Below, piece after piece: positions 1 through 64,000 of a DNA stretch of 64,000 nt. Each line of letters starts with the position of its first letter. Positions within the stretch are counted from its first letter, which is position 1. The notes under the pieces were generated by a model. It was not told where the DNA came from, made no database searches, and saw nothing but the letters and a program-made list of their open reading frames with translations. Position numbers and translations under genes: made by a program. Source of the DNA: Aeromicrobium erythreum (GTDB lineage Bacteria; Actinomycetota; Actinomycetes; Propionibacteriales; Nocardioidaceae); the NCBI RefSeq assembly GCF_001509405.1, contig NZ_CP011502.1, positions 3,348,001 through 3,412,000 on the forward strand. The letters are read 5' to 3'.

Positions 1-3000
1 TGACGGTCGGCGCCGGCCCGTCCGGCTGCGCCGGGACCCAGGTGAGCGACTGGAGCGTCCCGCTGCGCAGGTCGGTGCCGGCCGAGGCGTCACGGACGAC
101 GATGCCGTCGACGGTGAGCACCGGCACGCCGGCGGGCGTGACCACCTCGAGCGATGCGTCCGAGCGGGGGTCGCCGCCGAGCACCACGCGCAGCGCCCCG
201 ACGACCGGACCGTGCACCCGGACGCCGTTCCACGCGAAGGGCAGCCGGCCAGACTCCGCGGCGGCCACCCCGAGGGTCTGCGCCACCACGTCGAGCAGCA
301 CCGGGTCGACGACGAACCCGTGCCGCGCCGCCGGGACCTCGACCTCGGCCAGCACCCGCTCGCCGGCACGCCAGGCACGGCGCAGGCCCCGGAAGGCCGG
401 GCCGTACTCGAAGCCGAGGCCGGCGAGGGTGTCGTAGTGCCCGGCAAGCTCGATCGCGTCGGCATCTGCGGGCGGCCACGCCGACCCGCCGGATGTCGGT
501 CTGCTGGTCGACGCGTCGGCGCCCAGCACGCCGCTGGCCTGGAGCGTCCACGTGGGGTCCTGCATGCCGTCGGGCGCGGCGTGCACCTGGAGGTCGCAGC
601 GGCCGCCGTCGTCGGGGCCGACCACGAGGCGCAGGCGCAGACCACCGGCGGCCGGCAGCTCGAGCGGCTCCTGCAGGAGCAGCTCCTCCAGGACCGGCAG
701 CCCGACGAGCTCGCCCGTGGCCAGGGCCAGCTCGACCAGGACGCTGCCCGGCACCAGGCGCCGACCCTCGACCACGTGCTCGGCGAGCCAGGGGTGGGCG
801 TGCGGGTCGAGGCGCCCCACGAGCACCCGCTCCCCGCTGCCCGGGACCTCGACGACGGTGCTCAGCACCGGGTGCTCGACACCGGGCAGTCCGCTGTCCG
901 TCACCGGGGCAGGGCGGTGGCGGCGGGGCCAGAAGCGCTCCCGCTGGAAGGGGTAGGTGGGCAGGTCGACGAGCCGGCCGTCGGGCACGGTCGTCGCCGG
1001 CTCGACGCTCGCGCCGTGGGCGAACGCCTCGCCCGTCGCGCGAGCGAGCTCGCGCGCACCGGGGCGGTCGCGCCGCAGGGTCGCCACCACGTCGACGTCG
1101 GCGCCGAGGTCGTCGGCCACGTCCTGCACGCCCCCGAGCAGCACGGGGTGCGGGCTGGCCTCCACGAAGAGGTCGTGACCGTCGCGGACGAGTGCCTCGA
1201 CCGTCTCGGTGAAGCGCACGCGTCCGCGCAGGTTGTCGTACCAGTAGCCGGCGTCCATCGACGCGGAGTCGATCCGTTCGGCGGTCACCGTCGAGTACAC
1301 GGGGACCTCGCTCGTGCGCACCCGCACGTCGCCGAGCGCGTCGACGACCTGCGCACGCACCCGCTCGACCTCGCCGGAGTGGGAGCCGTAGCCCACCGCG
1401 ACGCGTCGGGGCTCGTGCCCGGCCTGCTCCACGGCGGCGCAGAACGCGTCGAGCTGCTCCACGGGTCCGGCCACGACCACCATGCGCGGACCGTTGACCG
1501 CGGCCACGGCGAGCTGGTCGGCCCAGGGGGCCAGCAGACGCTCCGCCTCGTCCGCCGCGACGGCGACCGAGACCATGCCACCGTCGCCGTCGATCTCGCG
1601 CAGCGCCCGGCTGCGCAGGGCCACGACGCGGGCGGCCTCGTCCAGAGACAGCGCGCCGGCCACGCAGGCGGCGGCGATCTCGCCCTGTGAGTGGCCGACG
1701 ACGGCCGCCGGGACGAGTCCGTGCCCACGCCAGGTGCGCGCCAGGGACACCATCATCGAGAACAGGACGGGCTGCAGCACGTCGACCCGCTCGGGGTCCA
1801 CGTCAGCCCGTCCCTCCACGACGTCGAACAGGTCCCACGTGACGTGGGCGGAGAGCGCCTGCGCGCACTCCTGCATGGACTGCCGGAAGACCGTCGAGGT
1901 CGCCAGCAGGTCCCGCGCCATGCCGTCCCACTGGGAGCCCTGGCCCGGGAAGACCAGCACGGCCCGCCGGGGTCGCGAGAGCGTCGGGCCGACCCCGTCG
2001 GCCGTCGGCGAGCCGTCGGCGAGCGCCTCCAGGGCGGCGACGGCGGCCGGCACGTCGTCGGCCGGCACCGCCGCGCGCCACTCCATCGCGCTGCGTCCGC
2101 GGCTCAACGTCCAGGCGACGTCGCGGACGTCGTGCGTGCCGTCGGCCAGCCGAGAGGCGAGCTGGCGGGCGGCGCCGCGCACCGCCCCCTCGCTGCGCCC
2201 GGAGAGCACCAGGGGAACGGCGCGGGCCGCGTCTGCGCCGGGTCGCTCGACGGTCCCCGCGTCCGGCGCCTCCTCGAGCACCACGTGCGCGTTGGTCCCG
2301 CTCACGCCGAAGGACGAGACGCCGGCGCGGCGGGGGCGCTCTCCCCGCGGCCACGGCACGTCGTCCTGCGCGAGCCGCAGCCCGCCGGACGCCCAGTCCA
2401 CGTGCGGCGTCGGCTCGTCGGCGTGGAGGGTCCGTGGCACGACCCCGTGCCGCAGCGCGAGCAGCACCTTGAGCATGCCGGCCGCGCCGGCGGCCGCCTG
2501 CGTGTGCCCCAGGTTGGACTTGACCGACCCGACGTGCACCGGGCGGCCGGGGTCGCGGCCGTAGGTGGAGAGCAGCGCGCCGGCCTCGATCGGGTCTCCG
2601 AGCTGGGTCCCCGTTCCGTGCGCCTCGACGACGTCGACGTCCTGCGGGCCGAGGCCCGCGTCGGCGAGCGCGGCCCGCACCACCCGCTCTTGCGAGGGCC
2701 CGTTGGGCGCGGCGAGGCCGTTGCTCGCCCCGTCCTGGTTGACCGCGGTCCCGCGCACGACGCCGAGCACCGGGTAGCCGAGCTCCGCGGCGCGCGACAG
2801 CGGCACCAGCAGCATGGTCGCGACGCCGTCGGCCAGGGCGAAGCCGTCGGCGTCGGCGGAGAACGCCTTGCAACGGCCGTCGCGCGCCAGTCCCTGCTGG
2901 GAGCTGAAGTCGACGAACGTGTACGGGTCGGTCATCACCGTGACACCGCCGGCGAGCGCCATCGAGCACTCGCCGCTGCGCAACGCACGGACGGCGAGGT

Positions 3001-6000
3001 GGACCGCCACCAGCGAGGCGGAGCAGGCGGTGTCGACGGTGAGCGCCGGCCCCTCCCACCCGAAGGTGTAGGCGACGCGTCCCGAGAGCACGCTCGCCGC
3101 GTTGCCCAGGCCCTTGTAGCCGTCGACCCGGTCACCCTCGCCGTCGAGCAGGCTCGCGTAGGACTGTCCGTTCATGCCGAGGTAGACACCCACGTCGCTG
3201 CCGCGCACCGCTTCGGGGTCGATGCCCGCGCGCTCCATGGCCTCCCACGACGTCTCCAGCACGAGCCGCTGCTGGGGGTCCATGGCGAGCGCCTCGCGCG
3301 GGGTGATGCCGAAGAAGCCGGGATCGAAGGAGGCGACGTCGTCGAGGAACCCGCCGCGGTCGACGTACGTGGTGCCAGGACGCAGGCCCTCCGGGTCGTA
3401 CAGGCCCTCGACGTCCCAGCCGCGGTCGTCGGGGAAGCTCCCCGTGACGTCGGCACCGGTCCGCAGCAGGTCCCACAGGCCCTCGGGGCTGCGGATCCCC
3501 CCGGGGAAGCGGCAGCCGACGCCGATGATCGCGATCGGCTCCTCGGCGGCCCCGCGTGCCACGGGGCGCTCGTCCTGCGCGCCGGCCTCCGGGTCGACGA
3601 GGGCCAGCAGGTGGTCGGCGATCGCGTTCACGCTGGGGTGGTCGTAGACCAGGGAGGCGGGCAAGGTCAGCCCGGTGCGGGCGACGAGGCTCTTGCGCAG
3701 GGCGAGGGTGCCCAGCGAGTCGAGCCCCTGCTCGCGCAGCGCCCGGGTCCGGCTGACCCGCGAGGCCTGGTCCTGCCCCAGGACGTCGGCGGCGACGTCG
3801 GCGACCAGGACGCGCGCTGCCTCACGGCGCTCCTCTCCCCCGAGGGCGGCGACGGCGCGCAGCTCCTCGCTGCCCGCGTCGTGCGTCGGACCGCTCGGTG
3901 TAGGGCCGGCGGCGGCCGGTGCAGCCGGCTGCGCGAGACCGTCGAACAGCGCGGTGGGTCGGGCGGCGGAGAACTCGTCGGCCAGGGCCGGCCAGTCCGC
4001 GTCGGCGACGACGACGTCCGACGGGGCGGCGGCGAGGATCGACTCCCACGCCTCGAGCGCGCGCGGTACGGCCAGCGCCCGCAGCGCGCTCCCGCTCAGG
4101 TCGGGGGCGGCGTGGTGGCCCGCAGGCAGGTCCCACGGCGTCCACGTCACGACGCTGGTGGCGTGCCCCTGCGACCTCCGCCGCGCGGCGGTGGCCTCGA
4201 GGTAGGCGGCACCGGCCGCGTAGGCGGCCATGCCTGCGCCACCCCACGTGGCGGCCACCGAGGAGCAGAGGACCTCACGCTCCAGCCGGGCACCGTCGAG
4301 CAGCTCATCGAGCAGGTCGGGCAGGGACGAGCGGGCGGACACGGTGCGTCGGAAGCCGTCCGCGTCGGCCTCGACGACGGGGGCGAAGACCGGGTCGGAC
4401 TCCGCGTGCACGACGGCGGTCGGCTCGTCCTCGCCGATCGCGGCGCGCAGGTCGGCGAGGTCGACCGGGCTGGTCGAGACCCGGACCCCGCCCTCCTCCA
4501 GCTCCCGGACCAGCTGCGGATCGGGCGCACGGCCGACGAGCACGAGGCGGTCGGCCCCGTGCTGGGCGACCCAGCGTGCGAGGACCGCCCCCACGGGCGT
4601 TGCCGCACCGGAGACGAGGACGGTGCCCCGCGGACGCCACCGGTCCGACGTGCGGGCTCCGCCGTCGCGGAGTCGGCGGCCGAGCAGCCGGCCGCCCCGG
4701 ACCGCCATGACGCTCTCGCGTCGCCGACCCCAGGCGTCGGCGAGGGACGCAGCGACCTCCTCGCTCGCGGAGGCGGGCAGGTCGACCACACCGCCCCAGG
4801 CGTCGCCCAGCTCCAGCCGGGCCACGTGGCCGATACCGTGCAGCGTCGCCTGCTCGGGGTGGGCGGGCACCTCTCCCGGTGCGGCGGCGACCGCCCCGGC
4901 CGTGAGCAGCCAGAGCGGCGCACCGGACGTCGTGCGGGCCAGCGCCTGGACGGTGCTGCGTCCCCACTCCGCCACGGCGACCGCGTCCTGGCCCGGCGAC
5001 GGGGGCAGCACCACGGTGCCGGCCAGCCCGTCGGGCACCTCGGCGGTGCCGTCCGCCCAGGCGTCGACAACGGCGGTCGAGACGACCTGGGCGGTGCCGC
5101 CCGCGCGCCCGACCGCGTCGAGGACGACGTCGGACCAACCCTCGGCGGCATCGTCCGGTGTCACGACGAGCCACGTCCCGGCAGGTGCGGCGGTGCTGTC
5201 CGACCGGTCGAGCGTCGACCACTCGACGTGGTGCACCAGGCCCGCCGGACGGGCGCCGCCGCGTCTCTCGGACCGCCAGAAGCGACGGTGCTGGAACGGG
5301 TAGGTGACGGGCAGGGCGCGGCCCCGGCCACCGGGGGCGACCGTGCTCCACGCGATCTCGACCCCGGCGACGTAGGCCGCCGCCACGGCGCGCGCGAACC
5401 CCGTGGGACCGCCTTCCCCGCGGCGCAGGGTGGCCAGCACGACCGCCCCGTCGCCGCCGCTGCCGGACTCGACCGTCGCCGTGAGCGCCGGCAGGAGGAC
5501 CGGGTGCGGACCCACCTCGACGAAGGCGTCGTAGCCCTGGTCCACCATCAGGTCGACCGTCTCGTGCAGCCGCACGCGCTCACGCAGGTTGCGGAACCAG
5601 TACTCCGCGTCGAGCCGGGAGCCGGCGAGCGGGCCGGCCGTCACGGTCGAGTAGAACGCGATCTCGCCGTCACGCGGGCGCACCTCGCGTGCGTGCCGGA
5701 GCACCTCCTCGCGCACGGCGTCGACGTGGGCGGAGTGCGACGCGTAGTCGACGTCGACGGTCCGCGCGGCGAGGCCGTCGCGCTCGCACGTCGCGACGAG
5801 GTCGGCCAGCGCGTCGCGGTCGCCGGAGACCACGACGGACCGGGGACCGTTCACCGCGGCGACCGACAGCGCCGAACCCCAGGCGGAGATCCGCTCGCGT
5901 GCCGCGTCCTCGTCGCACGCGACGGCGACCATGCCACCCTGCGACGACAGTCGACGCAGCGCCTGGCTGCGCAGCACCACGAGTCGCGCGGCGCCGTCGA

Positions 6001-7999
6001 GCGTGAGGATCCCCGCGACGTGGGCGGCGGCGATCTCGCCCTGGGAGTGACCGACGACGGCCGCGGGCTCGACCCCGCGGCTCCGCCAGAGGCGGGCGAG
6101 CGCCACCATGACGGTGAACAGCACCGGCTGCACCACGTCGACGCGCTCGAGGCCCGGCGCGCCGGGCTCCTGGCGCAGGACGTCGGCGACGGACCAGTCC
6201 TGCCACGGTCGCATCGCCGCGTCGCACGCGTCGACCGCCTCGGCGAACAGCGCGCTGGTCGCCATCAGCTCGCGGCCCATCTCGGGCCACTGGGAGCCCT
6301 GTCCCGGGAACACGAACGCCGTGGTCCGTCCGCCGGCGTCCGCCGTGCCCCGGACGACGTCGCCGTCCGGCTGGTCGCGACCCACCGTCGCGAGCGCGTC
6401 GAGGGCGGCCGCGGGGGTCGAGGCCACCACGACCGCGCGGTGCTCGAGGTGGGCCCGGGTGGTGCCCAGGCTCACGGCCAGGTCGGCCAGGTCGACCGAC
6501 TCCGCGCGCAGGAGCCCCGCGACGCGGTGGGCCTGCTCCACCAGCGCCTCGGGCGTCCGCGCCGACATCGGCAGCAGGACCGGTCCGGAGACCGGTTCCC
6601 GGTCGACGGGGCCCGACTCCTCCTCGGTCGCGGGCGCCTCCTCGACGATGACGTGCGCGTTCGTGCCGCTGATGCCGATCGCGGACAGGCCCGCCCGCCG
6701 CGGACGGTCCGACCTCGGCCAGGGTCGCGCCTGGTCGAGCAGACGCACCGCGCCCGACGTCCAGTCGACGTGGGTGCTGGGCTCCTCGACGTGCAGCGTG
6801 CGCGGGAGACACTCGTGCTGCAGCGCCAGCACGACCTTGAGCAGCCCGGTTGTGCCGGCCGCGGCCTGCGTGTGCCCGAGGTTCGACTTCACCGACCCGA
6901 GGGCCAGCGGCTCCGACCGGTCCTGTCCGTAGACCTCGAGCAGCGCCCCCGCCTCGATCGGGTCGCCGAGGGCCGTGCCGGTGCCGTGCGCCTCCACCAC
7001 GTCGACGTCGGCCGGCTCGAGACCGCACCGTTCGAGGGCGGCCCTCAGGACGCGCCGCTGGGCACGACCGCTCGGCGCGGACAGGCCGTTGCTCGCGCCG
7101 TCCTGGTTCACGGCGCTGCCGCGCACGACCGCGAGGACCGGGTGGCCGAGCCGCTGGGCGTCGGAGAGCCGCTCGAGGAGGACCAGGGACACGCCCTCGG
7201 AGAAGCCGAACCCGTCGGCGCCGGCGCCGAACGCCTTCGACCGCCCGTCGGCCGCGAGAGCGCGCTGACGGCTGAAGTCAACGAAGACGTCGGGCGAGCC
7301 CATGACCGCCGCACCGCCGACCACGGCCAGGCTCGACTCGCCCTTGCGCAGCGAGTCGACGGCGAGGTGCAGGGCGACGAGCGAGGACGAGCAGGCCGTG
7401 TCGACCGTCAGGGACGGACCCTCGAGGCCGAACGTGTACGACAGCCGGCCGGACGCGACCGAGGGCGCCGTCCCCGTCACCGCGTACCCGTCGGGGTCGC
7501 CCACGTCGCCCTCGCCGTAGCCGAACTTCGCCGCACCGACGAACACGCCGGTCGCCGAGCCGCGCAGCCCCAGCGGGTCCATGCCGGCGCGCTCGAAGAG
7601 CTCCCAGCACGACTCCAGCAGGATGCGGTGCTGCGGGTCCATGGCCTCGGCCTCGCGGGGAGCGATGCCGAACAGCTCCGGGTCGAAGCCCGTCGCGTCG
7701 TCGAGGAAGCCCGCCTGGTCGACGTAGCTCGTCCCGGGGTGGTCGGGGTCGGGGTCGAAGAGGCCGGTCAGGTCCCACCCGCGGTCGTCGGGGAAGTCCG
7801 ACAGCGTCTCGCGCCCCGCGTCGAGCAGGTCCCACAGCTTCTCGGGGGTGTCGATCCCGGCGGGTAGGCGGCACGCCATCGAGACGACGGCCACGGGGTC
7901 GGACTCGAGCTGCTGCACCCGCCGCCGTGCCGCGCGCAGCTCGGTGGTCGCCCGGCGCAGCAGGGCTGCGGTCCGGTCCTGCGGGTCCTGCTCGTTCAT
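1..7999 (-). CDS. eryAII: Modular type I polyketide synthase, DEBS2-like (modules 3 and 4), partial
   Basis: Second protein of a 6-deoxyerythronolide-type assembly line; the C-terminal part lies beyond the left window edge. The ATG at 7999 follows eryAI by 49 bp, and the frame stays open for about 2,666 codons. Approximate residues: N-terminal coiled-coil docking segment 1-32; KS3 37-460 (active Cys near 203 in DTACSSS); AT3 560-860 (GHSQGE near 652, YASH near 752, both methylmalonyl signatures); KR3 1125-1290; ACP3 near 1426 (GLDSL); KS4 from 1492 (Cys near 1657 in DTACSAS); AT4 2015-2300; DH4 from about 2390, with the HxxxGxxxxP motif intact (His, Gly and Pro in HVVEGRRLVP). KR3 is degenerate: the nucleotide motif reads SGAATPVG and the catalytic Asn is Ala, so it should not reduce. 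This matches the known inactive KR3 of DEBS2. AT4 has YGSH instead of YASH. ER, KR4 and ACP4 are expected outside the window. Confidence 0.93.
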   Translation of the reverse strand, partial: MNEQDPQDRTAALLRRATTELRAARRRVQQLESDPVAVVSMACRLPAGIDTPEKLWDLLDAGRETLSDFPDDRGWDLTGLFDPDPDHPGTSYVDQAGFLDDATGFDPELFGIAPREAEAMDPQHRILLESCWELFERAGMDPLGLRGSATGVFVGAAKFGYGEGDVGDPDGYAVTGTAPSVASGRLSYTFGLEGPSLTVDTACSSSLVALHLAVDSLRKGESSLAVVGGAAVMGSPDVFVDFSRQRALAADGRSKAFGAGADGFGFSEGVSLVLLERLSDAQRLGHPVLAVVRGSAVNQDGASNGLSAPSGRAQRRVLRAALERCGLEPADVDVVEAHGTGTALGDPIEAGALLEVYGQDRSEPLALGSVKSNLGHTQAAAGTTGLLKVVLALQHECLPRTLHVEEPSTHVDWTSGAVRLLDQARPWPRSDRPRRAGLSAIGISGTNAHVIVEEAPATEEESGPVDREPVSGPVLLPMSARTPEALVEQAHRVAGLLRAESVDLADLAVSLGTTRAHLEHRAVVVASTPAAALDALATVGRDQPDGDVVRGTADAGGRTTAFVFPGQGSQWPEMGRELMATSALFAEAVDACDAAMRPWQDWSVADVLRQEPGAPGLERVDVVQPVLFTVMVALARLWRSRGVEPAAVVGHSQGEIAAAHVAGILTLDGAARLVVLRSQALRRLSSQGGMVAVACDEDAARERISAWGSALSVAAVNGPRSVVVSGDRDALADLVATCERDGLAARTVDVDYASHSAHVDAVREEVLRHAREVRPRDGEIAFYSTVTAGPLAGSRLDAEYWFRNLRERVRLHETVDLMVDQGYDAFVEVGPHPVLLPALTATVESGSGGDGAVVLATLRRGEGGPTGFARAVAAAYVAGVEIAWSTVAPGGRGRALPVTYPFQHRRFWRSERRGGARPAGLVHHVEWSTLDRSDSTAAPAGTWLVVTPDDAAEGWSDVVLDAVGRAGGTAQVVSTAVVDAWADGTAEVPDGLAGTVVLPPSPGQDAVAVAEWGRSTVQALARTTSGAPLWLLTAGAVAAAPGEVPAHPEQATLHGIGHVARLELGDAWGGVVDLPASASEEVAASLADAWGRRRESVMAVRGGRLLGRRLRDGGARTSDRWRPRGTVLVSGAATPVGAVLARWVAQHGADRLVLVGRAPDPQLVRELEEGGVRVSTSPVDLADLRAAIGEDEPTAVVHAESDPVFAPVVEADADGFRRTVSARSSLPDLLDELLDGARLEREVLCSSVAATWGGAGMAAYAAGAAYLEATAARRRSQGHATSVVTWTPWDLPAGHHAAPDLSGSALRALAVPRALEAWESILAAAPSDVVVADADWPALADEFSAARPTALFDGLAQPAAPAAAGPTPSGPTHDAGSEELRAVAALGGEERREAARVLVADVAADVLGQDQASRVSRTRALREQGLDSLGTLALRKSLVARTGLTLPASLVYDHPSVNAIADHLLALVDPEAGAQDERPVARGAAEEPIAIIGVGCRFPGGIRSPEGLWDLLRTGADVTGSFPDDRGWDVEGLYDPEGLRPGTTYVDRGGFLDDVASFDPGFFGITPREALAMDPQQRLVLETSWEAMERAGIDPEAVRGSDVGVYLGMNGQSYASLLDGEGDRVDGYKGLGNAASVLSGRVAYTFGWEGPALTVDTACSASLVAVHLAVRALRSGECSMALAGGVTVMTDPYTFVDFSSQQGLARDGRCKAFSADADGFALADGVATMLLVPLSRAAELGYPVLGVVRGTAVNQDGASNGLAAPNGPSQERVVRAALADAGLGPQDVDVVEAHGTGTQLGDPIEAGALLSTYGRDPGRPVHVGSVKSNLGHTQAAAGAAGMLKVLLALRHGVVPRTLHADEPTPHVDWASGGLRLAQDDVPWPRGERPRRAGVSSFGVSGTNAHVVLEEAPDAGTVERPGADAARAVPLVLSGRSEGAVRGAARQLASRLADGTHDVRDVAWTLSRGRSAMEWRAAVPADDVPAAVAALEALADGSPTADGVGPTLSRPRRAVLVFPGQGSQWDGMARDLLATSTVFRQSMQECAQALSAHVTWDLFDVVEGRADVDPERVDVLQPVLFSMMVSLARTWRGHGLVPAAVVGHSQGEIAAACVAGALSLDEAARVVALRSRALREIDGDGGMVSVAVAADEAERLLAPWADQLAVAAVNGPRMVVVAGPVEQLDAFCAAVEQAGHEPRRVAVGYGSHSGEVERVRAQVVDALGDVRVRTSEVPVYSTVTAERIDSASMDAGYWYDNLRGRVRFTETVEALVRDGHDLFVEASPHPVLLGGVQDVADDLGADVDVVATLRRDRPGARELARATGEAFAHGASVEPATTVPDGRLVDLPTYPFQRERFWPRRHRPAPVTDSGLPGVEHPVLSTVVEVPGSGERVLVGRLDPHAHPWLAEHVVEGRRLVPGSVLVELALATGELVGLPVLEELLLQEPLELPAAGGLRLRLVVGPDDGGRCDLQVHAAPDGMQDPTWTLQASGVLGADASTSRPTSGGSAWPPADADAIELAGHYDTLAGLGFEYGPAFRGLRRAWRAGERVLAEVEVPAARHGFVVDPVLLDVVAQTLGVAAAESGRLPFAWNGVRVHGPVVGALRVVLGGDPRSDASLEVVTPAGVPVLTVDGIVVRDASAGTDLRSGTLQSLTWVPAQPDGPAPTV

Positions 8000-8048
8000 C
8001 GTTCCTCCGTGGTCGTGCGTGGTGCCGGGCCCCTGGGTCGTGCGGTCG

Positions 8049-11000
8049 TCAGGTGCCACCGTCGTCCCCCAGCTCCCGGCCGAGCGCGGCGACGAGCTCG
8101 TCGAGGTCGGCGTCCAGCAGGTCGTCGTCCACCTCGACGTCGTCCTCGACCTCGTCCGGTGCCAGGTCGGCGACCTCGTCCGGCCCCGGCTCGGCCGGGG
8201 TCGTCCGGAGCCGCGCCACCACGGCCAGGAGCCGGTCGACGGCCGCCGCCCGCCCGGCGTCGTCGAGCGCGACGAGCTCCTGCTCCAGCCGGTCGAGACC
8301 GTCACCCTGCGTCCCCGACGGCGCCGCCGGGACGTCGACGTCCAGGCGGGTGTCGAGGTAGGCGGCGACCTCGGTGGCGTCGGCGTGGTCGTAGACGAGC
8401 GTGCTGCTCAGCGTCAGGCCGGACGCCTTCTGCAGGCCGTCGCGCAGGCGCAGTGCCGCGAGGGAGTCGAAGCCGAGGTCCTTGAAGGAGTCGCGCGGTC
8501 GGATCGTGGCCGGGTCGTCGTGGCCTAGGACGGCGGCGGCGTGGACGCGGACCAGGCGGAGCAGCCGGGCCCGACGCTCGACGGCCGGCAGCCCGGCCAG
8601 CTCGTCGCCCAGCCCGGGCGCGGCCTCCGCACCCGTCTCCTCGGCAGGCTCGGGTTCGTGCTGCGCACCCTCGGTCGGGGTCCCGCCGCGCAGCAGGTCG
8701 AGCAGCGGACGAGGACGCGCAGCGCAGTAGGCGGCGGCGAAGGTGGGCCAGTCGATGTGGGCCACGACCGCGTTCGGGACGCCCACGGCCAGCACGCGCT
8801 CGAGCGCTGAGAGCGCGGCCTCGCTCGCCATGGGCGTCACCCCGCGGTCGCGCAGGTAGTCGACCGCGGCCTGGTCCTGCGTCATGCCGCCGGTCTCCCA
8901 CAGGCCCCACGCCACCGACGTCGCCGCCCGACCCGCGGCGTGACGGCGGCGGGCCAGGGCGTCGAGCGCGGCGTTGCCGGCGGCGTAGGCGGCCTGGCCG
9001 TTGCTGCCCCAGACCGCCGCGCCGGAGGAGAAGAGGAGGAAGAGTCCGGCGTCGGGCACGAGCTCGTCGAGCAGCGCGGCGCCCGTCGCCTTCACGTCGA
9101 GGACCCGACGCAGGGACGCCTCGTCCATGTCGGCCAGCGCCTGGTGCTGCGGCAGACCGGCGGCGTGGACGACGCCGGTCACGTCGTCGTGGACCGACAG
9201 CGCGGCACGCAGGCTCGCGCGGTCGGTGACGTCGCACGCCTGCACCGTGACCTCGGCCCCGGCGTCCCGCAGCTCCGCGACCAGCTGCTCGACGCCCGGC
9301 GTGCCCGGTCCGCGGCGGCTCAGGAGGGCCAGGCTGCGCGCCCCGCGCCCGATCAGCCAGCGCGCCGTCACGGCGCCGAGCCCGGAGGTCCCGCCGGTCA
9401 CCACGACGGTGCCGGTGGGCGGGACGTACGGGCCGCTCGCCGCCACCTCGTGCGGGACGAGCCGTCGCGCGCGCACCCGTCCGTCGCGCACGGCCACCTG
9501 GTCCTCGGCACCGCGCAGCGCCGAGACGACCGCGTCGACGTCGAGGGCCGGCGGTGCCTCGGACGCCGACGCGGCCGGCAGGTCCACCAGACCCGTCCAG
9601 GCAGCGCCGCGCTCGAGCCCGGCGACCTGGGCGAGCGCGCGGACGGACGCCTGGTCGGGCCGCACCCGGGCTGCGTCGTCGTCGCTCACGACCACGGCCG
9701 ACGTCGTCGCCACCCAGACCGGGCCCCGGTGGTCCTGCAGCCGAGCCAGGAGCGCCAGCGTGGCCGAGGCGTCGCCGGAGTCGACCGCCAGCAGCGAGAG
9801 GACGCCGTCGCCGGGCCGCAGCTCGTGTCCGAGCTCAGCGGGAGCGACGACCCTCGCGTCCGCCCCGTCCGCCCGGAGGGCGTCGCCCAGCGGGCCCGCC
9901 CACGGCGGCGGCGGACCGTCGTCGGGGACGACGACCCACCAGCGCCCGGGGACGGGCTGCTGCGGGGTGCGCTGCTCCGGGACCTGCTGCTCGGGGCGGG
10001 GAGTGACGCTCGTCCACGTCTCGGTGAGGAACCAGCCGGCAAGCGGGTCCTGGACCTGCGCGCGTCGCGGCGTGAGCCAGTACCGACGCTGCTCGAAGGG
10101 ATAGGTCGCGAGGGGCACGACCTGCGCGGGAGCCAGCAGCGCCCGCCAGTCGACGTCGAGGCCCGCGGCGAAGGCGGCGCCGGCCGCGCGGACCAGCCGG
10201 CCGACCTCCTCGACGTCGCGCTCGAGCGTGTCGAGGACCGCCACGTCGACGCCGGTCTCGGCCGCGGTCTCCTGCACGGCGGCGGCGAGCACCGGATGCG
10301 GACTGACCTCCAGGAACACCTCGTGCCCCTCGTCCATCGCAGCCCGCACCGCCGCGTCGAACCGCACCGTGCCCCGCAGGTTCTCGTACCAGTACGCCCC
10401 GTCCAGCTCCGGCCCCTCCACCCGCGCACCCCGCAGGCTCGAGAACACCGGCACCCGACCCGCACGACCCTGCACCACACCCAGCTCGCCCACCAACGCC
10501 TCACGCACCCGCTCCACGTGCACCGAGTGCGACGCGTAGTCCACCGCCAACCGCCGCACCCGCACACCCTCACGCCGACCCTGCTCGACCAACGCCTCCA
10601 CCGCAGCCACGTCACCAGCCACCACGACCTGCGCCGGAGCATTCACCGCCGCGACCTCCAGACCACCCACCTGCTCGACCCACGCACGCACCCGCTCCAC
10701 CGGCAACGCCACCGACGCCATCGCCCCACCACCGGACAACGCCCGCAACGCCAACGCACGCCGCGCCACCACCCGCGCACCATCAGCCACGCTCAACACC
10801 CCAGCCACCACCGCCGCAGCGATCTCCCCCTGGGAATGACCCACCACCGCAGCCGGCCGCACCCCCACCGACTCCCACCACCGCGCCAAGGACACCATCA
10901 CCGCGAACAACGCCGGCTGGACCACCTCCACCCGATCCAACGACGGCGCACCCTCACGACCCTCCAACACCTCACGCACCGAAAAGCCCAACACCTCCCC

Positions 11001-14000
11001 CAACGCCACATCCACCTCGGCCAACGCCGACGCGAACACCTCCACCCCCAACAGACCCGACGCCATCCCCACCCACTGCGCCCCCTGACCCGGGAACACC
11101 ATCACCGGGCCCGTGACGCCGGCAGCCGGCCGGGACGGGTCGGTCGTCGCGACGTGCACGGACGGCAGACCCTCCGCCACCGCGCCCAGCCGCGTGACCG
11201 CGCTCGCGCGGTCGGCCGTGACGACGGCGCGGTGCGGCAGGCGCGCGCGGCCCGTCGCGAGGGTCCAGGCGGCGTCGGCCAGGTCGGGGGCGTCGTCGCC
11301 GGCGAGCCGGTCGACGGTGGCCTTGGCCAGGCGCGCGAGGGCCTGCGGCGTGCGCGCCGACAGCACCAGCGGCACCAGGTCGCCGCCGAGCCCGCCCGGG
11401 GCGGGTGCCGGCACCGGCTCGGACGCCGGGGCCTGCTCGACCACCACGTGCGCGTTCGTCCCACTGATCCCGAACGCCGAGACCCCCGCCCGACGCACCC
11501 CGTCAGGACCCACCGGCCACGCCCGCAACCCCTCAGCCAGCTCCACCTCACCAGCCGACCAGTCCACCAGCTCCGAACGAGACCCCACCACCACCGACGG
11601 ACCCACCACACCACGCGACAGACCCATCACCACCTTGATCAACCCCGCCACCCCCGCAGCAGCCTGAGCATGACCCACGTTCGACTTCACCGAACCCAAC
11701 AACACCGGCCCAGCACCACCACGACCACGCCCATACGTCGCCAACACCGCCGACGCCTCCACCGGATCACCCAACCGGGTCCCCGTCCCATGCGCCTCCA
11801 CCACACCCACGTCACCAGCACCCACACCAGCACGCGCCCACGCCTCACGAATCACCCGCTGCTGCGCCACCCCACTCGGCGCAGCCAACCCGTTGCTCGC
11901 ACCATCCTGATTCACCGCAGAACCAGCCACCACACCCCACACCCGACGACCCTCACGCCGCGCCACCGACAACCGCTGCACCGCCACGAACGCCGCACCC
12001 TCGCCGAGGCCGAACCCGTCAGCAGCCGACGAGAACGGCTTGCACCGACCATCCGCCGCCAACGCACCCTGACGCGAGAACTCCACGAACACCTCAGGAC
12101 CCGCCATCACCGACACACCACCAGCCACCGCCAGCTCACACTCACCCGAACGCAACGCCCCCACCGCCAGATGCAACGCCACCAACGACGACGAGCACGC
12201 CGTGTCCACCGTGATCGCCGGCCCCTCCAGACCCAGCACGTACGCCACCCGACCCGAGACCACGCTGGCGGTGGAGCCCGTCAGCCGGTAGCCCTCGAGG
12301 TCGACGTCCTGCTCCACGGCCCCCGTGCCGTAGCCCTGGTTCGAGTGGCCCACGAAGACGCCGGTGCGGCTGCCGCGCAGCGAGTCCGGCGCGATGCCGG
12401 CGTGCTCGAGCGTCTCCCAGACCGACTGCAGCGCGTGGCGCTGCTGCGGGTCCATCGCCAACGCCTCCCGCGGCGAGATGCCGAAGAACGCCGCGTCGAA
12501 GTCGCCCGCTCCGTCGATGAAGCTGCCTCGCGCCACGCCGCCGCGCGCCAGCTCGCCCACGCTCCAGCTGCGGTCGTCGGGGGCGTCCGTCGCGGTGGTC
12601 GCGCCGGCGGCCACGAGGTCCCACAGGGCCTGCGGTCCGTCGACCCCGCCGGGCAGCCGGCAGCCCATGCCGACGATGACGATCGGGTCGTCGTCGCGGT
12701 CGTCGTCACGGTCGTCAACGGGGCGGCGTCCCGCCTCGACCGCCTGCTCGGACAGCCCCGTCTCCTCGGCGAGGTGCGCCGTCAGCCGCCGCGTGGTCGG
12801 GTGGTCGAAGACGATGGTGGTGGGCAGGCGCAGCCCCAGGGCCGTGCCCAGCACGTTGCGCAGCTCCAGCGCCGACAGGGAGTCCACGCCCAGCCGCGAG
12901 AAGGGCTGGTCCACGTCGACCGCGTCCGACGACTCGTGCCCGAGCACGGTCGCCACCCGGTCCCGCACCAGCGCAGCCAGGGCGCCCACGTCCTGCGGGC
13001 GTCCGGGTCCCGCCGGCTCCGACCCGCGCACGGGGTGCGCGGGAGGCTCGGCCGCGTCCGACAGCTCGTCGAAGAGCCGGGTCGGACGCAGGGCCGTGTA
13101 GGCGGCGAGGAAGCGTCGCCACTGCACGTCCATCACGATCGGCGCGGGGTCGGCGCGGTCGAGCGCCGACACCAGCGACGCGGTGGCCGCGTCGGGGTCC
13201 ATCAGCAGCACCCCGTGGCGACGGAACCGCTCGGCCACGGGCCCCTCGGCCATGCCTCCGCCGGCCCACGTGCCCCACGACACCGACGTGGCCGGGAGGC
13301 CGGCGCGACGACGTTCGTGCGCGATCGCGTCGAGCACCGCGTTGCCCGGGGCGTAGCCGCCGAGCCCCGGTGCCCCGAACGCCGACGCGAACGAGGAGAA
13401 CAGGACGAAGTCGTCCAGGTCACCGGCACGCGTCAGCGCGTCGAGGTGGAGGGCACCCTGCACCTTCGCGCGGCTCGAGCGCTCGATCCGCTCCGCCGTC
13501 AGCTCGGTCACGACGGCGTCGTCGAGCGTGGCCGCCGCGTGGAAGACCGACGTCAGCGGCATGTCGTCGCCGATGTAGGACAGCACCGCCGCGAGGGCGT
13601 CACGATCGGTGACGTCGCAGGCGCGCAGGTCGACCTCGGCCCCGGCCTCCTCCAGGTCGCGCACCAGGGCCGCGGCATCGGGGGCCTGCGGGCCACGCCG
13701 GCTCAGCAGCACCAGGCGCCGGGCACCGCGACCGGCGAGCCAGCGTGCGACGTGCCGACCGACGCCACCGGTCGCACCGGTGACGAGGACCGTGCCCTGC
13801 GGGCGCCACTGCTGTGTCGCGGGTGCCGCGACCCGGACCCACCGCCGCGCCCAGGGGCCGGTGCCGCGCAGCGCAACTTGGTCCTCCCCGTCGTCGGTGG
13901 CGAGCACGGCCCCCAGCTGGGACACGACGTCGTCGCCCACGTCCGCCGGAAGGTCCACGAGACCGCCCCACACGGCGGGGTTCTCGAGCCCGACCACCCG

Positions 14001-17000
14001 GCCGAGACCCCAGAGGGCGCCGCCGCCCAGCGTGCGCACAGCCTCGTGCGGACCGGTGGCGACCGCACCGCTCGTGACGCACCACACCCGCGTCGTCGCA
14101 CCGGCGGCCACCACCGACTGCACCACGCCGAGCAGGTCCCGCACGGCGTCGGAGTCGAGCGGCGCCGACGTGTCCTCGGGCGCGTCGACGGCGAGCAGGC
14201 TCAGGACGCCAGCGACGTCGAGGCCCTGGTCGAGCCTTGTGGCCACGTCGTGCGCGGCGCCTCCCGGCGCGACGCAGAGGCGCTCCACCTGGGCTCCGCG
14301 GCGCGACAGCTCCTGCTCGACGCCGGCCAGCAGCCCGGCGTCGTGGTCGGGGCGGTGGAGCACCCACCAGGTGCCGGTCAGGCGCGCGCCGGGGTCGGCG
14401 GCGACGGGGCGCCAGCTGATCCGGTACGCCCGCGGGTCGGGCTCGCCGCCGACGGAGACCCGCCGGTCCGGCGGCGACCACCAGATCCGGCGCCGCTCGA
14501 ACGGGTAGGTGGGCAGCTCGACGGGGGTCGCGCCGGAGCCGCGGAAGGTCTCCTGCCAGTCGACGGGGACGCCGCCGACGAACGCCCGTGCGAGCGACGC
14601 GGCCAGCTCGTCCGGACCGCCGCTCGCACGGCGCAGCGTGCCGACGGTGACGACGTCGACGCCGACCGCCTCGGCGGTCTGCTCCACCGGCGCCAGGAGG
14701 ATCGGGTGCGCGCTGACCTCGACGAAGGCCGTCCGGCCGCTCTCGACGAGCGTCTCGACGGCGTCGGAGAAGCGCACGGTGCTGCGCAGGTTGTCGAACC
14801 AGTACTGCGGGCCCAGCTCGCCCGGACCCACCCACCGACCGGTGACGGTGGACAGCATGGGGACCGCACCGGGCAGCGGGCGCGGTGCCGGGGACAGTCC
14901 CTCGAGGACCGCCCTCTCGACGTCGTCCACGTGCCGCGAGTGCGAGGCGTAGTCGACGGGGAGCCGCGTCGCACGGACGCCGTCGGCCGCGCACTCCGCG
15001 ACCAGCCGCTCCAGGGCGTCGGCGTCGCCCGCGACGACCACGGACGTCGGGCTGTTCACCGAGGCGACGTCGAGCCCGTCGCCGATCCGCTCACGAACCT
15101 GCTCCACCGGAGCCGCGACCGAGACCATCGCACCCCGGCGCGTCATCCCCGCGATCGCCACGCTGCGCCGCGCGACGATGCGGGCGGCGTCCTCCAGGGT
15201 GAGCAGGCCGGCCACGCAGGCCGCCGCGATCTCGCCCTGCGAGTGACCCACGACGGCGGACGGCTCCACGCCCTGGGCACGCCAGGTGGCCGCCAGCGAC
15301 ACCATGACGGCGAACATCACCGGCTGCACGTGGTCGACCCGCTCCGTGCTCAGGGCGCCACCCGGCGTCGCCCGCGCCGCCTCCTCGCGCAGGAACGCGA
15401 CGACGTCGAGGTCGAGGTGCGGCCGGAGCGCGCGGGCGCACTCACGCATCGTGCGGGCGAAGACGGGCGAGGAGTCGAGCAGCTCGACGGCCATGCCGGC
15501 CCACTGCCAGCCCTGGCCGGGGAACACGAACACCGGGCGCAGCGGTGCCTCGACGACACCGCGTGCCGCCTGCGACGTGCCGTCGGCCACCCTCCTCAGC
15601 TCGGCAACCGCGTCGTCGCGCGACGGCACCAGCCCGACCCGGTGCCCGAGGGGTGAGCGTCCGGTCGCGAGCGCGTGGGCGACGTCGAGCGGGTCGAGGT
15701 CGGGGCGCGCCTCCAGGTGGTCGGCGAGCCGCGCCGCCTGGGTCGCGACGGCCGACTCCGAGGCACCCGACAGCACCCAGGGGACGACGGGGGTGGTTGG
15801 CGGAGCCGGGGCGGCGGCGGTGTCTGGCGCCTCCTCCAGCACGGCGTGGACGTTGGTGCCGCTGATGCCGAACGACGAGACCCCCGCCCGGCGGGGGCGT
15901 TCGCCGCGGTGCCACGGCGTCGGCTCCTGCACCAGCTCGAGCGTGCCGTCGGACCAGTCGATCTCCGTCGACGGCTCGGCCGCGTGCAGCGTCGGCGGCA
16001 CCAGCTCGTGCCGCAGGGCCAGCACGAGCTTCATCAGTCCCACCACGCCCGCGGCCGCCTGCGTGTGGCCGACGTTCGACTTCACCGATCCGAGGAGCAG
16101 CGGTCGCTCGCGATCCTCCCCGTACGCGTCGCGCAGGGCGGAGGCCTCGATCGGGTCGCCCAGCCGCGTGCCGGTGCCGTGCGCCTCGACGAGGTCCACG
16201 TCGGCGGCCGACAGCCCGGCGTCGACGAGCGCGTCGTGCACCACCCTGACCTGCGCACGGCCGTTCGGGGCCGACAGCCCGTTGCTCGCACCGTCAGAGT
16301 TCATGGCACTGCCGCGCACCACCGCGAGCACGGGGTGGCCGTGGCGCCGGGCGTCGCTCAACCGCTCGAGCACCACCATGCCGGCACCCTCGGCCATGCC
16401 GAAGCCGTCCGCGTCCGCGGAGAACGCCTTCGAGCGACCGTCGGCAGCGAGCGAGCCCATCCGGCTGAAGTCGACGAGCATGCCCGGCGTCGGCATGATC
16501 GTGGCCCCTCCGACAAGGGCCAGCGGGGTCTCGCCGCGCCGCAGCGAGGCGCACGCGAGATGCAGGGCGGCGAGGGAGGACGAGCAGGCCGTGTCGACCG
16601 TCAGCGCGGGCCCCTCGAGACCGAGCGTGTAGGCGATGCGCCCCGACGCCACGCTGGAGGTGGTGCCGGTCATCAGGTAGCCCTCGACCCCGGCGCCGCC
16701 TTCGGCGAGCCGCGGTCCGTACTCCTGCGGGATCAACCCGACGAACACGCCGGTCCGCGTCCGACGCAACGAGTACGGCGCGATCCCCGCCCGCTCGAGC
16801 GCCTCCCAGGACAGCTCCAGCAGCACGCGCTGCTGCGGGTCCATGGCCAGCGCCTCCCGGGGAGAGAGCCCGAAGAACGCGGGGTCGAAGTCGGCCACGG
16901 CGCGCAGGAAGCCCCCGGCGCGCTGGACCGTCGTCCCGGACCGGGAGGTGTCCTGGTGCAGCAGCGCGTCAACGTCCCAGTCGCGGTCCGCGGGGAGCCC

Positions 17001-18773
17001 GTCGACGAGGTCGCGGCCCTCGGACAGGATCGACCAGAAGCGCTCGGGGGTGTCGACGTCGCCCGGCAGCCGGCAGGCCATCGAGACGATGGCGATCGGC
17101 TCGTCGTCCACGCGCGCCACCGGGGGCGCCGGTCGGGCCGGTCGCCGGTCGGACCCACCGGTCAAGGCCTCGGCGAGCGCCTGCGGGGTGGGGAAGTCGT
17201 AGAACGACGTGATCGGGACCGCACGCCCCAGCTCCTCCTGCAGCTGGGTGCGCAGCTGCGCGACGAGCACCGAGTCGAGGCCCATGTCGAGGAAGGTCTC
17301 GTCCGCACGGACCTCGCGGCCGCTCACCGTCGCGGCATGTGCGCGGACCGCCGCCACGAACTCCGCCACCGACGGGGCGGCCTCTTGACCGGCCGGACCA
17401 GCACCGGCGGGCGACAGCGGTCCGACGGGGACGGCTACCGGGAGACCGGCGGGCTCCACGCCGAGGTAGGCCGCCGACCAATCGACGTCGGTCCCGGCGA
17501 CCCAGACCTGCGCGAGCGACTGTAGGAACGTCGCCCACCCGCCGACGTCGCGGCGCAGCGTCGAGACGACCTGGGCCTCGACGCCCTCGCCCTCGATCGT
17601 CTGCCGGGTCACCGCGGTGAGCACCGGATGCGGGCTGACCTCGACGAAGGTCCGCACGCCGTCCGCGAGCGCGACGGCGACGGCTTGGTCGTACCGCACG
17701 GGCTCGCGGAAGCACCGGGCCCAGTGCGCGCCCACGAGGTCCGGTCCGTCCACGTGCCCCGCCGCCACGCTGGAGACGAACGGCAGGGCCAGCGACGCCG
17801 GAGCCAGTCCGTCGAACGCGCCCGCGAGGTCCGCAGCCACGGCGTCGACCTGACGGGAGTGGGCCGCCATCTCGACCGCGATCACCTGGGCTCGGACGCC
17901 CTCGGCCTGCAGCTCGGCGACGCGACGTCGGACGGCGTCGGGGGCGCCAGCGAGCAGCACCGAGCCCGGGCCGTTGACCCCGGCGAGCTCGACATCGGGG
18001 TCCTGCCACCGCTCGAGCAGCGCGAGTACCTCGTCGAGACTGAGCCCGACGGACGCCATGTCCCCGACGCCCACCAGCGGCATCATCGCGCGGCTCCACC
18101 GGGACGCTCCCCTGGCACCGTCGTCGTGCGAGAAGGCGCCCGCGACACGCGCCGCCGCGAGCTCGCCGATGCTGTGCCCGACGACGACGTCCGCGCGGAC
18201 GCCGTGAGCCTGCCACAACGCTGCGAGCGACGTCTGCACCGCGTAGAGCGCGGGCTGCACGACCTCGACCGCACGCAGGGCGGCCTCCGAGTGCAGCGCA
18301 TCCTCCGACCATCCCGGGAGCTCCTCCCCCAGGACCGCGAGGCAGCGGGTCATGGCTTCGTCGAAGATGGACGACTCCTCGCGGAGGCGCGCACCCATGC
18401 CGGGCCACTGCGCGCCTTGGCCAGGGAACACGAAGGCGGTCATGCCCGGATCGCGTCGCGGCGCTCCCTCGACGAGGCGTGCGTGCGGACGCCCGGCGAC
18501 GACGGCGTCGAGGACCTCGACCAGGTCCGACGCCGAGGCGGCGTCGTCGAGGACGACGACGGACCGGTGGCCGTCGGTCCTCGACGTGGCGGCGTCGGCG
18601 GCGAGAGCCGACCCGAGGGCGCGGACGTCGTGCACCCGGCCAGCGACGACCTCCTGCCGCAAGGCCTGCGCGAGCGCGCGCACCGCGTCACGGTCGGCAC
18701 CACCGAGCGGCAGGGCCGCCGCATGCTCCCCGACGTCGTTGGGTGCGTGGTGATCGGCGGCGTGACGGTCCAC
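8049..18773 (-). CDS. eryAI: Modular type I polyketide synthase, DEBS1-like (loading module, modules 1 and 2)
   Basis: First protein of the macrolide assembly line: loads a propionyl-type starter and performs two extensions. The start chosen is GTG at 18773, preceded six bases away by GAGGAG, giving 3,574 aa, close to DEBS1. The open frame runs back to 18965 but that would overlap eryBIV. Approximate residues: loading AT 110-420 (GHSIGE, Ser near 201); loading ACP Ser near 501; KS1 555-980 (Cys near 730); AT1 1080-1390 (Ser near 1178, YASH near 1276); KR1 1660-1840 with intact TGATGGVG and an LDD motif (B-type) and catalytic Tyr near 1806; ACP1 Ser near 1963; KS2 2035-2460 (Cys near 2192); AT2 2555-2860 (GHSQGE, YASH); KR2 3120-3300 without LDD and with Trp before the catalytic Tyr (A-type); ACP2 near 3435; acidic C-terminal docking tail 3500-3574. 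No thioesterase. Two stretches in KS2 and AT2 use markedly G/T-rich codons. Confidence 0.95.
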   Translation of the reverse strand: MDRHAADHHAPNDVGEHAAALPLGGADRDAVRALAQALRQEVVAGRVHDVRALGSALAADAATSRTDGHRSVVVLDDAASASDLVEVLDAVVAGRPHARLVEGAPRRDPGMTAFVFPGQGAQWPGMGARLREESSIFDEAMTRCLAVLGEELPGWSEDALHSEAALRAVEVVQPALYAVQTSLAALWQAHGVRADVVVGHSIGELAAARVAGAFSHDDGARGASRWSRAMMPLVGVGDMASVGLSLDEVLALLERWQDPDVELAGVNGPGSVLLAGAPDAVRRRVAELQAEGVRAQVIAVEMAAHSRQVDAVAADLAGAFDGLAPASLALPFVSSVAAGHVDGPDLVGAHWARCFREPVRYDQAVAVALADGVRTFVEVSPHPVLTAVTRQTIEGEGVEAQVVSTLRRDVGGWATFLQSLAQVWVAGTDVDWSAAYLGVEPAGLPVAVPVGPLSPAGAGPAGQEAAPSVAEFVAAVRAHAATVSGREVRADETFLDMGLDSVLVAQLRTQLQEELGRAVPITSFYDFPTPQALAEALTGGSDRRPARPAPPVARVDDEPIAIVSMACRLPGDVDTPERFWSILSEGRDLVDGLPADRDWDVDALLHQDTSRSGTTVQRAGGFLRAVADFDPAFFGLSPREALAMDPQQRVLLELSWEALERAGIAPYSLRRTRTGVFVGLIPQEYGPRLAEGGAGVEGYLMTGTTSSVASGRIAYTLGLEGPALTVDTACSSSLAALHLACASLRRGETPLALVGGATIMPTPGMLVDFSRMGSLAADGRSKAFSADADGFGMAEGAGMVVLERLSDARRHGHPVLAVVRGSAMNSDGASNGLSAPNGRAQVRVVHDALVDAGLSAADVDLVEAHGTGTRLGDPIEASALRDAYGEDRERPLLLGSVKSNVGHTQAAAGVVGLMKLVLALRHELVPPTLHAAEPSTEIDWSDGTLELVQEPTPWHRGERPRRAGVSSFGISGTNVHAVLEEAPDTAAAPAPPTTPVVPWVLSGASESAVATQAARLADHLEARPDLDPLDVAHALATGRSPLGHRVGLVPSRDDAVAELRRVADGTSQAARGVVEAPLRPVFVFPGQGWQWAGMAVELLDSSPVFARTMRECARALRPHLDLDVVAFLREEAARATPGGALSTERVDHVQPVMFAVMVSLAATWRAQGVEPSAVVGHSQGEIAAACVAGLLTLEDAARIVARRSVAIAGMTRRGAMVSVAAPVEQVRERIGDGLDVASVNSPTSVVVAGDADALERLVAECAADGVRATRLPVDYASHSRHVDDVERAVLEGLSPAPRPLPGAVPMLSTVTGRWVGPGELGPQYWFDNLRSTVRFSDAVETLVESGRTAFVEVSAHPILLAPVEQTAEAVGVDVVTVGTLRRASGGPDELAASLARAFVGGVPVDWQETFRGSGATPVELPTYPFERRRIWWSPPDRRVSVGGEPDPRAYRISWRPVAADPGARLTGTWWVLHRPDHDAGLLAGVEQELSRRGAQVERLCVAPGGAAHDVATRLDQGLDVAGVLSLLAVDAPEDTSAPLDSDAVRDLLGVVQSVVAAGATTRVWCVTSGAVATGPHEAVRTLGGGALWGLGRVVGLENPAVWGGLVDLPADVGDDVVSQLGAVLATDDGEDQVALRGTGPWARRWVRVAAPATQQWRPQGTVLVTGATGGVGRHVARWLAGRGARRLVLLSRRGPQAPDAAALVRDLEEAGAEVDLRACDVTDRDALAAVLSYIGDDMPLTSVFHAAATLDDAVVTELTAERIERSSRAKVQGALHLDALTRAGDLDDFVLFSSFASAFGAPGLGGYAPGNAVLDAIAHERRRAGLPATSVSWGTWAGGGMAEGPVAERFRRHGVLLMDPDAATASLVSALDRADPAPIVMDVQWRRFLAAYTALRPTRLFDELSDAAEPPAHPVRGSEPAGPGRPQDVGALAALVRDRVATVLGHESSDAVDVDQPFSRLGVDSLSALELRNVLGTALGLRLPTTIVFDHPTTRRLTAHLAEETGLSEQAVEAGRRPVDDRDDDRDDDPIVIVGMGCRLPGGVDGPQALWDLVAAGATTATDAPDDRSWSVGELARGGVARGSFIDGAGDFDAAFFGISPREALAMDPQQRHALQSVWETLEHAGIAPDSLRGSRTGVFVGHSNQGYGTGAVEQDVDLEGYRLTGSTASVVSGRVAYVLGLEGPAITVDTACSSSLVALHLAVGALRSGECELAVAGGVSVMAGPEVFVEFSRQGALAADGRCKPFSSAADGFGLGEGAAFVAVQRLSVARREGRRVWGVVAGSAVNQDGASNGLAAPSGVAQQRVIREAWARAGVGAGDVGVVEAHGTGTRLGDPVEASAVLATYGRGRGGAGPVLLGSVKSNVGHAQAAAGVAGLIKVVMGLSRGVVGPSVVVGSRSELVDWSAGEVELAEGLRAWPVGPDGVRRAGVSAFGISGTNAHVVVEQAPASEPVPAPAPGGLGGDLVPLVLSARTPQALARLAKATVDRLAGDDAPDLADAAWTLATGRARLPHRAVVTADRASAVTRLGAVAEGLPSVHVATTDPSRPAAGVTGPVMVFPGQGAQWVGMASGLLGVEVFASALAEVDVALGEVLGFSVREVLEGREGAPSLDRVEVVQPALFAVMVSLARWWESVGVRPAAVVGHSQGEIAAAVVAGVLSVADGARVVARRALALRALSGGGAMASVALPVERVRAWVEQVGGLEVAAVNAPAQVVVAGDVAAVEALVEQGRREGVRVRRLAVDYASHSVHVERVREALVGELGVVQGRAGRVPVFSSLRGARVEGPELDGAYWYENLRGTVRFDAAVRAAMDEGHEVFLEVSPHPVLAAAVQETAAETGVDVAVLDTLERDVEEVGRLVRAAGAAFAAGLDVDWRALLAPAQVVPLATYPFEQRRYWLTPRRAQVQDPLAGWFLTETWTSVTPRPEQQVPEQRTPQQPVPGRWWVVVPDDGPPPPWAGPLGDALRADGADARVVAPAELGHELRPGDGVLSLLAVDSGDASATLALLARLQDHRGPVWVATTSAVVVSDDDAARVRPDQASVRALAQVAGLERGAAWTGLVDLPAASASEAPPALDVDAVVSALRGAEDQVAVRDGRVRARRLVPHEVAASGPYVPPTGTVVVTGGTSGLGAVTARWLIGRGARSLALLSRRGPGTPGVEQLVAELRDAGAEVTVQACDVTDRASLRAALSVHDDVTGVVHAAGLPQHQALADMDEASLRRVLDVKATGAALLDELVPDAGLFLLFSSGAAVWGSNGQAAYAAGNAALDALARRRHAAGRAATSVAWGLWETGGMTQDQAAVDYLRDRGVTPMASEAALSALERVLAVGVPNAVVAHIDWPTFAAAYCAARPRPLLDLLRGGTPTEGAQHEPEPAEETGAEAAPGLGDELAGLPAVERRARLLRLVRVHAAAVLGHDDPATIRPRDSFKDLGFDSLAALRLRDGLQKASGLTLSSTLVYDHADATEVAAYLDTRLDVDVPAAPSGTQGDGLDRLEQELVALDDAGRAAAVDRLLAVVARLRTTPAEPGPDEVADLAPDEVEDDVEVDDDLLDADLDELVAALGRELGDDGGT

Positions 18774-18963
18774 GACTGACTCCTCGACTTCAAGCTTCCC
18801 CCGGGCTCGGCACGACCGCCCGTGCTCGGCCAGCAAACCAGAACGGGCGCGGCTGGACAAACTGAAGTGGCACTTTGTTCCAGGCCGGCGGATCGCCGTA
18901 CCGGTCCGACGACAACTCCGGTACGATCCTCTCGTTTGCGGCTGCGCAGCAGAGGGGGCAGGC
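18774..18963. promoter_or_regulatory. Divergent promoter region between eryAI and eryBIV
   Basis: The 190 bp between the divergent start codons must contain the promoters for the PKS genes and for the sugar genes. An inverted repeat with 8-base arms (CGTACCGG at 18897-18904 and CCGGTACG at 18918-18925) has 13 bases between the arms; allowing one bulged base the arms extend to GATCG...CGATC. A -10-like TACGAT (18922-18927) for eryBIV overlaps the right arm. No cluster-situated regulator is visible in the window, so the binding protein, if any, is unknown. Promoter positions are inference from sequence only. Confidence 0.55.
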
Positions 18964-19908
18964 ATGTCGGAGGACGCCGGGCAGGCGCCCGTGGTCGCCC
19001 TGCTCGGGGCGTCGGGCTACGTCGGCGGCGCCCTGCTCCCCGAGCTGGTCCCGCGCGCCTCGCAGGTCCTCGCCGTGTCGCGGTCAGGAGTACCAGCGAC
19101 CGAGCGTGTGACCGACCGCCGACTCGACCTGGCGACACCGGGGACGATCGGCACGGTCGTCGCCGAAGCCTCCGTGATCGTGCACGCCGCCGCCTACGGC
19201 ACCCTGGGCTCCACGTGGCGAGACGCCGAGGACCCGGCCTCGGATCGCGTCAACGTCGACCTCGTGCGGGAGCTGGTGGACGCTGCGAGCCGCCGGCGGG
19301 AGCCACCCCTCCTGCTCTTCCTCAGCTCGGCGCAGGCCGCCGCCGGTCCCGTCAGCCGATACGCCGAGCAGAAGATCGAGGCGGAACGCCTCGTGCAGCA
19401 GGCCGGCGAGGAGCGGGTCCTCCGCCCGCTGATCCTGCGACTGCCCACCGTGTACGGAGTGGCTCGACCGACGGGGCAGACCGGCCGGGGCATCGTGGCG
19501 GCGATGGCGCATCGCGCCCTCGAGGGCGGCGAGCTGACCCTCTGGAACGACGGCACCGTGCGCCGAGACCTGCTGCACGTCCACGACACGGCACGGGCCG
19601 TCACGGCCGCGTTCGACCACGGCGCCGCCGTCGCCGGCCAGGTCTGGCAGCTGTCCGCCGGGCGCACCGAGTCGCTGCTCGACGTCTTCACGACCGTGGC
19701 CCGCGCGGTCGCCGTCGCCACGGGGCGACCGCCCGTGCCCGTCACGAGCGTCGCCCCGCCGGACCACGCCGCCGAGAACGACTCCCGCAGCGACGACGTC
19801 GGGGACGGCCGGTTCTCCGAGGCCACCGGCTGGATCCCGCAGGTCGCCTTCGGCGACGGCGTCCGCGAGGTCGCCGAGACCCTGCACGAGAAGGCAGCGA
19901 GCCACTGA
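18964..19908 (+). CDS. eryBIV: dTDP-4-keto-6-deoxy-L-hexose 4-reductase (mycarose pathway)
   Basis: Extended short-chain dehydrogenase of 314 aa that reduces the C4 ketone of the dTDP-deoxysugar that becomes L-mycarose. The N-terminal NAD(P)-binding motif reads LLGASGYVGGALL (residues about 13-25), the Ser of LFLSSAQA and the YxxxK motif (SRYAEQKIEAER) give the catalytic residues, and LRLPTVYG, GQTGRG, RRDLLHVHD and the late ENDSRSDD segment are all shared with EryBIV/TylCIV as I know them. The ATG follows AGAGGGGG. The next gene starts 2 bp after the stop, so eryBIV-eryBV-eryCVI are probably one transcript, divergent from eryAI exactly as in S. erythraea. General NAD-epimerase assignment is certain; the mycarose 4-ketoreductase role rests on similarity and context. 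Confidence 0.9.
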   Translation: MSEDAGQAPVVALLGASGYVGGALLPELVPRASQVLAVSRSGVPATERVTDRRLDLATPGTIGTVVAEASVIVHAAAYGTLGSTWRDAEDPASDRVNVDLVRELVDAASRRREPPLLLFLSSAQAAAGPVSRYAEQKIEAERLVQQAGEERVLRPLILRLPTVYGVARPTGQTGRGIVAAMAHRALEGGELTLWNDGTVRRDLLHVHDTARAVTAAFDHGAAVAGQVWQLSAGRTESLLDVFTTVARAVAVATGRPPVPVTSVAPPDHAAENDSRSDDVGDGRFSEATGWIPQVAFGDGVREVAETLHEKAASH

Positions 19909-19909
19909 C

Positions 19910-21148
19910 GTGAAGGTCCTGTTCACCTCCTTCGCCCACCGGACCCACTTCCAGGGCCTCGTGCCGCTGGCGTGGGCGCTCACGCTCGCGGGCCACCAGG
20001 TCCGGGTGGCGAGCCAGCCCGACCTCGTCGACGACATCGTCTCGGCCGGCCTGGTGGCGGTCCCGGTCGGTGTCGACCACCGACTCTTCGAGATCGACCC
20101 CGCGGAGGCCACCGAGGTCCACCGGTACTCCACGGGTCTTGACTTCGCTCGTCGCCACGACGAGCTGCACTCCTGGGACTTTCTGCTCGGACTGGAGACG
20201 GCGAACGCACGCTCGGTCTTCCCGCGGGTGAACAACCCCGAGTTCGTCGCCGGCCTCGTCGACCACGCGCGCCGGTGGCAGCCGGACCTCGTCCTGTGGG
20301 AACCGTTCACCTTCGCCGGTGCCGTCGCAGCGCGAGCCAGCGGCGCGGCGCACGCGCGCGTGGCTTGGGGGACCGACCTGACCGGCTACTTCCGCTCACA
20401 CTTCCTCGCGCTGCGGGCCGACCAAGAGGAGAACCGCCGCCGCCCCGACCCCCTGGCCGACTGGCTCCGGGACGTGGCGAGCGAGCACGGTGTCGAAGCG
20501 ACGCCCGACCTCGCGCTCGGGCAGTGGACCGTCGAGCAGATCCCGGCCCGCTTCCGGCTTCCTTCCGGCTTGGACATCACTCCCGGGACGACGTCGGCCC
20601 CGTACAACGGCCCCTCGCGGACGCCATCCTGGCTCGACGACGGTCGGCGACGGATCGCCGTCACCGGCGGCTTCTCGGGCCTCGGCGACGGCGCGGACCT
20701 GCCCGAGCTGCTCGCACGTCTGGCCGACCTCGACCACGAGGTCGTGGTCACCCGCTCCGGCCTCGCCCCCGACCAGGTGCAGTCCAACGTTCGCCTGGTC
20801 GACTTCGTCCCCATGAACGCCCTCATGGAGTCGTGCGACGTCGTGGTGCACCACGGCGGGGCGGGCACGTGGGCATCGGCGCTGCACCAGGCGGTGCCGC
20901 AGGTGGCGGTCGCGCACGAGTGGGACTGCCTGCTGCGAGGTCAGCAGGTCGCCGACGCCGGCGCCGGCCTCTCCCTCGACCCGCAGCAGACCGATGCCGC
21001 GACCCTGGCGGACGCCGTGCGCTCGGTCCTGGACCAGCCCACCTACCGCGCGCAGGCCCGCGCGCTCCGCGAGGAGCTGCGCGCCGAGCCGACGCCGACG
21101 GCCGTGGCGCAGGAGATCGAGCGGCGCACCGTCGCCGCCCGCACGTGA
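19910..21148 (+). CDS. eryBV: L-mycarosyl glycosyltransferase
   Basis: GT-B macrolide glycosyltransferase, 412 aa, predicted to attach L-mycarose from its dTDP form to the C3 hydroxyl of erythronolide B. The N-terminus (KVLFTSFAHRTHFQGLVPLA) and the segment VNNPEFV...DLVLWEPFTFAGAVAA match EryBV more closely than EryCIII; a DLTGYFRS segment typical of EryBV is present. The C-terminal donor-sugar domain has VHHGGAGTWASAL near residue 305-320 and the HEWDCLLRGQQ stretch. GTG start at 19910, 2 bp after eryBIV. Desosaminyltransferases of this family need a P450-like partner; none is nearby, which agrees with the mycarosyl assignment. The alternative, EryCIII, is less likely because of gene order and the motifs named. 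Confidence 0.88.
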   Translation: MKVLFTSFAHRTHFQGLVPLAWALTLAGHQVRVASQPDLVDDIVSAGLVAVPVGVDHRLFEIDPAEATEVHRYSTGLDFARRHDELHSWDFLLGLETANARSVFPRVNNPEFVAGLVDHARRWQPDLVLWEPFTFAGAVAARASGAAHARVAWGTDLTGYFRSHFLALRADQEENRRRPDPLADWLRDVASEHGVEATPDLALGQWTVEQIPARFRLPSGLDITPGTTSAPYNGPSRTPSWLDDGRRRIAVTGGFSGLGDGADLPELLARLADLDHEVVVTRSGLAPDQVQSNVRLVDFVPMNALMESCDVVVHHGGAGTWASALHQAVPQVAVAHEWDCLLRGQQVADAGAGLSLDPQQTDAATLADAVRSVLDQPTYRAQARALREELRAEPTPTAVAQEIERRTVAART

Positions 21149-21188
21149 CCGACGATCCCGTCCAGCCCGACCCGTCCAGGAGGAGACC

Positions 21189-21905
21189 GTGTACGAAGGT
21201 GAGTTCGCTGAGCTCTACGACCAGTTCTACGAGGCGCGGGGCAAGGACTACGCCGCCGAGGCATCGGCCGTGACCGACCTGGTGCGCTCGCGATACCCTC
21301 ACGCCGACTCGGTGCTCGACGTCGCGTGCGGCACGGGGAGCCATCTCGAGCCCCTCTCGCGGTCGTTCGGCCGGGTGGAGGGGCTCGAGCTCTCCCCCGC
21401 CATGATCGAGGTCGCCGAACGGCGCTACCCGCAGCTCACCGTCACCCAGGGCGACATGCGGGCCATCGACCTACCTCGGCAGTTCGACGCCGTGACGTGC
21501 ATGTTCAGCTCCATCGGGCACATGGTCGACGTCGACGAGCTGGACGCTGCCCTCGACTCCTTCGCCCGCCATCTCGCGCCGCAGGGTGTCGTGGTGGTCG
21601 AGCCGTGGTGGTTCCCGGAGACCTTCCTGCCCGGGTACGTCGCGGCCGACGTCGTCCGCGTGGGGGACCGTGCGATCTCGCGGACGTCGCACTCCCTGCG
21701 TGACGGTCGGGTCTCCCGGCTCGAGATCCACTGGTTGGTCGCGGACCCGACGGACGGGGTGCGGCACGAGACCGAGCACTACGAGATCACGCTGTTCGAG
21801 CGCGAGGAGTACGAGACGGCCTTCCGCCAGGCCGGCCTCGACGTGGAGTACCTGGAGGGCGGCCCGTCCGGGCGCGGGCTGTTCGTCGGCCTGCACGCAG
21901 GCTGA
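21189..21905 (+). CDS. eryCVI: dTDP-3-amino-3,6-dideoxyhexose N,N-dimethyltransferase (desosamine pathway)
   Basis: SAM-dependent class I methyltransferase, 238 aa, that should methylate the C3 amino group of the dTDP-aminosugar twice to give dTDP-D-desosamine. Motif I is LDVACGTGSHLE (about residues 41-52), followed by VEGLELS, the GDMR motif, and the long diagnostic stretch FDAVTCMFSSIGHM and VVVVEPWWFPE that is shared with DesVI/TylM1/EryCVI. GTG start at 21189 sits behind AGGAGGAGACC; an upstream in-frame extension exists but has no better site. The gene is 40 bp after eryBV. In S. erythraea the next gene is eryBVI; here the following genes are unrelated and on the opposite strand, so this is the right end of the ery gene block. 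Confidence 0.93.
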   Translation: MYEGEFAELYDQFYEARGKDYAAEASAVTDLVRSRYPHADSVLDVACGTGSHLEPLSRSFGRVEGLELSPAMIEVAERRYPQLTVTQGDMRAIDLPRQFDAVTCMFSSIGHMVDVDELDAALDSFARHLAPQGVVVVEPWWFPETFLPGYVAADVVRVGDRAISRTSHSLRDGRVSRLEIHWLVADPTDGVRHETEHYEITLFEREEYETAFRQAGLDVEYLEGGPSGRGLFVGLHAG

Positions 21906-21946
21906 CGCCACCAAGTCGGCCGTCGGCTGCTCCCTGCCCCGACACC

Positions 21947-22390
21947 TCAGCGGTGGCGCGGCAGGACCGCGGCGAACCGGTCGAGCGTGGCGCGGACGGC
22001 GTCGAGATGGGCGTCGTCCTGCTGGGCGAGCAGGGCCTGGAGGGCGAGGGTGGCTTGGGTGGTGAACTCCTCGGCCCGACGCCTTGCCCCGGGCGTGGCG
22101 CGCAGCGTGACCAACCGACGGTCGGAGCTCTCGCGGCTGCGGGCCACCATCCCGTCGCGCTCGAGCCGGTTGACCAGGGCGTTCGTGGCGCCTGACGTCA
22201 GCCCGACCCGCTCCGACAGGCGCGCCGGCGACATCGGCCGCCCCGTCGCCTCCGCCCACAGGACCTCGCCGAACGCGGCACCGTCCGACGGCGGCAGGCC
22301 CATCCAGCGCGCGAGGTCGTGGACCGACTCCTGGTACGCGACCACGTAGCCACGCAGCGCCTCGAGCATCCTCGCCGCCGACTCGGTCAT
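21947..22390 (-). CDS. MarR-family transcriptional regulator
   Basis: Protein of 147 aa with a winged-helix DNA-binding domain. The SPARLSERVGLTSGATNALV segment (about residues 53-72) is the helix-turn-helix, followed by the conserved wing region in which DRR and Leu residues (SSDRRLVTLRAT) are typical of MarR proteins. AGGAGG lies eight bases before the ATG. It sits 27 bp downstream of a flavin monooxygenase gene on the same strand, so the two probably share an mRNA, and the regulator may control that promoter; the short palindrome at 23685-23699 is a candidate site. Its stop faces that of eryCVI across 41 bp with no obvious terminator. Effector unknown. Confidence 0.85.
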   Translation of the reverse strand: MTESAARMLEALRGYVVAYQESVHDLARWMGLPPSDGAAFGEVLWAEATGRPMSPARLSERVGLTSGATNALVNRLERDGMVARSRESSDRRLVTLRATPGARRRAEEFTTQATLALQALLAQQDDAHLDAVRATLDRFAAVLPRHR

Positions 22391-22417
22391 CCAGCACCTC
22401 CTGGTCGGAGCAGGACT

Positions 22418-23659
22418 CTACGCCGCCGGACGCCCCTCGCGCCGGGAGAACGCGTAGTCCGGGAGGATCGGCTCACCCTTGCGGTCGGGCAGGAACACGC
22501 GATCGAGCAGGGAGCTCAACGGCTTCGTCCCCGCCAGCCGGAACATCGTGTTGACCACCCGCACGCCGAGCCGCGACGACGGGTGCATCACGCGGGCACC
22601 GCCGGGCGGCAGCGACTGGTGCCGGTCGACGTACGCGCGCAGCATCGACTCGTACGCCGCGAAGGCGTCGCCGTGGGTGCGCTCCTCGTGCAGCGTGCGC
22701 TCGAGCTCCCCGGCGAGGACGTACGCCCCGACCAGTGCGAGCGTGGTGCCCATCCCGGTCGGGCCCGACCCCCACGCGGCGTCGCCGAGAAACGCGACCC
22801 GACCCTCGCTCCACGACGGGAGCACGACCTGCGCGAACCGCTGCGCGTAGAGCTCCTCCGGGTGCTGCTCGAACCCGTCGAGGACGCGCTCGGTCTGCCA
22901 GCCGGCGTCCGCGAAGCGCTCGCGCAGCACCGTGAGCTGGGCGTCCGTGTCGAGCCGCTCGAAGCCGAACGGCTCGCACGCGAAGGTGAGCGTGGCGCGG
23001 ATCGTGCCGACGTCGTCGGGTCGCAGGGTGACGGACCGGCCGCGCGGAGCGGTGTACCAGTCCCAGAAGTCGGTGTCGTCGGGGCGACGGTCGATCGTGC
23101 CGTACGCCATCGAGACGCCGGCGTCGCGGATCTCGGTGCGGTCGCCCATGACGAGGCGGCGGGTGCGCGACCCGCGCCCCTCGGCGACGACGAGGAGGTC
23201 GTACCGCTCGCGCGTGCCGTCGGCGAGCTCGACGTCGACGCCGTCGGCATCCTGCGCCACGGCCGTCACGTAGGTGCCCCACCGCTGCTCGACCTCGGCC
23301 GACACGGTGCCGAGCACGATCTGCGACAGACGTCCGCGGAGGATCTCGATCTCGGCGGTGGGCCCGTCGACGTCGGCGCCCTCCTGCTTCGGCAGGACGG
23401 AGACCGGGGTCCCGTCCGGGCCGATGAAGCGGGTGCCGTCCTCCCCGGTCAGGTGCGCGAGCACCTCCTCCTCGACGCCCATCCGGCGCAGGACCTGTCG
23501 GCCGAGCCCGCGGACGTCGATGTTCTGGCCGGTGGTGCGTGGCTCGGGCGAACGTTCGAGCAGGGTGACGTCGAAGCCGGCGCGCGACAGGCCCCACGCC
23601 GACGCGGGTCCGGCGATGCTCGTGCCGGTGACGAGCACGGTGGGTCGGGTGGTGGACAT
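22418..23659 (-). CDS. FAD-dependent monooxygenase (aromatic hydroxylase / Tet(X)-like family)
   Basis: Protein of 413 aa of the p-hydroxybenzoate-hydroxylase fold. The N-terminus has the FAD motif VLVTGTSIAGPASAWGL (about residues 8-24, GxGxxG with a Thr/Ser variant), followed by Glu-Arg (LLERSPEPR) and the GQNIDVRG segment common to Tet(X)-like enzymes; the second FAD motif is FLGDAAWGSGPTGMG (about 285-299). Such enzymes use NAD(P)H and O2 to hydroxylate aromatic or antibiotic-like substrates. Start ATG at 23659 with AAGGAG seven bases upstream. Downstream MarR gene is probably co-transcribed. The promoter is shared, back to back, with the five-gene operon starting at 23804. A tie to macrolide chemistry is possible from location only; there is no sequence evidence of it. 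Confidence 0.85.
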   Translation of the reverse strand: MSTTRPTVLVTGTSIAGPASAWGLSRAGFDVTLLERSPEPRTTGQNIDVRGLGRQVLRRMGVEEEVLAHLTGEDGTRFIGPDGTPVSVLPKQEGADVDGPTAEIEILRGRLSQIVLGTVSAEVEQRWGTYVTAVAQDADGVDVELADGTRERYDLLVVAEGRGSRTRRLVMGDRTEIRDAGVSMAYGTIDRRPDDTDFWDWYTAPRGRSVTLRPDDVGTIRATLTFACEPFGFERLDTDAQLTVLRERFADAGWQTERVLDGFEQHPEELYAQRFAQVVLPSWSEGRVAFLGDAAWGSGPTGMGTTLALVGAYVLAGELERTLHEERTHGDAFAAYESMLRAYVDRHQSLPPGGARVMHPSSRLGVRVVNTMFRLAGTKPLSSLLDRVFLPDRKGEPILPDYAFSRREGRPAA

Positions 23660-23684
23660 CGGGTCTCCTTCGTCATGGACGTTC

Positions 23685-23699
23685 ACTTCACTGTGAAGT
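23685..23699. promoter_or_regulatory. Short palindrome in front of the flavin monooxygenase gene
   Basis: The sequence ACTTCACTGTGAAGT is a perfect inverted repeat with 7-base arms around one base, 26 bp before the monooxygenase start. Its size and position suit an operator for the adjacent MarR protein, but MarR sites are usually longer, so the assignment is tentative. Confidence 0.4.
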
Positions 23700-23734
23700 C
23701 TTCTGCTCTGCCCCGCACGTCCAACGAGAGAACA

Positions 23735-23770
23735 ACACCGAACATCGGACAGATGTCCGATGTTCGGTGT
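23735..23770. promoter_or_regulatory. Perfect 36-bp palindromic operator, copy 1
   Basis: Two 17-base arms, perfectly complementary, flank a two-base centre (GA). The arm contains CGAACATCGGACA, and the other arm is its reverse complement. A -10-like TACCCT (23770-23775) begins at the last base of the palindrome, so a bound protein would cover the -35 and spacer of the promoter for the operon at 23804. The same 13-base half-site, with the same two-base spacing, recurs at 29049-29078 in front of a TetR gene, which is the likely binding protein. Confidence 0.85.
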
Positions 23771-23803
23771 ACCCTGGCTCACACGCACAGCGAGGGAGCC
23801 CGC

Positions 23804-24907
23804 ATGACCGAGAAGCAGACCACCCACCGACCCCTGTCCGACCGGGTCGCGCGCCGCGTGGTGCGCACGCTCGGTCGCCTGCCGCAGCCGCTCAAGCGCG
23901 CCATCGCCGGAAAGCCGATCTCGATCGACGGGCAGACGCTCGACGTCGAGGCCCAGGTGGGGGTGCGGCTGCTGAACCTCGCGGTCGGCGAGACGTTCGA
24001 GACGCTGCCCGTCGAGGAGGGCCGCCGCCAGATCGACGGCGAGGCGTGGGTGTTCGGCTACGAGCACCCCGTGCACGACGTGCGCGACCTCGTCCTCCCC
24101 GGTCCCGGCGGGGACCTGCCCGCTCGCATCTACCGGCCCGCCGGGCTGCCCGCCCTGTCCGCCGGCCTCGTCTACTTCCACGGCGGCGGATGGGTGCTCG
24201 GCAACCTGGGCTCCGCCGACTCCGTCTGCCGCTACCTCGCCGACACAGCAGGCATCACCGTGGTCTCCGTCGACTACCGCCTCGCCCCCGAGCACCCCTT
24301 CCCGGCCGGGGTCGACGACGCGGTCGCGGCCTTCCGGCACGTGGTCGCCCACGCGAGCGAGCTCGGCATCGACCCGTCGGCCGTGGCCGTGGGCGGCGAG
24401 AGCGCGGGCGGCAACCTGACCGCCGTCGCCTCCCTCGTCAGCACGCTGGAGGCCCGCACGGACCCGTCCGTCCCGGTGCCCGCCTTCCAGCTGATGTTCA
24501 TGCCGGTCACCGACCTGACCACCAAGCACCGCTCCTACGAGCTGTTCAGCGACGGCTTCTTCCTCAGCGACGCCCAGATGGACTGGTACAAGGCGCACTA
24601 TCTGACCGACCCGGCCCAAGCCCACGACCCGCGCGTCTCGCCGCTGCTCGCCCCCGACCTCGAGGGACAGCCGCCCGCCCACGTCGTCGTCGCCGGCTTC
24701 GACGTGCTGCGCGACGAGGGCGAGGCCTACGCCACCCGACTGCTCGAGGCCGGCGTGCCCACCACGCTCACCCGCCAGGAGGGCATCGTCCACGGGCTCG
24801 TGAACGCCACCGGCGTCGGCACCGTCGCCCGACGCGTCCTCGACGAGGCCGCCGGCCAGCTGCGCAAGCGTCTCGTGCCGCTCGCCTCCGGGGAGACCGT
24901 CCGATGA
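23804..24907 (+). CDS. Alpha/beta hydrolase, hormone-sensitive-lipase family esterase
   Basis: Predicted 367-aa carboxylesterase. It has the HSL family oxyanion motif HGGGW (about residue 126), the nucleophile elbow GGESAGG (Ser near 200), an acid residue in the FDVLRDEGEAYA segment and a catalytic His in VHGLVN (near 330). The first about 90 residues form a helical cap rather than a signal peptide, so the enzyme is probably cytoplasmic. ATG at 23804 follows a GAGGGAG ribosome site. It is the first gene of five whose stop and start codons overlap by four bases (ATGA), so translation is coupled and the products probably act together. The promoter carries operator copy 1. Substrate unknown; an ester or lactone is implied by the family. 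Confidence 0.88.
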   Translation: MTEKQTTHRPLSDRVARRVVRTLGRLPQPLKRAIAGKPISIDGQTLDVEAQVGVRLLNLAVGETFETLPVEEGRRQIDGEAWVFGYEHPVHDVRDLVLPGPGGDLPARIYRPAGLPALSAGLVYFHGGGWVLGNLGSADSVCRYLADTAGITVVSVDYRLAPEHPFPAGVDDAVAAFRHVVAHASELGIDPSAVAVGGESAGGNLTAVASLVSTLEARTDPSVPVPAFQLMFMPVTDLTTKHRSYELFSDGFFLSDAQMDWYKAHYLTDPAQAHDPRVSPLLAPDLEGQPPAHVVVAGFDVLRDEGEAYATRLLEAGVPTTLTRQEGIVHGLVNATGVGTVARRVLDEAAGQLRKRLVPLASGETVR

Positions 24908-26304
24908 CGGCACGGGAGCGGCGCAGCGTCGACGTCGTCGTGGTCGGGGCCGGGCTCGCCGGCCTCACCGCGGCCCGACGTCTGCAGGAGCGCGGCCGCT
25001 CGGTGCTTGTGCTGGAGGCCCGTGACCGCGTGGGCGGCCGCACCCTCAACCACGACCTCGGCGACGGGCAGGTGGTCGAGTCCGGCGGGCAGTTCGTCGG
25101 GCCGACGCAGGACCGCGTGCTCGCCCTGGCCACCGAGCTGGGCGTCGACACGTTCCGCGCCCACGACGACGGCGACACCGTGTACGTGCACGGGAAGGCG
25201 GTGCGCCGGTTCAGCGGCGACATCCCCCCGGCCTGGACCACCCTCCCCGACCTCGGTCTCCTCATGGCCCGGCTCGACCGTGCGGTGCGGCGCATCGACC
25301 TCGACGCCCCGTGGCGCTCGCCCGACGCGCACCGGCTCGACGCCATGACCACCGCGTCGTGGGCGCGGTCCCTCTCCCTCGGCGGCGGCGCCGTGGAGGT
25401 GCTGGAGATCCTGCTCGGCTCGGCGTACGGCACGACGGCCGCGGAGACGTCGGCGCTGTTCACCCTCTGGTACGTGGCCGGCGCGGGCGACGAGACGCAC
25501 CGCGGCACCCTCGACCGCATGATCGGCGTCGACGGCGGGGCACAGGAGTCGCGGTTCGTCGGCGGCTCCCACCGCCTCTCCGCCCTGCTGGCCGCCGACC
25601 TCGGCGACGCGGTGGTGCTCGACGCGCCGGTACGACGCATCGAGCAGGACGCGAGCGGCGCGCGGGTGTCGACCGACCACCTCGACGTCGACGCGCAGCA
25701 CGTCGTGGTCGCGGTGCCGCCGCACCTCGTGGCCGGCATCGACCTCGAGCCCGCGCTCCCCGCCCCGCAGGCCGAGCTGTTCCGCCGCATGACGTTCGGG
25801 ACGCTCATGAAGTGCGAGGCCGTGTACGACGAGCCGTTCTGGCGTGCGGACGGGCTGTCCGGACAGGGGCTGTTCCGTGGCGACGCGGAGCCGGTGTGCT
25901 CGATGTTCGACAACACCCCGCCGTCCGGCGCCCCGGGGGTGCTCATGGGATTCCTCGGCGCGCACGCCTGGAAGACGTGGGCCGACCGGCCGGCCGCGCA
26001 ACGGCGAGGGGCGGTGCTGCGCAGCTTCGCCCGCGTCGTCGGGCCGCGCGCGCTCGAGCCGACCGACTACTGGGAGCAGGACTGGACCACTGAGCCGTGG
26101 ACCCGCGGCGGGCCGACCGCCGTGCTCGCGCCCGGCGTGCTCACCGAGCTCGGGCCGTGGCGCGACGTGCCCCACGGCCGCGTCCACTGGGCGGGGGCCG
26201 AGCACGCGAACCACTGGAACGGCTACATGGACGGCGCCGTCCGTACCGGCGAGGACGTCGCCGACCTCATCACTCGCACCACCCGCCACGAGGAGACCGC
26301 ATGA
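24904..26304 (+). CDS. Flavin-containing amine oxidase (MAO / putrescine oxidase-like)
   Basis: Protein of 466 aa. The dinucleotide-binding motif VVGAGLAGLTAARRL starts near residue 12 and is followed by LEARDRVGGRT; the C-terminal FAD motif WAGAEHANHWNGYMDGAV lies near 428-446. The Cys that binds FAD covalently in mammalian MAO is absent, as in bacterial putrescine and L-amino-acid oxidases. The expected reaction is oxidation of a primary or secondary amine to an imine with H2O2 release, followed by hydrolysis to an aldehyde. Overlaps its neighbours by four bases on each side. An aldehyde product would fit the aldolase encoded two genes later, but the substrate cannot be read from the sequence. 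Confidence 0.88.
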   Translation: MTARERRSVDVVVVGAGLAGLTAARRLQERGRSVLVLEARDRVGGRTLNHDLGDGQVVESGGQFVGPTQDRVLALATELGVDTFRAHDDGDTVYVHGKAVRRFSGDIPPAWTTLPDLGLLMARLDRAVRRIDLDAPWRSPDAHRLDAMTTASWARSLSLGGGAVEVLEILLGSAYGTTAAETSALFTLWYVAGAGDETHRGTLDRMIGVDGGAQESRFVGGSHRLSALLAADLGDAVVLDAPVRRIEQDASGARVSTDHLDVDAQHVVVAVPPHLVAGIDLEPALPAPQAELFRRMTFGTLMKCEAVYDEPFWRADGLSGQGLFRGDAEPVCSMFDNTPPSGAPGVLMGFLGAHAWKTWADRPAAQRRGAVLRSFARVVGPRALEPTDYWEQDWTTEPWTRGGPTAVLAPGVLTELGPWRDVPHGRVHWAGAEHANHWNGYMDGAVRTGEDVADLITRTTRHEETA

Positions 26305-26783
26305 GCCAGCACCGCGTGCGCGCCGAGCGCCGCATCGACGCCCCCGTCGAGGACGTCTGGGCCGTCGTCGACGACACGTCCCGCTACGCCGAGTGGGTCG
26401 ACGGCTGCCTGGAGGTGACCCGCCACCACGGCAGCGCCACCGTCGGCGACACGTACGGCGAGCGCAACAGCACCCTCGGACCGCTCATCGCCACGACGAC
26501 GTGGACCGTGCTCGAGGTCGAGCCGCACCTGCGGCGGGTCGACGCAGGGGAGGGCCTGGCCCCCTTGCGGGACTTCCGGAACGTCTTCACCTTCACGCCG
26601 ACGTCGGACGGGCGGGGCACCCTGATGACGTACGAGGTCACCTTCGGCCTCGCGCTCGGACCGCTCGGTCGCGTGCTGGCGGCCGTCCTCGGCCGGTCGT
26701 TGCCGCAGGAGTTCCAGCGGTCGATGCAGAACCTCGACACCCTGCTGCGCTCGGAGCGACCCCTGCCGCGGGAGGCCCGATGA
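26301..26783 (+). CDS. SRPBCC (START/Bet v1-like) family protein
   Basis: Protein of 160 aa. The start (VRAERRIDAPVEDVWAVVDD, residues about 5-24) and the Trp in YAEWVDG are typical of polyketide cyclase/dehydrase-type SRPBCC proteins, which bind hydrophobic ligands in a deep pocket. The central part (TTTWTVLEVEPHLRRVD) and the final amphipathic helix (LPQEFQRSMQNLDTLLRSE) complete the fold. No catalytic residue can be assigned with confidence. Four-base overlaps with both neighbours place it in the esterase-amine oxidase-aldolase-kinase operon, where it could carry or isomerise an intermediate; that role is inference. Confidence 0.8.
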   Translation: MSQHRVRAERRIDAPVEDVWAVVDDTSRYAEWVDGCLEVTRHHGSATVGDTYGERNSTLGPLIATTTWTVLEVEPHLRRVDAGEGLAPLRDFRNVFTFTPTSDGRGTLMTYEVTFGLALGPLGRVLAAVLGRSLPQEFQRSMQNLDTLLRSERPLPREAR

Positions 26784-27451
26784 CCAACCCCGAGACCGAC
26801 GACCCCCGCGAGGCGCTCGCCGCCGCCGCCCGCGAGCTGGCCGACGCCGGCCTGCTCGTCGGCACCGCCGGCAACGTGTCGACCCGCCTCGGCGACGACC
26901 GCGTGCTCGTGACCGCCACCGGCGTGGTGCTCGGGCGCTGCACCGCCGACGACGTCGTCGAGACCGACCTGGCGGGCACGGTCGTGTCGGGGCGGCTGAA
27001 GCCGACGTCGGAGCTGACGCTGCACCTCGACGTGTACCGCCGCACGTTCGCCCGGGCCTGCGTCCACACGCACTCCCCCGCCGCCACCGCCGTGGCGTGC
27101 GCCCCCGCGCGCTTCGGGTCGATGCCGGTGCTGCACTACCAGCAGATCCTGCTCGGCGGCGAGATCCGCGTCGCCCCGTACGCCACGTTCGGCACGCCCG
27201 AGCTCGCCGAGCACGTGCTCGCCGCGCTCGACGGACGCCAGGCGGCACTCATGGCGCACCACGGCGCCGTCGCCCTCGGGCAGGACCTGCGGTCGGCCGT
27301 CGACCACGCCCTGCTCGTCGAGTGGCTCGCCGAGCTGCTGCTGCGCGTGAGCCAGGTGTCCGAGCCCGTGCCCCTGACCGAGGAGCAGCAACTCGCGGTC
27401 ATCACCCAGGCGCTGGAGCGCCACTACGGAACCGTCCAGGAGAACCCATGA
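26780..27451 (+). CDS. Class II (zinc) aldolase, fuculose-phosphate aldolase family
   Basis: Protein of 223 aa, the usual length for L-fuculose-1-phosphate aldolase or ribulose-phosphate 4-epimerase relatives. The N-terminal GTAGNVSTR segment binds phosphate, the catalytic Glu is in KPTSELTLHL, and the zinc ligands are the HxH of VHTHSPAATA and the His of AHHGAVALG. These enzymes cleave or epimerise sugar phosphates to DHAP and an aldehyde. With the sugar kinase encoded next it could phosphorylate and split a sugar or sugar-like compound, as in DHAP-shunt salvage of 5-deoxypentoses, but the isomerase of that pathway is not here. ATGA overlaps on both sides. Confidence 0.88.
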   Translation: MTNPETDDPREALAAAARELADAGLLVGTAGNVSTRLGDDRVLVTATGVVLGRCTADDVVETDLAGTVVSGRLKPTSELTLHLDVYRRTFARACVHTHSPAATAVACAPARFGSMPVLHYQQILLGGEIRVAPYATFGTPELAEHVLAALDGRQAALMAHHGAVALGQDLRSAVDHALLVEWLAELLLRVSQVSEPVPLTEEQQLAVITQALERHYGTVQENP

Positions 27452-28392
27452 GCACCTCGTCCCCCACCCCCGTCACCGTCGCCGCCGTCGGCGTGCACGT
27501 GCTCGACGCCCACGCCGTCGGCATCGAGTCCGTGCCGGAGGGCTCCGAGGGCCAGCTCGTGGAGTCGATCCGGCTGTCGGCCGCCGGCACCGCCGGCGGC
27601 GCCGCCCTGGTGCTGAGCCGCCTCGGCGCGCACGTGCGGTCCTACGGCGCGGTCGGCGACGACGCGGCGGGCCGCACCCTGCGCGCGCTGCTGGAGGAGG
27701 AGGGCGTCGACGTCGCCGGCCTCGCGACCCACCCCACGGAGCAGACGTCGGCCTCCGTCATCCCCGTGCGACCGAACGGCGACCGACCGGCGTGGCACGT
27801 CATCGGCGCGAACGGCGGGTTCACCCTGCCCGACGTCGCCGACCTCGCGGGCGTCGACCACCTCCACCTGGGCGGACCCGAGTTCGTCGGCGGTCCCGCC
27901 GCCGGCGAGCTGCTGGCCGCCGCTCGCGCCGCGGGCATCACGACGTCGATCGACGTGCTCGCACCCGGCGACCCGGGCATGCTCGAGTGGATCCAGGACG
28001 CGCTCCCGCACTGCGACGTGCTGCTCCCGAACGACGAGCAGGTGCTCGGCTTCACCGGTACCACCGACCTGGTCGAGGGTGCACGCGCCCTTCTGCAGAA
28101 GGGTGTCGGCTGCGTCGCGGCGACAGCCGGCGAACGCGGGGCCGTGGTGGTGACGGCCGACGAGGTGGTCGAGGTGCCGGCGTTCGCGATCGACGTCGTC
28201 GACACCACGGGCTGCGGCGACGCGTTCTCCGCCGGTTTCGTCCTCGGGCGCGCCGCGGGTCGCTCCGCGGAGGAGTCGGCTCGACTGGGCTGCGCCGTCG
28301 CGGCGCAGGTGGCACAGGGTCTCGGCACCGACGCCGGCTCCTACGACCTCGCGTTCGTCGACGCGTTCGCCACCTCCACGCCCACCCGCTGA
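27448..28392 (+). CDS. PfkB-family carbohydrate kinase
   Basis: Protein of 314 aa in the ribokinase family. The GTAGGAALVLSRLGA segment (about residues 44-58) matches the first PfkB signature region and DTTGCGDAFSAGF (about 251-263) the second, with the catalytic Asp in GD; the usual Ala of DTTGAGD is Cys here. It should transfer phosphate from ATP to a sugar, nucleoside or similar alcohol. It is the last gene of the coupled operon. Its 3' end overlaps the convergent TetR gene by 52 bp, so the two mRNAs are complementary there. Substrate not identifiable. Confidence 0.87.
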   Translation: MSTSSPTPVTVAAVGVHVLDAHAVGIESVPEGSEGQLVESIRLSAAGTAGGAALVLSRLGAHVRSYGAVGDDAAGRTLRALLEEEGVDVAGLATHPTEQTSASVIPVRPNGDRPAWHVIGANGGFTLPDVADLAGVDHLHLGGPEFVGGPAAGELLAAARAAGITTSIDVLAPGDPGMLEWIQDALPHCDVLLPNDEQVLGFTGTTDLVEGARALLQKGVGCVAATAGERGAVVVTADEVVEVPAFAIDVVDTTGCGDAFSAGFVLGRAAGRSAEESARLGCAVAAQVAQGLGTDAGSYDLAFVDAFATSTPTR

Positions 28393-29036
28393 GCCCACGT
28401 CGGCCGAGGCCCGTCGGCGGCAGCCGCCGGGAGCACCAGCGCCTCCCAGACGAGCCGGTCGAGGTCGGTCGCCGACGTCGCCCCAGGGTCGAGCAGGCTC
28501 TGCCCGACGACGCCGCGGTGCAGCACGATGCCGAGCCCGACGAGCCGGTCGACCTCGACCTGCAGCACGAGGCCGAGGTCGGCCACGGCCCGTCCCACGA
28601 CGTCCACAACCTGCTCGTGGACCTCGCGTCGCACCCGCAGGTACTCACCCCCGACGTCGGGGTGGCGCACGGCGCGGAGCATGTACTCGGTGCTGACGAG
28701 CCACCAGCGACGGTCCGAGAGCTCCGCGCCCACCGCGTCGGCCACGGCGGCCACCGCGGAGGCGGGCTCCACCGGCACACCAGCACCGGCCTGCCGCCCA
28801 CGCCGCGACACGAGCCGTCGCAGGCTGCGGTCGATCGCCGCGACCCGGTCGCGGGCCTCGCGGCGGTAGAGGGCGACGAAGAGGTCGTCGAGCGTGGCGA
28901 ACTCGGCGTAGAAGGCCGCCGGCGTGGTCCCGGCGCGAGCGCACAGCGGCTCCACGGCCGCGTCGCGCCAACCCAGCTCGGCGACGGTGGCGACGGCGGA
29001 CTCCAGCAGCCGCTCGTGCAGGGAGGACTCGTCCAT
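28341..29036 (-). CDS. TetR-family transcriptional regulator, likely repressor of the surrounding regulon
   Basis: Protein of 231 aa. The N-terminal helix-turn-helix is visible as VATVAELGWRDAAVEPLCARAGTTPAAFYAEF-type spacing, with residues about 15-46 matching the TetR pattern (ATPAAFYAEF plays the role of the usual SKGTLYHHF). The C-terminal part is a variable ligand-binding helical domain. The start ATG (29036) is six bases from the long palindrome at 29043-29084, whose edge carries a -10-like TAGGAT, so the mRNA is probably leaderless and autoregulated. The same half-sites occur in the promoter of the operon at 23804. The gene lies between these two operators, so it is the best candidate for binding both. 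Confidence 0.88.
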   Translation of the reverse strand: MDESSLHERLLESAVATVAELGWRDAAVEPLCARAGTTPAAFYAEFATLDDLFVALYRREARDRVAAIDRSLRRLVSRRGRQAGAGVPVEPASAVAAVADAVGAELSDRRWWLVSTEYMLRAVRHPDVGGEYLRVRREVHEQVVDVVGRAVADLGLVLQVEVDRLVGLGIVLHRGVVGQSLLDPGATSATDLDRLVWEALVLPAAAADGPRPTWAQRVGVEVANASTNARS

Positions 29037-29042
29037 GAGTCG

Positions 29043-29084
29043 ATCCTAGCGAACATCGGACAAGTGTCCGATGTTCGCTAGGAT
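29043..29084. promoter_or_regulatory. Perfect 42-bp palindromic operator with symmetric divergent promoters, copy 2
   Basis: Two 20-base perfectly complementary arms flank the centre AG. The inner 13 bases of each arm equal those of copy 1 at 23735. The outer end of each arm reads TAGGAT when followed outward, giving a -10 hexamer for the TetR gene (29048-29043, minus) and another for the esterase gene (29079-29084, plus). Each start codon is six bases beyond its hexamer, so both transcripts should be leaderless and a bound dimer would block both promoters at once. Confidence 0.87.
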
Positions 29085-29090
29085 GAGTCC

Positions 29091-30023
29091 ATGGACACCA
29101 TCCTCCTGCGCTCCTCCCCGTCATGGCGGATGCGCCTCGTCTGCCAGGTCCTGGCCGCGCGCGGCACCAAGCGCGTGCTGGGGTCGGCCGAGCAGACGGA
29201 GCACGACCGTCGGCGCAACGGCGCGCGTGGCGTGCCGGCGCCACGCCGGCGCCACTCGGCTCGGTACGGGTTCCGCGAGACGACCCTCGCCGACGTGCGG
29301 TGCCTGGAGGTGGTCGACTCCCGACGTCCCGACCCCCGCCGCACCATCGTCTACGTGCACGGCGGCGCGTACGTGAACCCGCCAGTCGTGCAGCACTGGG
29401 ACCTCATCGCCGCGCTGGCGACCGAGAACGACGCGCGCGTCGTCGCGCCGCTGTACCCGCTCGCCCCGGCAGGCACCGCCGCCACCGTCGTACCGCTGAT
29501 GCTCGACGTCGACGCCGCGGTGCGCGCCAGGTACGGGCCACGGGTCGTGTGGGCGGGCGACTCCGCCGGCGGTGGCCTCGCGCTCGCCACCGCGCTCGCC
29601 CTGCGCGACCAGGGCAGGACCGTCCCCGACCACCTCGTGCTCGTCGCGCCCTGGCTCGACGTGACGATGTCCAACCCCGGGGTCGGCCAGGTGGAGCCGC
29701 GCGACCCGTCCCTCGCCGTGCCTGGCCTGCAGCACGCCGGGCGGCTCTGGGCCGGCGGCACCGACCCGCGCGACCCTCTCGTGAGCCCCGGGTTCGCGGA
29801 CCTCGACGAGCTGCCCCCGACCACCCTCGTCGTCGGTGACCGGGACCTGTTCCTGCAGGACTGCCGCGACCTGGCTGAGCGTGCGGGTCGTGCCGGTGTC
29901 GACGTCTCGCTGGTGGAGGCCGCGGGCGGGTTCCACGTGTTCCCGGCCGTGACGTTCCTGCCCGAGTCGAAGGCCGCTCGGCGGCACGTCTCCGCACGCC
30001 TGGCCGAGAACCCTCGTGGCTGA
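29091..30023 (+). CDS. Alpha/beta hydrolase, hormone-sensitive-lipase family esterase (second)
   Basis: Predicted 310-aa esterase. The oxyanion motif HGGAY is near residue 88, the nucleophile in AGDSAGGGLAL near 158, the acid in VVGDRDLFLQD near 247 and the His in GGFHVFP near 283, so the triad is complete. No signal peptide is evident; the start is Arg-rich. It is distinct from the first esterase (23804) and only shares the family. The ATG lies six bases after the -10 hexamer embedded in operator copy 2, so it should be co-regulated with the TetR gene and with the operon at 23804. The following membrane-protein gene overlaps by 8 bp and may be co-transcribed. Confidence 0.88.
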   Translation: MDTILLRSSPSWRMRLVCQVLAARGTKRVLGSAEQTEHDRRRNGARGVPAPRRRHSARYGFRETTLADVRCLEVVDSRRPDPRRTIVYVHGGAYVNPPVVQHWDLIAALATENDARVVAPLYPLAPAGTAATVVPLMLDVDAAVRARYGPRVVWAGDSAGGGLALATALALRDQGRTVPDHLVLVAPWLDVTMSNPGVGQVEPRDPSLAVPGLQHAGRLWAGGTDPRDPLVSPGFADLDELPPTTLVVGDRDLFLQDCRDLAERAGRAGVDVSLVEAAGGFHVFPAVTFLPESKAARRHVSARLAENPRG

Positions 30024-30714
30024 CCGGTCGTCCAGCACTCCTCGTGCCGCAGGCGGCGGGGTGCCAGTGGCCGAGGTCGTCGCGCGGGTGGCGAAGCCTC
30101 GGCTGCGCGGCTGGCTGCACGCCACGGCCACCCCGCTCGTGCTCGCAGCCGGCATCGTGCTCGTGGCCCTCGCCCCCGCGGCCGACACCGGCTGGGCGAG
30201 CGCCGTGTACGGGCTCACCGGCCTCGTGCTGTTCGCGACCAGCGCCACCTACCACCTCGGCCGGTGGTCGCCCGTCGTCGAACGTCGCCTGAAGCGGGCC
30301 GACCACGCGAACATCTACCTGATCATCGCCGGCAGCTACACCCCTATCGCGGTGACCGCCCTCGACGACTGGCAGCGCGCCACCGTGCTCACCGTCGTGT
30401 GGGTGGGCGCCGCGCTCGGCGTCGGCTTCCGGCTGCTGTGGATCGACGCGCCGCGGTGGCTGTCGACCCTGCTCTACGTGGTGCTCGGGTGGAGCATCGC
30501 GCCGTTCATCGGCAGCGTGTTCGGCGTCGACGTCGCCGCGGGCGTGCTCATCGCCACCGGCGGCGTGCTCTACACCCTCGGCGCCGTGGTCTACGCGACG
30601 AAGCGGCCCGACCCCGCGCCGGCGTGGTTCGGCTTCCACGAGGTCTTCCACGCGTTCACGATCGCCGCCTGGACGTGCCAGTACGTGGCGATCAGCCTGC
30701 TCGTGCTGGGCTGA
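30016..30714 (+). CDS. Hemolysin III / PAQR-family membrane protein
   Basis: Protein of 232 aa with about seven transmembrane segments. Family signatures are visible: SATYHLGRWSP (the conserved Ser and His of the first metal site), KRADHANIYLIIAGSYTP and the late GFHEVFHAFTI with two His residues, which together form the zinc site of PAQR proteins (YqfA/hemolysin III). The GTG start overlaps the esterase stop by 8 bases; a GTG at 30061 is an alternative. The haemolytic name is historical; a role in membrane lipid homeostasis or as a ceramidase-like hydrolase is possible. It ends 4 bp before the convergent TetR gene. Confidence 0.88.
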   Translation: MADRSSSTPRAAGGGVPVAEVVARVAKPRLRGWLHATATPLVLAAGIVLVALAPAADTGWASAVYGLTGLVLFATSATYHLGRWSPVVERRLKRADHANIYLIIAGSYTPIAVTALDDWQRATVLTVVWVGAALGVGFRLLWIDAPRWLSTLLYVVLGWSIAPFIGSVFGVDVAAGVLIATGGVLYTLGAVVYATKRPDPAPAWFGFHEVFHAFTIAAWTCQYVAISLLVLG

Positions 30715-30718
30715 CCGC

Positions 30719-31330
30719 TCACTCCCAGTCGGGGCCGAGATGCACGGCCGCGAGCCGCCGCAACGCGTCGCGGCGCACCTCGGTGTCGTCGGGCCGCGGC
30801 GCCGCGACCGAGAGCAGGGCGAGTCCGTCGAGCAGTGCCACGAGCTGACGCGCGGCCAGCCGCGGCTCGTCGACCTCCAGCGCCTCGAACACGGCGACGG
30901 CGGTGTCCTCGTACACGCCGACGATGCGCTGCACCGCCGCCCGCAGCTCCGGTCGGCGCGTGGTGGCGAGGTAGGCCTCGAACTGGGCGACCAGCGGACC
31001 GGGACGCTGCACCGACATCAGCTCGATGAGCCGCTCCACGACCTCGCGTCGAGAACCGCCCTCGGCGTCCCGCAGCTGCACGATGAGCGCGTCGGCACCG
31101 GCAACGACGTCCTCGGCGATCTTGGTGACGGCCTCGCCGATCAGGTGGTCCAGGGAGTCGAAGAAGTACGACGTCGTCGACAGCGGCACCCCCGCGGCAG
31201 CAGCCACGGACCGGTGGGTGACGCCCTCGATGCCCTGCCGCTCGATCACCTCGACCGTGGCCGCGACGACCTCCGCGCGCCGCTGGTGGCCGCGTGCGTA
31301 GTGGGAGCGTGGCTTCGACGTCGAGGGCAC
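30719..31330 (-). CDS. TetR-family transcriptional regulator
   Basis: Protein of 203 aa. The N-terminal domain is clear: RRAEVVAATVEVIERQG, then EGVTHRSVAAAAGVPLSTTSYFFDSLDHLIGEA in which residues about 33-65 form the helix-turn-helix. The C-terminal domain has the LIELMS and FEAYLATTRRPELR pattern of the TetR_C subgroup that includes AcrR-like repressors. It follows the small membrane-protein gene at 31369 by 38 bp on the same strand and may be in its operon. No copy of the palindrome found at 23735 and 29043 lies upstream, so its regulon is separate. Ligand unknown. Confidence 0.87.
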   Translation of the reverse strand: MPSTSKPRSHYARGHQRRAEVVAATVEVIERQGIEGVTHRSVAAAAGVPLSTTSYFFDSLDHLIGEAVTKIAEDVVAGADALIVQLRDAEGGSRREVVERLIELMSVQRPGPLVAQFEAYLATTRRPELRAAVQRIVGVYEDTAVAVFEALEVDEPRLAARQLVALLDGLALLSVAAPRPDDTEVRRDALRRLAAVHLGPDWE

Positions 31331-31368
31331 GGGACGAACCTACCGTTCGACGGACGGGGCGACCGGTG

Positions 31369-31773
31369 TCACTCGAAGCGACGGTAGCCGTGCGCGGTGT
31401 TCAGCCGGTCGTACACCTCGCGCACGAGCTCCGGCGCCCGCGCGCCCACCGTCGCGAGCGAGAGCCGCAGCGCCTTCTGGTCCGCCCCCTCCTCGCCCAG
31501 CGCGAGCAGCAGCATGCCGTCGCGCACGGACACGTCGGCGACGTCGACCCAGCGCTCCCGCGCCCGGCGCGTGCGGATGCCGTGCGCGTCGAGCCTCGCC
31601 ACCACGGGCGGACGCGCCACGAGCACCACCGCCGCGAGGAGCAGCAGCACCGTGACCACCCCCGCGAGCGCCGACGTCGCCACGAACGCGACGAAGCCCG
31701 TGACCGCCGCGACGACCACGACGACCCCCACCACGGCGAGAGCGGGGGCGCGGTCGAGGCGGTAGGTGGTCAT
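31369..31773 (-). CDS. Small membrane protein with two N-terminal helices and a PH-like domain
   Basis: Protein of 134 aa, not recognised as a named family member. Two hydrophobic helices (about residues 12-32 and 34-53) are followed by a short soluble domain: VVARLDAHGIRTRRARERW then DVSVRDGMLLLAL. The pattern, a sequence such as 'DAxGIRxR...ERWxDVxxV' after a TM pair, is that of actinobacterial PH-domain-like membrane proteins. Function unknown. It is probably co-transcribed with the TetR gene 38 bp downstream. Confidence 0.65.
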   Translation of the reverse strand: MTTYRLDRAPALAVVGVVVVVAAVTGFVAFVATSALAGVVTVLLLLAAVVLVARPPVVARLDAHGIRTRRARERWVDVADVSVRDGMLLLALGEEGADQKALRLSLATVGARAPELVREVYDRLNTAHGYRRFE

Positions 31774-31800
31774 GAGGTCCTTCAGTCTGCCCTACCCCGC

Positions 31801-31857
31801 TGAGTGTGACGTTTGGGGCCCGATTCGTGGTGTTCGGGGCCCGAAACGTCACACTCA
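31801..31857. repeat. Long hairpin with 14-base arms and internal GGGGCCC boxes
   Basis: TGAGTGTGACGTTT (31801-31814) and its exact complement (31844-31857) enclose two GGGGCCCGA boxes, so the stem can extend to about 22 of 24 matching bases. It lies upstream of the PH-like gene and downstream, in transcription sense, of the tRNA and its repeats, and could end read-through from the tRNA. It could equally be a dispersed intergenic palindrome. Confidence 0.6.
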
Positions 31858-31890
31858 AGAGATAGAGCCTCCGGCAGTTCCCGCTGGCCG

Positions 31891-31929
31891 CGTATCGAGA
31901 CCACTCGGCAACGGCTCAGCGTGGGCCCG
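31891..31929. repeat. Copy of the intergenic repeat family found at 54836-55500
   Basis: Read on the minus strand these 39 bases give the same text (GAGCCGTTGCCGAGTGGTC followed by TCGATACG) that recurs several times in the repeat region before the PadR gene, with one or two differences. It shows that the family is dispersed in this genome and not local to one site. Confidence 0.7.
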
Positions 31930-31930
31930 T

Positions 31931-32279
31931 TGCGCGCCGGTGGCAGAGGGAGCGGAACTCCGTCGCCGCTCGTTCCGCCCCCGCAAGCGGGAGGTGCCCC
32001 CAGCGGCTCCTCCTCGAATCCGGAGCCCTCTACGAGGGGGCGCTGCGCGCCGGTGGCAGAGGGGGCGGGACTCCGTCACCGCTCGTTCCGCCCCCGCAAG
32101 CGGGAGGTGCCCCCAGCGGCTCCTCCTCGAATCCGGAGCCCTCTACGAGGGGGCGCTGCGCGCCGGTGGCAGAGGGGGCGGGACTCCGTCGCCGCTCGTT
32201 CCGCCCCCGCAAGCGGGAGGTGCCCCCAGCGGCTCCTCCTCGAATCCGGAGCCCTCTGCGAGGGGGCGCTGCGCGCCGG
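31931..32279. repeat. 113-bp tandem repeats derived from the tRNA-Ser 3' end
   Basis: Units start at 31931, 32044 and 32157, spaced exactly 113 bp; a further, truncated unit starts at 32270 and runs into the tRNA gene. Units are nearly identical. Each begins TGCGCGCCGG and then TGGCAGAGGGGGCGGGA, which is the last 17 bases of tRNA-Ser (as seen on the plus strand); unit 1 has three changes in it. Each unit also holds a CCCGC-AA-GCGGG hairpin that could terminate tRNA transcription. No protein is convincingly encoded here, although all frames are open by base composition. Confidence 0.85.
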
Positions 32280-32367
32280 TGGCAGAGGGGGCGGGATTCG
32301 AACCCGCGGTAGCTCTCGCTACGACCGCTTTCAAGGCGGTTCCGATCGGCCACTCCGGCACCCCTCC
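32280..32367 (-). tRNA. tRNA-Ser (anticodon TGA)
   Basis: The 88-base minus-strand sequence folds as a tRNA with a long variable arm. The acceptor stem GGAGGGG pairs with CCCCTCT (one G-U), the anticodon stem ACCGC/GCGGT encloses the loop CTTGAAA with anticodon TGA, the variable arm is CGTAGCGAGAGCTACC-like, and the T arm is GCGGG-TTCGAAT-CCCGC. Discriminator G and an encoded CCA end the gene at 32280. Reads UCA and related serine codons. Confidence 0.95.
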
Positions 32368-32417
32368 ACGGCAGCCGCCAGGTCAGGACCGGGGCGGCGC
32401 CACCGCCGATTCTCGCA

Positions 32418-33482
32418 CTACTTCAGCGGCGCGATCCGGCCAGGCTCCGAGCGCAGCGTCGGCATCAGCACCCGCGACGACCGCGACCCGCGCTCGCGCA
32501 CCAGCAGGAACCGCGCCACCAGGCCCACCAGCACGCCCAGCACCACCGAGTACGCCGTCGACAGCGCGATGTACGACGGGTACGCGCCCGGCGACACCAG
32601 CGACGTCGTCAGCACGCCCGTGCCCAGCACCGCGAACACCAGCACCCACCAGCCGTCGCGCCGCTTCGACCGCAACGACACCCCGACGATCAGGGCCGGG
32701 AAGCCGATGAAGACCTCGACCGGCCGGGGCACCCCGCCGACCGTCTCCCGCATCCACGTGACAGCGTTCGAGATGCCCTCCACCAACGACTCCGAACCGT
32801 GCGTGCGCACCACGCTGGAGTACGCCAGCAGCACCACCAGCACCATCGCGACGCCCGAGATGATCGCCAGGTTCTGCTTGCCGAGCCCGTGCAGACCGGC
32901 GCCGAGGTTCCAGACGAACGCGATCGCCACCGTCAGCGACGCAGCCAGCACCACGAGGTTGAACCGCTGGTAGGCCACCGGCGCGTTCCACGCCGCCACC
33001 GCCACCGTGCCGCTCAACGCCACCACCAGCGCGATCGCGAACTCCTTGACCGCACCCACGGCGGTGCGTGCCGGCCTCGTCGCGACCACCGCCCACACGC
33101 TCGCGAGGATCGCCGACACCGCCGCCGCCGAGGCCACGAGCAGGTTCACGCCCGTCGCCACCGCCGCCACGGCCAGCACCGACGACGCGACCGTCCAGAT
33201 GCGCATGTGGCCACCGCCGCGGTGCGTCAGGCCGATGCTGAACACGACGAGCAGCAGCGCCGCACCCACCCGCTCGATCCACTGCGGGTGCGCGACCGCC
33301 ACGAGCGACGAGCCCGCGGCCAGCACGCCCACGACCCACGCGACGATCGTGGCCGCGAACGCGTACCGGGTGGCGGTCGGCGACTCCAGACGCGGCTGAC
33401 GGACCGGGACGTCGTAGTCGACGGGTACCGAGGCGTCGAGCCGACGGCGTCCGCCGCTGCTCGTGGCGTGCGTGCGACTCAC
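32418..33482 (-). CDS. Polytopic membrane protein of unknown function
   Basis: Protein of 354 aa. After a polar N-terminus of about 35 residues (proline-rich VPVRQPRLESPTATRY), nine or so hydrophobic segments follow, for example TRYAFAATIVAWVVGVLAAG, IWTVASSVLAVAAVATGV and VEVFIGFPALIVGVSL. No transporter motif or enzyme motif is recognisable. The GTG start overlaps the stop of the upstream amidase-like gene in a GTGA, so the pair is translationally coupled. I do not recognise a family. Confidence 0.7.
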   Translation of the reverse strand: MSRTHATSSGGRRRLDASVPVDYDVPVRQPRLESPTATRYAFAATIVAWVVGVLAAGSSLVAVAHPQWIERVGAALLLVVFSIGLTHRGGGHMRIWTVASSVLAVAAVATGVNLLVASAAAVSAILASVWAVVATRPARTAVGAVKEFAIALVVALSGTVAVAAWNAPVAYQRFNLVVLAASLTVAIAFVWNLGAGLHGLGKQNLAIISGVAMVLVVLLAYSSVVRTHGSESLVEGISNAVTWMRETVGGVPRPVEVFIGFPALIVGVSLRSKRRDGWWVLVFAVLGTGVLTTSLVSPGAYPSYIALSTAYSVVLGVLVGLVARFLLVRERGSRSSRVLMPTLRSEPGRIAPLK

Positions 33483-34273
33483 CGCTGACCCATCCGTCGG
33501 TTGGCGAGTGACGGATTGACCTCGCGCGCTCGCGCGACGTCGGCGGGGTCGATCTCGGCGGTCACCACGGCGTCCTCTCCTGCATCCCCCTCGGCGAGGG
33601 TAGTGCCCCACGCGTCGAGGACGAGGGAGTGCCCGGTGTACCGCTCGCCGCCCTGCGCGGCCGCGACGACGGGTACGACGTCCTCCACCGCTCGGGCGGT
33701 GAGCAGCGTGCGCCAGTGGTGCAGCTTGTGCTCGCCCGCCACCCACGCGGCGGGCACGGCGAGCAGCTCGGCACCGGCGTCGACGAGGGCGCGACCCAGC
33801 TCGGGGAACCGCAGGTCGTAGCAGGTCATTAGCCCGACCGACGTCGACGAGCCGTCGGCCGACGGGACGTCGACCACCACCGGCTCGACGTCGCCGCCGC
33901 GCAGCCGCGAGGACTCCGTGTAGCCGAAGGAGTCGTAGAGGTGGATCTTGCGGTACGTGGCGCGCAGGTCGCCGTCGGCGCCCAGCGCCACGAGCGTGTT
34001 GTAGGGCAGGTCGTCGGTCTGCTCGAACATGCCGGCCACGACGGTCGCGCCCAGACGACGGGCCTGCGCGGCCAGCGTCGCGACGAAGGGTCCGTCGAGC
34101 GGCTCGGCGACCGCGGCGAGGTCGTGGTCGACTGGACCGAAGTCGTGCATGGTCGCCTCGGGAAGGACGACGAGGTCGAGGCCGGCGGGGAGCGCGGCCA
34201 GGCGGGCCTCGACGAGGTCCCGGTTCGCGGTGGAGTCGATCGTCGACGCCACCTGCACAGCCGCCACACGCAT
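33479..34273 (-). CDS. Carbon-nitrogen hydrolase (nitrilase superfamily amidase)
   Basis: Protein of 264 aa with the complete nitrilase catalytic set: Glu in VVLPEATMHDF (near residue 41), Lys in YRKIHLYDSFG (near 110) and Cys in MTCYDLRFPEL (near 147). The second Glu region (EHKLHHW) is also present. The size and the YRKIHLYD/CYDLRFPE context match NIT1/NIT2-like omega-amidases or deaminated-glutathione amidases. The ATG at 34273, directly before RVAAVQVAST, is preferred because the family starts here; the frame is open 27 codons further upstream. Coupled to the downstream membrane-protein gene by a 4-base overlap. Confidence 0.88.
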   Translation of the reverse strand: MRVAAVQVASTIDSTANRDLVEARLAALPAGLDLVVLPEATMHDFGPVDHDLAAVAEPLDGPFVATLAAQARRLGATVVAGMFEQTDDLPYNTLVALGADGDLRATYRKIHLYDSFGYTESSRLRGGDVEPVVVDVPSADGSSTSVGLMTCYDLRFPELGRALVDAGAELLAVPAAWVAGEHKLHHWRTLLTARAVEDVVPVVAAAQGGERYTGHSLVLDAWGTTLAEGDAGEDAVVTAEIDPADVARAREVNPSLANRRMGQR

Positions 34274-34363
34274 GCCGTCCAGTGTGACAGGGGCGGACTG
34301 AGAGCGGGATGAGACCGGTTCCCGACCACCTTCGGGTGCCGGTGAGCCCTGCAAAGCCGGGCG

Positions 34364-35824
34364 TCAGTCGCGCAGGAACGGCGCGGCGGCCCGGGTGTGC
34401 GCGGCCTTCGTCGCAGGCTCCATGCCCTCGTAGGAGCGGGCCATCATGCGCGAGCGCGGGTTGGTCGCGAAGACGTCGAGGTGGTCGCGGACGAACGTCC
34501 AGTAGAGGCCGTCCCACGCCTCGCACCAGTCGCCCTTCGGCAGGTCGGACATGCGGCGCAGGTACGCCGACCCGGACACGTACGGCTTCGTGGTGACGAG
34601 CGGACCCGCCGCGAACTGGCTCATCGCGTACACGTTGGGCACCATCACCCAGTCGTAGGCGTCGACGAACAGCGCCATGAACCACTCGTAGGCGTCGTCG
34701 GGGTCGATGCGCATCAGGCACATCGCGTTGCCGACGACCATGAGCCGCTCGATGTGGTGCGCGTAGCCGCTCTCCAGGACACGCTCGAGCACGACGTCGA
34801 CCGGCGCCAGGCCCGTCGTCGCATCCCACCAGCCGCTCGCGAGCGACCGCGTGTGGCCGAGGTGGTTGGTGCTGCGCATCCGCCGTCCGTGCGTGACGTA
34901 GACGCCGCGCATGTACTCGCGCCACCCGATCACCTGGCGGACGAAGCCTTCGAGCGAGGCCAGCGGCACGTCGTGGTCGTCGGCGTGCGCGAGCACCCGG
35001 TCCAGCACCTGCGCCGGGGTGAGCAGGCCGATGTTGAGTGCCGGGGTGAGGACCGAGTGGAACACGGTCGCCGACCGGGTCGTGATCGCGTCCTCGTAGG
35101 GGCCGAAGGTCTGGAGCCGCTCCTCGACGAACTGCTCGAGCATCGCGGCGGCCTCGTCGTGGTCGGTGGGCCACGCAAACGCGTCGATGTCGCCGGGCGC
35201 GTCGGGGAAGGCCTGCTTGACCCAGGCGATCGCGTCGTCGACCACGTCCGTCCGCTCCGGGCGTGTCACGTCGGGCACGTCGACGCTCTTCGGCAGCTTC
35301 TTGCGGTTGTCCTCGTCGAACGACCACTTCCCGCCGACGGGCTGGTCGCCGTCGACGAGGACGTCGAGACGCTGCCGCTGCCACGCGTAGAAGTGCTGCA
35401 TGCGTGGACGCTTGCCACCGAGCTGTTCGCGCACCTGCTCGCGCGTGGTGAGGAAGCAGGGCGTCTCCAGCCACTCCAGCTCGACGCCCACGTCGTCGGC
35501 GCACGCCTCGAGGTCGCGCTCGAGCCAGTCGTCGACGACGTCGTACACGCTCACCTCGTCGCCCGACCGCAGCTCACGCGCCAGCGCCGCCCGGCTCGTC
35601 GTCCGCCCGTCGGTCCGCACCCGCACGACCTCGTGACCGGCATCGGCGAGCCGCTCCCCGAACCGCTCCATCGACGCCCGGTGCAGCACCAGCTTCTGCG
35701 CGTGGAACGCGTACTGCCGGAAGAGCAGGTCGTGCTCGACCAGCACGAACGTCGTGCCCGACGGCGCCTCCAGGTGCTCCAGGAACAGCTGGTGGGGCAG
35801 CACCAGACGGACGCGTCGACTCAC
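34364..35824 (-). CDS. Cryptochrome/photolyase-related protein (FeS-BCP / PhrB-type)
   Basis: Protein of 486 aa similar to the bacterial iron-sulfur cryptochrome/6-4 photolyase group. The N-terminal Rossmann part begins VRLVLPHQLFLEHL with VLVEHDLLFRQYAFHAQKL, typical of this group. The C-terminal FAD-binding half has GWREYMRGVY, GYAHHIERLMVVGNAM (with a His-His involved in repair), NVYAMSQFA, KPYVSGSAYLRRM and DWCEAWDGLYW. Cys residues such as those in MCLMRIDPDD and DWCEAW could bind the 4Fe-4S cluster. Likely function is light-dependent repair of (6-4) photoproducts or blue-light sensing. GTG start at 35824; a GTG three codons upstream is possible. Confidence 0.87.
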   Translation of the reverse strand: MSRRVRLVLPHQLFLEHLEAPSGTTFVLVEHDLLFRQYAFHAQKLVLHRASMERFGERLADAGHEVVRVRTDGRTTSRAALARELRSGDEVSVYDVVDDWLERDLEACADDVGVELEWLETPCFLTTREQVREQLGGKRPRMQHFYAWQRQRLDVLVDGDQPVGGKWSFDEDNRKKLPKSVDVPDVTRPERTDVVDDAIAWVKQAFPDAPGDIDAFAWPTDHDEAAAMLEQFVEERLQTFGPYEDAITTRSATVFHSVLTPALNIGLLTPAQVLDRVLAHADDHDVPLASLEGFVRQVIGWREYMRGVYVTHGRRMRSTNHLGHTRSLASGWWDATTGLAPVDVVLERVLESGYAHHIERLMVVGNAMCLMRIDPDDAYEWFMALFVDAYDWVMVPNVYAMSQFAAGPLVTTKPYVSGSAYLRRMSDLPKGDWCEAWDGLYWTFVRDHLDVFATNPRSRMMARSYEGMEPATKAAHTRAAAPFLRD

Positions 35825-36507
35825 GACGTCCACGCTAGGGCGGGGTGCGGGGGTCCGCCTGTCCAGTGGGGTGGGGGTGGCTCTCCGCGCGAGATCTCGT
35901 CCTGCGGCTGCGTCGGTGTGGGTTCTCGCTCGGGTGGGGCTGCGCTGGCGCGGCTTCGTGCTCGGGTGGGGCTGCGTCGGCGCGGCTTCTCGTGGACCTG
36001 CGCTCCGAAAGGGCCTCGACGGGGCGGCTGGCGACGGCACTGGTCTGGGGTCTCGGGCTGTGTCTTCGGCACGGGGTGGACGCAAGATTCTGCGTTCGCG
36101 CGTCTTGGGCGGTGGATCTGCCACCTTCTGAGGCCTGTTCAGGTGGCTGATCCACCGCTGGGGGGCGAGGGGTGTGAAGGGCAGCCAAGATTCTGCCTCC
36201 GCGTGATCGAGACCGAACGCTTCTGCGTTCACGACGGGATCCCGTAGCAAACGCAGCATCCTTGGCCATTCAGCACGCGAACGCAGATCCTTGCGCCCAC
36301 GCGAGCCACAGCCCGAGACCCGAAGCCGGCCCCCACCCAGCCGCCCGGTCGAGGCCCTTTCGGAGCGCAGGACGAGTCAGAGCCGCGCCAGCGCAGCTCC
36401 ACCGACCGAGGAGCCGCACCCATGCAGCCGCAGGTCGAGGAACCCCACGCCCGTCCACCTCGTGACCGCCGAGGCGGACGCGGAAGGGCGCGGCTAGCCT
36501 CGGACGC
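35825..36507. repeat. Intergenic region with an imperfect long inverted repeat
   Basis: No gene is supported in these 683 bases. About 35996-36100 and 36276-36372 are imperfect inverted copies: both contain TGCGCTCCGAAAGGGCCTCG followed by a GGGCGGCTGG box, a GTCTCGGGCTGTG box and a GCAAG-ATCTGCGTTCGCG-like box, in opposite orientation. In addition CTCGGGTGGGGCTGCG is directly repeated 32 bp apart (35929 and 35961). At 36494-36499 TAGCCT is a probable -10 for the quinone oxidoreductase gene, eight bases before its ATG. Confidence 0.6.
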
Positions 36508-37479
36508 ATGCGTGCTGTCGTGGTTCCGGAGCCGGGTGGGGTCGAGGCCCTGCAGGTCGTCGACGTCGAGACGCCTGAGCCGGGGCCCGGTGAGGTGCTG
36601 GTGCGGGTCACCGCGGCCGGCGTCAACCGGGCCGACCTGATGCAGCGGCAGGGGTTCTACGACCCGCCGGAGGGCGCGACGCACGTGCTGGGCCTGGAGT
36701 GCTCGGGCGACGTGGTCGCGCTGGGCGAGGGGGTCAGCGAGTACACGGTCGGCGAGCACGTCGTGGCGCTGCTGTCCGGTGGTGGCTACGCGGAGTACGT
36801 GGCGGTGCCGGTCGGGCAGGTCGCGATGGCGCCGCGCGACATCGACCTCGTCGACGCGGCCGGACTCATGGAGGTCGCGGCCACCGTCTGGTCGAACGTG
36901 TTCATGATGGCCAAGCTGCAGCACGGCGAGACGCTGCTGGTGCACGGTGGCGCGAGCGGCATCGGCACGATGGCGATCCAGCTGGCGAAGGCGTTCGGCG
37001 CGCGGGTCGTGGTCACCGTCGGCAGCGAGGAGAAGGCGGCCTTCTGCCGCGACCTCGGCGCCGACCTGGTCGTCAACTACCGCGAGACCGACTTCGTCGA
37101 CGCACTCGACGAGGCGGGGCTCAAGGCCGACGTCATCCTCGACATCATCGGCGCGAAGTACCTCGACCAGAACGTCCGCGCCCTGAACACGGCCGGCCGG
37201 CTGGTCGTCATCGGCCTGCAGGGCGGCGTCAAGGGCGAGCTGAACCTCAACCGGCTCCTCATGAAGCGTGCAGCGGTCATGGCGACGTCGCTGCGGGCAC
37301 GGCCGACGCAGGAGAAGGCGGCGATCGTGTCGGCGATGGTCGCGCAGGTGTGGCCCCTGGTGGCCGAGGGCACCGTGCGCCCGATCATCCACGCCCGCCT
37401 GCCGTTGGAGCAGGTGCGCGACGCCCACCAGCTGCTCGAGGACTCCTCGCACACCGGCAAGGTGCTGCTGACGCTCTGA
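36508..37479 (+). CDS. NAD(P)H quinone oxidoreductase, PIG3/Qor-type zinc-less MDR family
   Basis: Protein of 323 aa in the medium-chain dehydrogenase/reductase superfamily. The N-terminal GroES-like part has AAGVNRADLMQRQGFYDPP and the HVLGLECSG segment; the Zn-binding Cys/His set of alcohol dehydrogenases is missing, as in quinone reductases. The nucleotide motif is LLVHGGASGIGTMAIQLAK (about residues 143-161), and NYRETDFVD follows. The family reduces quinones or enones with NADPH. It appears leaderless, since TAGCCT lies eight bases upstream of ATG. Stands alone, 49 bp before bpa on the same strand. Confidence 0.9.
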   Translation: MRAVVVPEPGGVEALQVVDVETPEPGPGEVLVRVTAAGVNRADLMQRQGFYDPPEGATHVLGLECSGDVVALGEGVSEYTVGEHVVALLSGGGYAEYVAVPVGQVAMAPRDIDLVDAAGLMEVAATVWSNVFMMAKLQHGETLLVHGGASGIGTMAIQLAKAFGARVVVTVGSEEKAAFCRDLGADLVVNYRETDFVDALDEAGLKADVILDIIGAKYLDQNVRALNTAGRLVVIGLQGGVKGELNLNRLLMKRAAVMATSLRARPTQEKAAIVSAMVAQVWPLVAEGTVRPIIHARLPLEQVRDAHQLLEDSSHTGKVLLTL

Positions 37480-37528
37480 GCGACGCGGCCGAGGGGTGCG
37501 TGTCGGCGTGCTCTCCTAGGGTGGAGAC

Positions 37529-38080
37529 ATGACTGATGCTCCCCGTGAGTCCGCGATCCCGCCCCAGGTGATCGGCCCCGACGGTTCCCCCGTGCACGGC
37601 TCGGCCGCGCCCGGAGGCGACGTCGAGCCGCAGCAGCGTGGCACCGCGCTGGGCGACCTGGTGGAGCAGCCGGCGAAGGTCATGCGCATCGGCGGCATGA
37701 TCCGTCAGCTTCTCGAGGAGGTGAAGGCGGCCCCGCTCGACGACGCCAGCCGGGTCCGTCTGCGCGAGATCCACCGCCAGTCGGTGAAGGAGCTCGAGGA
37801 CGGGCTCGCGCCGGAGCTGGTGGCCGAGCTGCAGCGGCTCAGCCTGCCGTTCGAGGACGAGGCGCCCTCCGACGCGGAGCTGCGGATCGCCCAGGCGCAG
37901 CTGGTCGGCTGGCTCGAGGGGCTGTTCCACGGCATCCAGGCCGCGCTCTACGCGCAGCAGGTGCAGGCCCAGGCGCAGTTCCAGAACATGAGGCTGGCAC
38001 TTCCGCAGTCAAACGGCACCGAAGGTGACCAAAGTACCGATTCGTCGCAATCGGCTCCCACGGGAGGCATGTACCTCTAG
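37529..38080 (+). CDS. bpa: Bacterial proteasome activator Bpa
   Basis: Protein of 183 aa matching the DUF2587/Bpa family (Rv3780 in Mycobacterium), an ATP-independent ring-shaped activator that opens the 20S proteasome gate and delivers unfolded proteins. After a disordered N-terminus (to about residue 45), VEQPAKVMRIGGMIRQLLEE starts the four-helix core, with RLREIHRQSVKELEDGL and FEDEAPSDAELRIAQAQLVG characteristic. The C-terminus ends GGMYL, close to the GQYL tail that docks into the proteasome. A -10-like TAGGGT is six bases before the ATG region. Supports the presence of a proteasome in this actinobacterium. Confidence 0.93.
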   Translation: MTDAPRESAIPPQVIGPDGSPVHGSAAPGGDVEPQQRGTALGDLVEQPAKVMRIGGMIRQLLEEVKAAPLDDASRVRLREIHRQSVKELEDGLAPELVAELQRLSLPFEDEAPSDAELRIAQAQLVGWLEGLFHGIQAALYAQQVQAQAQFQNMRLALPQSNGTEGDQSTDSSQSAPTGGMYL

Positions 38081-38115
38081 GGTGTCGCCAAAGGATGCGA
38101 ACGGGAGAGGGACCC

Positions 38116-38670
38116 ATGACCATCGTGACCGACATCGACGCGCCTCCGTGCACCCGGGAGCCCGTCTTCCGTGACGAGCGCCTGTACCTCGGCGCGCACG
38201 AGCTCGACGCGGCCAGCCGCGCCGGGATGGGCGAGGTGCTGGCGCAGGCGCACCGCCGCTGCGCAGGCTGCCCCATGCTCGTCGACTGCCTCTACCGCGC
38301 GGTCGTCGAGGTCGACGTGTCCGGCTTCGTCGCCTGCACCACCGAGGCCGACCGCGCCGCCATCCGCGACAGCCTCGGCATCGTCGTCGACGCCACACCC
38401 ACCGGCTCGTACGGCCCCGCCCGCAGCGGCGCCGGCCCCGTGAGCCACGAGGCGGTGCTCACGGCGCGCACCACGCACCCGAAGGACACCTGCCAGCAGC
38501 TCGCCGAGCGGCTGGGCTGCTCGACGTCGACCATCAAGCGTCACCTGCGCCGGGCCCGCGCCGAGGCCGCCCAGGCCGACGTGCAGGTCGCGCCCAGCCC
38601 CCGCCGGGTGCCGACGGTCGACGACGTCCTCGACGCGTTCGACACGCTCGACGCCGCGCGCCTCGCCTGA
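38116..38670 (+). CDS. WhiB-like iron-sulfur regulator with C-terminal helix-turn-helix
   Basis: Protein of 184 aa. Four Cys residues (12, 49, 52 and 58) show the WhiB spacing, the last three in CAGCPMLVDC, and should bind a 4Fe-4S cluster. The usual G[V/I]WGG turn is replaced by DVSGFVACTTEADRAAIR, so it is a divergent member. Residues about 130-155 (HPKDTCQQLAERLGCSTSTIKRHLRRAR) read as an added helix-turn-helix. The ATG at 38116 follows GGGAGAGGG. A -10-like TAGGGT (38078-38083) overlaps the bpa stop codon, so this gene can be transcribed on its own. Target genes unknown. Confidence 0.8.
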   Translation: MTIVTDIDAPPCTREPVFRDERLYLGAHELDAASRAGMGEVLAQAHRRCAGCPMLVDCLYRAVVEVDVSGFVACTTEADRAAIRDSLGIVVDATPTGSYGPARSGAGPVSHEAVLTARTTHPKDTCQQLAERLGCSTSTIKRHLRRARAEAAQADVQVAPSPRRVPTVDDVLDAFDTLDAARLA

Positions 38671-38676
38671 GACGAC

Positions 38677-39462
38677 CTACAGCCAGCGGCGCAGCTCGGT
38701 GGCCAGTCCGTCCTCGAGCACCGTGCCGGTGACGTCGTCGGCGACGGCCTTCAGCTCGTCCGAGCCCTGGCCCATCGCGACACCGCGTCCGGCCCAGCGC
38801 AGCATCTCGTAGTCGTTCATGCCGTCACCGACGGCGAGCACGTCGGCCCGGTCGACGCCGAGCCGCTCGCAGACGACCTCGAGGCCGGACGCCTTCGAGA
38901 CGCCGTCAGGGGCGATGTCGAGCCACGCCGTGTAGCCGATGTTGTAGTTCACCTCGTTGAGGCCGAGCCCGTGCACGAGCCGGCCGAACTCCTCGACGTC
39001 GTGCTCGGGGGCGCGGATGATGACGCGGGTGACCGGCTCGGCCACGAGCTCGTCGACCGTCTGGATGGTGACGGTGCCGTCGATCTCCCACTCCGGGAAC
39101 GGCGCACTGATCCGGTACCCCGTGCCGACCTCCTCGACGGCGACGAGCGCGTCGGGGATGTGCTCGAGCACGCGGCGCACGGCCTCGCTGGCGTCGAAGG
39201 TGACCGTGTGCACGACCTCGACGGGCGAGTAGGTGTGCACGACGGCCCCGTTGCTGGCCACGGCAATGCCGTCGTCGAGGCGTAGGTTGCGGGCCGCGTC
39301 GAGCACGCCGGGGATGGCCCGACCGGTGGAGATGACGACGTGGACGCCGGAGTCCTTGATGGCGTGCACGGCCTCGCGCACCGTGTCGGTCATCCGGTTC
39401 TCCCAGTCGACCATCGTGCCGTCGACGTCGAGCGCGACGATCTTCGGACGCCAGCTCGTCAT
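38677..39462 (-). CDS. HAD-superfamily hydrolase, Cof/YbiV-type sugar phosphatase
   Basis: Protein of 261 aa. HAD motif I is [10 protein letters not shown] (Asp nucleophile near residue 11-13), motif II ISTGRA (Thr/Ser near 44), motif III Lys in GVSKASGLE and motif [12 protein letters not shown] (near 208). The central insertion is a C2-type cap, which identifies the Cof-like phosphatases acting on sugar phosphates or flavin/pyridoxal phosphates. Its start overlaps the serS stop by four bases (ATGA), so it is translated after serS. A housekeeping repair role is possible; the substrate is not evident. Confidence 0.88.
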
Positions 39463-40727
39463 GCGCGCGCCCCGACCGGCTGCAGGACCTCGCCGAGGAA
39501 GGGGTGCAGCGCCGCGGGGAGACGCACCGAGCCGTCGGCCTGCTGCCCGTTCTCGAGCAGCGCGACGATGATGCGCGGCATGGCGCAGAGCGTGCCGTTG
39601 AGGGTGGCGGTCGGCTCCGTGCCGCCGTCGTCGAGCCGGTTGCGGATGTCGAGGCGCCGGGCCTGGAACTGCGTGCAGTTCGACGCGGAGCTGACCTCGC
39701 GGTACTTGCCCTGCGTGGGGATCCACGCCTCGCAGTCGAACTTGCGGACCGCCGAGAGGCCGAGGTCGCCGGCGGCGACGTCGATGACCCGGTAGGGCAG
39801 CTCGAGCAGGTCGAGCCACTGCTTCTCGAAGCCGAGGATGCGCTCGTGCTGGGCGTAGGACTCCTCGAGCGAGGTGTAGACGAACATCTCGACCTTGTCG
39901 AACCAGTGCACGCGCACGATGCCGCGCGTGTCGCGGCCGTGCGAGCCGGCCTCGCGCCGGAAGCAGGGGCTGAACGCGGCGTAGTGGCGCGGGCCGTCGA
40001 GGATCTCGTCGGAGTGGTACGCCGCGAGCGGCACCTCCGACGTGCCCACGAGGTAGAGGTCGTCCTTCTCGAGGTGGTAGACGTCGTCGGCTGCCTGGCC
40101 GAGGAACCCGGTGCCCTCCATGGCATGCGGCTTGACGAGCGCGGGCGGGATGATGGGGGTGAAGCCCCACTCGGCGGCCTTCGACATGGCCAGCTGGGTG
40201 AGCGCGAGCTCGAGCTGCGCGCCGACGCCCGTGAGGAAGTAGAAGCGCGAGCCGCTCACCTTCGCGCCGCGCTCGACGTCGATCGCGCCGAGCAGCGTGC
40301 CGAGCTCGAGGTGGTCGCGCGGCTCGAAGCCCTCCGCCGCGAAGTCGCGGGGGGTTCCGACCTCCTCGAGGACCACGAAGTCGTCCTCGCCACCGGGCGG
40401 GGCGTCGGGTGCCGGGTTGGGCAGCGCCTTGAGCAGCGTCGTGAACTCCTCGCCGGCCGCGGTCTGGTCGGCGTCGGCGGCCTTGACCTGCGCGCTGAGC
40501 TCCTTGGTGCGCGCGAGGAGCGCCTGCTTCTCCTCGCCCTGCGCCTGCGCGACCTGCTTGCCCATCGACTTCTGCTCGCTGCGCAGCGCCTCGAACGCGG
40601 CGATGGTCGAGCGACGTCGCTCGTCGGCGGCGACGAGCGCGTCGACGAGGGAGGGGTCCTCCCCGCGGCGCCGCTGCGCCTCTCGGAGGGACTCGGGGTC
40701 GTCTCGCAGGAGCCTGGCGTCGATCAC
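39459..40727 (-). CDS. serS: Seryl-tRNA synthetase
   Basis: Class II aminoacyl-tRNA synthetase of 422 aa that charges tRNA-Ser. The N-terminal coiled-coil arm spans about residues 28-100 (rich in Ala, Glu, Lys and Arg: [18 protein letters not shown]) and grips the long variable arm. Motif 2 is [19 protein letters not shown] and motif 3 is [19 protein letters not shown] near the C-terminus. GTG start at 40727 is preceded closely by GATAGGCT (TAGGCT as -10), suggesting a leaderless mRNA. A tRNA-Ser gene lies 7 kb away. Co-transcribed with the HAD phosphatase gene downstream. Confidence 0.95.
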
Positions 40728-40765
40728 CCCGTCAGCCTATCCGTGCCGGCCGCGCTCTCCCCCTC

Positions 40766-40812
40766 AGCGGTAGGTAGGACGCGGAACTCCGCGCTCCGGT
40801 AGGTCTCGCGCG
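40766..40812. repeat. Left inverted repeat flanking the DUF559 gene
   Basis: These 47 bases match the reverse complement of 41954-42000 at 35 of 47 positions without gaps. Identical blocks are AGCGGTAGGTAG, CGCGGAA and CGGTAGGT. The repeat also holds its own GCGGAA-CT-CCGC palindrome. It lies between the serS start and the endonuclease-like gene. Confidence 0.75.
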
Positions 40813-40936
40813 CTCCAAGGCTGCGACACCGCGCTTCATCCACCGCCGATGACGCCGGCCCGTGCTTGCGGACCCGCCGTCCACAGCCAGCCGTCGCAGC
40901 CTGTGCCTGCCGCTCGCCGCGCGGTCGAGTGGACGC

Positions 40937-41926
40937 ATGCCCAGACCAGCCCAGATTCCCGAGGCCCTCCTCCGCGGACCGTTCCACGTCGACGACGCGG
41001 CCGCCGTCGGCGTCACCCACGACCGACTGCGCGGCGCTGCCTACCGCCGACTCCTGCCGCGCGTGTGGGTCGTGCGCACGCACGTCATGTCCGAACCCGA
41101 CTGGCACCAGGCTGCCCTCCTGTACGCACCGGACGATGCCTGCCTCACCGGAGTCACCCGGCTGCAACAGCTCGGACTCGACATCGGACCGCATCGGCCG
41201 TTGCAGCTCGTCGTGGCCCACGACCTGCACCGCACGTCTCCGGACGTCTTCATCCATCGCACGGACGTGATGCCGGAGCATCGCGGTCGCCTCGTCTCCC
41301 CGCTGGCGGCCTGGGTGGAGGCGTGTCGCACGCTCTCGTTGCTCGACGCCGTGGCGGCCGGCGACTGGCTGCGGCGTGAGCACGGAGTGGATACCGAGCG
41401 GTTCCGGCAGTTCTGCACGAGGGACCACTGGCGCGAGGGCGTGCCGGAGGCGTGGTGGGTGTGGCCGCTGCTGGACCCGGGCTCGAGATCACCGCAGGAG
41501 TCGAGGATCCGTACCTGGATGCACGCCGCAGGCCTGCCCCGCCCCGAGTCGAACGCCGAGGTACGCGACAGGGATCGACTCGTGGCGATCGTCGACTGGT
41601 GGTGGCGCACCTGGCGTCTGGCCGCGGAGTACGAGGGCCTGCACCACCAGGTCGACCGACACCAGTACGTGGCCGACATCGACCGGTACCGACGGATCCG
41701 TTCGTTCGACGCCGCCTACGTGCAGATCACCCGCGAGCTGTACGCCATGCCCCGGACGATGATCCGTCGGATCCACGAGGCTCTGGTCGAGCGCGGCTAC
41801 GACGGTCCTGCGCCCACGTTCGGCGCAGCGACCGACTCCCTCACGCTTCCCGTGGCTCGTGCCATGACCTTGGCGCCTCGGCTCTCGCCGGCCGGTCCCC
41901 GCCCTCTTCCCCCGGCCAGGCGGTAG
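40937..41926 (+). CDS. AbiEi/DUF559-type protein with a Vsr-like endonuclease domain
   Basis: Protein of 329 aa, of a kind common in actinobacteria. The N-terminal half (VDDAAAVGVTHDRLRGAAYRRLLPRVW) resembles the winged-helix/AbiEi-like domain of type IV antitoxin-related proteins. The C-terminal third has a very-short-patch-repair-like nuclease pattern: Glu in SPQESRIRTWM, an Asp in VAIVDWWW, then EYEG and H in LAAEYEGLHHQ, and a D-R pair before YVQIT (the PD-(D/E)XK core). The ATG at 40937 is preferred; the frame opens 25 codons earlier. Inverted repeats (40766-40812 and 41954-42000) bracket the gene, and its stop codon lies inside the right-hand hairpin. Function unknown; a solitary mobile nuclease gene is one possibility. 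Confidence 0.75.
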   Translation: MPRPAQIPEALLRGPFHVDDAAAVGVTHDRLRGAAYRRLLPRVWVVRTHVMSEPDWHQAALLYAPDDACLTGVTRLQQLGLDIGPHRPLQLVVAHDLHRTSPDVFIHRTDVMPEHRGRLVSPLAAWVEACRTLSLLDAVAAGDWLRREHGVDTERFRQFCTRDHWREGVPEAWWVWPLLDPGSRSPQESRIRTWMHAAGLPRPESNAEVRDRDRLVAIVDWWWRTWRLAAEYEGLHHQVDRHQYVADIDRYRRIRSFDAAYVQITRELYAMPRTMIRRIHEALVERGYDGPAPTFGAATDSLTLPVARAMTLAPRLSPAGPRPLPPARR

Positions 41927-42000
41927 GTGGCGCGCGGTCTGCGTCCCTCGTGGCACGCGCCACCTACCGCTGGTCCGCATTCCGCGCGCTACCTACCGCT
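41920..42000. repeat. Right inverted repeat and hairpin after the DUF559 gene
   Basis: Arms GCGGTAGGTGGCGCG (41920-41934) and its exact complement (41956-41970) form a 15-bp stem that includes the stop codon of the endonuclease-like gene. The segment 41954-42000 is the inverted partner of 40766-40812. The structure lies between convergent genes and probably also acts as a transcription terminator for both. Confidence 0.75.
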
Positions 42001-42007
42001 TGGGGGG

Positions 42008-42700
42008 TCAGGAGATCGTCGCCGAGCCCTCGCCCTCGACGCGGTCGTCGTGGAGCAGCTCGCCCTCGGCGTCGACGGGGGTGTAGGTGACCTTGACCTC
42101 GAGCTTCGTGCCCTTCTCGTAGCGGAAGTTCTCGCCGTAGGAGAACGTCTCACCCTTCCCGAGGGTGTAGACGGAGGGCTCGGCGAAGGCGCCGGGGGCG
42201 ACGCCGGAGGTCTGGACGTCCTGCGCCTCGTAGAGGTCGTTGTCGGTGATGCCGTCCATGCCCTGCAGGTACGGCCAGTCGACGTAGCGCGCCGAGACGT
42301 CGACGAGCGAGGAGCCGAGGTCGACGGGGTCGCCGGTGTTGGTGACGACGTAGTTGACGAACACGATCTCGTCACCCACGGCGATGATCGGCTTGTTGTC
42401 CTTCGGGTCCACGAAGTTGCCGGTCTTCGTGGCCTTGGTGGTACCGACCTGGTAGACGTCGACGGTCACGTCGCCGGCCTTCACGGTGCCGATCTTCGTG
42501 CCGGGCGTGGTGACGGGCTTGGCCCAGGCGGGCGCACCCTCGGTCGACGTCGACTCCTCGGTCGCCTCGGCGCTGGGCGAGGAGCTCGCGGAGGCCGAGC
42601 TGCTCGACTCGGCCTGCGGCTCGTCGTCGGACCCGCAGGCAGCGAGGCCCAGCAGGGCGAGGGTGGCGACGGCGGCGGTGCACGTGCGACGGATGGTCAC
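42008..42700 (-). CDS. Secreted lipoprotein, DUF4352-like
   Basis: Protein of 230 aa. The signal peptide MTIRRTCTAAVATLALLGLA ends in a lipobox LAAC with the lipidated Cys at residue 22. A Ser/Glu-rich linker (about 25-55) is followed by a beta-rich domain with VGDEIVFVNYVVTNTGDPVDL, the hallmark of DUF4352-like immunoglobulin-fold domains, and ending with a FRYEKGTKLEVKVTYTP strand. Anchored on the outer face of the membrane. Function unknown. Transcribed alone, convergent with the endonuclease-like gene. Confidence 0.82.
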   Translation of the reverse strand: MTIRRTCTAAVATLALLGLAACGSDDEPQAESSSSASASSSPSAEATEESTSTEGAPAWAKPVTTPGTKIGTVKAGDVTVDVYQVGTTKATKTGNFVDPKDNKPIIAVGDEIVFVNYVVTNTGDPVDLGSSLVDVSARYVDWPYLQGMDGITDNDLYEAQDVQTSGVAPGAFAEPSVYTLGKGETFSYGENFRYEKGTKLEVKVTYTPVDAEGELLHDDRVEGEGSATIS

Positions 42701-42827
42701 GATGGTCTCCCGAATGTTGGTGGATCTTCCCAGACGGGACCCTAGCGACGTCGGAAGACGCCTCGACCACCGGAGGGGGTCAGACCTGGACGTTCGTGCC
42801 GTTCAGTGCCGACCGCGACCATGCCGT

Positions 42828-43763
42828 TCAGTGCCGCCTGCGGCGGGGCACGAGGTGCAGCGCGGTGACCACCACCGCGCCGACCGCGAGCCCGAGCAGG
42901 GCGGAGAAGAACGTGTTCGTCAGCCACGCCAGGACGGACCCGAGGCCGCCGGCGACCGCGTCGTGCACGGCCTCCTCGGCGTGGTGGACCAGGTCGTAGA
43001 GCGCGTGCCACCCGAGGTCGTCGGTGCCGACCAGCAGGATGTGCCCGCCGACCCACAGCATGGCCACGACACCCACGGCGGCCAGCGTGGCCAGAACCTT
43101 CGGCATCGCCTTCACGAGCCCCCGCCCGAGGGACTGTGCTGCCGACGACGACCGCTCGGTGAGGGCGAGACCGACGTCGTCCATCTTCACGATCAGCGCG
43201 ACCACGCCGTACACCAGCGCGGTGATGCCGACGCCGACGACGGCGAGGATGACCGCCCGCGACACGAACGGCTCGTCGGTGACCTCCTTGAGCGCGATGA
43301 CCATGATCTCCGCGGAGAGGATGAAGTCGGTGCGCACGGCGCTGCTCACGACGGCCTTCTCCTGGTCGGCGCCGCCGACGGAGCGCGGCTCCTCGGTCGT
43401 CGCGTGACCCGCCACCTTCTCCCAGAGCTTCTCGGCACCCTCGAAGCAGAGGTAGGCGCCGCCGAGCATGAGCAGCGGCGTGAGCAGCCACGGCACGAAC
43501 TGGCTGAGCAGCAGCAGCGCGGGAAGGATGATCGCGAGCTTGTTGACCAGCGAGCCCCGTGCGATGCGGCCGATGACCGACAGCTCACGCCTCGGGTCGA
43601 GGCCCTGCACGTAACGCGGTGTGACGGCGGCGTCGTCGACCACCACGCCCGCTGCCTTGGCGCTCGCCCGGCCTGCCGCGGCACCGACGTCGTCGACCGA
43701 CGCGGCCGCCAGGCGCGCGAGCGCGGCGACGTCGTCGAGGAGGGCGACCAGTCCGCCGGCCAT
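42828..43763 (-). CDS. DUF808 (YedI-like) membrane protein
   Basis: Protein of 311 aa matching the DUF808 family (E. coli YedI). The N-terminus MAGGLVALLDDVAALARLAA, the segment VDDAAVTPRYVQGLDPRREL and IGRIARGSLVNKLAIILP are characteristic, as is GGAYLCFEGAEKLWEK. The protein has about six hydrophobic helices and a basic C-terminus (RRRRH). Function unknown. Downstream (42796-42840) the sequence GCCGTTCAGTGCCG occurs twice, 24 bp apart, overlapping the stop codon. Confidence 0.88.
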   Translation of the reverse strand: MAGGLVALLDDVAALARLAAASVDDVGAAAGRASAKAAGVVVDDAAVTPRYVQGLDPRRELSVIGRIARGSLVNKLAIILPALLLLSQFVPWLLTPLLMLGGAYLCFEGAEKLWEKVAGHATTEEPRSVGGADQEKAVVSSAVRTDFILSAEIMVIALKEVTDEPFVSRAVILAVVGVGITALVYGVVALIVKMDDVGLALTERSSSAAQSLGRGLVKAMPKVLATLAAVGVVAMLWVGGHILLVGTDDLGWHALYDLVHHAEEAVHDAVAGGLGSVLAWLTNTFFSALLGLAVGAVVVTALHLVPRRRRH

Positions 43764-43817
43764 CAGAGGGCTCCCGCTGCAGTCATGGGGTCAAGGGTAG
43801 GCCCGCCGGGTCGGCGC

Positions 43818-43860
43818 GTCCTGACCGATCGTCGCCCCGCTGGGGAGGGGAGGTCAGGAC
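43818..43860. terminator. Hairpin at the 3' end of the CCA-adding enzyme gene
   Basis: GTCCTGACC (43818-43826) pairs with GGTCAGGAC (43852-43860) and encloses a smaller CCCC-GCT-GGGG hairpin. The outer arm overlaps the stop codon at 43854. A T-tract is absent, as often in high-GC genomes, so terminator function is likely but not certain. Confidence 0.55.
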
Positions 43861-45296
43861 CGGGCCGACCACCAGGCGCGCAGCGCCTCGGCGGCGAGGT
43901 CCTCGCCCAGCGGTCCGCGGTCGAGGCGCAGGTCGAGCAGGAACCGGTACGCCTCGCCGACCTCGCGGCCCGGGCCGATGCCGAGGAGCTGCTGGATCTG
44001 GTTGCCGTCGAGGTCGGGCCGGATGGCGTCGAGCTCCTCCTGCGCGGCCAGCTGCTCGATGCGGCGCTCGAGGTCGTCGTACGTGCGCTGCAGCCGCTGG
44101 GCCTTGCGCCGGTTGCGGGTGGTGCAGTCGGCGCGGGTGAGGATGTGCAGCCGCTCCAGCTGGTCGCCGGCGTCGCGGACGTAGCGGCGCACGGCGGCGT
44201 CGGTCCACTCCCCCGAGCCGTAGCCGTGGAAGCGCAGGTGCAGCTCCACGAGCAGGCCGACCTGCGCGATCTGCTCGTTGCTGAAGCGCAGCGCCTTCAT
44301 GCGCTTGCGCGTCATCTTGGCGCCCACCACGTCGTGGTGGTGGAACGTCACCGTGCCGTCGTCGAGGAAGCGACGCGTGCGCGGCTTGCCGATGTCGTGC
44401 ACCAGCGCGGCGAACCGGACGACGAAGTCGGGACGCTGCTCGAGCCGGTGCTCCAGCTCGACGGCCTGCTCCAGCACGGTCAGCGAGTGCTCGTAGACGT
44501 CCTTGTGGCGGTGGTGCTCGTCGGCGGTCAGTCGCAGTGCCGGCAGCTCGGGCAGCACGTGCTCGGCGAGGCCGGTGTCGACGAGCAGCCGCAGCCCGGC
44601 CACGGGCTCGCGCCCGCACACGAGCTTGACCAGCTCGTCACGCACCCGCTCGGCCGACACGATCTCGATCCGCTCGGCCATCGCGGTCATCGCCGCCGTC
44701 GTGGCCGCGTCGGCCTCGAAGCCGAGCTGCGCGACGAACCGGGCCGCCCGCATCATGCGCAGCGGGTCGTCGCTGAAGGACTGCTCGGGCGTCACCGGCG
44801 TGCGCAGCACCCCGGCGGCGAGGTCGCCGAGTCCACCGAACTCGTCGACGAACTCCGCCGACGGCAGCCGCAGCGCGAGGGCGTTGACCGTGAAGTCGCG
44901 GCGCGACAGGTCGCCCTGGAGCGTGTCGCCGAAGGCCACCTGCGGCTTGCGCGACGTCGGGTCGTAGGCGTCGGTGCGGTAGGTCGTGATCTCGATCTGG
45001 TCGTCGCCCTTGCGCAGGCCGAGCGTGCCGAACTCCCGGCCCACGTCCCACACGGCGTCCGCCCAGCCGGCGACGAGACGCTCGACGTCGTCGGGTCGGG
45101 CCGACGTCGTCAGGTCGAGGTCGCTGACCCGACGTCCGAGCAGCGCGTCGCGCACCGGTCCGCCCACGAGCGCCAGCTCGTGACCCGCTGTCGCGAACAG
45201 ACCGCCCAGCTCGGCGAGCACGGGGTGGTCGCGCAGCACCGCGTCGGCGGCGGCGCGCACGGCGGAGGCGTCGTAGGACGAGGAGGGGGCGGACAC
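43854..45296 (-). CDS. pcnA: CCA tRNA nucleotidyltransferase
   Basis: Protein of 480 aa that adds or repairs the 3'-CCA of tRNAs. The class II nucleotidyltransferase signature is LALVGGPVRDALLGRRVSDLDLTTSA (about residues 41-66), with the DLD carboxylates, then the RRDFTVNALAL motif near 133 and the FSDDPLRMMRAARFVAQLGF motif near 172-191. A C-terminal HD-like domain is seen in ALVHDIGKPRTRR (near 290). Start GTG at 45296. The divergent neighbour DUF6049-murJ pair is a typical context for this gene in actinobacteria. Symbol follows common annotation; cca would be equally suitable. Confidence 0.93.
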   Translation of the reverse strand: MSAPSSSYDASAVRAAADAVLRDHPVLAELGGLFATAGHELALVGGPVRDALLGRRVSDLDLTTSARPDDVERLVAGWADAVWDVGREFGTLGLRKGDDQIEITTYRTDAYDPTSRKPQVAFGDTLQGDLSRRDFTVNALALRLPSAEFVDEFGGLGDLAAGVLRTPVTPEQSFSDDPLRMMRAARFVAQLGFEADAATTAAMTAMAERIEIVSAERVRDELVKLVCGREPVAGLRLLVDTGLAEHVLPELPALRLTADEHHRHKDVYEHSLTVLEQAVELEHRLEQRPDFVVRFAALVHDIGKPRTRRFLDDGTVTFHHHDVVGAKMTRKRMKALRFSNEQIAQVGLLVELHLRFHGYGSGEWTDAAVRRYVRDAGDQLERLHILTRADCTTRNRRKAQRLQRTYDDLERRIEQLAAQEELDAIRPDLDGNQIQQLLGIGPGREVGEAYRFLLDLRLDRGPLGEDLAAEALRAWWSARS

Positions 45297-45412
45297 GGGC
45301 CCCGAGTGTAGTGCGCCGCACCCGCGCGGCCCGGGGCCGTGCTGCGACGACCGCAGCGCGCGCGGTCGAGGTGGCCGGACCGGTGGGGCCCGACCACTAC
45401 GATGGGCGGGTG

Positions 45413-47503
45413 ATGAACCCGGCCCGACGTGTGCGTCCGGGCCCGGGAGCTCTGGTGCGCCTGGTCGCGTGCGCCCTTGCGATGCTGCTCGGCGGCTCGT
45501 TGACGGTCGCCGTCGCCGCGCCCGCCCAGGCCGCCGTCGACCCTGACGTGGCCGTGCGGATCACCGGCGTGAGCCCCACGGAGCTGCGCGACGGCGCCAC
45601 CGTCACGCTCACCGGCACGATCACCAACCGCGGCAAGGAGCGCTGGACGAAGGCGCAGGCCTACCTCGTGATCGCGCGGACGCCGTTCACCACGCGCCAG
45701 CAGGTGAGCGACGCGGTCGAGAGCCAGGCCAGCTACACGGGCGAGCGCGTCGTCGAGCTCGACTCGATCGACGAGGTCGGCACCCTCGCCCCCGGCAGCA
45801 CCCGACCGTTCCGCGTGCGGGTGCCCTACGCGCAGCTGCGCGTCTCCGACGCCGAGGGCGTCTACCCGGTGGGCGTCCAGGTGCTCGCGACGGCCGAGGA
45901 CGGCACGCGCGACAACGCCGCGATCGCCCGCGCCACCACCTTCCTGCCGCGCCTCGACCGCGACTCGACGCGCGTGCCGGGCGGCCTGGTGTGGCCGTTC
46001 GTGCTGCCCGACCGCCTCGGCCCGTCCGGCACGTGGATGGACGCCCCCGGTCTGGCCGAGCGCGTCGCGCCGGGCGGCCAGCTCCGCAACCTGCTCGACC
46101 AGGCCCTCTCCGCGCCCTCGGGCGGCACGTCGCTCGTGCTCGACCCCGCCCTGCTGGTGGCCGTCGACGACCTGGCCGAGGGTCGGCGCCTGCCGCGCGA
46201 CGTGCGTCTCGACGACGCTCAGCGGGAGGCCGCGCGCACGTTCGTCGAGGACCTCACCGGCCTGTCGCGACGGGTCGCCACGTGGACGCTCGGCTACGCC
46301 CGGCCCGACTGGCTGGCGCTCAGCCGCTCCGACGCCCACGACCGGCTGATGGGCACCATCGAGCGGGCGACGTCGTCGGCCCTCGCGCAGTTCCAGGTGT
46401 CGGGTCGCCGCGTCACGTGGCCGACGCGAGGGGGCACGACGGCGGAGCTGATCGACCAGGTGCGCGGCAGCGGCGACCGACCCGTCATCGTCACCCGCGA
46501 CGCCGTGCCCGACTGGGAGCCGCGGCTCGGCTCCGTCGTCACCCTCCGGTCCGAGAGCGGGCCGGTACCGCTCTTCGTCGACGCCGGGCTCGACGTCGGG
46601 GTGCCCGGCGGCGCGACGGTGGCGACGCTGCGCCAGCGGCTGCTCAGCGAGGCTGCGCTGGCGTCGCTCGAGCGCAGCGGCGACGCGGAGTCCAAGGCGG
46701 ACGCGTTCGTGCTCGTCGACCCGCGCTGGAACCCCGGCGACACCGACGACGACGCCTTCGCGGGCGCCTTCGACCCCGACTTCGTCTCGCCGGAGGACCT
46801 CGAGGACCTCATGACGACCCGTCGTGCCGCGTACGGAGGCGACGTCGCGAGCACCGCGGAGGCGCGGCCGCTCTCGCAGGCGCAGGTGACGGCCGTCGAG
46901 CAGCTGGCGCGCGAGGGTGGCGTGCTGGCGGGCCTCGCCGTCGAGGGCGACGACCTCGCCGCCCGCACCGACCGCACCTCGGCGGGTCTGCTGTCGACCG
47001 CCTGGCGCTCGGACCGAGCCGAGGGCCTGCGCGCAGCCACGGGCGCGCTCGGTCGGGTGCGCTCGGAGCTGGGCCGGCTCGCCGTCGAGGGTCCGCCCGC
47101 CATCACGCTCTCCAGCGCCGAGGGGAGCTTCCCGCTCACGGTCAGCAACGACACCGACACCGCCGTACGGGTCGGCGTGCGCATCAGCGCGAGCAACCCC
47201 GCGCTGCGCATCCCCGACGTCGCCCCGGTGCAGGTGGAGGCCGGCGAGCGACGCACGGTCACGGTGCAGGTCGACGTCGGCGACCAGACCTCGTCGACGT
47301 TGACGGCGCAGCTGATCTCGCCCGACGGGACCGCGGTGGGCCGCGCCGACTCCTTCAACGTGCGGTCGAGCCGGGTGGGCGTGGCCCTGTGGGCGCTGAT
47401 GGGCGCCGCGGGGCTGTTCGTCCTGTTCGCGCTCGGCCGACGCTTCCTGCGTGGCCGACGGGCCGCCGCCACGACCCCCGAGGAGACCCCGACCGATGGC
47501 TGA
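45413..47503 (+). CDS. DUF6049-like secreted membrane-anchored protein
   Basis: Protein of 696 aa. A signal peptide (about residues 1-41, cleavage after AQA) is followed by a large extracellular part and one C-terminal transmembrane helix (VALWALMGAAGLFVLFALG, about 655-673) with a basic tail. Immunoglobulin-like strands are visible at both ends of the ectodomain (TGTITNRGKERW near 70; FPLTVSNDTDTAVRVGVRIS near 565). The middle is deacetylase-like in fold pattern, without recognisable catalytic residues. The family is found next to murJ in actinobacteria and presumably serves the cell wall. TACGAT eight to nine bases upstream suggests a leaderless mRNA; a GTG at 45410 is an equal start candidate. 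Overlaps murJ by 8 bp. Confidence 0.82.
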   Translation: MNPARRVRPGPGALVRLVACALAMLLGGSLTVAVAAPAQAAVDPDVAVRITGVSPTELRDGATVTLTGTITNRGKERWTKAQAYLVIARTPFTTRQQVSDAVESQASYTGERVVELDSIDEVGTLAPGSTRPFRVRVPYAQLRVSDAEGVYPVGVQVLATAEDGTRDNAAIARATTFLPRLDRDSTRVPGGLVWPFVLPDRLGPSGTWMDAPGLAERVAPGGQLRNLLDQALSAPSGGTSLVLDPALLVAVDDLAEGRRLPRDVRLDDAQREAARTFVEDLTGLSRRVATWTLGYARPDWLALSRSDAHDRLMGTIERATSSALAQFQVSGRRVTWPTRGGTTAELIDQVRGSGDRPVIVTRDAVPDWEPRLGSVVTLRSESGPVPLFVDAGLDVGVPGGATVATLRQRLLSEAALASLERSGDAESKADAFVLVDPRWNPGDTDDDAFAGAFDPDFVSPEDLEDLMTTRRAAYGGDVASTAEARPLSQAQVTAVEQLAREGGVLAGLAVEGDDLAARTDRTSAGLLSTAWRSDRAEGLRAATGALGRVRSELGRLAVEGPPAITLSSAEGSFPLTVSNDTDTAVRVGVRISASNPALRIPDVAPVQVEAGERRTVTVQVDVGDQTSSTLTAQLISPDGTAVGRADSFNVRSSRVGVALWALMGAAGLFVLFALGRRFLRGRRAAATTPEETPTDG

Positions 47504-49133
47504 GCGCAACGTCGCCCGCGCGAGTGCCGGCATGGCGATCGGCACGGTCGTGTCGAGGGTCACGGGCTTCGGCCGCCTGCTCATGCTCGCGGCGACCATC
47601 GGCACCGCGCTGAACGCCGACCTCTTCAACAACGCCAACACGGTGCCGAACGCGCTCTACATCCTGGTGGCCGGGGGCGTGTTCAACGTCGTGCTCGTGC
47701 CCCAGCTCGTCCGGGCGATGCGCAACGACGCCGACGGTGGCGACGCGTACGCCAACCGCGTCATCACGCTCGGACTGCTGGTCCTGGGTGTCGCGGCAGT
47801 GGCCCTCACCCTCCTCGTGCCCCTGATCATGCACGTGGTGTTCGACGGGGAGCTGTTCTCCGCCCGGAACGAGGCGCAGCGCGAGTCGGCGCAGCTGCTG
47901 ATGTACCTGTGCATGCCGCAGGTGTTCTTCTACGGCGCCTTCGTGCTCGTCGGGCAGGTGCTCAACGCTCGGCAGAAGTTCGGGCCGATGATGTGGGCGC
48001 CCATCGTCAACAACCTGGTGGCCATCGGCTCCCTCGCCGTGTACCTGGTGCTCTACGGCGCCTCCAGCGGCACGGGGGGATTCTCCACCGGGCAGGCGCT
48101 GCTGCTCGGCGGCGGCGCGACCCTCGGCATCGCCGTGCAGACACTGGTGCTCGTGCCGTTCCTGCGGCAGGCCGGCTTCCGGTACGCGCCACGCTTCGAC
48201 TTCCGCGGCGTGGGCCTCGGCCACACGCTGCGCCTCGGCGCCTGGACGCTCGGCTTCATCGCCGCCAACCAGGTCGCGTTCATCGTCATCCAGCGGCTCG
48301 GTGTGGCGGGCACGCTCGCCGGAGAGCGCGAGGGGACCGCGGCCACCGGTTCGGCCGTCTACGAGATCGGTTTCCTGGTGAGCCAGATGCCGCACGGCGT
48401 CATCACCGTGTCGCTGGCGACCGCCATCATCCCCACCCTCTCGGCCCTGGCCTCGGAGCGCCGCTACGACCGCATGGCGCTGGAGCTGCAGCGCACGCTG
48501 CGGGTCACGCTCGCCATCATCGCGCCGCTCGCCGCCGCCGTCGGGTGTCTCGGCTGGTCGGCGGCCGGCGTGCTCGGCTTCGTGTCGACGCTGCGCCCGA
48601 ACGCCGACGCCATCGGCCTCGCCGTCGCCGCGTTCGCGCCGGCCATGGTCGCCTTCACGATCCACTACCTCGTGCTGCGCGGCTTCTACGCCGACGAGGA
48701 CACCCGGACGCCGTTCTTCGTCCAGGTGGTCGTCGCCGCGACCAACATCGTCGCGGCCCTCGTCCTCACCCACGACGTGGAGCCGCGGCACGTGGCACCG
48801 ATGCTCGCGCTGTCGTTCGGCATCGCCTACGCCGTCGGCGCGACCGTCTCGGCGACGTTGCTGTCACGCCGGCTCGGCGGCCTGGTCGACCGCGAGACGC
48901 GCGTCTTCGCGGTCCGGCTGCTGATCTCGCTGGCCCTGGCCGTCGGCACGATGCTCGGCTCCGTGGCCGCCCTCGACGCCGTGGGGCTCGACCGCGGCGA
49001 GCCCGTCGGTGCACTCGTGACGCTCGTCGTGGCCGGTGGTCTCGGTGCCGCGGCCTACCTGGTGGGCACGCGCCTGACCCGCATGCAGGAGCTCACGCAC
49101 CTTGTCCGCTCGCTGCGCGGCCGCGGCGCCTGA
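47496..49133 (+). CDS. murJ: Lipid II flippase MurJ (MviN)
   Basis: Integral membrane protein of 545 aa with about fourteen helices, which moves lipid II to the outer face of the membrane for peptidoglycan synthesis. The N-terminus ASAGMAIGTVVSRVTGFGRL, the conserved NTVPNALYILVAGGVFNVVLVP, and VYEIGFLVSQMPHGVITVSL are typical of MviN. MurJ's essential Arg residues appear in VSRVTGFGRLL. It lacks the extra kinase-like domains of the mycobacterial MviN. Start ATG at 47496 overlaps the upstream gene by 8 bp, so translation is coupled. A hairpin at 49156 follows. Confidence 0.93.
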   Translation: MAERNVARASAGMAIGTVVSRVTGFGRLLMLAATIGTALNADLFNNANTVPNALYILVAGGVFNVVLVPQLVRAMRNDADGGDAYANRVITLGLLVLGVAAVALTLLVPLIMHVVFDGELFSARNEAQRESAQLLMYLCMPQVFFYGAFVLVGQVLNARQKFGPMMWAPIVNNLVAIGSLAVYLVLYGASSGTGGFSTGQALLLGGGATLGIAVQTLVLVPFLRQAGFRYAPRFDFRGVGLGHTLRLGAWTLGFIAANQVAFIVIQRLGVAGTLAGEREGTAATGSAVYEIGFLVSQMPHGVITVSLATAIIPTLSALASERRYDRMALELQRTLRVTLAIIAPLAAAVGCLGWSAAGVLGFVSTLRPNADAIGLAVAAFAPAMVAFTIHYLVLRGFYADEDTRTPFFVQVVVAATNIVAALVLTHDVEPRHVAPMLALSFGIAYAVGATVSATLLSRRLGGLVDRETRVFAVRLLISLALAVGTMLGSVAALDAVGLDRGEPVGALVTLVVAGGLGAAAYLVGTRLTRMQELTHLVRSLRGRGA

Positions 49134-49155
49134 CGGGCCAGGACCTCAGGAGCAC

Positions 49156-49174
49156 GGCCGGCTAGAGGCCGGCC
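49156..49174. terminator. Hairpin between convergent murJ and siderophore-protein genes
   Basis: GGCCGGC (49156-49162) and its complement (49168-49174) form a 7-bp GC stem with a 5-base loop. It overlaps the stop codon of the minus-strand gene (49162-49164) and is followed by CTT. It probably terminates both transcripts. Confidence 0.5.
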
Positions 49175-50082
49175 TTCTCGTAGATCTCCTCGATGGCGTC
49201 GAGGTAGGCACCCTGGTCGGTCTCGGCCAGCTCGAGGTAGGCCTGGCGGGCCTTCTCGCCGACCTCCGCCGCGACCTCCTCGTAGCGGGCGTTCCACTTC
49301 TCGGCCTCGATCTGCCAGTAGCCGCAGGTGTAGAAGTCCGTCTGCGGCCAGTCGAGCGTGCGTCGCAGGAGCTTGCGGGCCGCGCGGCTGGCTCGCGCCT
49401 CGCCGGCCAGCCACACGTACCGACTGAGCGGCACGTCGTCGGTCGCCTCGCCGGCGGCGGGCAGACCACGCTCGGTCACGGCCGACTCGAGCGCGCCGCA
49501 GATGTCGGTCTCGCGCTCGACGACGACCCAGCGCACGTCGACGTCGGCCGGGCTCGGCAGGGCGATGCGGTCGCCGTCGTCGGTGAGGACCACGACCGCC
49601 TCGACCCGCTGGCCGGGGCGCAGGTCGCGCAGGATGCGGGCGAGCGCGGGGAGCCCGGTGACGTCGGCCACGAGGAGCTGCCAGGCGGTGTCGGCCGGCG
49701 CGGCGTACAGGCCGTGCGGCACCATCATCCCGACCTCGTCGCCCGGCACGCAGCGCCTGACCCAGTCGGCACCGACGCCGTGGTCGTGCACCGCGATGTC
49801 GATGTCGACCTCGGGCACGCCGTCGACGACCCGGTGGTCGGAGATCGTGTAGACGCGGGCGGCGGGCTCGACGGCGCCCTCGGGCACCCGCATGACCCAG
49901 TTCTCGTCGTAGGTGGGGATCGCGAGCTCGGCCCCCTCCGGGGCGATCATCAGCCGCACGTACTCGTCGGGCACGCCGGTGGAGGTGAAGTCCTCCGGCC
50001 GCAGCGTGACCGTGACGAGGTGCGCGGACAGCCGCACCTTCCGCACGACGGTGGCCCGGCAGACCGGTGGGACCTCGCTCAT
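49162..50082 (-). CDS. Siderophore-interacting protein (SIP-type ferric reductase)
   Basis: FAD-binding protein of 306 aa of the ViuB/SIP family, which reduces ferric siderophores in the cytoplasm to free the iron. The FAD-binding domain includes ARVYTISDHR (Arg-x-Tyr-[ST] motif near residue 95) and VHDHGVGADWVRRCVPGDEV; the C-terminal part has LLVADVTGLPALARIL, then the WLAGEA motif and YWQIEAEKWN at about 262-271, with a Lys in the usual SIP position. The ATG follows GAGGAG. A perfect DtxR/IdeR-type box 44 bases upstream indicates iron repression. No siderophore biosynthesis or uptake genes lie nearby. Confidence 0.9.
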   Translation of the reverse strand: MSEVPPVCRATVVRKVRLSAHLVTVTLRPEDFTSTGVPDEYVRLMIAPEGAELAIPTYDENWVMRVPEGAVEPAARVYTISDHRVVDGVPEVDIDIAVHDHGVGADWVRRCVPGDEVGMMVPHGLYAAPADTAWQLLVADVTGLPALARILRDLRPGQRVEAVVVLTDDGDRIALPSPADVDVRWVVVERETDICGALESAVTERGLPAAGEATDDVPLSRYVWLAGEARASRAARKLLRRTLDWPQTDFYTCGYWQIEAEKWNARYEEVAAEVGEKARQAYLELAETDQGAYLDAIEEIYEKAGL

Positions 50083-50125
50083 GGTTCTCCTCCCCGGGCG
50101 GGACGACGACGGTATGTGGCGATGC

Positions 50126-50139
50126 TTAGGCTAGCCTAA
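50126..50139. promoter_or_regulatory. DtxR/IdeR iron box
   Basis: TTAGGCTAGCCTAA is a perfect 14-base palindrome that matches the core of the actinobacterial iron box. It lies 44 bases before the siderophore-interacting-protein start and 43 bases before the FemAB-like gene on the other strand. Iron-loaded DtxR/IdeR should bind it and repress the minus-strand gene; an effect on the plus-strand gene is possible. Confidence 0.88.
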
Positions 50140-50181
50140 CTGACCCTGCTCCCCGGACGTCGCGCTGGTAGTTTCGACCGG

Positions 50182-51330
50182 GTGAGCCCCTCCCCCGTGA
50201 CCGTCCGCACGATCACCCGCGAGGAGCACCTCGACTTCGTCGCCGGCCGACCCTCCGTCTCCTTCCTGCAGACGCCCGCGTGGGCGCAGGTCAAGGCCGA
50301 GTGGGGGTCGGAGTCGGTCGGCTGGATCGACGCGTCCGGCCAGGTCGTGGGTGCCGCGCTGGTCCTCTACCGCCAGGTGCCGAAGGTCAGGCGCTACCTG
50401 GCCTACCTGCCGGAGGGGCCCGTGCTGCCGTGGGTCGACGCAGGTGCCGACCTGGGCGCCTGGCTGGAGCCGCTGGCCGCGCACCTGAAGGCGAAGAAGG
50501 CGTTCGGCATCCGGATGGGACCGCCGGTCGTGACCCGCCGCTGGCACGCCGCCACCGTGAAGGCCGCCGTGGCCGACCCCGCACTCGGCACGCTCGGCGA
50601 GGTGCCGGCCGACGTGAACGACGCGGCGGCGCTCGCCGTCGCCGACCGGCTCCAGGACCTCGGCTGGCGCCGGCTCGCCACCGAGGGCGGGTTCAGCGCG
50701 GGCCAGCCGCAGTACAACTTCTGGCTGCCCCTGGCCGACGCCGACGGCACGCCCCGCACCGAGGAGCAGGTGCTGGCCGGCATGAACCAGCTGTGGCGGC
50801 GCAACATCCGCAAGGCTGCGAAGGCGGGCGTCGACGTGACGCTCGGCGGCCGCGACGACCTGGAGGCGTTCCACCGCGTGTACGTCGAGACGGCCGAGCG
50901 CGACCACTTCACGCCGCGTCCGCTGTCGTACTTCCTGACCATGTGGGACGCGCTGACGGGCGAGGACCCCGACCGCATGCGCCTGTACCTCGCGCACCAC
51001 GAGGGCGACCTCGTCGCGGCGACCACGCTCGTGCGCGTGGGCACGCACGCCTGGTACTCCTACGGCGCGTCGACGTCGGCGAAGCGCGAGGTGCGCGGGT
51101 CCAACGCCGTCCAGTGGCAGATGATGCGCGACGCGCTCGCCGCGGGCGCCACGGTCTACGACCTGCGCGGCATCACCGACACGCTCGACCCGGACGACCC
51201 GCACGTGGGCCTCATCCAGTTCAAGGTGGGCACCGGGGGCGAGGCGGTCGAGTACCTCGGCGAGTGGGACCTCCCCCTCAACCGCCCCCTGTACGCCGCC
51301 TTCACGGCATATATGAGGAGACGAGGATGA
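50182..51330 (+). CDS. FemAB-family peptidyltransferase (peptidoglycan branch)
   Basis: Protein of 382 aa with two GNAT-like halves of the FemABX type, which add amino acids from aminoacyl-tRNA to lipid II peptides. Seen: FLQTPAWAQVKAEWG near residue 30, LPEGPVLPW near 74, the central MNQLWRRNIRKAAKAGVDV (near 203-221, FemABX 'RxxIRKA' pattern), and the late WYSYGASTSAKREVRGSNAVQWQMM and YDLRGITD segments that are conserved in the family. GTG start at 50182 with TAGTTT (-10-like) ten bases upstream, suggesting a leaderless mRNA. Overlaps the racemase-like gene by four bases. An iron box lies between it and the neighbour on the minus strand. Confidence 0.85.
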   Translation: MSPSPVTVRTITREEHLDFVAGRPSVSFLQTPAWAQVKAEWGSESVGWIDASGQVVGAALVLYRQVPKVRRYLAYLPEGPVLPWVDAGADLGAWLEPLAAHLKAKKAFGIRMGPPVVTRRWHAATVKAAVADPALGTLGEVPADVNDAAALAVADRLQDLGWRRLATEGGFSAGQPQYNFWLPLADADGTPRTEEQVLAGMNQLWRRNIRKAAKAGVDVTLGGRDDLEAFHRVYVETAERDHFTPRPLSYFLTMWDALTGEDPDRMRLYLAHHEGDLVAATTLVRVGTHAWYSYGASTSAKREVRGSNAVQWQMMRDALAAGATVYDLRGITDTLDPDDPHVGLIQFKVGTGGEAVEYLGEWDLPLNRPLYAAFTAYMRRRG

Positions 51331-52373
51331 CCTTCGAGCTGCACGTCGACGTCGAGCGCTGGCGCGGTCACCTGAAGTCTGCGGCGGAGCGCCTGCCGGG
51401 GCTGGTGCCCGTGATCAAGGGCAACGGCTACGGGCTGGGTCGTGACCGGCTGGCCGCGGAGAGCGCGGCGCTCGGCGCCGACACCGTCGCGGTCGGTGTC
51501 TACGCGGAGGTGCCGGAGGCGCTCGAGGCCTTCGACGGCGACGTGATGGTCCTCGGCCCGTGGCGCCCGTTCCTCGACGGTGCTGCGGTCGAGCAGGCGC
51601 TCGCCGACCCTCGCGTGGTGCACACCGTGGGCCGGGTGGCCGACGTGGCGGCGCTGGCCGAGCGCGCACCGGGTGCGCGGGTGGTCGTCGAGGGCGAGAC
51701 GTCGATGGCGCGCCACGGCTTCGACCGGCACGAGCTCGCCGCCGCGGTGGCCGCGCTCGGCGGCCTCGAGGTCGTCGGCTTCGCCGCCCACCTGCCGATG
51801 ACCGGGAGCAACCTGGCCGAGGCGGAGTCGTGGGCGGCGGCGCTGGAGGCGTCACAGCTCGAGACGACGACCTTCTACGTCTCCCACCTCAGTCCGGGCG
51901 AGCTCGGTCAGCTGCGCGAGCGCCGGCCCGGGCTCACCGTGCGCCCGCGGGTCGGCACGTCGGTGTGGCTCGGCGACCTCGGCGCCCTCGACGTGCGCGC
52001 GAAGGTGCTCGACGTGCACCGGATCTCCCGCGGCGAGCGGGTCGGCTACCGGCAGCGGGCGGTCACCCGCGACGGCTACCTGCTGGTGATCTCCGGCGGC
52101 ACCAGCCACGGCGTCGGGCTCGAGGCGCCGCGCTCCAGCGCGGGCGTGGTGCAGCGGGGCAAGACCCTCGCCAAGGGCAGCCTCGAGGCCGCCGGCCTGA
52201 TGCTCAGCCCGTTCACGGTCGACGGCCGGCAGCGCTGGTTCGCCGAGCCCCCGCACATGCACGCGTCGCAGGTGCTGCTGCCCGCGTCGGCCACGGCGCC
52301 GGCCGTCGGCGACGACGTGCGCTGCGCGGTGCGGTTCACGACGGCCACGTTCGACCGGATCGTCCTGGACTGA
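51327..52373 (+). CDS. Alanine racemase-like PLP enzyme
   Basis: Protein of 348 aa with the fold-III PLP barrel of alanine racemase. The Lys that binds PLP is in PVIKGNGYGLG (near residue 30), where typical Alr has KANAYGHG; GNGYG is a variant. Later segments (HLPMTGSNLAEAESW, FYVSHLSPGE, VRPRVGTSVWLGD and GERVGYRQR) follow the family, with the Arg and Tyr of the C-terminal part in RVGYRQR. It is shorter than usual (about 370). ATGA overlap with the FemAB-like gene suggests that both work on cell-wall peptides, possibly supplying D-alanine or another D-amino acid. A true alr may lie elsewhere. Confidence 0.8.
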   Translation: MTFELHVDVERWRGHLKSAAERLPGLVPVIKGNGYGLGRDRLAAESAALGADTVAVGVYAEVPEALEAFDGDVMVLGPWRPFLDGAAVEQALADPRVVHTVGRVADVAALAERAPGARVVVEGETSMARHGFDRHELAAAVAALGGLEVVGFAAHLPMTGSNLAEAESWAAALEASQLETTTFYVSHLSPGELGQLRERRPGLTVRPRVGTSVWLGDLGALDVRAKVLDVHRISRGERVGYRQRAVTRDGYLLVISGGTSHGVGLEAPRSSAGVVQRGKTLAKGSLEAAGLMLSPFTVDGRQRWFAEPPHMHASQVLLPASATAPAVGDDVRCAVRFTTATFDRIVLD

Positions 52374-52392
52374 CCTCCCGCCCACGACGCGG

Positions 52393-52426
52393 ACGCGGCG
52401 GCCACCCCTCGGGGTGACCGCCGCGT
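52393..52426. terminator. Bidirectional terminator hairpin between convergent genes
   Basis: A 16-base arm starting ACGCGGCGG (52393-52408) pairs with 52411-52426 with one mismatch and a two-base loop. It lies 20 bases after the racemase-like gene and 12 bases after the PBP gene, both converging on it. Confidence 0.75.
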
Positions 52427-52438
52427 CGTCGTCCTGGC

Positions 52439-54610
52439 TCAGCCGCCGAACGGCGGAGGTTCCGTGGTCTCCGTCGGCGGGGTCGGCTGCGTCGCCGTCG
52501 GCGTGGGCGACGGCGTGGGCGACGGGGTCGGCGTCGGCGTGGGACGCGGGGTCCGCGACGGCGTGGGCGTCGGCGTGGGCGACGGGGTCGCCGTCGGCGC
52601 CGGCGGCACGTAGGTGCGGCCCTTGTCGGCCTGGATGTTGCCGGGCGGCGGGAAGCTGCCGCACTCGGTGCCCTGCAGGGCAGGGTCCATGAACGCCTTG
52701 AACGTGCGCGCCGGGTACTGGCCGCCGAAGAACGGCACCAGGTAACCCTCGATGTCCTCGTTGCCCACGCCGCGGCTCAACGTCACGGCCGTGGCCAGCT
52801 TGGGCGTCGCGCCGACGAACCACGACGACGAGACGTGCTGGTCCGCGTCGTTCTTGCCCGCCGTGGCGGTACCCGTCTTGCCGATCGTCGGGCAGATGGT
52901 GCGGCCGTTGGTTCCCGTGCCGACCGACGTCACCTTCTGCAGCGCCGCCACCGTGTCGCCCGCGACGTCCTCGGGGATCGAGCGCCGCGTCTCGCGCTTC
53001 GGCAGCTCGAGGTCGTTGCCCCCGGAGCCGGTGACCTTCTTCAGGACGTGCCACTGGGCGCGCTCGCCACCGGCGGCGATGGTCGCGTAGGCGTTGGCCA
53101 TGTCGACGGCGGGGACGCCGGCGAAGCCGAGCGACGTGACCGCGACCGGGTTGATCTTGTCGGTCACCGAGCGCGGGATGCCCGCCTGGTTGGCGGCCTT
53201 GAGGATCTTGCGCGCGCCGATGCTCGCGTCGGCCTCGGCGCCCCCGCTCATCTGCTGCGTGAGGTCGACGAACGCGGTGTTGATCGACTCCTGCGTCGCC
53301 ATCTCGAGCGTGACGGGGCCGAACGAGCGTCCGCCGCTGTCGCCCTGGTTGCCGACGATGCTGTTGCCGATACGCAGCGGCGAGCTGCCGTTGAGCGTGG
53401 TGCGCAGGCCGTAGCCGTCCTCGAGGCCGGCGATCACGGCGAACACCTTGAACGTCGAGCCCGGCTGGACGCTCTGCATCGCCCAGTTCAGCTGGCTCTT
53501 GAGGTAGTCGCGCCCGCCGTACATGGCCTTCACGTCGCCCGTTCCCGGCTCGACGGAGACGAGTCCGACGTTGAGCTCGTTCAGGTTCTGCGGGATGATC
53601 GTGCGCACCGCGTTCACCGCGTCGCGCTGCAGGCGACGGTCGAACGTCGTCGTGACCCGCAGGCCGCCGCCGTCGATCTCGTTGTCGGAGAAGCCCGCCT
53701 GGCGCAGCTGGGTGCGGACCAGCTCGAGCAGGTAGCCGCTCGTGCCCCGGAACCGGTTGCTGTTCTTCTTGGGGACGACCCGCGGCAGCTGGTCCTGGTA
53801 CTTCGCGGCCTCGTCGGCGGTGATCGCGCCCGACTTGACCATGCCGTCGAGCACGTAGCGGTAGCGCGGGAGGATCCGCTCCTTCGCCCCCTCGGCGTAC
53901 GGGTCGTAGTAGCTCGGGCTGTTGATGATGGTGGCGAGCAGCGCGGCCTGGGCGTAGTTCAGGCGGGAGGCCGGACGGTCGAAGTACGTCTGCGCGGCGA
54001 CCTGGACGCCGTAGGAGCCGTTGCCGAAGTAGATGGTGTTGAGGTAGCCCTCGAGGATCTCCTGCTTGGAGAGCTGGTTGTGGATCTTGATCGAGAGGAT
54101 CGCCTCGCGCACCTTGCGCTTGTAGGAGCGCTCCTGGTTCAGGTACAGCACCTTCACGTACTGCTGCGTGATGGTCGAGCCACCGCTGGTGATCTGGCCG
54201 CTCGTGGCGTTGTCGCGCACGGCCCGCAGGATGCCCTTGAAGTCGATGCCCTGGTTCTCGTAGAACGTGCGGTCCTCCGCGGCGATGACAGCCGCCTGCA
54301 TGACGGAGGGCACCTCGTCGAGCGGGATGCTCTCGCGGTCCTGCATCGCGAAGGTGCCGAGCTCGCTCTTGCCGTCGGAGTAGTAGACCTTCGTCGTCTG
54401 CGTCTGGAAGTCGGCGTTCGCGTCGGGGATCGAGATGATCCGGTAGAGCACGAAGAACAGCAGCGCCGCTGCGAGGATGCCGAGCACCAGCAGGAGCGCC
54501 AGCCAGCGGAGCACCCGCTTCCAGCGCGGTCCGTCACCGCCGATGCGGCGGAACAGACCGGGCTTGCGGGGCGTGCTCTTCGGCTTGGTTCGGTGCGTGC
54601 TGGTGGCCAC
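52439..54610 (-). CDS. Class A penicillin-binding protein (bifunctional transglycosylase/transpeptidase)
   Basis: Protein of 723 aa in the PBP1A family. A short cytoplasmic N-terminus is followed by one TM helix (LRWLALLLVLGILAAALLFF, about residues 36-55). The GT51 domain has EDRTFYENQGIDFKGILRA near 118 (with the catalytic Glu) and the STITQQYVK and EILEGYLNTIYFG motifs. The transpeptidase motifs are PGSTFKVF (SxxK, near 350), SINTAF (SxN, near 410) and KTGTA (near 554). The tail from about 655 is rich in Pro, Thr and Ser, probably a wall-spanning linker. GTG start at 54610, seven bases after GGAGGAA. Upstream lie only repeats. Confidence 0.93.
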   Translation of the reverse strand: MATSTHRTKPKSTPRKPGLFRRIGGDGPRWKRVLRWLALLLVLGILAAALLFFVLYRIISIPDANADFQTQTTKVYYSDGKSELGTFAMQDRESIPLDEVPSVMQAAVIAAEDRTFYENQGIDFKGILRAVRDNATSGQITSGGSTITQQYVKVLYLNQERSYKRKVREAILSIKIHNQLSKQEILEGYLNTIYFGNGSYGVQVAAQTYFDRPASRLNYAQAALLATIINSPSYYDPYAEGAKERILPRYRYVLDGMVKSGAITADEAAKYQDQLPRVVPKKNSNRFRGTSGYLLELVRTQLRQAGFSDNEIDGGGLRVTTTFDRRLQRDAVNAVRTIIPQNLNELNVGLVSVEPGTGDVKAMYGGRDYLKSQLNWAMQSVQPGSTFKVFAVIAGLEDGYGLRTTLNGSSPLRIGNSIVGNQGDSGGRSFGPVTLEMATQESINTAFVDLTQQMSGGAEADASIGARKILKAANQAGIPRSVTDKINPVAVTSLGFAGVPAVDMANAYATIAAGGERAQWHVLKKVTGSGGNDLELPKRETRRSIPEDVAGDTVAALQKVTSVGTGTNGRTICPTIGKTGTATAGKNDADQHVSSSWFVGATPKLATAVTLSRGVGNEDIEGYLVPFFGGQYPARTFKAFMDPALQGTECGSFPPPGNIQADKGRTYVPPAPTATPSPTPTPTPSRTPRPTPTPTPSPTPSPTPTATQPTPPTETTEPPPFGG

Positions 54611-54835
54611 GGACCACTTCCTCCGTCTCGGCCCTGCGGGCAGGGCGTGGTGCTGTGCGTGCGCCCGGGACACGGCGCGGCATCGCTCCAGTGTGCCCGA
54701 TCATCCTGAGAACCCAAGGATGGCGGGTCGACGCCGGACCCGGCAGCGGTTCCGTCGAATCCCCCGCGGCACCGCCCGCGACGCTCACCGCAAGACCTCT
54801 CGCTGGGCGTCGGGCCGCGCTGAGCCGTTGCCGAG
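54611..54835. other. Intergenic stretch upstream of the PBP gene
   Basis: These 225 bases contain the PBP ribosome site and presumably its promoter; no gene is supported. From about 54790 the text turns into the repeat family that fills the following 660 bases. Confidence 0.5.
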
Positions 54836-55500
54836 TGGTCTCGATACGTCAGGACTTCGCAAGCTCGTCCTGACTACTCGACCAGCGGTAGGTCTCGTTG
54901 GTCGAGTAGTCGACGCCGCGACGAAGGAGCTGGCGGAGACGTATCGAGACCACTCGAAGCCGTCGCTGGGAATTCGCCCGCTGGGCCGTTGCCGGGTGGT
55001 CTCGCTGGGGTCGGCCCGCGCTGAGCCGTTGCCGAGTGGTCTCGATACGTCAGGACTTCGCAAGCTCGTCCTGACTACTCGACCAGCGGAACGTCTCGCT
55101 GGTCGAGTAGCGCGGAGCCGCGACGAAGGAGCGTGCTCCGGGCGTATCGAGACCACCCCAAGCAGACGCTGGGAACCGGCCCCCGCCGAGCCGTCGCCGA
55201 GCGGACGCTGGGGGTCGGCCCGCGCTGGGCCGTTGCCGGGTGGTCTCGATACGTCAGGACTTCGCAAGCTCGTCCTGACTACTCGACCAGCGGAACGTCT
55301 CGCTGGTCGAGTAGCGCGGAGCCGCGACGAAGGAGCGTGCTCCGGGCGTATCGAGACCACCCCAAGCAGACGCTGGGAACCGGCCCCCGCCGAGCCGTTG
55401 CCGAGCGGACGCTGAGGGTCGGCGCACGCTGAGCCGTTGCCGAGTGGTCTCGATACGCAGCACGGAGCTCCTTCGTCGCCCGTGCCGCTACTCGACCAGC
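54836..55500. repeat. About 204-bp tandem repeats built from alternating palindromic elements
   Basis: Copies begin with TGGTCTCGATACG at 54836, 55037, 55241 and 55445, spaced 201, 204 and 204 bp; the last is partial. Each unit holds two palindromic modules that open and close with TGGTC...GACCA: one with a GTCAGGAC-11-GTCCTGAC stem, the other in the opposite orientation beginning TGGTCGAGTAG. The fourth copy carries a different stem. A further copy is at 31891. The architecture resembles repetitive extragenic palindromes. The open frames over this region carry no protein-like features. Confidence 0.85.
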
Positions 55501-55560
55501 GGGATCCTCCGCTGGAGCGGGCGGCGGTTCCGACGGATCCCCGCGACACCCGCCGCGGAC

Positions 55561-55653
55561 CGGACATGACCGGACAACAGGACCTGACATGACCTGACAC
55601 CAGCACCTGACATGGGCTGACATGAACTGCCGATCTGATGTATCGTCCCGATA
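55561..55653. promoter_or_regulatory. Repeat-bearing promoter region of the PadR-ino1 operon
   Basis: Four TGACATG-like repeats (55585, 55608, 55618 and the related GGACATG at 55562) precede the palindrome TATCG-TCC-CGATA (55641-55653), 47 bases before the PadR start. The palindrome has the size of a PadR or similar operator and would sit near the -10. Autoregulation by PadR is a reasonable guess. Confidence 0.5.
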
Positions 55654-55699
55654 TAGCGGGTCGTCGCCGGACGCCCCACCGAGCAGCGGGGAGGGTCCG

Positions 55700-56275
55700 A
55701 TGGCACGTCGTGGCGCGACCCTCGAGCTGGCGGTCATGGGCCTGCTGCACGACACGCCGATGCACGGCTACGAGCTGCGCAAGGAGCTCATCAGCCTGCT
55801 CGGGCTCGGGCGGGTGCTCTCCTACGGCACCCTCTACCCCTGCCTGAAGACGCTGGTCCGCGCCGGCTTCATCGAGGCCGACGAGGACCGCGACGTCGAG
55901 GTGCGCGGACGCCGCAACCGGATCGTCTACCACCTCACCGCCGCCGGCAAGGAGCACTTCGCCACCGCGATGGAGGACTCCGGACCGGCCACCTGGGACG
56001 ACGAGACGTTCAGCGTGCGGTTCGCGTTCTTCGGCCGCACCGAGTCGGCCGTCCGCGTGCGCATCCTCGAGGGCCGGCGCAGCCGGCTGCAGGAGCGTCT
56101 CGAGCACGTCCGCGAGGCCAACCAGCGCGGCCGCGACCGCGCCGACGCCTACACCCGCGAGCTCCAGCGCCACGGCCTGGAGTCCGTCGAGCGCGAGGTG
56201 CGCTGGCTCACCGACCTGATCGAGCGCGAGCGCAACCCCCACCCCGACCCGGCCGAGCGGCCCGGGTCCCCCTGA
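55700..56275 (+). CDS. PadR-family transcriptional regulator
   Basis: Protein of 191 aa. The winged-helix domain at the start contains the family hallmark [20 protein letters not shown] (about residues 8-27), then [21 protein letters not shown], and the C-terminal part (about 110-185) is a coiled helical arm for dimerisation ([20 protein letters not shown]). ATG at 55700 follows GGAGGG. It is 50 bp before ino1 in the same direction, and this PadR-ino1 pairing recurs in actinobacteria, so it probably regulates inositol synthesis. A palindrome in its own promoter suggests self-control. Confidence 0.87.
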
Positions 56276-56325
56276 CCCTCTTCCACCGAGCACGAGCAAC
56301 CAACCACCCACCTGAAGGAGAACCC

Positions 56326-57432
56326 ATGGGTTCGGCGAACCACCAGATCCGCGTCGCCATCGTCGGCGTCGGCAACTGCGCCACCTCCCTGATCCAGGGC
56401 GTCGAGTACTACAAGGACGCTGATCCGGCGGGCACGGTCCCCGGACTCATGCACGTCCAGTTCGGCGACTACCACGTGAGCGACATCGAGTTCGTGGCCG
56501 CGTTCGACGTCGACGCGAAGAAGGTCGGCTTCGACCTCGCCGACGCCACCACGGCCAGCGAGAACAACACGATCCGCATCACCGACGTCCCGCCGACCGG
56601 TGTCACCGTGCAGCGCGGTCACACGCTCGACGGTCTCGGCAAGTACTACCTCCAGACCATCGAGGAGTCCGACGCCCCCGCGGTCGACGTCGTCCAGGTG
56701 CTCAAGGACACGCAGGCCGACGTGCTCGTCTCCTACCTGCCGGTGGGCTCGGAGGAGGCCGACAAGTTCTACGCGCAGTGCGCGATCGACGCGAAGGTCG
56801 CGTTCGTCAACGCGCTGCCCGTCTTCATCGCCTCCGACCCCGAGTGGGCGAAGAAGTTCGAGGACGCGGGCGTCCCGATCATCGGTGACGACATCAAGAG
56901 CCAGGTCGGTGCGACGATCACGCACCGCGTGATGGCGAAGCTGTTCGAGGACCGCGGCGTCGCGCTCGACCGCACCTACCAGCTGAACGTCGGCGGCAAC
57001 ATGGACTTCAAGAACATGCTCGAGCGTGAGCGCCTGGAGTCCAAGAAGGTCTCGAAGACGCAGGCCGTCACCTCCAACCTCACCGGCTCGCTGGCCGGCG
57101 TGGGCGCCGACGACCGCAACGTGCACATCGGCCCCTCGGACTACGTGGCGTGGCTCGACGACCGCAAGTGGGCCTACGTGCGCCTCGAGGGTCGCGCGTT
57201 CGGCGACGTGCCGCTGAACCTGGAGTACAAGCTCGAGGTCTGGGACTCCCCCAACTCCGCCGGCATCATCATCGACGCCATCCGCGCGGCGAAGATCGCC
57301 AAGGACCGCGGCGTCGGCGGCGCCCTGCTGAGCGCGTCGTCCTACCTGATGAAGAGCCCGCCGGAGCAGCGTCCCGACGACGTCGGCCGCCAGCGCCTCG
57401 AGGCCTTCATCTCCGGCACCGAGGAGCGCTGA
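56326..57432 (+). CDS. ino1: myo-Inositol-1-phosphate synthase
   Basis: NAD-dependent enzyme of 368 aa that converts glucose-6-phosphate to 1L-myo-inositol-1-phosphate, needed for phosphatidylinositol and mycothiol in actinobacteria. NAD-binding motif is [16 protein letters not shown] (about residues 9-24). Conserved parts include [25 protein letters not shown], the catalytic region [16 protein letters not shown] (Lys near 189), [13 protein letters not shown] and [16 protein letters not shown], which fits the short prokaryotic form. Ribosome site AAGGAGA is just upstream. The following hairpin ends the transcript. Confidence 0.95.
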
Positions 57433-57451
57433 CCCGCGACCCTGCGTGACA

Positions 57452-57504
57452 CCGAGGCGGTGTCGCCCGGTCCTCCCCCTGGGAGCCCGGCGACACCGCC
57501 TCGG
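57452..57504. terminator. Long hairpin terminator after ino1
   Basis: CCGAGGCGGTGTCGCC (57452-57467) and its exact complement (57489-57504) form a 16-bp stem with a 21-base loop, 20 bases after the ino1 stop. No gene lies between it and the next start at 57566. Confidence 0.8.
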
Positions 57505-57565
57505 CGCGTCCGGGCCCGGTCCGCACTACGCTGAACCCGGCCAGACCCCGACCGGAAGGACGCCT

Positions 57566-59179
57566 GTGTCGATCGACCTGCGTCGCGCCGAGCCCGGCCG
57601 CGACGGCGTGTACGCCACCGTGCTCGTCGTCCTCGTGACGCTGCTCGCCCTGCTCGCGTTCCTCGTCGGCACCGACGCCGCCTGGCTGCAGGACGTCGAC
57701 GACGGCGTGGCCCGGGCGGCGTTCGACGTGAGCGTCGCGCGACCGTGGCTGGTCGACGTGCTCGAGGTGCTGGCGGTCGTGCTGTCCAACGTCGGCGTCG
57801 GCATCGTCCTGGCACTGCTGGCAGGCACGGCGCTGGCCCGGCGCGAGTGGCGCATCGCCACGTGGATCGCGCTCAGCGGCGTGGTCGGCATCGGCGGCAA
57901 CGCCCTGGTCAAGCTCGTGTTCCAGCGTCCGCGACCGGCGTGGGAGGAGCCGATCCACGAGATCGGCGGCTACTCCTTCCCGAGCGGGCACTCGGCCGGC
58001 GCCGGTGTGCTGTTCACGGTCCTCGCGCTGCTGACGATCGTGCTGACCGGGCGAGGGTGGCGCCGTCGGCTGCTGCTCACGCTGTGGGTCCTGCTGGCGC
58101 TGGTGACGGCCGCCGACCGCGTGCTCCTCGGCGTGCACTACCTCTCCGACGTCACCGCCGGCCTGACCCTCGGCGCCTTGGTGACGGTCGTGCTGTGGCT
58201 CGCGGTCGCGACCGACGCGACCCGGCTCCCGCCCGAGCTCGCGGTGGTCACGGGCACGGGCCGCAAGCGCGTGGCGGTCGTCCTCAACCCCTCCAAGCTG
58301 ACCGACGTCGAGGAGTTCAAGACCCTCGTGCGGCTGGTCGCCGGCCAGCACGGCTGGAACGAGCCGGCCTGGTTCGAGACGACGGTGGAGGACCCGGGCT
58401 ACGGCCAGACCGAGGCGGCGCTCGAGGCCGACGCCGACCTCATCATCGCCGCCGGCGGCGACGGCACCGTGCGTGCGGTGTGCGAGGAGGCCGCCCGCAC
58501 CGGCGTGGCCGTGGCCATCATCCCGCAGGGCACCGGCAACCTGCTGGCGCGCAACCTCGGCATCCCGCTCAACCCGCGCGACGCCCTCGAGGTGGCGTTC
58601 GGCGGCCAGGACAAGGCGATCGACCTCGCCCGGTTCAGCACCGACGCCGGCGTCGAGACCAGCTTCCTCGTCATGGCGGGCCTGGGCATGGACGCGATGA
58701 TCATGACCGGCGTCAACGACGAGCTGAAGAAGAAGGTCGGCTGGGTCGCCTACGTCGTCTCGGGCGTCAAGGCGCTGCGCTACTCCGGCACCAAGGTCAC
58801 GATCACCGTCGACGACGGCGAGCCGCGCACGTTCCGCGCCCGCACGGTCGTCATCGGCAACGTCGGCTACCTGCAGGCGGGGCTCCCGCTGCTGCCGGAG
58901 GCGCAGATCGACGACGGCGAGCTCGACGTCGTGGTGATCGCGCCGCGGCGGTTCTTCGGGTGGGTCTCGATCGCGGTCCGCGTGATCACCCGCCGCAAGC
59001 GCACCAACGACCGTCTCGATCGGTTCACCGGACGTCGGGTGCACGTGAAGGCCACCGGCCCCACCCCGATGCAGCTCGACGGCGACCCCGTCGACGAGGG
59101 CACCGAGATCACCGCCGAGGTCCGCCCCGGCGTGCTGCTGGTGCGGGTGCCGGTGGCGCCGACCGTGCAGAAGGGCTGA
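57566..59179 (+). CDS. PAP2 phosphatase fused to diacylglycerol/sphingosine-kinase-like domain
   Basis: Protein of 537 aa that joins two lipid-handling domains. Residues about 15-215 form a PAP2 membrane phosphatase: KLVFQRPRPAW (KxxxxxxRP motif), the SGHSAG motif (SFPSGHSAGAG) and RVLLGVHYLSDV (SRxxxxxHxxxD motif). Residues about 230-530 form a DAGK/LCB5 lipid kinase: VVLNPSKLTD, the GGDGTV motif in LIIAAGGDGTVRAV and IIPQGTGNLLARNLG. The order phosphatase-kinase is found in other actinobacterial proteins. Substrate could be phosphatidate, polyprenyl phosphates or diacylglycerol. GTG start at 57566 with GGAAGGA upstream. Ends 15 bp before the convergent adenosine deaminase gene. Confidence 0.88.
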   Translation: MSIDLRRAEPGRDGVYATVLVVLVTLLALLAFLVGTDAAWLQDVDDGVARAAFDVSVARPWLVDVLEVLAVVLSNVGVGIVLALLAGTALARREWRIATWIALSGVVGIGGNALVKLVFQRPRPAWEEPIHEIGGYSFPSGHSAGAGVLFTVLALLTIVLTGRGWRRRLLLTLWVLLALVTAADRVLLGVHYLSDVTAGLTLGALVTVVLWLAVATDATRLPPELAVVTGTGRKRVAVVLNPSKLTDVEEFKTLVRLVAGQHGWNEPAWFETTVEDPGYGQTEAALEADADLIIAAGGDGTVRAVCEEAARTGVAVAIIPQGTGNLLARNLGIPLNPRDALEVAFGGQDKAIDLARFSTDAGVETSFLVMAGLGMDAMIMTGVNDELKKKVGWVAYVVSGVKALRYSGTKVTITVDDGEPRTFRARTVVIGNVGYLQAGLPLLPEAQIDDGELDVVVIAPRRFFGWVSIAVRVITRRKRTNDRLDRFTGRRVHVKATGPTPMQLDGDPVDEGTEITAEVRPGVLLVRVPVAPTVQKG

Positions 59180-59194
59180 CGTCGCCCGAGCGGG

Positions 59195-60223
59195 TCAGAC
59201 GGCGTCGAGCTCGGCGCGGATCGAGGTCTTCACCGCGTCGGGAGCGAACGACGCGTCGATCGCCGACCGCGCGAGGTCGACGACGCCGGGGCGGTCGAGC
59301 GACAGCAGGTCGGCCGCGACCGCGTACTCGCGGGTGAGGGTCGTGCCGAACATCGGCGGGTCGTCGCTGTTGATCGTGACCGGGACGCCCGCGGCGACGA
59401 GCGTCGGCAGCGGATGCTCGTCGAGCGAGGGCGTCGAGCGGGTGCAGACGTTCGACGTCGGGCACACCTCGAGCACGATGCCGCGCTCGGCGAGCAGTGC
59501 CATGAGCGCGGGGTCCTGCGCGGCCGCGATGCCGTGCCCGATCCGCTCGGCCCCCAGGTGCTCGATCGCGTCGCGGATCGTCTGGGGCCCGGTGGACTCG
59601 CCGGCGTGCGGGACGCTGTGCAGCCCGGCGGCGCGAGCCGCGGCGAAGTGCTCCGCGAACTGCGGGCGGGGCACGCCGATCTCCGGCCCGCCGAGGCCGA
59701 AGCCGACGAGCGCGTCGGGCGCGTGGTTCAGGGCGACGTCGAGCGTGACGTCGGCGGCCTCCAGACCGGACTCCCCGGGGATGTCGAAGATCCACCGCAG
59801 CACGAGGCCGGTGTCGGTCTCGACCCGACGTCGCGCGTCCTCGACGGCCTCGAGGTAGGCCTCGACGGGGATGCCGCGGACGATCGACGTGTACGGGGTG
59901 AGCGTCAGCTCCGCGTAGCGGACGTTCTGCGCGGCGAGGTCGGTGCCGACCTGGTGCGTGAGGGTCCAGATGTCGTCGGGGGTGCGCAGCAGGTCGACGA
60001 CCGACAGGTACACCTCGACGAAGTGCGCGAAGTCGGTGAAGCGGAAGTAGTCGGCGAGCGCGGTGGGGTTGGTGGGCACCGGGGTGCTGCCCTCGTGCCG
60101 GGCCGCCAGCTCGGCGACGGCCTCGACGGACGCGGATCCGACGTGGTGCACGTGCAGCTCGGCCTTCGGCAGGCCCTGCAGGAACGCGAGGTCGACGGAC
60201 TCGACGTCCTGCGGCCCGCTCAC
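59195..60223 (-). CDS. add: Adenosine deaminase
   Basis: Zinc amidohydrolase of 342 aa that deaminates adenosine or 6-aminopurine nucleosides to inosine. The N-terminal metal motif is PKAELHVHHVGS (usual HxH, here HVH, near residue 24-26), later catalytic and metal residues occur in VPHAGEST (His-Ala-Gly-Glu near 196), ERIGHG (His near 222) and NSDDPPMF (Asp near 280). The Leu-to-Val and His changes in the first motif suggest a divergent member, perhaps an adenine or aminodeoxyfutalosine deaminase. GTG start overlaps the stop of the small FHA-like gene in GTGA. Name supported by the motif set only. Confidence 0.85.
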   Translation of the reverse strand: MSGPQDVESVDLAFLQGLPKAELHVHHVGSASVEAVAELAARHEGSTPVPTNPTALADYFRFTDFAHFVEVYLSVVDLLRTPDDIWTLTHQVGTDLAAQNVRYAELTLTPYTSIVRGIPVEAYLEAVEDARRRVETDTGLVLRWIFDIPGESGLEAADVTLDVALNHAPDALVGFGLGGPEIGVPRPQFAEHFAAARAAGLHSVPHAGESTGPQTIRDAIEHLGAERIGHGIAAAQDPALMALLAERGIVLEVCPTSNVCTRSTPSLDEHPLPTLVAAGVPVTINSDDPPMFGTTLTREYAVAADLLSLDRPGVVDLARSAIDASFAPDAVKTSIRAELDAV

Positions 60224-60654
60224 GGCTGCTCGGTGGTGTCGTCGGGGTCCGGCACCAGGGTGAGGTGCGGCTGCGCGGCCTGCTGCCGCTCGACGACGCT
60301 GCCCCGGTCGGCGAACTCGACCTCGAGCGAGAGCACGTTCTCGTCCTGCAGGTCGAAGGTCACCCGCCGCGCGGTCGCGGTGAGGTTGCCGGCCTTGCCC
60401 TCGGCGAGCCACTCGGTGCTGCCGTCGTCGCTGACCAGGCCGACCCGCGCCTGCTCGCCGCGCTGGCCGCGGAAGACGACGGGGCCGGGGCCGCTGTCGC
60501 GGATGACGAGCGCACCGCGGCTGACCCGTCGGTCGTCGGTCTCGACGGTGGGGGCCTCGTCGCCGCCGACCCGCCCGAACGACCACTTCTGGTCGACGAG
60601 GACGACGTCCTCCCCGGACCTGCCGTCACTGACCTCGTACCTGACGATCAACAC
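60220..60654 (-). CDS. Small protein with FHA-like domain
   Basis: Protein of 144 aa, not recognised as a named protein. Residues about 20-55 (VVLVDQKWSFGRVGGDEAPT then DDRRVSRGALVIRDSG) match the start of an FHA fold: the Gly-Arg of SFGR, then Ser-Arg of VSRGAL, which in FHA domains bind phosphothreonine, and a beta strand. The His and Asn of typical FHA sites are not clear. The rest, VFRGQRG and VTFDLQDENVLSLEVEF, is beta-rich. GTG start at 60654. Translationally coupled to adenosine deaminase by a 4-base overlap. Confidence 0.65.
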   Translation of the reverse strand: MLIVRYEVSDGRSGEDVVLVDQKWSFGRVGGDEAPTVETDDRRVSRGALVIRDSGPGPVVFRGQRGEQARVGLVSDDGSTEWLAEGKAGNLTATARRVTFDLQDENVLSLEVEFADRGSVVERQQAAQPHLTLVPDPDDTTEQP

Positions 60655-60720
60655 ACCCAGCAGTCTAGGGCGGGTCCGACAGGGCCCGCGCGACGGACCG
60701 CCCCGCCTGCGCCCGGTTAC

Positions 60721-60803
60721 GTGGGGCCCCACCCAAACCTGCAGAAACCCCGCACGTTTGCGATGGGGAGAGCCCGTTTGCGTGGGGCCCCACGCAAACG
60801 GGC
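60721..60803. terminator. GTGGGGCCCCAC palindromes downstream of the GH65 gene
   Basis: A perfect 32-base palindrome (60772-60803; half-site GCCCGTTTGCGTGGGG) begins 21 bases after the GH65 stop, and a related GTGGGGCCCCAC lies at 60721-60732. The long hairpin should stop transcription of the GH65 operon before the FHA-like gene, whose promoter must lie in the same interval. The related GGGGCCC hairpin at 31801 suggests a dispersed family. Confidence 0.7.
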
Positions 60804-60823
60804 CTCACGGGGCGACCGGTGGG

Positions 60824-63361
60824 TCAGGCGCCGGGGACGATGGCGGAGATGATCGTGCCGTCGGAGCGGCGGGTGCCGATCGGGCTGGGCGGCTCGCCCT
60901 CGAGGCGCGGACCCTGGCCGTCCAGCGGCACGGTGACGGGCGCGTCGGGCCCGACCACGACCTCGGCGCCCCGCACCTCGAAGGCCAGGTGGCCCTGGCC
61001 GTCCTCCACCACGAGCTCGAGCTCGTCGGGGCGCACGGTCACGCGCACGCGGGTGCCGCGCAGCGTGAGCCGGTAGGTGAGCGACTCCCAGTCGTCGGGC
61101 AGGCGGGGGTCCATCGTCCACTGCCCGGCGCCGAGGTCGCGGAAGCCGCCGAACCCGGCGGCCACGGCGCTCCACACCCCGCCGGTCGACGCGACGTGCA
61201 CGCCGTCGGACGTGTTCCCGTGCCGGTCGGCGAGGTCGACGAACAGCGCCGACAGGAAGTAGCGGTACGCGAGGTCGTGGTAGCCGACCTCGGAGGCGAT
61301 GATCGACTGCACGACCGCCGACAGCGTCGAGTCGCCCGTGGTGATCGGGTCGTAGTACTCGAAGTCGGCGCGCTTCTGCTCGGGCGTGAAGTCCTCGCCC
61401 TGCAGGAACAGCGCCAGCACGACGTCGGCCTGCTTCAGCACCTGGAACCGATAGATGACGAGCGGGTGGTAGTTCAGCAGGAGGGGACGCTTGTCGAGCG
61501 GCGTGTGGTCGAGGTCCCACATCTCGCGCTCGAGGAAGTGCGAGTCCTGCGGGTGGATGCCGAGGTGCTCGTCGAACGGGATGCTCATGTTGCGGGCCGC
61601 GCGACCCCACTCCTCGACCTCCTCGTCGGTGAGCGAGAGGCGCGCCTTCGCGTCGGCGTACGCCGTGGGATTCGAGTGCTGCAGCGTGCGCACCGCCTCG
61701 GCCGCGCGGCGCAGGTTGAAGCGCGCCATGACGTTCGTGTACAGGTTGTCGTTCACGACCGTCGTGTACTCGTCCGGCCCCGTGACGCCGTGGATGTGGA
61801 AGGTGCTGCCCTCCTCGCTGCGCCAGAAGCCGAGGTCGGCCCACAGGCGGGCGGTCTCCACGAACACGTCGATGCCCTCGCGGTCGAGGAACTCGACGTC
61901 GCCCGTGGCCCCGACGTACTGGCTCAGCGCGTACGCGATGTCGGCGTCGATGTGGTACTGCGCGGTGCCGGCCGCGTAGTACGCCGACGCCTCCTCGCCG
62001 TTGATGGTGCGCCAGGGGAACAGCGCGCCCTTCTGCGCGAGCTGGCCGGCACGGCGGCGGGCCGCGTCGAGCAGCGAGTAGCGGAAGCGCAGCGCGTTCC
62101 GCGCGGCCCGCGGCGTGGTGTACGTCAGGAACGGCATGACGTAGACCTCGGTGTCCCAGAAGTAGTGGCCGCCGTAGCCGGAGCCGGTGACGCCCTTGGC
62201 CGGGATGCCCTGGCCCTCCGCGCGGGCCGCGGCCTGCATGATCGAGAACAGGTTCCAGCGGATCGCCTGCTGCACCTCCGGCTGACCGGGCACCTCGACG
62301 TCGGCGCGCGCCCAGAACGCGTCGAGCCACGTGCGCTGCTCGGCGCGCAGCTCGGGCACGCCGAGGTCGCGGGCGCGGTCGAGCGTGCGACGGCAGCGGT
62401 CGAGCAGCTCGCGCGACGGCACGCCGCGCGACGTGTGGTACGCGACCGTCTTGGTCAGCCGGACGGGGACGCCGGGCTGCGCGGCGACCCGGTACGTGGT
62501 CTTCGCGAGGTCGTCGCCGGTGACGACCCGGCTGGTGAACTCGTTCTCGGTGACGATGTCGTGGTCGGCCATCACGCCGAGCGTCATGCCGCTCTCGGCG
62601 CACCGGAAGCCGAGCGCGACCCGGCCGGTGTCGCTGTCGCCCTCGTTCGTCTGCGGCTCCAGCACCCGACGGGTGAGCTGCTCGGCCTTGCGCGGGTCGC
62701 TGCCCTCGCCCATGGCCTTGTGCCGGACGTGGTACTCGTCCTCGCCGTCCTGACGGTTGAGGATCTGCGAGGAGATCGCCACGGGGGCGGGGTCGTCGAG
62801 CAGCGTCACCTCGAACGTCATCACCGCGAGGTGCTTCTGCTCGAGGCTGACCATGCGCGTCGACTCCACCAGCACCCGCTTGCCCGATGGGGTGCGCCAC
62901 AGCAGCCGACGTCGGAGCACGCCGTCGCGCAGGTCGAGCGAGCGCTCGTACTCGTGCAGGTCGGCGACCGAGAGCAGCAGCGGCTCGTCGTCGACGTAGA
63001 GCCGGATGATCTTCGCGTCCGGGGCGTTGACGATCGTCTGACCGACGCGCGCGAACCCGAAGGCCTCCTCGGCGTGCTGGATGGGCCACGTCTCGTGGAA
63101 GCCGTTCACGAAGGTGCCGTGCGTGTGGGAGTCGCGGCCCTCCTCGACGTTGCCGCGCAGCCCGAGGTAGCCGTTGCCGACGGCGAACAGCGTCTCGGTG
63201 AGGCCGAGGTCGCCGGCGTCGTAGCGACGCTCGGTGAGCCGCCACTCGTCGGCGGGCCAGCGCGAGCGGTCGAGGAAGTCGCGCACGGGCGGCGCCTCGT
63301 GCGACGGTCCGAGGCCACGGTCCTCGTCGACGGGCTCGGTGGGCTGGTCCAGCGGCGACAT
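60824..63361 (-). CDS. Glycoside hydrolase family 65 disaccharide phosphorylase
   Basis: Protein of 845 aa similar to trehalose, maltose and kojibiose phosphorylases, which split an alpha-glucoside with phosphate to give beta-glucose-1-phosphate and a sugar. N-terminal region: ETLFAVGNGYLGLRGN near residue 56; the (alpha/alpha)6 barrel has KGVTGSGYGGHYFWDTEVY near 390, and the catalytic acid Glu is in GVTGPDEYTTVVNDN near 515; KTVAYHTSR is near 313. Trehalose versus other substrate cannot be told here. It starts with ATG at 63361, four bases inside the upstream beta-phosphoglucomutase gene, so the two form the usual phosphorylase-mutase pair that feeds glucose-6-phosphate to glycolysis. Confidence 0.9.
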   Translation of the reverse strand: MSPLDQPTEPVDEDRGLGPSHEAPPVRDFLDRSRWPADEWRLTERRYDAGDLGLTETLFAVGNGYLGLRGNVEEGRDSHTHGTFVNGFHETWPIQHAEEAFGFARVGQTIVNAPDAKIIRLYVDDEPLLLSVADLHEYERSLDLRDGVLRRRLLWRTPSGKRVLVESTRMVSLEQKHLAVMTFEVTLLDDPAPVAISSQILNRQDGEDEYHVRHKAMGEGSDPRKAEQLTRRVLEPQTNEGDSDTGRVALGFRCAESGMTLGVMADHDIVTENEFTSRVVTGDDLAKTTYRVAAQPGVPVRLTKTVAYHTSRGVPSRELLDRCRRTLDRARDLGVPELRAEQRTWLDAFWARADVEVPGQPEVQQAIRWNLFSIMQAAARAEGQGIPAKGVTGSGYGGHYFWDTEVYVMPFLTYTTPRAARNALRFRYSLLDAARRRAGQLAQKGALFPWRTINGEEASAYYAAGTAQYHIDADIAYALSQYVGATGDVEFLDREGIDVFVETARLWADLGFWRSEEGSTFHIHGVTGPDEYTTVVNDNLYTNVMARFNLRRAAEAVRTLQHSNPTAYADAKARLSLTDEEVEEWGRAARNMSIPFDEHLGIHPQDSHFLEREMWDLDHTPLDKRPLLLNYHPLVIYRFQVLKQADVVLALFLQGEDFTPEQKRADFEYYDPITTGDSTLSAVVQSIIASEVGYHDLAYRYFLSALFVDLADRHGNTSDGVHVASTGGVWSAVAAGFGGFRDLGAGQWTMDPRLPDDWESLTYRLTLRGTRVRVTVRPDELELVVEDGQGHLAFEVRGAEVVVGPDAPVTVPLDGQGPRLEGEPPSPIGTRRSDGTIISAIVPGA

Positions 63362-64000
63362 CAGACGAGCTCCTGCAGGTCGTCGACGACGACGTCGGCG
63401 CCGTGCTCGCGCAGCGCGTCGGCGCCCGCCCCGCGGTCGACCCCGACGACGAGACCGAAGCGTCCGGCCCGACCCGCCGCCACGCCCGACGTAGCGTCCT
63501 CGAGCACCACGGCCCGCGACGGCTCGACGTCGAGCTGTTGCCCGGCGAACAGGTAGGTGTCGGGTGCCGGCTTGCCCGCCAGCTGCCGGTCGGCGGCGAC
63601 GGCGCCGTCGACGATGATCGGGAACCGCTCGATGAGACCGGCGGCGCGCAGGACCTTCGGGGCGTTGCGCGAGCTGGAGACGACGGCCACGCGCGTGCCG
63701 CGCTCGGCGAGTGCGTCGAGCAGGGCGACGGAGCCGGGGTAGGCCTGGACGCCGTCGCGGTCGAGGATCTCCTCGAAGAGGACGTTCTTGCGGTTGCCGA
63801 GCCCGCCGACCGTCTCCTCCTCGGGCGCGTCGTCGGGCGTGCCCTCGGGCAGCTCGATGCCGCGCGACTCCAGGAAGGAGCGGACGCCGTCGTAGCGCGG
63901 CTTGCCGTCGACGTAGCGGTAGTAGTCGGCGTCGGTGTACGGCTCCTTGACACCGCGCTCGCTCAGCACGTCGTTGAACATCTGGTCCCAGGCGCGCCGG
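63361..64000 (-). CDS. pgmB: HAD-family beta-phosphoglucomutase, 5' end outside the window
   Basis: Partial protein; about 213 residues are visible and the N-terminus with HAD motif I (DxDG) lies past the right edge. The visible part has the cap segment DADYYRYVDGKPRYDGVRSF (GKPRYDGV is typical of beta-PGM), motif II VVSSSRNAPKVL, motif III KPAPDTYLFAG and motif IV VVLEDATSGVAAGRAG. It converts beta-glucose-1-phosphate to glucose-6-phosphate. Coupled by a 4-base overlap to the GH65 phosphorylase gene. The methionine at 63981 is internal and should not be read as the start. Confidence 0.87.
   Translation of the reverse strand, partial: RRAWDQMFNDVLSERGVKEPYTDADYYRYVDGKPRYDGVRSFLESRGIELPEGTPDDAPEEETVGGLGNRKNVLFEEILDRDGVQAYPGSVALLDALAERGTRVAVVSSSRNAPKVLRAAGLIERFPIIVDGAVAADRQLAGKPAPDTYLFAGQQLDVEPSRAVVLEDATSGVAAGRAGRFGLVVGVDRGAGADALREHGADVVVDDLQELV

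Follow-up and report, generated by a model that had tools for sequence, protein, structure and literature searches.

AbiEi-EDxHD nuclease genes bracketed by cognate dispersed hairpins in Aeromicrobium erythreum and other Actinomycetota: a candidate non-HUH counterpart of the REP/RAYT systems

Introduction

In the chromosome of Aeromicrobium erythreum, a gene encoding a DUF559/Vsr-like protein is found between two inverted repeats, which raises the question of whether the nuclease and the repeats form a functional pair and, in that case, whether this pair behaves as a self-mobilising unit, as a homing system or as an enzyme that disperses palindromes. A frame for the last of these is provided by RAYTs (TnpA-REP), vertically inherited single-copy enzymes located between their own short palindromes. 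One genome may encode several RAYTs, each paired with a repeat of its own, while the REP/REPIN sequences themselves are scattered intergenic palindromes that frequently form inverted pairs or tandem groups close to the 3' ends of genes (PMC3116915, PMC3733652). Some REP classes, namely the CGTC REPs, are said to have no dedicated transposase (PMC3733652). The window analysed here is the whole stretch of 64,000 nucleotides, positions 3348001-3412000, of the single-contig 3.63-Mb A. erythreum genome (G000).

Inverted repeats at the window locus

The features of the locus, in window positions, are the following.

39459-40727, minus strand: seryl-tRNA synthetase gene (serS), the conserved left neighbour, which marks the syntenic place (synteny comparison)
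40766-40815, plus strand: left flanking repeat, a half element of two head-to-tail units (GCGGTAGGTAGGACGCGGAA..., CGGTAGGTCTCGCGCG)
40937-41926, plus strand: AbiEi-EDxHD nuclease gene, 329 aa, likely start ATG 40937, stop TAG 41924-41926
40943-41476, plus strand: N-terminal half, residues 3-180, AbiEi antitoxin-like (winged helix and second domain; 6y8q, Z 8.2, 171 aligned)
41486-41806, plus strand: C-terminal nuclease domain, residues 184-290, Vsr/EDxHD fold (I-Bth0305I 3r3p, Vsr 1cw0)
about 41916-42003, no strand assigned: right flanking repeat, a full nested palindrome with GCGGTAGGT units
42008-42700, minus strand: putative lipoprotein gene, the right neighbour in G000 and in the related genome G028, without a Pfam match

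The initial annotation, made from the sequence alone, had described an inverted match at 35 of 47 positions around the gene, with identical blocks in both repeats and the stop codon inside the right one, and each of these details was borne out. In the window alignment, positions 40766-40812 and the reverse complement of 41954-42000 are identical at 35/47 positions and share the blocks AGCGGTAGGTAG, CGCGGAA and CGGTAGGT, and the TAG stop codon is contained in GGCGGTAGGT of the right repeat. Chance similarity of the two flanks was ruled out by shuffling both sides (n=300), which gave a best score of 30 and a mean of 26, and by region pairs with the same spacing taken from other parts of the window (n=414), whose best score was 31. 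The left repeat, with both units in the same orientation, does not fold on its own (DNA fold, z +0.3), and the fold of the right repeat reaches -39.1 kcal/mol (z -6.2). An interpretation as a transposon with simple terminal inverted repeats was ruled out as well, since these repeats are hairpins themselves and are dispersed. Indeed, the two flanking repeats are two members of a dispersed repeat family, because a pattern search of the 3.63-Mb genome gave 30 occurrences of the motif GCGGTAGGTRG, against 6 of the reversed pattern, mostly in intergenic multi-unit palindromes.

Domain architecture and active site of the nuclease

A longer reading frame of the nuclease gene begins at GTG 40862. The protein alone gave zero matches to Pfam and NCBIfam and, this search being empty, its family could be recognised only through its relatives and its fold. 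The AlphaFold model (pLDDT 94.7) consists of two halves, and in this predicted structure residues 185-288 of the C-terminal domain match the catalytic domain of I-Bth0305I (3r3p) with Z 12.5 and an rmsd of 2.7 over 97 residues, and on Vsr (1cw0) with Z 10.6. E188, D220, H237 and D247 are conserved in 71-72 of 72 family members and E231 is invariant; the order E188-D220-H237-D247 would fit the EDxHD family name. Because these EDxHD-type residues are kept, the window nuclease is probably active. The AbiEi-like N-terminal half is presumed to serve repeat recognition.

At the level of the family, Pfam assigned MTES_1575 REase to 23 and DUF559 to 19 of the 72 members, PADLOC AbiEi models matched 52/72, and Y1_Tnp (PF01797) was absent from the Pfam matches of all 72. 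Likewise, no Y1_Tnp/RAYT protein above the cut-off was found in the A. erythreum genome, by which RAYT-driven repeats were ruled out.

Bracketing and cognate specificity among relatives

The initial annotation had asked whether the same repeats flank related genes across actinobacteria. Relatives were gathered by homology from 98 related genomes, and the left and right flanks were compared at 90 loci of the genus and nearby families. It was found that 80/90 relatives scored above the 99th percentile of controls, where about 1% would be expected; the median flank score was 53.5, against 25 for the controls (787 intervals of the same length at the same loci), whose maximum was 46, and a detectable shared flank repeat was missing in 10/90 relatives. 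Bracketing was also observed at 19/28 distant actinomycete loci, a number that is perhaps somewhat lower in truth, as a few of these matches were of low complexity or long and gene-like. Thus, flanking repeats do accompany relatives across actinobacteria, but each relative has its own. The shared flank pieces are gene-specific palindromes, such as GCGGTGAGTTAG with GGCCCA, TGGCCAAA, CGTCCGTT, TCGCCCATCC, GGTGGATnnnCAACC and GATTTGTGACG, among others.

This specificity is also seen when flanks are compared among loci. For 55 left flanks, the own right flank was the best of the 90, where about 1 would be expected. Repeat similarity tracked protein similarity (Mantel r 0.31, p<=0.002; maximum of 500 permutations 0.08), although the Mantel and clade-level correlations are inflated by the common phylogeny of enzymes and repeats; the clade-level correlation is partly expected, because relatives and their repeats share that phylogeny. 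By profile search, family members are present in 52 of 198 Actinomycetota genomes and 45 of 148 genera, with at most 11 per genome. No relatives were found in phages, and two remote ones are carried on plasmids. Four genomes of 5-6 Mb from one distant genus (G135, G171, G193 and G247) contain 6-11 family members each. Separately, two direct copies of a GCGTCC-type repeat at locus L190 (G036 C7:48722-49414) enclose an unrelated gene that resembles an acetyltransferase by eye and is possibly a passenger between repeats.

Within the A. erythreum genome, protein search recovered two paralogues of the window nuclease (39 and 33% identity) and profile search three remoter ones. All six family members are bracketed by hairpins, each of a different sequence: GCGGTAGGT... 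at the window gene, CGGTGGnnCAGCAACCGCAG at L032, TGGACACTTGCGGGG at L033 and, at the remoter members, CTGAGCGTGACGTTTGCGGGCC (L257), GCGCGTTTACGTGGGGCCC (L258) and CGGAGATTCCCAGGTCGACC (L259).

Dispersal of the hairpins

About 12 sites of the window repeat are multi-unit palindromes with a unit of ~30 nt, GCGGTAGGTGGCGCGCGGAA plus a tail, arranged head-to-tail and then inverted; one of them (L001) has two nested arms and folds at -63.8 kcal/mol (z -9.5). Nearly all inspected copies of three hairpin families are intergenic, as judged by a simple codon-model gene finder, mostly with convergent or tandem neighbours and only twice with divergent ones, and they are often located at gene 3' ends. 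Among the few copies flagged as coding, two were wide-span artefacts and one was an edge case overlapping a gene end. The window itself contains further dispersed hairpins of the types that bracket other family members.

31801-31857, no strand assigned: dispersed hairpin TGAGTGTGACGTTT..AACGTCACACTCA, of the same type as the brackets of L257 (C1:2232127)
35990-36310, no strand assigned: composite nested palindrome with a GGTGGATCTGCCACC..GGTGGCTGATCCACC hairpin resembling the L032 bracket type (sequence comparison)
60713-60801, no strand assigned: dispersed hairpins related to GCGTTTACGTGGGGC, the bracket type of L258 (C1:903682); 2-mismatch matches, 0 in the reversed window

The composite palindrome, of which the window copy spans about 35990-36310, measures ~650 bp and has more than 10 dispersed intergenic copies in the genome, roughly 75-87% identical (L156, L157, L160, L162-L171 and L173). 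It is built of outer tandem TTGCTGGTGCGCTGCCGCAGGGGG units, GGTCTCCGAAAGGGCCTCGACCGGGCGGCTGGC arms and GACGCAAGATTCTGCGTTCG hairpins with an L032-type hairpin at the centre, and it looks like repeats nested in repeats.

The relation between copy number and enzyme was followed by searching each cognate pattern in 49 genomes of the genus, all genome-wide repeat counts being pattern searches. The window repeat GCGGTAGGTRGCGCG was found 13 times in G000, 3 times in G018, 4 times in G028, 3 times at one place in G039 and once in G008, and 0 times in 44/49 genomes. G018 and G028 are the genomes with the nearest orthologues of the window gene; G039 retains its array at that one place without an orthologue. 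The L032 repeat CGGTGGNNSAGCAACCNCAG, with one mismatch allowed, occurs 37 times in G000, 41 in G028, 15 in G039 and 8 in G018, exactly the genomes that harbor L032 orthologues, and 0-3 times elsewhere, which is the level of the reversed control. The GCGTCC repeat GCGGTGASTTRGCGTCC was found 26 times in G010, 9 times in G036 and 4 times in G020, with a few single copies and 0 in 40 genomes, and the hairpin of G023 showed little spread, 4 of its 5 exact matches lying next to its gene. Dispersal in many intergenic copies was therefore seen for three families and was weak for the others, and high hairpin copy number is found only in genomes with the cognate enzyme clade. In G010, an array of units (L186, C1:2749259-2749524), several of them direct at ~41-nt steps and one inverted, suggests tandem expansion of the repeat.

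Relatives were then searched with the flanks of seven dispersed window-repeat copies, and presence/absence polymorphism was observed. At L002, G000 and G028 have a copy and G039 has none; at L010, a copy is present in G000, and the site is empty in G028, G039 and G010. G039 also has an empty site at L008. The L010 copy (about 1455-1610; G000 C1:1621451) is flanked by a 23-nt direct target repeat with 21 identical positions, which is single at the empty sites, and no other copy is as good a candidate for a recent insertion in which the junctions can be read; gain rather than loss may be argued, by parsimony, for this copy only. General target-site duplication was ruled out, with one clear and convincing case (L010) among 35 dispersed sites. 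The initial annotation had named observations that would refute its reading, namely repeats found equally at unrelated genes, acting only as terminators, and no empty site. Copies do adjoin unrelated genes, as they do in REP systems, and the second is contradicted for the dispersed copies by L002, L008 and L010. For the window cassette, however, no clean two-sided empty site was found: G039, whose serS is 97% identical, is without the cassette and has a different right neighbour.

Exchange or rapid divergence of the cassette at its syntenic place

A comparison of G000 and G028 at the window locus revealed cassette-bounded divergence. The flanking DNA is 93-100% identical and the serS proteins 99.8%; for the nuclease proteins identity falls to 54%, and for the repeat-to-gene spacers to ~47%, near the unrelated level. 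Identity stops inside the left repeat, right after the head AGCGGTAGGTAGGAC, and returns at the head of the right repeat, CTACCTACCGC. The same picture, with flanks at 0.9-0.99 and the gene at 0.56-0.63, was found in L047/L061, L056/L061, L079/L081 and L075/L076, and a similar one, with a weaker left flank, in L048/L050; in the other compared locus pairs the cassette is not replaced. Because the non-coding spacers diverge too, these alignments would favor allele replacement over selection on the protein alone. Orthologues are found mostly at syntenic places, where they are exchanged or diverge. Of the earlier suggestion of a self-mobilising or repeat-associated nuclease, the repeat association holds, and self-mobilisation of the gene is the weaker part. 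The nuclease gene is single copy, its paralogues are at most 39% identical, and neither the multiple near-identical gene copies nor the general target duplication typical of insertion sequences was found.

Cassette replacement is also what a free-standing homing endonuclease or gene drive could produce, by cutting alleles without its own repeat type so that the cassette is copied by homologous recombination via the flanks; the repeats would then represent a split or protective target site, and the scattered copies would be by-products. Such an explanation accords with a nuclease domain nearest to the homing enzyme I-Bth0305I, with orthologues at syntenic places, and with cassettes that are swapped between closely related species in several locus pairs, the edges being sharp and coinciding with the repeat heads and the flanks nearly identical. 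However, tens of related sites in a genome are more than the single target expected of a homing enzyme, the scattered copies would be cut, and a hairpin on both sides of the gene exceeds a split site. As an account of the whole system we regard it as unlikely; nevertheless, a homing-type drive acting on the cassette is the main rival, favored by the replacement data, and it can coexist with the REP/RAYT-like model.

Comparison with known systems

Like the REP/RAYT systems, the system described here comprises a single-copy, vertically inherited enzyme, its own flanking palindromes, several enzyme-repeat pairs per genome and scattered intergenic copies, but the enzyme joins an AbiEi-like half to a Vsr/EDxHD nuclease, whereas RAYTs are Y1 HUH tyrosine transposases. 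We know of no enzymes other than RAYTs for which a one-to-one coupling with dispersed palindromes has been described in bacteria. TIRtrons contain RAYT-like genes with long terminal inverted repeats (PMC3733652), and, as at the present loci, the gene lies between inverted repeats of which the genome can contain a moderate number of copies; their enzyme, however, is of the HUH type, while here an unrelated enzyme is present and the repeats are hairpins themselves.

As regards the nuclease half, the predicted structure suggests that it has the fold, the E-D-x-H-D residue pattern and the multi-domain DNA recognition of the EDxHD homing endonuclease I-Bth0305I; unlike that enzyme, it is located outside any intron or intein, the AbiEi half replaces the usual DNA-binding tails, and it is linked to dispersed hairpins. 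I-Bth0305I, from a family named EDxHD, was reported to act as a dimer at a site almost 60 bp long (PMC3943268), and by analogy a target of such length would suit a nested palindrome. The C-terminal half also belongs to the domain family of Vsr, DUF559 and MTES_1575 REase, as Pfam recorded for 19-23 of 72 members. The Vsr mismatch endonuclease nicks T:G mismatches in dcm sites and, as far as we know, is not repeat-associated.

The N-terminal 180 residues share the fold of AbiEi, from the type IV toxin-antitoxin system AbiE (6y8q, Z 8.2), and the PADLOC label, but the family differs by the added nuclease domain, by its cognate dispersed repeats and, at the window locus, where the neighbours are serS and the putative lipoprotein gene, by having no adjoining gene for the AbiEii nucleotidyltransferase toxin. 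On the basis of this fold, of the AbiEi matches in 52/72 members and of stable hairpins that are often found at gene 3' ends, the protein could be read as an AbiEi-type regulator or defence protein whose hairpins are autoregulation operators and/or bidirectional terminators, the other copies being ordinary terminators or decoys. We consider this improbable: a role as operators does not account for a repeat that overlaps the stop codon, for the tens of copies beside unrelated genes or for paralogue-specific hairpins, terminators need no cognate sequence, and the window member has no AbiEii gene next to it. Pure terminators as the full account were ruled out by the enzyme-specific repeat sequence. 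It is more doubtful still, and in our judgement very improbable, that the nuclease genes are passengers among repeats that other machinery spreads and that gather around genes, for example through genes inserting into palindromes: the left and right window repeats do resemble parts of nested elements, and the acetyltransferase-like gene in G036 is likewise bracketed, but the repeat sequence is enzyme-specific and follows the enzyme across genomes, control intervals are not bracketed, and a RAYT was not found in G000. Both of these readings explain less than the REP/RAYT-like and homing ones.

Because the defining tests of RAYTs, AbiE and insertion sequences gave negative results, the nuclease family is placed outside these three classes, and, judged solely by its logic, it represents a convergent version of REP/RAYT. 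The initial proposal of a repeat-associated nuclease with REP/RAYT- or homing-like logic and a different enzyme is thus strongly supported, the enzyme having a Vsr/EDxHD and AbiEi fold and not an HUH one. A search of open-access literature, which excludes preprints and most subscription journals, found no paper that links DUF559 or AbiEi-DUF559 proteins to cognate repeats, and the novelty is provisional to that extent.

Proposed mechanism

The REP/RAYT-like reading, which we favor with moderate confidence, is that the gene and its bracketing hairpins are a cognate pair in which a non-HUH nuclease recognises its own hairpin and drives its spread. From the comparisons above we infer recognition, cleavage and cleavage-driven spread as follows. 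The AbiEi half would bind the cognate hairpin and the EDxHD half would nick or cut in or near it, probably when the hairpin is extruded or single-stranded. Repair or strand invasion could then copy hairpin units into new intergenic places, and such copying might generate the dispersed multi-unit palindromes in the way proposed for RAYTs and REPINs (PMC3116915, PMC3733652), with inverted closures as well as tandem units, of which L186 has several and L021 has three in direct orientation. The founder set would be the hairpins next to the gene. The repeat-gene-repeat cassette would keep one chromosomal place and, with the repeat heads as its edges, would be replaced as a unit or diverge as one very rapidly, and recognition and spread would co-evolve, leading to one enzyme per repeat family.

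Concluding remarks

Extended to the phylum, the proposal is that AbiEi-Vsr/EDxHD nucleases form an Actinomycetota-wide class of dedicated mobilisers of dispersed hairpins, with many co-diversified specificities per genome, as an evolutionarily unrelated counterpart of RAYT/REPIN; we hold this broader claim to be somewhat probable, with slightly less assurance than the reading of the single locus. Since most of these nuclease fusions score as AbiEi in PADLOC, AbiE defence annotations in Actinomycetota may be inflated. The distant genus with 6-11 members per genome is a good place for studying many enzyme-repeat pairs in one cell. If the proposal is true, the partnership between an enzyme and a palindrome would have evolved twice, the orphan repeats of high-GC Gram-positives would gain a candidate driver, and the large family now called AbiEi or DUF559 would call for re-annotation. 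The family would also provide a natural collection of nuclease/hairpin specificity pairs whose inherent code could be worked out.
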